Part shown: piece after piece, positions 1-23,236 of the stretch
Numbering within the stretch: position 1 is the stretch's first letter
Layout: every line of letters starts with the position of its first letter
Source: a virus
Direction: 5' to 3' (one strand)
IMG/VR virus record: IMGVR_UViG_3300033571_007483
Location: 1-23,236 of that record
DNA: 23,236 nucleotides
Notes under the pieces: generated by a model
Database searches by the model: none
Seen by the model: only the letters and a program-made list of their open reading frames with translations
What the model was told of the DNA's origin: nothing
Translations under genes and position numbers: made by a program

Positions 1-768
1 TCAATTACCTTTCAAAACTTCACTCGGGACAAAAAACTCTGCATACTTCTCGAACGAAAACTCAACCATTTCTTCCGGCATGTTCAAACGGTTCTTCGCG
101 CGGACTCCCGCCGTTGGCTGAGTCCTGACAAAACGCTCGCTGCCACCCGCCGCGATGTTTCGAGTGCGATTAAATCCGGTGTCTTCTTTGACTGCGTAAG
201 TCCGGAACGATCCGAAGAAAACTTCCTGACACCAATCGCAAAGCAGATCACGAGCGAACTCACAGACGGACGGCTCCCACCGCTCATAGGACGGTGCATC
301 TGGCGGAGTGATCTTCACGGCTTCACTGTGTGCCAGCAGAATGATTCCAAGCCCGCGTTCGGTGTGCAGCCAATCCAGTTGAAACTTGATCTTGTCCCAC
401 ATGGCCTCAATGAACTTGTTGCCCTTGCCATAGCTAAATTTATCGTCGGCCATGCTTTCGACGTTCTTCTCTTTGCAGATCTGCTTTTCGATGATCCTCT
501 GCAAAGCGTCGATCGTATCAATGGCAATCCAGCGATAAGGGAACTCACCTTTTGCGGCCGCTGTGTCGCAATGCAACCAAAACTCCTGCCACTCGTCCCA
601 CGTTCGAATCGGGGGCGTCTTATCCATGTCAACGTCTCGATCGTCTTCGAGATTCGCCAACAGTGCCCCACCAAATGCCTGCGAGGCAAAAGTTGTCTTT
701 CCAATAAAATTCGTCCCATGAAACAGAACGCGACGTGGTCCGCCCTGTTTACCTTTCAAGATCTTCAC
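1..768 (-). CDS. Sak4-like (AAA_24) recombination ATPase
   Basis: RecA-fold ATPase of the phage nucleotide-binding (AAA_24/Sak4) family, which acts with phage SSB in single-strand annealing recombination and replication. The Walker A motif is GTNFIGKT (about residues 18-25 from the chosen start), Walker B is WIAIDT (about 80-85), and a sensor-like strand IILLAHS follows (about 142-148). I choose the GTG at 768 because it forms a GTGA overlap with the stop of the HNH gene and has GGAG about 9 bases upstream; the protein then begins KILKGKQGG, as family members do. This gives about 255 residues. A GTG at 795 would add nine residues but has no convincing ribosome site. The TGA stop lies at bases 1-3, so the gene is complete. 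It is the last gene visible in the early operon and is preceded by a nuclease gene, a usual phage recombination pairing. The family call is strong; the biochemical role is inferred from the family. Confidence 0.85.
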   Translation of the reverse strand: MKILKGKQGGPRRVLFHGTNFIGKTTFASQAFGGALLANLEDDRDVDMDKTPPIRTWDEWQEFWLHCDTAAAKGEFPYRWIAIDTIDALQRIIEKQICKEKNVESMADDKFSYGKGNKFIEAMWDKIKFQLDWLHTERGLGIILLAHSEAVKITPPDAPSYERWEPSVCEFARDLLCDWCQEVFFGSFRTYAVKEDTGFNRTRNIAAGGSERFVRTQPTAGVRAKNRLNMPEEMVEFSFEKYAEFFVPSEVLKGN

Positions 769-1142
769 TGCTCTTTTCTCCGCTCTAAATGACACTTAGA
801 ACACAACACTCTCAACCCATCCGATTCGCAGAACAGCCGATCAGCGAACACGCTCAGATCGGCAAATGATTTCAGTGAGCCACAGGGCTCGATGTGATCG
901 ACTTCAACTTCCTTGCGTGCGAACCATTGGTCGCAACGTTCGCATAGAAACTCCCATTTCAGTCGTTTGTTGTCGCTCTGGCTTTTGCGTTTCACTCGTT
1001 CCAGTGCATGACGAACTAACGGAGGCCATCGACGTGACAACTGACGAAGACCGGAGCGGATAAATCCCCAAAACGCAGCTTCAGTCCACTCACCACCGGC
1101 GCGAGTTCGGGGGACTCTGTCAGTCTTTGCTTTGCGGCTCAT
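765..1142 (-). CDS. HNH endonuclease
   Basis: Small HNH-type nuclease, about 125 residues. A CERC zinc knuckle (about residues 67-70) is followed by EVDHIEPCGS, which holds the catalytic DH pair (about 82-83), and by GLRVLCSKCH with the second Cys pair and the terminal metal-binding His (about 114-118). The usual Asn in the DNLxxLCxxCH pattern reads D-G here, which is tolerated in related proteins. I place the start at 1142, where ATGA overlaps the stop of the upstream gene; a longer reading to 1193 would overlap that gene by 55 bases. Directly upstream of the Sak4-like gene, it may act in recombination intermediate processing, as NinG-type proteins do, but a role in packaging or as a homing nuclease cannot be excluded. 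Confidence 0.8.
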   Translation of the reverse strand: MSRKAKTDRVPRTRAGGEWTEAAFWGFIRSGLRQLSRRWPPLVRHALERVKRKSQSDNKRLKWEFLCERCDQWFARKEVEVDHIEPCGSLKSFADLSVFADRLFCESDGLRVLCSKCHLERRKEQ

Positions 1143-1375
1143 CCCTGCCCCCTCAAAACGCCGTGACCGCCTGGCAACATCCGCGTCGAACACTCACGAA
1201 TCTGTGACGGCCGATACAAGCCTTTGTTCTCTGGAAGATCAGGCCGTTCCATGCGGATCGATTCCGCCAGCCCGATCGTTGTTTCCGTGCCCCAAATCTC
1301 TTCGAGCGATGGATCTCTGGTCATTGGCTTGCGATCGGTAGGCATGTGCAGCCGCTTAGATTTTCTTTTTGCCAT
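1139..1375 (-). CDS. Hypothetical early protein (78 aa)
   Basis: I do not recognise this family. The protein is very basic at the N terminus (MAKRKSKRL) and then mixed polar, with [11 protein letters not shown] and a C-terminal glycine-rich tail. I use the ATG at 1375, which overlaps the end of csrA by 20 bases and has GGAGG about 12 bases upstream inside csrA; an upstream start at 1420 would lie almost wholly inside csrA. Its stop overlaps the HNH start as ATGA. Its position between csrA and the HNH gene suggests it is translated from the same message. The basic N terminus could bind nucleic acid, but that is speculation. Confidence 0.6.
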
Positions 1376-1535
1376 CTCTCGCAATCGCCTCCGAAACTTC
1401 CCTGCGATGAACGGACACATCTTTTGGGGCTTCGATTCCGAGGCGAACCTTGTCGCCTCGTATCTCGATAATCTTTACCACGACTGAATCACCGATCAGG
1501 ATGTCTTCTTCAGTTTTCCGGCTAAGCACTAGCAT
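1356..1535 (-). CDS. csrA: Phage-borne CsrA/RsmA RNA-binding regulator
   Basis: A complete 59-residue CsrA. It starts [16 protein letters not shown] and contains [17 protein letters not shown], matching the family from end to end at its usual length. The RNA-contacting residues of CsrA are present: L4 and R6 in the first strand, and V42, H43 and R44 in the last strand before the C-terminal helix. CsrA dimers bind GGA motifs, typically in hairpin loops or over ribosome sites, and block translation or alter message stability. The ATG at 1535 has GGAG 8 bases upstream, itself a GGA, so autorepression is possible. The gene lies inside the phage early operon, with phage genes on both sides and the same strand. 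Upstream is a large hairpin array with T-tracts. Identification is firm; the targets are unknown. Confidence 0.93.
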
Positions 1536-1563
1536 TATTCGCTCCGTCTAATTAAGGAAAAAA

Positions 1564-1621
1564 CCTGCGAACGGCTTTGACGAACTCTTGACCACGCCAC
1601 CGCTGGCGAGCCGTTCGCAGG
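1564..1621 (-). terminator. Hairpin with T-tract in the csrA leader (terminator or attenuator)
   Basis: A perfect 13-base inverted repeat (CCTGCGAACGGCT at 1564-1576 and its complement at 1609-1621) encloses 32 bases that contain a further 5-base hairpin (CGCCA/TGGCG, 1595-1608). Read on the minus strand, the stem is followed at once by six T residues, then 24 bases further by the csrA ATG. This is the form of an intrinsic terminator with an unusually large, branched head. Lying in the csrA leader, it could act as an attenuator. Readthrough would be needed for csrA unless an unseen promoter lies beyond it. Confidence 0.6.
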
Positions 1622-1630
1622 AGTAAAAAT

Positions 1631-1700
1631 CAGAGCCTGACCCGCCTTCTTGGCTGCGGGGGCCAGCCGTCAGAATCCAATCTGATTGGCCAGGCTCTGA
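1631..1700 (-). terminator. Branched hairpin with T-tract and a GGA loop
   Basis: A closing stem of about 13 pairs (CAGAGCCTG and its complement, extended through one G-T pair and two G-C pairs) is followed on the minus strand by ATTTTT. Inside it are two small hairpins: TCAGA-TTGGAT-TCTGA (1670-1685), with GGA in a six-base loop, and GGCTG/CAGCC. The first looks like a CsrA binding hairpin. The element is the middle of three hairpin-plus-TTTTACTCC units between the membrane-protein gene and csrA. It could be a terminator, a structured leader or a repetitive element of REP type. Confidence 0.5.
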
Positions 1701-1711
1701 GGGAGTAAAAT

Positions 1712-1735
1712 CCGGTGAACCCTTGCTCTCGCCGG
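1712..1735 (-). terminator. Weak hairpin after the 46-aa gene
   Basis: CCGG arms with a short mismatched extension lie immediately after the TAA of the membrane-protein gene and are followed on the minus strand by ATTTTACTCC. It is the first and weakest of three hairpin/T-tract units in this intergenic stretch. It is probably the terminator of the upstream early genes. Confidence 0.4.
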
Positions 1736-1876
1736 TTAGTACGTTGGCGGGTAGTTGTCTCTCGCCCACTTGTTTCCTCGCTTGATCTGGCTTCGCTCGT
1801 CAGCGAGCTGCGATGATCCGGCCGCAAACCATGCCAGGACGATCAGTAACGCTGTTGCGATGATTTCATTGAGCAT
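1736..1876 (-). CDS. Small single-pass membrane protein (46 aa)
   Basis: The N-terminal segment IIATALLIVLAWFAAG forms one membrane helix, followed by a charged tail (LADERSQIKRGNKWARDN). I choose the ATG at 1876 because AAAGGAG sits 8 bases upstream; a longer open frame to 2056 runs inside the neighbouring gene and is not needed. It overlaps the upstream zinc-protein gene by 11 bases. The topology would suit a phage membrane protein such as a superinfection-exclusion peptide or a small holin, but nothing in the sequence decides. It is the last gene before the hairpin array. Confidence 0.6.
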   Translation of the reverse strand: MLNEIIATALLIVLAWFAAGSSQLADERSQIKRGNKWARDNYPPTY

Positions 1877-2168
1877 TTGCCAGTCTCCTTTGCTTTGCCG
1901 CCTCGACATGAGCGTCCTGAGCTTTTTTGATTCGCTCCCGAGCCATCTCACGACGCAGGCAGCCGCATGATTTCGTTCCGCCACTCTGAATGCGCGATCG
2001 ATGGGTGTCAACAATCTCACCGCATGAACAACGGCACCGCCAAACCTGATACCCACCAGCGTTGTCCCACTGCGATACGGTAAACATGTAACGGATCACC
2101 GTGAGCCGCGACCCTGCTGGCGGGATCGGTGGTGTTCGTTTTTGCGGTCTGCCGATGTTTGCTGTCAT
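1866..2168 (-). CDS. Small zinc-binding phage protein (100 aa)
   Basis: The central segment WRCRCSCGEIVDTHRSRIQ followed by GGTKSCGC is the small Cys-rich domain found in many phage proteins, often next to HNH or AP2 DNA-binding domains (C-x-C-x-C, then SCGC). Here it stands alone, followed by a charged helical tail (REMARERIKKAQDAHVEAAKQR). The ATG at 2168 overlaps the upstream stop as ATGA. It is probably a DNA-binding or accessory early protein; no catalytic motif is visible. Confidence 0.7.
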   Translation of the reverse strand: MTANIGRPQKRTPPIPPAGSRLTVIRYMFTVSQWDNAGGYQVWRCRCSCGEIVDTHRSRIQSGGTKSCGCLRREMARERIKKAQDAHVEAAKQRRLANAQ

Positions 2169-2494
2169 GTCTGCTCCTTTGCTCTAAACGTCATCGCTGA
2201 TTTACCAGTCACTTCGCACTTGCGATCACCGCATTCTTTTACGAGATCCATCCGGACTAGTTCACGCACGCGCTTGCGGAACGTTTCGATGTTCGCGACG
2301 TATTGCTTAGCCGCTTCTTGTGCAGCTTCGTTTGCCGTGATTGGCTTTGGTGCGTCCTTAATGGCTTGAAAAACAAAGTTCTGTAACGTGTTGATTCGCA
2401 GCTCTGTTTCGACTGCTGATTTCTGGCTGGTTATTGGGTCTGATTTGCGGGAGATGTTTGCGGGGGCGTCGAAACCGAGGGTTTTCTGTATCAC
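2165..2494 (-). CDS. Winged-helix-like early protein (109 aa)
   Basis: After a flexible N terminus with the common phage motif SDPITSQKSA (about residues 18-27), a helical section (LQNFVFQAIKDAP, then ITANEAAQEAAKQY, then FRKRVRELVRMDLV) and a basic strand pair give the outline of a winged helix-turn-helix. The start is a GTG at 2494 in a GTGA overlap with the upstream gene, with a very strong ribosome site (AGGGGAGG, 5 bases upstream). Related phage proteins are usually annotated as hypothetical; replication-initiation or regulatory roles are possible. Confidence 0.65.
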   Translation of the reverse strand: MIQKTLGFDAPANISRKSDPITSQKSAVETELRINTLQNFVFQAIKDAPKPITANEAAQEAAKQYVANIETFRKRVRELVRMDLVKECGDRKCEVTGKSAMTFRAKEQT

Positions 2495-2841
2495 GCTTTC
2501 CTCCCCTTAAAATACTTCGCCGCGATCCGCCACAGGACACCCTGCCTCGTCTCGCCGGTCTTCGCTGATTCATCCGCTAGTGGCTTTTGCAGTTCCGGCG
2601 GAACACGCAGCAGCAGTTGAGGATTGCCTTTTATCTTTTTTGTCACTTCAGGTTCTCCAGTTCCTTCTTGAGCCGCAAGACTTCGGCGTGGTTGCCGTCG
2701 TGCTGAGCGTAGATGATGCGGGCTTGCAGGTTGCGGATTGTTGCGAGTGTTGGCATTTGCGGTGAGCCTTGAAAAGTCGCCAGTCCGGACTTTACGACCG
2801 AGAGGAGCAGGACGCCCTGTCTTTGGCTTGTCGTCGCTCAT
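2491..2841 (-). CDS. Ribbon-helix-helix protein with GRPAPLGRK N terminus
   Basis: The open frame is 116 residues from an ATG at 2841 (TAATG overlap with the upstream stop). The N terminus has KTGRPAPLGRK, also found in the 59-aa gene at 4170-4349. The C terminus (about residues 66-116) is an Arc-like ribbon-helix-helix: a strand LLLRVPPELQ, then two helices to KYFKGRKA. The linker between them is Pro/Arg/Gln-rich with AT-ending codons, and another frame there (2643-2756) has more coding-like codon use. An alternative is therefore a separate 51-aa protein starting at the GTG at 2646, which has GGAG about 9 bases upstream and a GTGA overlap with that smaller ORF. The DNA-binding class is fairly safe; the true start is not. 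Confidence 0.55.
   Translation of the reverse strand: MSDDKPKTGRPAPLGRKVRTGDFSRLTANANTRNNPQPASPHHLRSARRQPRRSLAAQEGTGEPEVTKKIKGNPQLLLRVPPELQKPLADESAKTGETRQGVLWRIAAKYFKGRKA
2643..2756 (-). CDS. Possible 37-aa coiled-coil protein nested in another frame
   Basis: It starts MPTLATIRNLQARIIYAQ and ends LRLKKELENLK, a clean amphipathic helix. Third codon positions are mostly G or C, as in the confirmed genes, whereas the overlapping frame has many A and T third positions. Its TGA forms a GTGA overlap with the alternative start of the ribbon-helix-helix protein. The ribosome site is weak (AAGG about 11 bases upstream). Function is unknown. Confidence 0.45.
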   Translation of the reverse strand: MPTLATIRNLQARIIYAQHDGNHAEVLRLKKELENLK

Positions 2842-3068
2842 TATGAAAACCACCTTTGTAAAAACACTTCAACGGCTTCTTCCTGCTCATCCGTGTCTCT
2901 GCATGGCAGGCGATTCAAGATCGCTTTTGCCGACTCTTCTGTGATGTCCTTGCATTCACCCCGGCAAAGTTCATTCGCGATGATGCTCAACGTTTTTGCG
3001 ATTCCGTGATGTGCGTTCGCTAAATCTACGATTGCATTGTGAAACCTGATCTTCTCAGCGTGTTGCAT
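2841..3068 (-). CDS. Hypothetical helical early protein (75 aa)
   Basis: I do not recognise this family. The sequence is mostly predicted helix (KIRFHNAIVDLANAHHGIA, then EESAKAILNRL, then EEAVEVFLQRWF), acidic towards the C terminus, with two Cys (CRGEC) that may or may not bind metal. The ATG at 3068 has GGGGAGG about 11 bases upstream. The stop overlaps the next start by one base (TAATG), implying coupling with the ribbon-helix-helix gene. Confidence 0.6.
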   Translation of the reverse strand: MQHAEKIRFHNAIVDLANAHHGIAKTLSIIANELCRGECKDITEESAKAILNRLPCRDTDEQEEAVEVFLQRWFS

Positions 3069-3074
3069 AGTTGG

Positions 3075-3461
3075 CTATGCCTCCCCATAACACGCATCAT
3101 TCAGCCCGTCGATGTATCCGCCAAGACGCTCAGCATTCGGCCCCTCGACTGGCGTTCTGTGTAAAACTCGCAAGCCGCTAATTGCCACCTCGACATCATT
3201 GTGGCCCAGCTTAAAGACAAGGTACTCCGCAACACGCTCTGCAATTGCTGCGTTCGGTGCCGCGTACTGGTATGGTAGCGTTCTTTCTGGATTCAGAATG
3301 TATCGCTGCCGCTGCGTGGTCTCAGCCAATAGGTCTGTCAAAATATTTCGCATTGGTCCACACCCCTCGCAAAAGCCAGCCTCCCATTCTTCGAGAGGCT
3401 GGCGACATTGTTGACAACTCAGATTTGATTCCCTGACACCATTTCCATCAGTTCGCCGCAT
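3075..3461 (-). CDS. Zinc-ribbon early protein (128 aa)
   Basis: The N-terminal part has paired cysteines CQQC and CEGC separated by about 13 residues, a zinc ribbon. The C-terminal half is a helical and strand domain (AAIAERVAEYLVFKLG, then GLRVLHRTP) that I do not recognise. The start is uncertain: the ATG at 3461 overlaps the upstream gene by 43 bases and lacks a clear ribosome site, while a downstream ATG at 3356 would remove the zinc ribbon, which argues for an earlier start. A CTG at 3422 beside the upstream stop is also possible. Confidence 0.6.
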   Translation of the reverse strand: MRRTDGNGVRESNLSCQQCRQPLEEWEAGFCEGCGPMRNILTDLLAETTQRQRYILNPERTLPYQYAAPNAAIAERVAEYLVFKLGHNDVEVAISGLRVLHRTPVEGPNAERLGGYIDGLNDACYGEA

Positions 3462-3631
3462 GTCTTGGCGACCCACTTTGATTCGTTGTTTCTGAACAGT
3501 TCCCATTCTGACTTCCTGCCTTTTCTGTCGCATCGGCCGATTCGGTATTCTCCAGCGAACCACAGCCCTTCTGACTCTGAACATTCCCACTTCACATTTC
3601 CGACTGTTCGTGTTTTCGTTGTTGTTGCCAT
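3419..3631 (-). CDS. Hypothetical protein behind the second early promoter (70 aa)
   Basis: Small, Trp- and charge-rich protein (VKWECSESEGLWFAGEYRIG, then SEWELFRNN) that looks like a compact beta-hairpin domain; no family recognised. The ATG at 3631 has AAGGA 9 bases upstream within an 18-base leader identical to that of the gene at 4346-4543. It is the first gene after the TTGACG/TATCAT promoter, so it is probably expressed early and strongly. Confidence 0.65.
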   Translation of the reverse strand: MATTTKTRTVGNVKWECSESEGLWFAGEYRIGRCDRKGRKSEWELFRNNESKWVAKTCGELMEMVSGNQI

Positions 3632-3646
3632 CGTTCTTTTCCTTGC
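3629..3646 (-). repeat. Shared 18-base leader, copy 1
   Basis: GCAAGGAAAAGAACGATG on the minus strand, containing the ribosome site and start codon, is identical to 4541-4558. See the finding on duplicated promoter cassettes. Confidence 0.8.
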
Positions 3647-3671
3647 CAGTGGTTTGCGTCTCGGTGCGGGC

Positions 3672-3699
3672 ATGATATCACTATCGGAATTGGCGTCAA
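3672..3699 (-). promoter_or_regulatory. Early promoter 2 (sigma70-type)
   Basis: On the minus strand, a -35 box TTGACG (3699-3694) and a -10 box TATCAT (3677-3672) are separated by 16 bases. Transcription would begin near 3665 and give a leader of about 34 bases before the ATG at 3631. One operator-like palindrome overlaps the -10 and the other lies just upstream of the -35. Confidence 0.65.
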
Positions 3700-3715
3700 T
3701 GGATGGTGATATCAT
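3672..3715. promoter_or_regulatory. Twin palindromic operators around early promoter 2
   Basis: TGATATCA occurs twice, at 3673-3680 and 3707-3714, exactly 34 bases apart (about three helical turns). Each is a perfect palindrome, and together they form a perfect 10-base inverted repeat (ATGATATCAC/GTGATATCAT) centred on the -35 box. This is what paired repressor dimers would bind. The regulator is not identified; the ribbon-helix-helix proteins encoded nearby are candidates. Confidence 0.55.
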
Positions 3716-3728
3716 TTTGCAGGATTGC

Positions 3729-3741
3729 GGAAAAGATTTTT
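3729..3741. repeat. Shared upstream box, copy 1
   Basis: GGAAAAGATTTTT on the plus strand, identical to 4633-4645 and preceded in both by a similar CARGATTG. It lies about 29 bases upstream of the -35 of early promoter 2. It could be an UP element or an activator site. Confidence 0.6.
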
Positions 3742-3820
3742 TTTTGCGTGGGTTTTGTGGGGTATTGCATATGCGCATACCGCCACTTTATCCAGTCCTG
3801 TATTACAGCGACTGTCGGAT

Positions 3821-4028
3821 TCAGCCTGTCTTGGTGTTTCGCTCAACAGTGACCGAGGCCTCTGGACTGTCTAGGTTGTCAGTTTGGACATTGCCTAGAA
3901 ATTTTGGCTCACGCAGTTTGCGACGAATTTCACAGCGGCGGTATTTCTGTGTCCAGTTACCACCAAGACATGACTTTTCTGCACTCACCAAACGCCGACA
4001 GCCAGGGCATTGCTGCTCTGGCTGTCAT
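3821..4028 (-). pseudogene. Small zinc-ribbon gene broken by a one-base frameshift
   Basis: The frame ending at 3821 reads EQQCPGCRRLVSAEKSC, then GGNWTQKYRRCE and a polar tail, a zinc-ribbon outline with Cys at about 7, 10, 20 and 32. No start codon precedes the CPGC in that frame before a stop. An ATG at 4028 lies one base out of register: dropping one base (near 4022) gives MTPEQQCPGC and a 68-residue protein. The break could be a real mutation, a sequencing error or a programmed shift; it lies in a strong hairpin (3997-4026). If intact it would start at the GTG at 3988, which loses the first Cys pair. No good ribosome site is visible. Confidence 0.4.
3997..4026. repeat. Perfect 9-base inverted repeat
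   Basis: GACAGCCAG and its complement flank a 12-base loop. It has no T-tract on either strand, so it is not a typical terminator. It coincides with the frameshift site of the broken zinc-ribbon gene. Confidence 0.6.
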
Positions 4029-4038
4029 TGTGGATTGT

Positions 4039-4114
4039 GCGACTACGAATCGCGGTGCATCAGTGTAAGGGAGATGCGGCCCAATAATCAATGGTCAATG
4101 CGTTTCGTAGTCGC
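4039..4114. repeat. 76-base element closed by a perfect 11-base inverted repeat
   Basis: GCGACTACGAA at 4039-4049 and its complement at 4104-4114 enclose 54 bases with an inner GCATC/GATGC hairpin. It lies in the gap between the 59-aa gene and the broken zinc-ribbon gene (4029-4169), where I see no convincing ORF. It could be a small structured RNA, an attachment or replication site, or a decayed tRNA-like sequence. Confidence 0.5.
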
Positions 4115-4169
4115 TACTCGGTTTCCACGCCGAACAGCAAACGCATCTTGACACGGATTGCCAAATCTG

Positions 4170-4349
4170 TCAATGAGACTTTACCCACGCCCGAAACTCT
4201 TTCGACTTACGGCACAGCTCATTCAGCACCGCAATCCCTCCATTGGCTCGACAGAACGCCTCAACCTGCGGATCAAGGCGAACCGTGCAGGTTTTCTTTC
4301 GACCTAGCGGGGCTGGTCTCCCAGCCCCTTCGCGTTTACCGCCGATCAT
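4170..4349 (-). CDS. GRPAPLGRK/ribbon-helix-helix-like protein (59 aa)
   Basis: Complete small gene: it starts MIGGKREGAGRPAPLGRKK, a basic Gly/Arg/Pro N terminus common in small phage and plasmid proteins, followed by TCTVRLDPQVEAFCRANGG and a helix, resembling an MetJ/Arc-type strand and helices. The ATG at 4349 overlaps the upstream TGA as ATGA. The N-terminal motif is shared with the protein at 2491-2841, so the two may be paralogues. It is likely a small DNA-binding protein; which site it binds is unknown, but the operator palindromes next to the early promoters are obvious candidates. A 6-base inverted repeat (TTGACA/TGTCAA, 4148-4173) overlaps its stop. Confidence 0.75.
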   Translation of the reverse strand: MIGGKREGAGRPAPLGRKKTCTVRLDPQVEAFCRANGGIAVLNELCRKSKEFRAWVKSH

Positions 4350-4543
4350 GCCTGTGCTCGCAGTCCGTCGTAAAGGTCGCCAATCATGGCATCCACATTG
4401 TTTTTCCCCAGAACAAACTCCATAGCCAGCTTCACGTCCATTCCGGCTTCAACCAGAGTCTTGATGCAAGCCGTGAAAACCAGATTCTTGTCAGTCGTTC
4501 CGATCATTGCGGCTACTGCGTTGAGCTGTTCTGTTGTGATCAT
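4346..4543 (-). CDS. First gene of the early operon, hypothetical (65 aa)
   Basis: Mostly helical protein (TEQLNAVAAMIG, then KNLVFTACIKTLVEAG, then VKLAMEFVLG), no family recognised. I use the ATG at 4543, which has AAGGA 9 bases upstream in the shared 18-base leader and lies about 37 bases downstream of the predicted start of early promoter 1; a longer frame to 4615 would begin upstream of the transcript. It is coupled by ATGA to the 59-aa DNA-binding-like gene. Confidence 0.65.
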   Translation of the reverse strand: MITTEQLNAVAAMIGTTDKNLVFTACIKTLVEAGMDVKLAMEFVLGKNNVDAMIGDLYDGLRAQA

Positions 4544-4558
4544 CGTTCTTTTCCTTGC
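4541..4558 (-). repeat. Shared 18-base leader, copy 2
   Basis: Identical to 3629-3646, again placing the ribosome site and start codon of the first gene behind an early promoter. Confidence 0.8.
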
Positions 4559-4587
4559 TTGTGTTTGTGTTGCGTTCGACTGATGGA

Positions 4588-4615
4588 ATATTACCATGAT
4601 CGGCTGATTGTGCAA
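4588..4615 (-). promoter_or_regulatory. Early promoter 1 (sigma70-type)
   Basis: On the minus strand, -35 TTGCAC (4615-4610) and -10 TAATAT (4593-4588) are separated by 16 bases. The -35 lies inside an operator-like palindrome. The leader to the ATG at 4543 is about 37 bases. Confidence 0.6.
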
Positions 4616-4625
4616 TACACAATCA
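4605..4625. promoter_or_regulatory. Operator-like palindrome over early promoter 1
   Basis: TGATTGTG-CAATA-CACAATCA is a perfect 8-base inverted repeat with a 5-base spacer that covers the -35 box, the classic place for a repressor. Its sequence differs from TGATATCA at promoter 2, so the two promoters probably answer to different regulators. Confidence 0.6.
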
Positions 4626-4632
4626 CAAGATT

Positions 4633-4645
4633 GGAAAAGATTTTT
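4633..4645. repeat. Shared upstream box, copy 2
   Basis: Same 13 bases as 3729-3741, about 17 bases upstream of the -35 of early promoter 1. Confidence 0.6.
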
Positions 4646-4670
4646 GGAAATACTTCAACACGGTTAGAAT
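4643..4670 (+). promoter_or_regulatory. Possible plus-strand promoter for the small cassette
   Basis: -10-like TAGAAT at 4665-4670, with TTTGGA 16 bases upstream (4643-4648). It is back to back with early promoter 1. The -35 is poor, so this is tentative. Confidence 0.3.
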
Positions 4671-4738
4671 GACCGCAGAACGGCTCGCGGCTGGCTAGTC
4701 ATTTGACATTTCGCCCGTCTGCGTCAATCTTGTTGACC

Positions 4739-4930
4739 ATGAACCCGTCCCGCCGAATCGCCCGTGATCTCAAAGCCTGCATTGTCGCAGGCCCGATTCT
4801 GCTGCTGATGATGTGCACCAACGAAGCGAGCCGTACCCGATCGGGTGCGGCCCTCCCATGCTTCGGGTTTGACCAGAGCTATTTATCCGCTCGGTCGGTA
4901 ACTATGACGGACACAATTATTCTCGCTTGA
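4739..4930 (+). CDS. Possible small exported or membrane protein (63 aa)
   Basis: A basic N terminus (MNPSRRIARDLK) is followed by a hydrophobic run IVAGPILLLMMC, with a Cys placed like a weak lipobox, then a polar tail. Third positions are G/C-rich, as in real genes here, but no ribosome site is seen upstream of the ATG at 4739, and it contains a strong hairpin (4830-4851). It may be a moron gene together with the next one, or chance. Confidence 0.3.
   Translation: MNPSRRIARDLKACIVAGPILLLMMCTNEASRTRSGAALPCFGFDQSYLSARSVTMTDTIILA
4830..4851. repeat. Strong hairpin around an ACCCGATCGGGT palindrome
   Basis: A 9-pair stem (one T-G pair) around GATC. There is no T-tract. It could stop or stabilise the late transcript that arrives from the tail genes on the minus strand, or be part of the plus-strand ORF only. 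Confidence 0.4.
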
Positions 4931-4961
4931 CTTCCGGAACAGAATTTCCGACCCTGGGTGT

Positions 4962-5228
4962 ATGAAACTTTTCGCCCAAATGCTGCTTTGTGTTTTCGTC
5001 GGCCTGTCGATCGGCTCCGCGATATCGTGGGAGCGGCATCGATCTGAACTGGTCGAAGTAAAGGTCATCCGCGTCGTGAAGAATCGCGAGGAGTCAACGA
5101 TCAGGTTTGCCAATAACTCACTTCCGCACACCGTTGTTGAGTACAGGTATATGCGGCAATGGGCTGTTCCAGGTATCGCCGGTGAAGTTGGTGAAGCCAT
5201 TTACGAACTGCCTCCAGCACAGCCTTAG
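4962..5228 (+). CDS. Small exported/membrane-anchored protein on the opposite strand (88 aa)
   Basis: It starts MKLFAQMLLCVFVGLSIGSA, a signal peptide or membrane anchor, then has a charged soluble part with beta character (VEVKVIRVVKN, then TVVEYRYMRQW). It is the only well-supported plus-strand gene in the window; its end overlaps the convergent tail gene by 4 bases. Codon use is coding-like; the ribosome site is weak (GGGTG). Placement between late and early genes, on the other strand, is typical of phage morons, which often act in lysogenic conversion or superinfection exclusion. No family recognised; a spanin-like or other lysis role cannot be excluded. Confidence 0.5.
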   Translation: MKLFAQMLLCVFVGLSIGSAISWERHRSELVEVKVIRVVKNREESTIRFANNSLPHTVVEYRYMRQWAVPGIAGEVGEAIYELPPAQP

Positions 5229-7711
5229 AGTTCACTATCAACCAATGATCCGTACGCATAAACAAAATCACCTTGCAACCAAGCATAAATCGGATCAGAC
5301 ACGGTAAATGCGTCTTTAGTTCCAAATGGTCGAGACCAGAGTTTTGTGGCATCAGTAACGCTGTAGGCACAAATTCCTTCAGGCGTCGTAAACGGAGTAA
5401 TGTTCTGCATTTCGATTTCTACGCCGCCTGTCAACACGCCATCGTTGCGATAATCAAACCAGAATCTTGGGATGTATCCACTGCCAGGCGTAAACCCTGC
5501 GTCAGTGTAGAACCGAAACAATGGGTTGAATTCGATCAACGCAACTGGATCATTTTCTACTGGTGTCGGATCAAGCCCAAAGTCAATAAGAGCAACGTTA
5601 CCTGCGCCAAGCAAATCGTTGAGTGCGGTTTCGATTTCTGTTTCCGTTGCGTACCAATCAATCCACGCTGTGTAATTTACTCCCGGCATTCTTTCTATTT
5701 TGAAACGAAACTGCTGCGGCTCTGCTGCCCGCGAATTATAGGGCGTTATGAATCTGAAGAACGCTTCGTGATCTGAGGACGATCCGATCGTATCGTAGTA
5801 CCAGCCACCATCAATTTTCCCCGGAGACTTTGCAAACACCGCAGTACCGTCGGACGCGAACGCTGTAGCCCCGATTCGTAGGTAGTCGCCGTCGGCCCAT
5901 GTGTCTCGACCGCGATCATTGTATGTGGCGATTGGGCGTCCATTGATGGAACTAAGGTAAGTTAGCTCAAAACCCCACGTTAGATATTTTGACGCATCGC
6001 TATCAAACATGGCAGAACTCTGCCAGTTATCTGGCACTGTCAGCGTGCCATAGTGCGTCATAACTTCTGTTCTGGCTGCGTCTGCTACTGAGATCTTTGC
6101 TGCGGTCCTATCCCTCACGCCATCGAATCGCTTCGCTCCAATCGGGCACAGGATGTACCCAGATTCACACTGGATTATTTGCGGCATCAGCATTGTTGCA
6201 TTGCAATACACCTGCCAATTAAATGTCCATTCACCGCTGGCGATTGTCCAGGCTTCGACCACGCTTTCTTTAATTGCGTCTCCGCTATTTCTGCCGATCG
6301 GAGTGACGATTACTGAGTTATCTGGGCCCGATCCAATAGCCATAATTCCGAGAACATCCAGCCCAGTCACTGTCGGAAGTGCTGCCGATTCCTCGAACAT
6401 TTTTGCGGGCGTACGAACAGCAGAATATCCAAATCGGTAGCCGACTGATGATGTGATTCCGCCAGTGCCGGTATCGTAAACTATGGCAGCCGATTTTGTG
6501 TTGCGGGTATCTGTGGTCGGATCTCCGCCTGCCGTCAGGTCCACAGTAACAGGGTCAAAACCAAGTGCTGTAGAATACAGAATTGTCAATTCATTGCCTA
6601 TTACAAAGACGCTATCAGGTATCCCGGAGGCGATTGACATCCAGCCTGTATCTGCTTGGTCTAGTGAAAAGGACTCGATTGCAGCTTCAAGGGCTGCCAA
6701 GAACACGGAGGGAATATCTGTAGTGGATACATACGTAAAGTCTGGACCATCGATGAGAGAGAATGTGAATGTAGCTCCTTCCGCAATGGCCGAAACGTTT
6801 AACGTAAGGTAGTCGATATCCGTTGCCCAGTTTCCAGTCGTCGAACTCCAGGTTGTCGTGCCACCAACCGCTGACTGCGTGCTTGTCATAGCAATGCCGG
6901 AAATATCTCCGGACGATGCCGACCATGTTGCCTCTACCGTGATCGGCAGCAAAGGCCACGGGCCGCCAGTTACAGTTGCTGCCGTGCAATCTGACGTTGC
7001 CTCAAACAGTGTTTCAACTTCAGCCGCTGTCGAGTCGTATGGAATCGTGATCGTTTCGTTTGATGTTCGCGTCTTCAAATAAACGTTGCCGCCGATAAGT
7101 GCGTGAGCGTGCAGAATGTACGACTTTGTTGCTCCGTTGCTGGTAAACGACAGGAACTCAATAAAGGGGATTCGCTCCCCGACGATGACGTAATCCCCGC
7201 CACTCAAGGCTGCCGCGTTTGTCATTCTCAGCCCATTCACCAGCCCGACAGACGTTCCGGTGATCGTATCGCAGAACAGCCCTGTCAGCGTTGCTGATTC
7301 GATTGTTGTACCGTCCAGTGAGTCCAACTTAAAAACCGACAAAGGTTCGCAGACGTTTGCAACGAGCGTTGCTGTGTTTCGATTGCCACACGCCGCGTAC
7401 GTTGGATAATCTCCCGCCGCGATCGCGTATTTGTCCAGCGTCGCCGACAGGTTTGGGACAACTCCAGAAATTGCATCAACGCCGTAGTGATGACGCCAAA
7501 GCGAGCCCGGCCCGTACTCCCAGACAGTTGTGCCGTCTGTTTTGTCGATGCACTTGATTGTAATAGCCTGCAGGCGCGGCCCGCGTTGAGAACCAACACC
7601 GCAGTGAATCGTCTTGAACTCCCGCCGCGTTGCGTGCCTGCGTGATGTCGCTTGCCGTTCCGGGCTGCCAGTGCATTGCCCTGCGATGATGCGAAACTCA
7701 CGCCGCGTCAT
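5225..7711 (-). CDS. Large tail tip/receptor-binding-region protein (828 aa)
   Basis: Last gene of the late operon and the second-largest product, so probably a distal tail protein. It is beta-rich throughout. Two or three degenerate modules are visible (about residues 195-275, 300-395 and 665-740), each with a strand, a helix of the AAEVETLFEA or TETEIETAL kind and a closing strand; the first has TGGPWPLLPITVEAT, a motif common in planctomycete surface and phage proteins. Near both ends are PQQ-propeller-like segments (KTDGTTVWEYG about 57-67; DATKLWSRPFG near the C terminus), so a propeller closed by N- and C-terminal strands is possible. The N terminus repeats TRREF twice (residues 2-6 and 28-32). 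The start overlaps the upstream stop as ATGA. Host receptor binding is inferred from position only. Confidence 0.65.
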   Translation of the reverse strand: MTRREFRIIAGQCTGSPERQATSRRHATRREFKTIHCGVGSQRGPRLQAITIKCIDKTDGTTVWEYGPGSLWRHHYGVDAISGVVPNLSATLDKYAIAAGDYPTYAACGNRNTATLVANVCEPLSVFKLDSLDGTTIESATLTGLFCDTITGTSVGLVNGLRMTNAAALSGGDYVIVGERIPFIEFLSFTSNGATKSYILHAHALIGGNVYLKTRTSNETITIPYDSTAAEVETLFEATSDCTAATVTGGPWPLLPITVEATWSASSGDISGIAMTSTQSAVGGTTTWSSTTGNWATDIDYLTLNVSAIAEGATFTFSLIDGPDFTYVSTTDIPSVFLAALEAAIESFSLDQADTGWMSIASGIPDSVFVIGNELTILYSTALGFDPVTVDLTAGGDPTTDTRNTKSAAIVYDTGTGGITSSVGYRFGYSAVRTPAKMFEESAALPTVTGLDVLGIMAIGSGPDNSVIVTPIGRNSGDAIKESVVEAWTIASGEWTFNWQVYCNATMLMPQIIQCESGYILCPIGAKRFDGVRDRTAAKISVADAARTEVMTHYGTLTVPDNWQSSAMFDSDASKYLTWGFELTYLSSINGRPIATYNDRGRDTWADGDYLRIGATAFASDGTAVFAKSPGKIDGGWYYDTIGSSSDHEAFFRFITPYNSRAAEPQQFRFKIERMPGVNYTAWIDWYATETEIETALNDLLGAGNVALIDFGLDPTPVENDPVALIEFNPLFRFYTDAGFTPGSGYIPRFWFDYRNDGVLTGGVEIEMQNITPFTTPEGICAYSVTDATKLWSRPFGTKDAFTVSDPIYAWLQGDFVYAYGSLVDSEL

Positions 7712-9588
7712 ACTGGTGCAACTCCTCGATCGACAATCAGAACTGTGGAAGGCCCGCCAGTCGTAGACATCTCAAAACGGCGCTCCACGATTTGCACGTA
7801 TCGCCGAGTTGGTGCCGTGCTTGGTGCGGAATCGAGGCTGATTTCTCGCCCCTCTACTTTTGTGATCAGATCCCCGATCTTGTATTCCTTGTGCCAGCCT
7901 GGCAATCGGAACTCGCAATCGATCTCCGCGTAGTGGTTTTGATCGCGGATTTTTTCAGCGTAGCTTTCGATCGCAGTGCTATCGTTCCGCTCGTCCGCAC
8001 TTCCAGTCAGAACAGACGCATAAGCTCCGCTGGACTGCCGCCAGCGTCGCTGAAACTTCTCTGGGGCCAATATCACCTGTTCGTTGACTCGAGCGTTCAC
8101 AGCCCATGCCTGCTTCGCTGCGTATCCTCGAACGCGGTAATCACTAAAGACTGTGCCCGTGATTCGAAGCCGTCCAGTGCTGCCAGCTTCGTAGATCTCG
8201 ATCGGAATTTCGTTTCCGTCAAAGTAAATCCCGATTTGATCGGGGCAGAGCTTGATTGTCCAATCGGGTTCTTCTGGCTTCCACGTTGTTCCGCTGTCTG
8301 TTGAATACTCAACTTTGACCGGCCGCCGCTGTTTCTTTGCCGTCGTGTCGCTGTCGTTGACTTGATACGTTAGCGGCTCGCCCATCGTCCTGCGGTGCGG
8401 TGTCGCGATGGTAAAGACAGACCCGAGATCAGGAACGGAAGGAGTTCGCCCGAGTCGCGATGTAGTGGGATCAATGTCGCCGGCTTCATTCGCCACAAAC
8501 AGCCGCCACGCCGATTCATTCGAAGCGTATTCCGACCCGTCCCTTTTTGCCAAGTCAGCAGACGCGATTGAGTCGTTCGCAGATGGCCAGGCTGGATAGA
8601 GAGGCAGTGTTACTTCGGCCTCTTCAAACTCGCCAAGCACGACAACTTGGTTGAAACTATCCCCGATAGAATTGCTGACAACCAACTGATTGACGTTTGC
8701 CGTCGCAGGGTCAACGGTGCCGCCGACCTCTGGCCAGTACAGTTCTTTTTCGTCGCCAGATCCGATCTTGAAAAACACAATCTGTGGTTTTGGTTGCTCG
8801 TAATCGATCCAGTGATTGTAGCCGAGCGGAATCAGGATCTTGTCCAGTGCTGCCGGAAGTCGCGTTCCAAGTTCAATCACCACGTTCCGAATCGGTGGCG
8901 CACTTGTCAACGTATCGAGATCCACTGAGACCGGGCGAGCAATAAACTCTTCATCAGGATTCAACAGTTCGCACAATGCCTGAACTGCTTCGTACAGATT
9001 CCATTCCTCGCGTACCTGCCCCTGATAGGTTTCGCCGACTGATGAATCCGCAATCTCCGGGTGTGTCCACAAATTGCCACTCAGGCCCGTGCCAGTTCGC
9101 GTCTTGTCCGATCGGTTGAAAATCGTCTTGTCATCGACGGTCGGATTGAAAACGATGTGGTCAGAAATCTTGCGTTCTGCTGAGTCGATCGCATCCCAAA
9201 CAAGATACCCGCTGACCGGCTCGCCAAAATGGTACGGCCGCAACTGGCTGGATGCGGTTAGCGTTTCGCTTTCCTGATCAATGCGGAATCCCTCGCCAAC
9301 ATAGTCGCCAAGATGGACCACAGTTCCGTCAGGTTCCGGAAACTTGATCTCGACCATTCGAGCAAATGATGCTGGCTGATCGCGATCTGCTAACGATTCG
9401 CTGAGTGAGTATTTCAGATCTGCGTAATCAAGACGGGATCCTGCCGACTGAACTACGATTGAGCAGTAGACATTTTCAAACTCGTCTGCATCGCCTGGCG
9501 TTGTTCCGTCTTCCGGCCCGAGCAAAACGGTAAACTCTTCGTATGGCACGAACAGTTCGTCAGCTTCGTTGAAAATGTCTGTGCTCAT
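7708..9588 (-). CDS. Putative tail tip/hub protein (626 aa)
   Basis: Large acidic, mixed alpha/beta protein that follows the tape measure and three small tail genes, the usual place for distal tail or hub proteins. Segments such as YKIGDLITKVEG near the C terminus resemble beta-domains of tail hub proteins, but I cannot assign a family. The ATG at 9588 directly abuts the upstream TAA. The following gene starts by ATGA. Together with the 828-aa protein it probably forms the tail tip. Confidence 0.6.
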   Translation of the reverse strand: MSTDIFNEADELFVPYEEFTVLLGPEDGTTPGDADEFENVYCSIVVQSAGSRLDYADLKYSLSESLADRDQPASFARMVEIKFPEPDGTVVHLGDYVGEGFRIDQESETLTASSQLRPYHFGEPVSGYLVWDAIDSAERKISDHIVFNPTVDDKTIFNRSDKTRTGTGLSGNLWTHPEIADSSVGETYQGQVREEWNLYEAVQALCELLNPDEEFIARPVSVDLDTLTSAPPIRNVVIELGTRLPAALDKILIPLGYNHWIDYEQPKPQIVFFKIGSGDEKELYWPEVGGTVDPATANVNQLVVSNSIGDSFNQVVVLGEFEEAEVTLPLYPAWPSANDSIASADLAKRDGSEYASNESAWRLFVANEAGDIDPTTSRLGRTPSVPDLGSVFTIATPHRRTMGEPLTYQVNDSDTTAKKQRRPVKVEYSTDSGTTWKPEEPDWTIKLCPDQIGIYFDGNEIPIEIYEAGSTGRLRITGTVFSDYRVRGYAAKQAWAVNARVNEQVILAPEKFQRRWRQSSGAYASVLTGSADERNDSTAIESYAEKIRDQNHYAEIDCEFRLPGWHKEYKIGDLITKVEGREISLDSAPSTAPTRRYVQIVERRFEMSTTGGPSTVLIVDRGVAPV

Positions 9589-9960
9589 TTATGCATCCAG
9601 AACCATAACGCGAACTTTGACCGCTGCCGTGTTGGCCTTCATATAAAGTACCGTTGTGCCGGTATTCAGTGTGATGATGTTCGGAAGGCCCGTTCCGGTT
9701 GGGAATAGCCTCATTGGGTAGACCGTAGTCGCGAAACCGACCTCGCAATAGTTGGTTGCATTCAGGTTCTGCAGAATGCAAATCTTCGGCGTTGTCAGCC
9801 CTGTGATTGTGACCGTCGTTTCGGTAGTCGCAATGGTCGGCGATACGTCGAAGATTGCCCCGGTTGTTTGCGTCGTCAGAATCTTGGCTGGCTTAAAGTC
9901 AGACCGCAAGAATCCGTTTCGCAGTACCAATGAAATGCTGGTTGTGATTTCATTCGCCAT
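9589..9960 (-). CDS. Small beta-rich tail-region protein (123 aa)
   Basis: It begins MANEITTSISLVLRNGF and contains many Thr/Val strands (TTETTVTITGL, then ITLNTGTTVLYMKA), consistent with a small beta-sandwich structural protein. No family recognised. It overlaps the upstream small gene by 11 bases. It may decorate the tail or form part of the tip. Confidence 0.6.
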   Translation of the reverse strand: MANEITTSISLVLRNGFLRSDFKPAKILTTQTTGAIFDVSPTIATTETTVTITGLTTPKICILQNLNATNYCEVGFATTVYPMRLFPTGTGLPNIITLNTGTTVLYMKANTAAVKVRVMVLDA

Positions 9961-10144
9961 CTGACTTTACCTTTCCAGCGTCACCGAAGCCCGGCTGAGT
10001 GATCTTTGCGAACTCCTGCTGCCGGTGTTCGTCAAGACTGCCTTTGCCATCCCATGAAGCGTCAACATCAACGACTGGCTTCAGCACTGGCTCAACCACT
10101 GTTTCCGGTTCGACGTGAATCGTATCGTCATCAACTTCGCTCAT
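9950..10144 (-). CDS. Small acidic tail-region protein (64 aa)
   Basis: Very acidic N-terminal half (MSEVDDDTIHVEPETVVEP) and a short polar tail, probably disordered. ATGA overlap with the upstream gene. It may be an assembly chaperone or a linker protein; nothing specific is recognisable. Confidence 0.55.
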   Translation of the reverse strand: MSEVDDDTIHVEPETVVEPVLKPVVDVDASWDGKGSLDEHRQQEFAKITQPGFGDAGKVKSDGE

Positions 10145-10539
10145 GATTTCACCTGCCTAAAACTGAGTATGCCTTTGCAATTCCAACCGTTCACGCCTGA
10201 TCCATCGAGCCACGGATCTTCTTCGGGTGTGAAGCCGTTAAAGATCACGTTCAAAAACTGCAGCCCGTCGACATCAAGCGTGCCGGCCGCGTTGATTTCA
10301 TCGTTCAACGTGACGATTCCGGCGTGTAGATTCGCGTGAGACGAATAGCCGGTGAGCTGAAGCCAGCAAGTCAGATCCCGGCCGCTCAGCTTTCCCGTCA
10401 GGATCACTTCACCAGTTGCCCCGAACCATCGCTGCGTTACTCGCGCGGCATCGTACGGCCCCGGCTTGACGCTGCCGTTTAGATGCGATCCTGTGTCGAT
10501 TCTTTCGACGTTGTCTTTGTCGGTCAGTGTAATCGTCAT
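10141..10539 (-). CDS. Tail-region protein following the tape measure (132 aa)
   Basis: Beta-rich protein with GATGEVILTGKLSGRDL and LQFLNVIFNGF. It begins by ATGA overlap with the tape measure stop, the position of distal tail (Dit-like) or minor tail proteins in siphophages, though it is short for Dit. No family assignment from sequence alone. Confidence 0.6.
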   Translation of the reverse strand: MTITLTDKDNVERIDTGSHLNGSVKPGPYDAARVTQRWFGATGEVILTGKLSGRDLTCWLQLTGYSSHANLHAGIVTLNDEINAAGTLDVDGLQFLNVIFNGFTPEEDPWLDGSGVNGWNCKGILSFRQVKS

Positions 10540-12569
10540 GGTGCCGTCGCCGCCGGAAGCGGTGCCTCTTTAGGTCTAACGGCTGGTTGTGGTGGACGCT
10601 GTTGGGGGAGTTTGTTGATTTGCTGTATTGCCTCACGAGTCTTCACCTGTTCGTCGCGAAACTCGGTGAATCTGTCAAGCAAACTGTTGATGAGATTGCC
10701 TGTGCCTGGCTGGATTGCATTGAGTCCGCTGATAGCGACTCGCCCACCTCGTTCCTCGTCTCTGGCTCGTGCTGCAACATCTAACGCCATTGCACCACCC
10801 GGAAGAATAGGAGCCACCGCCCCAGCGACACCGCCGCGGATCACCATCTCCTGCTGTTTCTGCTCAACGATTGCGTCGAGCTCACGGTTCCTCATGTCAA
10901 TTTCTTGGAGCTTATTGGCGTTCGGCATCATGTCGACAAGCCTCTGATTCTCCAGCCTGTTCCGAGCCGCCTGCATTCCTCCAGATGCTGTCTGAAGATC
11001 GGTATTGAATTGATCCCCGTTTTGCTGAGACTTCTGCAGTTCTTGAATTCGCGGAACACTATTTATGAGCAGGCGAGCCGACGCGACGTTTTCCGTTCCG
11101 AACATTTTCCCGAGGGCTGCGTTCCGGTCAGCTTCTGGCATCCTGTCCGTGGCCTCTTTGACTGTCTGCAAAACCTGAGTCAGCGACTCGCCGACAAAAT
11201 CTACCTGCCCCGCATCGACTCCGATTCGCTCAAGGTTTTGCTTGTTCTCTTTCGTCAGATCTCCAGCCTGAAGCTTGTTAACGAAGTTCCGAAGTCCCGT
11301 ACCAGATTCCGCCGCTGGCAGCACTTCGCGCAATGCAGTAAAGCCAGCCAGAGCTTCGTCGATCTTGATGTTTGCACCCTCAAACACAGACGCATTCTTT
11401 GCGAAGTCCTGAAGCTCCGTGAGTTGAAAGTCAGTCTGCTTGAAAAGGCTCTGTGCGGATACGGCAATCTGCTGCAGGTTCTGATTTGTTTTTTCTAATC
11501 CGTACGCATTCAACGCTTCCGCAAATGCTGATACCAGTTCATCAGGCGAACCCTGAAAACTACTTGCCTGCATCGTGTTCAGAATTGTCTGCAGTGATCC
11601 GGACTGAACAGGATCCTTAAATCCAGATCCAGCCAATTGCGTGGCCGCTTGAAAACCAGATTCGGCAGCGACCCCAGCCTGCGATGACTGCTGAATAACT
11701 TTAAGGGATTCCGCTTGCCGTTCCTCGTCCGTCAGCCCAGCCTGAATCTGCATTTTGCGGGCGAGCGTGTCTAGATTAACAGCCTGTTCGGCTCCCCTTG
11801 AAACGATATCGCGTTGAGCCTGGGCAACTTTGATCAATGCCGCGTAAAGTGTTCCGCCAGCCGCAGCAGCAACAGCCATTCCGCGTGCAACGTTTGGCCA
11901 CGGGCTTTCTGCGTCCTGCTTCAATGATCTGTTGGCGTTGTCTAGTGATCGTTTTAGCGCGTCGACTTTCTGCCGTTGCTTTTCAAATTCGGCAGACCCG
12001 ATTCGCAGCTTTTTCAACTGCTCCTCATTGTCCTTTACCTCTTTTTCAAGACGGTTAAACGATCCGGCCAGATGTATTACCTCTGGTTCGATAGTCTCAA
12101 CTTCTTTTTTGGCAAGCCTGAGAGATCCACGAAGCTCATCAACCTTCTGTTTCTGTTTGGTGAATTCTGCGGACCCGATCTTCAATCCGTGCAACGCCTT
12201 TTCGTTTTCCTTGATCTCTGCCTGCAATGCGTCGAAAGATCCCGTCAGGGCAATCACTGGCGCGTCCAGCGTCTCAATCTGCTTCTTTGCTAGCTTCACT
12301 GATTCGCGAAGCTGATCGACAATCGCTTTCTGCTGTTCAAATTCCTGCGTTCCGATCTGCAACGCTTTCAACGCGGCTTCGCTGGCCCTAAGTTCCTGCT
12401 CTAGCTTATTGAAGCTTCCGGCCGCTGCGTCTGCACCCTGCTTGGATGTGTCGGTCAGCTTCTGCATTGCTTTTTCTTGACGCTCAATCTTGGCGTCAAT
12501 CTTCTGGATCGTGTTCAGCATACTCTGTGCTGTTGCGATCCATTCAACGGTTATGATTTCATCCGGCAC
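10536..12569 (-). CDS. Tail tape measure protein (677 aa)
   Basis: Three tandem coiled-coil repeats of exactly 59 residues start at about residues 52, 111 and 170 (SFNKLEQEL, SFDALQAEI, SFNRLEKEV; each with an IGxxEFxxQ centre). A hydrophobic segment (about 229-245) and a TP901/PhageMin_Tail-like core (about 255-490, with ASVFEGANIKIDEALAGFTA) follow, then a Pro-rich C terminus. Tape measures set tail length at roughly 0.15 nm per residue, so 677 residues would suggest a tail of about 100 nm. The start overlaps the upstream gene by 11 bases. Confidence 0.9.
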   Translation of the reverse strand: MPDEIITVEWIATAQSMLNTIQKIDAKIERQEKAMQKLTDTSKQGADAAAGSFNKLEQELRASEAALKALQIGTQEFEQQKAIVDQLRESVKLAKKQIETLDAPVIALTGSFDALQAEIKENEKALHGLKIGSAEFTKQKQKVDELRGSLRLAKKEVETIEPEVIHLAGSFNRLEKEVKDNEEQLKKLRIGSAEFEKQRQKVDALKRSLDNANRSLKQDAESPWPNVARGMAVAAAAGGTLYAALIKVAQAQRDIVSRGAEQAVNLDTLARKMQIQAGLTDEERQAESLKVIQQSSQAGVAAESGFQAATQLAGSGFKDPVQSGSLQTILNTMQASSFQGSPDELVSAFAEALNAYGLEKTNQNLQQIAVSAQSLFKQTDFQLTELQDFAKNASVFEGANIKIDEALAGFTALREVLPAAESGTGLRNFVNKLQAGDLTKENKQNLERIGVDAGQVDFVGESLTQVLQTVKEATDRMPEADRNAALGKMFGTENVASARLLINSVPRIQELQKSQQNGDQFNTDLQTASGGMQAARNRLENQRLVDMMPNANKLQEIDMRNRELDAIVEQKQQEMVIRGGVAGAVAPILPGGAMALDVAARARDEERGGRVAISGLNAIQPGTGNLINSLLDRFTEFRDEQVKTREAIQQINKLPQQRPPQPAVRPKEAPLPAATAP

Positions 12570-13230
12570 TGGATGCTCCTCTCTGCAGTCCTAACGTCGA
12601 GAGGAATGTATCCATGATGTGATCTCGCCCGGTCCACATGTCGAGACGCACGGCCACTTCTGGCAGCAGCCTGTAATTGACTCGCAGCAACTTTAGCAAC
12701 CAGTGAATCTGCACAGACGGCTCAACACGGAACACCATGTCGCGAACACCAAACTCCTGCATGTATTCATCACGAATCAGCTTTGCTTCGTCGCACATCC
12801 ACGAGAACTGGCGGATCGTCTCCCACCTCATCGAGCCGTCATCAGCATAGACGGCCCGCGCGTCGACCGTGTCAGGTGTCGGCAGTTTCCAACGTGATGC
12901 CCCGAACTGAACCAGCGGCCCGGACTGCGTGTAATGCCGTCGCAGTTCGTTTTCTTTCGGTTCTTCCTTTGTCCAAAATCCGACATAATAAAGCGGTTTA
13001 CCGTCGACTTTTTGCACTGACGGAACCCACTCCTGCTCCGATGGTGAATAATCGTGCCTGCATTTCGTCGGGTCATGCAGATGTGCGATCGTTACGCCTG
13101 ACAAGCCGTTCGGCCCGTTCTGGCACGCGACAGCGTTATGTCCGCCAAGCAGATCAGCAAGACCGGCCGCCTTGGCTCGGTCTTCGATCTGATTTGGCGA
13201 ACAGTCTGGAATGAACGTGAGGAAATGCAC
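12559..13230 (-). CDS. Protein between tail tube and tape measure (223 aa)
   Basis: It occupies the place of the tail assembly chaperone, but its sequence (MHFLTFIPDCSPNQIEDRA, then YVGFWTKEEPKENEL) is not one I can match to gpG/GT, and I see no obvious slippery heptamer for a frameshift. The start is a GTG at 13230 with GAGAGG about 8 bases upstream. It may be a chaperone or a tail component specific to this phage group. Confidence 0.6.
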   Translation of the reverse strand: MHFLTFIPDCSPNQIEDRAKAAGLADLLGGHNAVACQNGPNGLSGVTIAHLHDPTKCRHDYSPSEQEWVPSVQKVDGKPLYYVGFWTKEEPKENELRRHYTQSGPLVQFGASRWKLPTPDTVDARAVYADDGSMRWETIRQFSWMCDEAKLIRDEYMQEFGVRDMVFRVEPSVQIHWLLKLLRVNYRLLPEVAVRLDMWTGRDHIMDTFLSTLGLQRGASSAG

Positions 13231-13247
13231 TCGGAACCTCTCGCAAA

Positions 13248-14147
13248 TTATGGCAGGGCAACGGCAGCAGCAGCAGTCAACACCTTGCCGTGTAGCGTGA
13301 TCGTTGCGGATCCGTCGTCGTTGTTACTCACGGAAATGCTGTCGGTGTCAGCAAGGCCCGCGGCAAACGTGAATCGAACGTGCTCCGATGTCGCCGCTGC
13401 TGTGAACACTCCAGAATCGGCCCGCTTCTTCATGTAGAAGTTGGCCGATGTCATCGCCGTAAAGTCGCCAACAGTTCCGGCGATTGAGTCGAAGTCATTT
13501 ACAGTGAGTTGCATTGTCGGCATAGCGGCTTTGATCGATGCAAACAGCGGGAAGGTTGAGCCAGATCCCAAAGGCGGCTTAACGACTTCAATGCCCGGCG
13601 TCACCCGAAACGACTGCACGCCAGCGATCGCAGTGCCATTGATATAACACGGCCCGAGCGTGTATTCAGCACTGAATGCCTGTGCCGCGATTGATTGACT
13701 GGTTGCGTCGTCGCATCCCTTCGTCACACCGTCAGCAGACAGCCAATGCACGTCCATGTTTGCTAGTGCGAAGTCCCCGTCCTGCGATGCCTCAAACGAT
13801 GTCGGCACGATCAAAGCATTCGCCCCGGTCAGATGCACATTGTTTGAGCCAGAAACGAAAACGGCCCCTGCTGCTCGGATCTTGTACGGGATGGTGATCG
13901 TGCTGGCGAGAAGCGAAAGCCCAGCACTGCAAAACGCATTGCTGTTGAGTGCGACCAATGCCGCCAAGTCGCCCGACACAATCTGCGAAATCTCACCGCC
14001 AGCTTTGCCGCTGACCTGCACAACAGCAGCCCCACCGGAGTTCATCGCCTTGCGGTGTTCCTGATTGGTCGAATGATTCGCCGTTGTAACTTGGCGGATA
14101 TTCGCCGCACCAAACACCGCATCAGCACATACAAAGTATTTTGGCAT
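13248..14147 (-). CDS. Putative major tail (tube) protein (299 aa)
   Basis: Small-residue-rich beta protein upstream of the tape measure, with GYING-type turns and a Gly/Ser/Thr-rich C terminus (SISVSNNDDGSATITLHGK). Its length and place fit the tail tube of siphophages. It starts by a TAATG overlap with AAGGA 8 bases upstream, a good ribosome site as expected for an abundant protein. The call rests on position and composition, not on a clear motif. Confidence 0.6.
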   Translation of the reverse strand: MPKYFVCADAVFGAANIRQVTTANHSTNQEHRKAMNSGGAAVVQVSGKAGGEISQIVSGDLAALVALNSNAFCSAGLSLLASTITIPYKIRAAGAVFVSGSNNVHLTGANALIVPTSFEASQDGDFALANMDVHWLSADGVTKGCDDATSQSIAAQAFSAEYTLGPCYINGTAIAGVQSFRVTPGIEVVKPPLGSGSTFPLFASIKAAMPTMQLTVNDFDSIAGTVGDFTAMTSANFYMKKRADSGVFTAAATSEHVRFTFAAGLADTDSISVSNNDDGSATITLHGKVLTAAAAVALP

Positions 14148-14680
14148 TATCTCGTCCTTCGTTTTCGTTTGCGGCTGTTGGCCGGGTTCAGTGCTGCGAT
14201 CCTGTAATCAATCGCCAGTCGTTTTCGTTCTTCAGCGATTTCCGCCTTTGACATCACCGCAATTTCTTGCTTCTGCCACGATGCCATTCGCCTTGTATTT
14301 CTTCGCGTCCACTGTGCTTTTTGAGCCGGGCTCATTGCAGCCCACTCCTCCGCTGGCAACTTCGATCCCAAAGCCGCCCTAATCTGCAGCCTTGCCCCGT
14401 CAGGTGTCGCCGTGATCTTCGTCCTGATCGATTCTTTCAACTTACCGCTGGCGACGTTCGGAAGGTTTTTTGTGTGGTACAGTCGGGCCTTTGTTTTTTC
14501 CCACTTTGCTGATCGTCGCCGCGCCCCGTATTCGGCGTAGGCAATCATCTTGAAGTGCTTCGGCAGTCGATTCGCAACATGGCGCTCCATGTTCTCGCGA
14601 TGCAACTGCCGCATGATTCTGTTGTGCACTCGCGGAAGTAATTGAGCCCGCTGGATTTCCAGAACGATGTTGATCGTCAT
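14147..14680 (-). CDS. Basic tail-completion/gp10-like protein (177 aa)
   Basis: Strongly basic, helical protein (RRRSAKWEKTKARLYHTKN, then a C-terminal RKRKRRTR), with NVASGKLKESIRTKI in the middle resembling HK97 gp10/gpZ-type neck proteins, in which a similar SGxLRxSI motif is common. Those proteins sit between head and tail. ATGA overlap with the upstream terminator-like gene. Confidence 0.6.
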   Translation of the reverse strand: MTINIVLEIQRAQLLPRVHNRIMRQLHRENMERHVANRLPKHFKMIAYAEYGARRRSAKWEKTKARLYHTKNLPNVASGKLKESIRTKITATPDGARLQIRAALGSKLPAEEWAAMSPAQKAQWTRRNTRRMASWQKQEIAVMSKAEIAEERKRLAIDYRIAALNPANSRKRKRRTR

Positions 14681-15162
14681 ATGAAATCAACGCCCATCGA
14701 AATAACGAAGTTCCATTCACTCCCGCCGCCGTTCACGTCTGGATCCAACCGCCCCGGCATCAATGGAATATCGAGGCTGTCAATCATTGACTGGCCAGCC
14801 CCTCCGACAGCTCCATTGATCGCGGCTAGCATCGCTGAAAACTGTTGCCAGATCCAAATGTACTGCACCGAGTAAGTAGCCTTTTCAGCCTCTGGCATTT
14901 CCAAATAGAACCGCATTTCGAAAACTGCAGTCCCCTGAAGCCGATTTGCCAGCCATTTCGTTGACAGGCTTGTGATGTCCAACACGATGCAAGGATTTGA
15001 GCTTGATGTCGGCTCGTCCTGATCAAGCTCAACGGCTCCGTAGTGAATTCGCTTGGCTGCTTCGGCCGATGTAGAGACACCGCAAATAGTTTGCCATGCG
15101 GACAAGCCGGAAAGCATTGTTCGCAGACTCGCCAGCGATGTTCCAACGTCCAGAGCTGCCAT
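14677..15162 (-). CDS. Putative tail terminator (161 aa)
   Basis: Alpha/beta protein of typical size (about 160 aa) with an N-terminal helix, central strands (VFEMRFYLEMPEAEKATYSVQ begins the central part) and a closing strand EWNFVISMGVDF, as in gpU/terminator proteins that cap the tail before it joins the head. It lies between the connector and neck genes and starts by TAATG overlap. Confidence 0.55.
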   Translation of the reverse strand: MAALDVGTSLASLRTMLSGLSAWQTICGVSTSAEAAKRIHYGAVELDQDEPTSSSNPCIVLDITSLSTKWLANRLQGTAVFEMRFYLEMPEAEKATYSVQYIWIWQQFSAMLAAINGAVGGAGQSMIDSLDIPLMPGRLDPDVNGGGSEWNFVISMGVDFI

Positions 15163-15524
15163 TAAATGTCACCAGTTCGGAACACTCGCCCGCCCTTAAC
15201 TTCCTGCTGAGTGCGTGCGAGCTTTGCCGTTTTCATTCCCTGCATTGGGTCAGACACATGAACAACTTCGTATCGAAACGCCCCGATCTGGACCGCATCG
15301 GCCTCTGTAAGTGTCGACGTTTCGGCAATGTCGAACGTTCGTGAATGCGTGTAACCGCGTCCGCGAACGTCGTCGATTGCTGGCATGTCGTCGCCGGGGT
15401 TGCCAATGATGGTTTTGATGTTGCCTGCATCACCTCCAACAAAACGCTGGCATGTTTCGGCGAAGTCATCGACTTGCAGAAACACATCAGCCACGTCGGA
15501 AATGATCAGGTTTTTCAAGGACAT
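15162..15524 (-). CDS. Putative head-tail connector/stopper (120 aa)
   Basis: Beta-barrel-like small protein (YEVVHVSDPMQGMKTAKLA near the C terminus is a typical stopper hairpin) at the gpFII/head-closure position, after the capsid genes and before the terminator. TAATG overlap with the upstream gene. Confidence 0.6.
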   Translation of the reverse strand: MSLKNLIISDVADVFLQVDDFAETCQRFVGGDAGNIKTIIGNPGDDMPAIDDVRGRGYTHSRTFDIAETSTLTEADAVQIGAFRYEVVHVSDPMQGMKTAKLARTQQEVKGGRVFRTGDI

Positions 15525-16207
15525 TACGCACCATAAGCGAAGTTGAAGATCGGCCGAACTGTCGCAACCGTAATCGATGGAACGCCAGTTCCTGATGCCT
15601 TGGCAACTGCGATGTAAGGCTGAACGTTCAGGCCAGAACCGAGCGCCGACATGTCAAACGTCGTATCCTGAGCGACTCGCTCGCCTTCAATAAAGAAGCG
15701 AACGTCTGATAGACCTTTTTCAAAGTCGATCTTGAAAGTCTTGTACACGCCTGCCAAAGTCTGCCCAGTTGCCTTGTCGTCGTTGTCGACTGTCGCGTCA
15801 TCTGTTTCGACGACAACTGCAGATGTTGAGGCTGAGCCCTGAATTCTAAACCATGCGTTCGTTGCGATGCTGTCCAGCGTTGCGTTGTGTGCCGACGCAA
15901 GACCGAACACGATTGAGGTCACTGAATCTACACCCGCGACGAGTGCCACGAATTCGATGTACTTCAGCGTGCGAACGTCGAACGCCAGAACGTCGTTGTG
16001 GTACAGAACAGCAAGCTGTGATTCGCTGGTGCTCGTCAATGTCAGCTTAGCTGCACCGCCGTCAGCAGTGACACAAAGTGCAGTCGGAGTTGTTCCGGTA
16101 AGAACCGCCGTCCAACCGTTTTGACCTGGCGTTGTCGTAAACGCCTGCGCTCGTGTGAAATGTTCTCCGCCGATTTGCGGCCATTCGATTGTACCACGAT
16201 TGATCAT
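15524..16207 (-). CDS. LamG-like structural or decoration protein (227 aa)
   Basis: Jelly-roll-like sequence of alternating strands (LKYIEFVALVAG, then WFRIQGSASTSAVVVETDD, then YKTFKIDFEKGLSDVRFFIE), typical of the structural proteins that follow the capsid in many environmental phages. It probably decorates the capsid or acts as a minor head protein. It is the first gene after the only sizeable gap in the late operon; the ribosome site AAAGGTGA lies 6 bases upstream of the ATG. Confidence 0.6.
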   Translation of the reverse strand: MINRGTIEWPQIGGEHFTRAQAFTTTPGQNGWTAVLTGTTPTALCVTADGGAAKLTLTSTSESQLAVLYHNDVLAFDVRTLKYIEFVALVAGVDSVTSIVFGLASAHNATLDSIATNAWFRIQGSASTSAVVVETDDATVDNDDKATGQTLAGVYKTFKIDFEKGLSDVRFFIEGERVAQDTTFDMSALGSGLNVQPYIAVAKASGTGVPSITVATVRPIFNFAYGA

Positions 16208-16290
16208 CGTTATTCACCTTTCGAGTCTGTTTGCCCCTCTCGGGGACTGAGCTATTCGCGGGAAACATTCCCGAGCAGATCTACTGCCTC

Positions 16291-16316
16291 AAGCCAGCCC
16301 TCGGAAGGGCTGGCTT
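16291..16316. terminator. Strong stem-loop after the capsid gene
   Basis: A perfect 11-base stem (AAGCCAGCCCT) with a 4-base loop lies in the 134-base gap after the capsid stop (16341-16208). Read on the minus strand the 3' side has only two T residues, so on that strand it is more likely a partial terminator or a message-stabilising hairpin that sets capsid expression above the downstream genes. On the plus strand it is followed by TTTT. Two smaller hairpins follow before the next gene. Confidence 0.6.
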
Positions 16317-16341
16317 TTGGCTGACGCAACAACGTGGTCAA

Positions 16342-18534
16342 TTATTCCCCGTTGTGTTTCTGCATACCGCGATGGTCCAGAGCCTTCGCGGCTACTGACT
16401 GCAACACGTAGTAAGTGCTTGCGAGGGTATGCTCGTCACGCACTTCACGCACCTGTGGCGTTTCTTGACCAGCAAGAAACGTTACTTCGACTGTTTCAAC
16501 TCGCGTTGGGTCTGCGAACAGATAGAACGCTTTTGTTGATGCTGCATCAAGCAGTGGTTCCACGACGAGTTTCAGAGATCGAGTCGCGTTAAACGTTCCC
16601 GCCCCGGTTGATGCTGGATCGTAAATCGAGTTGATCAGCACTTCCGCTGTTGTTTCCAGTGTTGCCGGAACAACCAAGTAGGACGGAGTCAGATTCAGGA
16701 TGTCTGAGGACTCAGTTCCCTCTGGCGTGTTCTCGCCTCTCATCAATCGCATCAGAGCCTTCATCGCTCCGATGGTTGCTGATGTTGGCGTTGCAGATCC
16801 AGTCGTGAGATTCTTTCGGAATCGCAAGCTCGCTGGCGTTTCAAGAAACAATGCCTGCCCGTCTCTCATCGTCGGGTTACTCGTAACCTGAGCCCACGCA
16901 ACCGTGTTTACGGTTCGCGCGGCAGCATCGCCCAACTTCATCGGTGTTGATGTCAGTGCTGACATGTCATCGTTGACGATCAGCTTGTAGCCGAAATCAA
17001 TCCCGATCGATCGGCATTCGACAGCATAGGCTGCCTTGCCGTCCGCCATGCTCGCCATTTCTGGACGCACGGAATCATTCCACACTGGCAGGTTTGGAAT
17101 GGCTCCCAACTGCATCCGGTGAATGTTTTTGAAGTCGGTCGCTGACTGGCCCTGCTTCATTGGTCCGCGCCATGTGGCAGGAACTTCCTGATAGCCGATC
17201 ATCATTGACTTGTTGACCGCGTCCAAAGTCAGATTGCTGAATGAACCTGACCCGTGGTAAGCCGCACCGCCAGGAGCCGCACGAATACCAGCCTTTTCAG
17301 GACCGAACATTGCACAGATGGCAATCTGGTCGCGGGTCAAACCGAGCGTCTGAACGCCGCGTGAGCGAACGTATTCAGCGGCCATGTCGAACAACGTTGC
17401 ATGACGAAAATTGTCAGCAGCCTTGCTTCGCTGTGCGGCAGGGTAGTATTTTTCGAGCTTTGCTTCGTTGCCATTCAATGCAGCTCGGCAAGCTGTCAAA
17501 GTCAATGCAGAGCGGAGATCGACTTCCAGTCGCTCTGTGCCACTGGAAATGTGCCGAACAGTTACACCGTAACCGATGTTTTCCGTCTGCTTGGCTTTTG
17601 CGTCCTTGATGTGCTTTCGAACGGCCGCAATGTCTTCCAATGCTCGGCATGTTTCGATTTCGCCGGGCATGTCGGCCATTTCGCACAGTTCGCGGACATC
17701 GACTTCAAACGCCTTGCGAGTTGCAGCCTGATCGGCGATCGCCTGACGGGTCGCATCAGCAACCAGCTTGGCAAGATCGGCAGCGGTCGGCAGAGTTTGA
17801 GTCTGCTGACTGCGTTCTTCTTTCTTGACTTCGCCGAGATTACCGGCGTTGTCGATCAACCATCGCTGAGCCTGTTCGTCTGTGTGTTCCGCTGGCATAC
17901 CTTTTGACACCAGCAAAGCGCGTAGTTCTGGATTCATTGCAAATTCTTCCTGTTCTTCTGAGGACTTGAAACGGACTGCCGCCGGGTCCAGCCCTCGCAG
18001 CTTCGCTTGATCATCTGCCCCGATCGGAGTCAACGAGACTTCCCGGAGCCGCCACTTCGTCACAACATTGACCGGCCCTTCATAGGTCCGATTTCCAATT
18101 GTTTTCTTTGCACCGGCTTCGATGTACTGGCGTTTCAGAACGTCATACCCAACGGACACGTCCGTGATATGCCCGTCGCGAACGCCGCCAAGTGCGTCGT
18201 CAGATTCTTTGCTTTTGCGAAACACCAGCGTTGCAGTGATTTCGTTTCCGTTGACTTTGATTTCCCGAGCGGAACCAAGCTGATCTTTGACAGATCGGCG
18301 TTGATGTGAGTCGAGAAACGGCACTTGCCGATTGGATGGGAACTCTGCTCCGGATGGCACCAGAACTTCCGGAACCATTGCTTGGCGGCCCCAGTCGGGC
18401 ATGTCCACCGGCTGCTCAGTGCTAATGACCGCTTCAACGCTTCGTGTTTCTTCGTTGAACGTCGCGGCGCGAACGCTCAATGATCGATAATTCGTGTCGG
18501 CTGTTGCCTGATCACGTTGGCTTCGCTTACGCAT
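16342..18534 (-). CDS. Prohead protease fused to HK97-fold major capsid protein (730 aa)
   Basis: Residues 1 to about 190 are an S78/U35-type prohead protease: catalytic His in FLDSHQR (H77), Ser in ITDVSVGYD (S127) and the family C-terminal signature LREVSLTPIGADDQAKL. Residues about 200-320 are charged and helical, like a scaffold (delta) domain. The rest is the major capsid protein (YVRSRGVQTLG, then IHRMQLGAIPNLPVW, and FLAGQETPQVREV near the end). During assembly the protease would cut itself and the scaffold away. An internal ATG at 17937 with AGGAAG about 8 bases upstream could give a separate scaffold-capsid product. It overlaps portal by 8 bases. Confidence 0.9.
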   Translation of the reverse strand: MRKRSQRDQATADTNYRSLSVRAATFNEETRSVEAVISTEQPVDMPDWGRQAMVPEVLVPSGAEFPSNRQVPFLDSHQRRSVKDQLGSAREIKVNGNEITATLVFRKSKESDDALGGVRDGHITDVSVGYDVLKRQYIEAGAKKTIGNRTYEGPVNVVTKWRLREVSLTPIGADDQAKLRGLDPAAVRFKSSEEQEEFAMNPELRALLVSKGMPAEHTDEQAQRWLIDNAGNLGEVKKEERSQQTQTLPTAADLAKLVADATRQAIADQAATRKAFEVDVRELCEMADMPGEIETCRALEDIAAVRKHIKDAKAKQTENIGYGVTVRHISSGTERLEVDLRSALTLTACRAALNGNEAKLEKYYPAAQRSKAADNFRHATLFDMAAEYVRSRGVQTLGLTRDQIAICAMFGPEKAGIRAAPGGAAYHGSGSFSNLTLDAVNKSMMIGYQEVPATWRGPMKQGQSATDFKNIHRMQLGAIPNLPVWNDSVRPEMASMADGKAAYAVECRSIGIDFGYKLIVNDDMSALTSTPMKLGDAAARTVNTVAWAQVTSNPTMRDGQALFLETPASLRFRKNLTTGSATPTSATIGAMKALMRLMRGENTPEGTESSDILNLTPSYLVVPATLETTAEVLINSIYDPASTGAGTFNATRSLKLVVEPLLDAASTKAFYLFADPTRVETVEVTFLAGQETPQVREVRDEHTLASTYYVLQSVAAKALDHRGMQKHNGE

Positions 18535-20215
18535 TTATTGCTTCCTCCAGCATGTCGTCCTCGACTGAATCCTCTGGCAATTCTTCTTCGCTGGAGGCTG
18601 CCATTTGCTGAACGGCCATTTGATCCTGAGCGTCGATGCCCATGATGTTATTGATGACTTCTGTCGGGATGCCCTTGGCCTCCGCTACTTCGTAAAGCTC
18701 GGCAACATCATTCAGCACGTCTCGCCAGTTTACGTTGATTTTGGCGCATTCCATTTGAAGCGAAGAAAGCCCAGCGTGAATTCGTTCGCTGGCTGCTCTA
18801 ACGTCATCCTTCGGATTGATGGAAAGAGCGACGGGGCCTTGCCAGTTTGCCGATGAAAACATTTCCGGATTAGACTGGAACTCTTCAGCCGACACGATGC
18901 CATCGAAGTAACCTTCAAAGACTGCGGTGCGAAGAATCGTTTCCCAAATTGGCTGGCAGTAATGCGACGCAAACCACTCCTGAACGATCTGGATTTCTGG
19001 CCAGCAATCGTTGTCCGCTGATCGCTCAGAACTGAATGAGCTATTGCGATAATCGCCGGTTACAGTGCTGGCCTTAGTTCCAGGCAGAGCCGCTGCCGTA
19101 CCTCGCTGGAGATGCTGCACGAAGGCTTCCGGGTTCATGTTTGGCTGATTAGGCGAAAGCAACTCGAACGATCCGTCTTTCCCTTTGTTGATCACCATTC
19201 CCGGCTGAATTTTATTGATCGTGTTGCCGTCGCTGTCGGTCAGATCAGATCCATCTGCAGAGTTTGAATTGTATTCAGTTCCCTGATTGAGCCCGAGCTT
19301 AGTCGCTCCGGTTGGCTTGCTGTAGGCTGCAACCATGCACGAAGCCATCGCAGACGCAGTCAACACGTTGTATTCAAGGTCTTCTGTGCGTCGTGCGCGA
19401 AGAATTGCCGACGAAAACCACGGTACACCGCGAACTTCGTCAATGTCTTCCTCAAGGTATAGATGTCCAATCTTGTCGATTGGCACTCGTGTTGCTGTCG
19501 CTGGAGCTGCGGCCGCATCAGAAACGAGGTTGTTTTTGACCCAATATGCAACTCGCTCCTCGTTCGCGTTGAATTCGATTCCGCGAAACAGGCGATGCCC
19601 CTCCGGCAGTGTGGTTCGCAGGATTTCTGATTCACTGGCGAGTCTGCACGTATCGACCAACTGCAGGACCACCGCAATCGGCAGGTTCCGGCGTAATTGT
19701 TCGGCCTGACTGATCGGCTTCATTCGATAGAGCGTATCGCCTGACAAAATCGTCGACCGGAATGCCAATCTTTGCTGGCAGCCCATCGTTAAACCGCCTT
19801 TTCCAGGCAGTCCACGGGCATCGAATCCGCTCTGCAACTGCTCCCACAACTGCATTGCACGCTCTCGAAACGGCACATTCGGAGTGCCATCGGCGAACAT
19901 TGCCAGCGATTCAGGGTGCATTCCCTTGCCGATCACCTTGGCTTCCAAGGATCGGACGATTTTTCGACAGCTTGGATTGTCTCGGTACAGATCCCACGAC
20001 TGAGCGCGAAGAAATTCGATTCGGCTTCCCGCGACTTCGTTTTCCTTTTGAACAACTCCGCGAAGTGCGTTAAGTCGATTCAGGTTTGCGGCTGCGTACG
20101 GACCTTTTGCAGTGCCTAAAAGTTTATTGACCTGCTGAATTGTGGCCCGTGCTTCCATGCGGCGAAGCTGAGCCGCTGGCGAAAAGATGCCGACGATAGA
20201 ATCAATCAGGTTCAT
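18527..20215 (-). CDS. Portal protein, lambda gpB family (562 aa)
   Basis: Lambda-family portal (phage_portal_2): recognisable segments are YAAANLNRL near the N terminus, RDNPSCRKIVRSLEAKVIG (about 90), SGDTLYRMKP, LQLVDTCRL, the RGVPWFSSAILRARRTEDLE helix region and EWFASHYCQPIWE. The twelve-fold portal is the DNA channel at the capsid vertex. I start at the ATG at 20215, which forms an ATGA overlap with gpW; an upstream ATG at 20248 lies inside gpW. The acidic tail (SSEEELPEDSVEDDMLEE) is usual. Confidence 0.92.
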   Translation of the reverse strand: MNLIDSIVGIFSPAAQLRRMEARATIQQVNKLLGTAKGPYAAANLNRLNALRGVVQKENEVAGSRIEFLRAQSWDLYRDNPSCRKIVRSLEAKVIGKGMHPESLAMFADGTPNVPFRERAMQLWEQLQSGFDARGLPGKGGLTMGCQQRLAFRSTILSGDTLYRMKPISQAEQLRRNLPIAVVLQLVDTCRLASESEILRTTLPEGHRLFRGIEFNANEERVAYWVKNNLVSDAAAAPATATRVPIDKIGHLYLEEDIDEVRGVPWFSSAILRARRTEDLEYNVLTASAMASCMVAAYSKPTGATKLGLNQGTEYNSNSADGSDLTDSDGNTINKIQPGMVINKGKDGSFELLSPNQPNMNPEAFVQHLQRGTAAALPGTKASTVTGDYRNSSFSSERSADNDCWPEIQIVQEWFASHYCQPIWETILRTAVFEGYFDGIVSAEEFQSNPEMFSSANWQGPVALSINPKDDVRAASERIHAGLSSLQMECAKINVNWRDVLNDVAELYEVAEAKGIPTEVINNIMGIDAQDQMAVQQMAASSEEELPEDSVEDDMLEEAINA

Positions 20216-20424
20216 AGGCTTGGCTCTCCGAGTGACAGAAGAGAGCACATTGAACCTGTTGAACCCATTGCAACTTCGTCCATTAACTCTTTTCGAGTCT
20301 GTCGAAGCTGAGCGAGATCAGCCATTCTCTGCCTACGACCGCCCGGACCCTGATACTCTTGCGAGGTCAAAGCCTTCAAGATTGCGGCGTTAGTCGCGTC
20401 GAGAAGATCGGAGGCAGTTGTCAT
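20212..20424 (-). CDS. gpW-like head-tail joining protein (70 aa)
   Basis: Short helical protein with EYQGPGGRRQRMADLAQLRQ, matching the conserved centre of lambda gpW, which seals the portal after packaging. Size (70 aa) and place, just before portal, agree. Translation may be modulated by a small hairpin (20426-20440) one base upstream of the ATG. Confidence 0.85.
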   Translation of the reverse strand: MTTASDLLDATNAAILKALTSQEYQGPGGRRQRMADLAQLRQTRKELMDEVAMGSTGSMCSLLSLGEPSL

Positions 20425-20425
20425 G

Positions 20426-20440
20426 CTCGCAGTTTGCGAG
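20426..20440 (-). promoter_or_regulatory. Hairpin over the gpW ribosome site
   Basis: CTCGCA-AAC-TGCGAG on the minus strand ends one base before the gpW ATG and takes up the only Shine-Dalgarno-like GAG, so it may lower translation of gpW. The rest of the 63-base gap (20425-20487) shows nothing else. Confidence 0.45.
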
Positions 20441-20487
20441 ACTCAATGACAAATGTCCTTACCAGTGTTGCTAGTGTGGCAAAAGAA

Positions 20488-20772
20488 TTATCGCTCACCG
20501 TCCAGTCTGACAATCCGATGCTCAACCTTGATCACTTCAAGCTTCACTTCGACTGTCCAGGTGTGACCGCACGGGCCGCGATCTCCCTTTGTGCATTTGT
20601 CGCACTTGTAGTACCGCGTCCGGCCATGCGTTGAATACGCCGTGCCGTAACCGCCGTTTCCAGTCCAGCAAATGGGGCAATGGCGATACTCTTCAATGGT
20701 TCGCGGTTGCGGCTTTTCGACTGGCGTTTCCGCGATCTTTTGAACTGGCTTCTCTGGTCTCTGCTTACTCAT
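20488..20772 (-). CDS. Ogr/Delta-like zinc protein (94 aa)
   Basis: A disordered Pro/Lys/Glu-rich N terminus (PEKPVQKIAETPVEKPQP) is followed by a zinc-binding domain: CPIC, then RTRYYKCDKC, then PCGHTW. The spacing and the CGHTW ending recall Ogr/Delta late-gene activators and other phage zinc ribbons. The ATG at 20772 overlaps the terminase stop by 8 bases and has AAGGA about 7 bases upstream. Such a gene between large terminase and gpW is not part of the lambda plan. It might regulate late genes or help packaging; only the zinc-ribbon call is safe. Confidence 0.65.
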   Translation of the reverse strand: MSKQRPEKPVQKIAETPVEKPQPRTIEEYRHCPICWTGNGGYGTAYSTHGRTRYYKCDKCTKGDRGPCGHTWTVEVKLEVIKVEHRIVRLDGER

Positions 20773-22645
20773 TCCAGTTCCTTCCGTCCGGCCGCTGCGT
20801 TCCTTGGTTAACAATGGTTTTCCCCTGTGTGTAAATTCCAGACCGAGGCGGAAAGCCTCCATTCTCTGACACATACGCCTGAGCCAGAGCAAGACCGTAC
20901 CGAATCACGTCGCGTAAATCGTTAGGCTCGTTTTCGTTCTTCTTCACCCACATCAACTTTGCATTGCCGCGCGAGTCCATTTTGTCCGCGATAGTGCCGT
21001 TGCAAAGCTGCTCGAGCAGGTCCGCGTCATTTTCCGAGCCAGTGCAGAGTGATAATGATTCAGGTTCTTCTGGTAGTCGTTCATCGAGCCGGGCTTGCAG
21101 ATCCGTTTCCCAAAAGTCCGTATTGACCATCAGCAGTTGCTGGCCGGCGTTGTCGCCTCTTTCGATCTCGGCAAGACGATACGGCAGCCCAGCAAGATCA
21201 GTCGATGAGCCTTTGATTGCGAGAAGGCCAGCGTGATCATTGCAAAAGTCGTACGTCTTTTTGGTGTCCCATCCTGAGTCTACAGCGGCCGCATGTGGAA
21301 GCATCGGATTGCCGCCGTCAGCGTGAATAAATGGATTTCGAATCTGAGTGTCCCAGATTTCCTGCAACGAATGGTTGTAGCCGTAATCAACCAAATGTGC
21401 CCGGCCATCAAGCCCGTGTGCCATGACTCCCCAGACCCGAAACCCGCCGTCAGATGCTTGCTGGTCGATCGTGACGGTCAAAAGCCGAGTCCACTCTGGC
21501 AATACTCGCCTCTTCATATCTGTTTTCAGTCGCTCACCAACTATTTCAGGCGTCGACTTTGACCGTCGAATCTCCCACGTTTCGCCGATGTAGGAATTGA
21601 CCACGTCCTGTAGATCTTTCGGCCGCTTCTGTGCCAAGATCCACCGGCGCGGAAAGCTCCCCCACGTCTCAGTGAGTGCGTACCAACTTGCCAGCGGTCC
21701 AAATCCGACCGTGTCGGATCCATGCCGCTTGGCTCGTCCGTGAATCTTGCCATCCAGTGTGATCGTGCAGCCGTCAGGAACCCAAACGCCACGCCGCAAC
21801 ATGATCGTTCTGTGATGGTTTTCAATCTTCTTTTCGCAGAACTTGCAGACGTAATGAGCCGTTGCAAAGGCCAGCTCCGCATCTGAGTGCCCTGTTTCCG
21901 GATGCTCCCACGCGAACCCGCCAGGCTTTCCCTGCTCGCCTCTGACTAAGACCTGAAATTCTCCGCAGTGCGGGCACGGAACGTATCGACGATGCTGATT
22001 TGATTCGCTCATCATCTTTTCGATTCTCGACCGGCCTTTGATCGTCGGTGTTGATTCGAAAATGATTTTGTGATCGGGAAAGCCTTTGAATCGGTTCACG
22101 AACAGTTTCAGCGAGTCGCCTTCGTCCGATGCTGAGCCGTCCCATTTATCAATCTCGCTGGCATGACCGAAGAACGCTCCGACATCGGCAAGGCTCGTTT
22201 CGGATCCAGACCACCCAACGAAGACCTGACACGCTTCCAGCTTGACGTGCAGCTTGCTTCGACGTGCTTCGGGTGGCAACTGCTGCCTGACGCCTTCCGT
22301 TGACGCAAGAATCGGGTAAAGCCTTGAGCCGACAACTCGCCCGGCCGCGTCTTTTGTTGGGCCTGCAAACATCATGTTGCGTGGATTTGTGCCAGCGACT
22401 TTGGCAATCAATGACAGTGCGGTCGTCGTCTTGCCGAGTCTGGATGCCCATTGCAGCACGATTTGCCGAACTCGCGATGAATCGAACGCCTCAAGAACTC
22501 CGTCAACGTGCGGGTAGGCTGCCAGCGAGAACGGCAGACCGCTGGTTTCTGTGCCCTTTGGCATTGTCACATACTTTGGCAGCCATTCGGCAGAGGAAAT
22601 CTGTTCGTGAGGTCGCAGGAACTTTGTTGCATTCAGTCGAATCAT
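20765..22645 (-). CDS. Terminase large subunit, GpA family (626 aa)
   Basis: Packaging motor and cos-cleaving nuclease. Walker A WASRLGKTT (G71, K72, T73), Walker B region FFGHASEID (D166), a motif-III-like FESTPT (about 197-202), zinc-type pairs CPHC (224-227) and CKFC (267-270), and a C-terminal nuclease domain starting near LLTVTIDQQ (D394) are all visible. I start at the ATG at 22645 (ATGA overlap with the small subunit); a longer frame to 22834 lies inside that gene. Confidence 0.93.
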   Translation of the reverse strand: MIRLNATKFLRPHEQISSAEWLPKYVTMPKGTETSGLPFSLAAYPHVDGVLEAFDSSRVRQIVLQWASRLGKTTTALSLIAKVAGTNPRNMMFAGPTKDAAGRVVGSRLYPILASTEGVRQQLPPEARRSKLHVKLEACQVFVGWSGSETSLADVGAFFGHASEIDKWDGSASDEGDSLKLFVNRFKGFPDHKIIFESTPTIKGRSRIEKMMSESNQHRRYVPCPHCGEFQVLVRGEQGKPGGFAWEHPETGHSDAELAFATAHYVCKFCEKKIENHHRTIMLRRGVWVPDGCTITLDGKIHGRAKRHGSDTVGFGPLASWYALTETWGSFPRRWILAQKRPKDLQDVVNSYIGETWEIRRSKSTPEIVGERLKTDMKRRVLPEWTRLLTVTIDQQASDGGFRVWGVMAHGLDGRAHLVDYGYNHSLQEIWDTQIRNPFIHADGGNPMLPHAAAVDSGWDTKKTYDFCNDHAGLLAIKGSSTDLAGLPYRLAEIERGDNAGQQLLMVNTDFWETDLQARLDERLPEEPESLSLCTGSENDADLLEQLCNGTIADKMDSRGNAKLMWVKKNENEPNDLRDVIRYGLALAQAYVSENGGFPPRSGIYTQGKTIVNQGTQRPDGRNWNE

Positions 22646-23235
22646 TCCCGTGCTTCCTCCTTTCCAATTTCTGCCGTCTCGAGTCGTCGCTGTGTTGCCA
22701 GCAACATATCCCGGCAATGCCTGTCTGTTTCCTCTCGCACGAAGTCCTTCAATTCCTGCGGTGCTGATGCCGCCAGCATCTCTGGCAACTGCATCACGCC
22801 CGTTCTCAACTCGATCAATGCTGTGGCCGCCCAAAGTTCCACATCCTGCCGGTCAATCACGGATCCCTTTTCACGATCCAGTTCCAGCCGCTTTGACTCG
22901 ACTTGAATCTGTCCAAGTTCAAAATCCTGTTGCCTTTTCGCCGCTGCCAGATCGGTTTGTTGGATCCAGTTGCACCGCCATTGAACAATCTGCTTGATAG
23001 GCCATCGCCCAGGCTCACCAGGCATTGCTGGCGTTTTCAGTCTCCACTGCCTGACTGTGTGCTCATCCAGCCCGAAAAACTCTGCTACTTCTCCCAATGT
23101 TTTCAGGTCAAACCGATCACGCTCTTTGGTTGATTGCTCAACCTCGGCAACCAACTGCATGACCGCTTCAAGGTCTTCAGGAGTTTCCGCCGAGCCGAGC
23201 AATTCTTTCAGCGAGTTTTCGTTTTGACTCTGCAA
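22642..23235 (-). CDS. Terminase small subunit, Nu1-like (197 aa visible; 5' end uncertain)
   Basis: A winged-helix DNA-binding domain (LGEVAEFFGLDEHTVRQWR, about residues 46-64) is followed by a long charged helix (KRLELDREKGSVIDRQDVE) and a C-terminal oligomer-forming part, the layout of Nu1/gpNu1-type small terminases, which bind the packaging site and load the large subunit. The first visible codon is a TTG at the window edge, so the true start is probably further right and the gene is best treated as 5'-partial. Confidence 0.8.
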   Translation of the reverse strand: MQSQNENSLKELLGSAETPEDLEAVMQLVAEVEQSTKERDRFDLKTLGEVAEFFGLDEHTVRQWRLKTPAMPGEPGRWPIKQIVQWRCNWIQQTDLAAAKRQQDFELGQIQVESKRLELDREKGSVIDRQDVELWAATALIELRTGVMQLPEMLAASAPQELKDFVREETDRHCRDMLLATQRRLETAEIGKEEARE

Positions 23236-23236
23236 A

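Follow-up and report, generated by a model that had tools for sequence, protein, structure and literature searches.

CsrA-family genes carried by phages are, by themselves, an already known kind of finding. According to a 2020 survey, 30 of 2517 phage genomes contain csrA (PMC7366521). Deletion of Bci, the CsrA of the P. aeruginosa phage AUS531phi, reduced infection and altered quorum-sensing genes as well as motility and biofilm (PMC7546807). Going by the available text of these two papers, one a survey and the other reporting a csrA gene deleted and phenotyped, the earlier note on the present DNA was fair in saying that few phage-borne CsrA proteins have been studied; phage-borne global regulators are known and hardly tested. 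In CsrA, residues L4 and R44 are important for RNA contact, in strands 1 and 5, and the RNA CsrB carries about 18 GGA elements (both PMC7652899). Stem-loops have been described at shuffled genes of T4-type phages (PeSL, as cited in PMC4503421), and HK022 put is a phage leader RNA acting on the transcription of downstream genes (PMC9378689).

Here we analyse a csrA locus in a virus record of 23,236 bases, the whole of which is called the window. Its protein shares the full-length domain and the key residues L4 and R44 of the CsrA/RsmA/RsmE family (PF02599), but its gene is phage-borne, and several relatives of the locus encode proteins with inserts, changed cores and a common C-terminal tail like RIGERLPGELMRRK. 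Like Bci and the phage and plasmid alleles of the 2020 survey, the gene is a tailed-phage csrA, whereas its product is less than 60% identical to each of 80 matching annotated phage records. The available text on Bci and on the surveyed alleles mentions neither a structured leader nor allele swapping, both of which are features of the window group. As in the PeSL cassettes, so far as the citing text describes them, stem-loops lie here at an edge of shuffled genes (the exchange between loci L013 and L197, below), but here they accompany one gene family and covary. The window leader shares with CsrB/CsrC-type decoys the arrangement of a multi-hairpin RNA beside a Csr-family gene, but lacks their enrichment in GGA; to HK022 put, as far as the available text goes, the likeness would be in possible role only.

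What is new relative to known phage CsrA is the csrA-linked structured leader together with the swapping of csrA types, and among the open-licence papers surveyed we found none that describes a covarying leader linked to csrA or an exchange of csrA cassettes. A swapped csrA behind conserved hairpins suggests a controlled, evolving viral handle on messenger RNA. The locus offers natural phage pairs that are identical on both flanks and differ in the CsrA carried, and a conserved csrA-linked RNA leader that can be assayed as a control element. If the mechanism proposed below is true, it would show how a global regulator of host type is gated by a phage, and would allow one to ask why CsrA is exchanged so readily in hosts, probably planctomycetes, that can have many csrA-family genes.

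The csrA gene and its neighbours

Features of the locus are collected in Table 1.

Table 1. Features of the csrA locus, in window coordinates
Feature	Position	Strand	Basis and remarks
Sak4-like ssDNA annealing/AAA protein	1..795	-	complete; PHROG 124, E 2.7e-29; Pfam AAA_24, E 3.1e-25
HNH endonuclease	765..1193	-	PHROG 1985, E 1.4e-22; start GTG 1193 or ATG 1142
orfX	1139..1375	-	starts inside the csrA 3' end, 20-nt overlap
csrA	1356..1535	-	59 aa, complete; ATG at 1535, stop codon 1358..1356
csrA Shine-Dalgarno region	1540..1547	-	ACGGAGCG; from sequence; one GGA inside
Hairpin mD	1564..1621	-	13-bp stem CCTGCGAACGGCT/AGCCGTTCGCAGG plus inner helix; then TTTTTT at 1563..1558
Hairpin mC	1630..1700	-	outer arms TCAGAGCCTGGCC/GGTCAGGCTCTGA, two inner helices; from folding and sequence
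Hairpin mA	1710..1738	-	small, TAACCGGCGAGAGCAAGGGTTCACCGGAT; starts at the stop codon of tmpep, the gene upstream
tmpep	1736..1876	-	46 aa, upstream of the leader; one hydrophobic segment by eye (MLNEIIATALLIVLAWFAAG...)
Promoter-like site	3672..3699	-	TTGACG-16-TATCAT with GATAGTGATATCAT; csrA strand; conserved upstream of csrA

The earlier note called a complete 59-residue CsrA with intact RNA-contacting residues, and gave its coordinates exactly. The gene is on the minus strand; plus-strand translation of the same positions is not a CsrA. Pfam CsrA (PF02599) matches the product over profile positions 1-52 of 53 at E 8.7e-24 and 83.7 bits, above the curated cut-off of 27 bits, and agrees with PHROG 9500 'CsrA-like regulator' (E 1.1e-19) and with solved CsrA chains (e.g. 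1y00 at E 1.6e-12). The residues singled out, L4, R6 and V42-H43-R44, are all present, and L2, L4, R6, G33, A36, R44 and E46 are invariant in a 13-row CsrA alignment. From its sequence, identification of the protein as a CsrA is far beyond chance, and with a full-length domain the gene is intact rather than an inactive fragment of a host gene. Nor is the window a piece of chromosome with a host csrA in non-phage surroundings: it is a virus record with terminase, portal, protease/capsid and tape-measure genes (PHROG) on the csrA strand.

Where the earlier note placed csrA among phage early genes on the same strand, the strand and the phage genes stand, while 'early' is a presumption from gene content. 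The HNH and Sak4-like neighbours are as it described them; the stop codon of the Sak4-like gene lies at the edge of the window. No Pfam family was found for orfX or for tmpep, the latter having tblastn matches at the equivalent place in relatives. With window proteins as queries, the order in relatives is p2165 - p1866 - tmpep - leader - csrA - orfX - (nuclease) - Sak4, varied by losses, inserts and contig ends. The check proposed in the earlier note, whether csrA stays next to the HNH and Sak4 genes, had an uneven outcome: csrA precedes orfX and, given enough DNA, Sak4, while HNH is inconstant. The nuclease slot between orfX and Sak4 holds what we take, by eye, to be a RusA-like gene in L209 and L211 and a DUF1064-like gene in L009.

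Farther upstream in the window, a 59-aa protein encoded at 4170-4349 on the minus strand has a weak BrnA-antitoxin match (E 0.01, below cut-off), and an 88-aa ORF at 4962-5228 on the plus strand, opposite to csrA, has an N-terminal hydrophobic stretch and no Pfam match.

csrA types and cassette exchange

We analysed the best 80 of 95 loci in viral contigs that match csrA. Among these 80, L002-L014 carry a csrA 88-100% identical to the window gene, and L003 is virtually the same phage (7532 of 7535 overlapping positions match). The gene keeps its place in relatives yet falls into at least eight divergent types, six representatives of which are 20-68% identical to one another. Classes were assigned at 53 loci: T1, the window type (14 loci), T2 (24), T2b (2), T3 (9) and T4 (4). 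Further types occur at L253/L264/L266, L262, L261 and L270, and L237, from a different phage, was left out of the class comparison as well as of the leader GGA and promoter-like site counts. Because many loci are near copies, the 53 amounting to 40 distinct 300-nt upstream stretches, locus counts are not counts of independent events.

Between classes, median identity is 41% for csrA (53 loci), 82% for orfX (48 loci) and 97% for Sak4 (32 loci), against 94%, 90% and 98%, respectively, within classes. The upstream genes tmpep and p1866 are variable too, with between-class medians of 59% and 49%. The 20 related contigs that were searched whole have exactly one csrA each.

Exchange is seen directly in a comparison of L013 with L197. 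The two are identical over 1477 bp as far as the foot of mD, some 22 nt short of csrA; csrA (39% identical) and all of orfX except its last codons are replaced; 364 identical bp then resume at those last codons, beyond which identity is mostly 88-100%. csrA-orfX is therefore an exchangeable cassette, with its left edge at the foot of mD and its right edge at the orfX 3' end. In L197 and L208 the ORF at +266..503 from the csrA start has a wholly different orfX N-terminal part and keeps the end STRMLPxGxGVLRGQG.

In a tree of 172 short CsrA proteins, T1 and T3 fall near host genes and T2 and T4 fall apart on a long branch, so the csrA types of the locus are probably not one lineage. Since the tree has few columns, meeting long branches and weak support, and is poorly resolved, we use it for this statement only.

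A leader of covarying hairpins

The 231-nt leader folds more stably than its shuffled versions (z -2.86; 1 of 200 shuffles was equally stable). Relatives combine its modules differently; two further ones, mB and mE, also occur, and some leaders contain tRNA-like folds. mD is present in 50 of 54 loci; L009, L211, L212 and L237 are without it in the 330 nt upstream, and in L211 and L212 mC occupies its place.

For mD we aligned 25 variants (family A2: 29 minus four nested or trimmed duplicates), and for mC 15 variants. Paired cells make up 324 of 325 in the mD stem, compared with 29-43% in slid controls, and 99.1% in mC, figures inflated by the fact that the sequences were picked for pairing with G-U allowed. 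Changes on both sides of a pair matter more than percent paired, because of that picking. Such changes affect 7 of 13 pairs in mD (mean of 4.3 in shuffles, 4 of 500 of which reached it) and 5 of 22 in mC (mean of 2.1, with 3 of 500 doing so). Pair types in mD number 13, no more than the 13.2 in shuffles. mA occurs in 44 of 53 loci, in 12 variants whose inner stem covaries; one pair of this stem is AT, CG, GC or TA across variants, one variant has an A-C mismatch, and a longer mA pattern occurs in 30 viral contigs.

Non-Watson-Crick cells in mC and mD together comprise 23 G-U, 2 A-C and 2 other non-pairs. This excess of G-U over A-C, which the picking may itself have promoted, favours pairing in the csrA-sense RNA over a palindrome acting at the DNA level, as far as sequence can tell.

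Nothing in the window matched Rfam at E up to 1, nor did L163, L188, L167 or L165 at E up to 5. A search of L226, L220 and L202 gave one match, tRNA (RF00005) in the csrA leader of L226 at 5708-5775, at 48.7 bits and above the gathering score; ARAGORN does not call it. A different tRNA-like cloverleaf, judged by eye and from one fold, is present in the leaders of L202, L203 and L205 and has a TGCAATT loop.

Linkage of the hairpins to csrA

A scan of viral contigs for mD arms that did not require csrA, using an exact pattern of the commonest arms, returned 51 contigs, all of which (51/51) are csrA contigs; other mD variants have CCCTGTG, CCAGTGAG and CCCGTGAG arms. A CsrA-family ORF lies 26-113 nt downstream of the arms in 48 of them; the remaining three, L163, L258 and L250, are pieces of the csrA-bearing contigs of L014, L226 and L009. 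An exact-pattern search with the mC arms of the window, allowing a gap of 25-50 between them, had no matches.

Hairpin model R1 was searched against the 20 whole contigs, which had been chosen for holding csrA and many of which contributed sequences to the model. It matched 18, with one or two copies each. In 17 of these the match lies immediately upstream of csrA; in G002 (L009) another gene intervenes and the distance to csrA is about 0.6 kb. The two that it misses, G008 and G009 (L211 and L212), have mC in that place. R1 had no other place in the 20 contigs at E up to 0.01; as palindromes, these sites also give lower scores on the opposite strand. Model R2, for mC, has matches in 9 of 33 sources, on the csrA strand and just upstream of csrA; it also has weaker opposite-strand matches, two of which lie elsewhere, in L201 (E 0.016) and L192 (E 0.097). 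The idea that mD is a general terminator used throughout the phage is unsupported, mD being solely upstream of csrA in the 20 contigs.

Promoter-like site and proposed mechanism

In 32 of 53 loci a single copy of the promoter-like site lies upstream of csrA, with 0 on the opposite strand and none downstream in the DNA available. Where 6 kb of upstream DNA is available it is present in 26 of 33 loci (window included) and absent in 7. A scan of window positions 1-5300 for promoters of the sigma-70 type gave it as the sole match, about 2.1 kb upstream; in PeSL cassettes an early promoter would be expected next to the stem-loop.

mD resembles a terminator in its G+C-rich 13-bp stem followed directly by TTTTTT, but differs from the textbook form in that its outer arms enclose 32 nt, including an inner helix, in place of a short loop. 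A generic terminator scan with loops of 3-8 allowed did not list it. Because a strong stem and T-run are joined to a long loop, mD is better described, on its sequence, as terminator-like than as a proven terminator.

In most loci 26-40 nt separate the last mD from the csrA start, and there is therefore little room for another promoter plus a Shine-Dalgarno sequence. This gap and the promoter-like site upstream on the csrA strand make read-through of the leader likely, so csrA is probably transcribed through the leader, and attenuation would be the simplest use of the hairpins.

Our best explanation, to which we give an even chance, is that the phage encodes an mRNA-binding CsrA behind an attenuator-like leader, exchanged as a csrA-orfX cassette. 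By analogy with the family, the protein would be a functional RNA-binding dimer used by the phage during infection, and would bind GGA-type sites on host and/or phage mRNAs. The operon would probably be read from the upstream promoter-like site, and transcription would cross mA, mC and mD before csrA. The hairpins would then attenuate transcription or terminate it conditionally, restricting or timing the expression of csrA, orfX, the nuclease and Sak4. Cassette exchange would put different CsrA types behind one kind of leader, and the phage CsrA need not itself bind that leader, since GGA is depleted in leaders.

Host and cellular relatives

The nearest cellular csrA genes are mostly from Planctomycetota (75 of the best 80 of 488 loci, by record titles), with proteins 58-76% identical to the window CsrA among those 80; the phage host is for this reason probably a planctomycete. 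In ten planctomycete genomes picked through their csrA matches, CsrA-family matches number 6-13 in nine (those behind L142, L152, L141, L083, L084, L087, L105, L144 and L138) and 1 in the other, a few of the matches being short or just below cut-off. In a sample of the phylum, any csrA-family match was found in 18 of 44 genomes and nine matches in 2 of 44, the 44 including one of the ten. The 6-13 CsrA-family genes per genome are an unusual multiplicity.

A bolder reading, which we offer tentatively and with the balance somewhat against it, is that the leader represents a new class of phage cis-regulatory RNA: an attenuator of interchangeable covarying hairpins that in some phages includes a tRNA-like domain and that serves a hot-swapped CsrA cassette alone. 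Phages would thereby contest mRNA control in hosts that can carry 6-13 CsrA-family genes, exchanging CsrA types while keeping the RNA switch.

No close prophage was found through Sak4, relatives of which occur in 28 of 294 planctomycete genomes (E up to 1e-20) at no more than 36% identity. The leader hairpin was also considered as a host element and rejected; the same 294 genomes gave one marginal match under stricter filters (32.5 bits, E 9.4e-4).

Alternative explanations

The hairpins might mainly be recombination borders for the exchange of neighbouring genes, like the PeSL cassettes of T4-type phages, with any effect on csrA expression secondary. Exchange edges at the foot of mD and at the orfX 3' end would fit such a role, as would the adjoining Sak4-type recombinase and the DNA inserted beside modules, an AP2/HNH-like gene in L009 (by eye) and about 0.8 kb between mA and mE in L010. 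Recombination, however, requires sequence identity, whereas here the sequence changes while pairing persists; on the csrA strand G-U outnumbers A-C; and mD, over the contigs searched, stands solely at csrA and is absent at other variable genes of the same phages. We consider this role unlikely. Another way for the leader to work would be after transcription, with RNase III sites or mRNA end caps splitting off the csrA message and setting its half-life. That would suit the long stable stems kept in the sense RNA, and the tRNA-like modules of some leaders, one of them a real RF00005 match, could be cut by RNase P. It leaves unexplained, however, the T-run directly after mD, which is near constant (the first listing of mD did not require it, and requiring it lost 0 of 50 mD loci), and we think it improbable that the leader acts in this way.

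The GGA immediately upstream of the csrA start, seen in the window as well as the other loci inspected, and the GGA in the inner loop of the window mC, might mark the leader as a target of the phage CsrA, either a CsrB-like decoy or an autoregulatory operator. Yet across 33 distinct leaders GGA was observed 94 times against 120.5 expected, several mC variants lack the loop GGA, and one kind of leader serves very different CsrA types. The sponge form is ruled out because GGA motifs are depleted (the final 220 nt of the window leader contain 3), and an autoregulatory hairpin at the Shine-Dalgarno sequence was rejected, small hairpins there being weak or absent; a leader that is a CsrA target in either form is very doubtful. 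It may also be that csrA is an ordinary host-derived auxiliary gene retuning metabolism or motility, the leader and the swapping having no special meaning. The mostly planctomycete best matches among cellular genes speak for this, as do the phage CsrA proteins already known, of which Bci alters motility and biofilm in the available text (PMC7366521, PMC7546807). Against it, the types at the locus do not appear to be one lineage in the weakly supported tree, where T1 and T3 group close to host genes but T2 and T4 are set apart, and the exact exchange of the cassette and the csrA-linked leader suggest selection on the unit, so that we find an ordinary auxiliary gene distinctly unlikely.

Unusual csrA genes

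Rare start codons are seen at some loci, an apparent ATT in L009 (6001-6003) and ATC in L213-L219, a few bases after GGAGGTGTG; they may keep expression of csrA low. In L204 (csrA at 3558) a T2 csrA is cut to 49 residues by an early stop codon, and the leader is intact.
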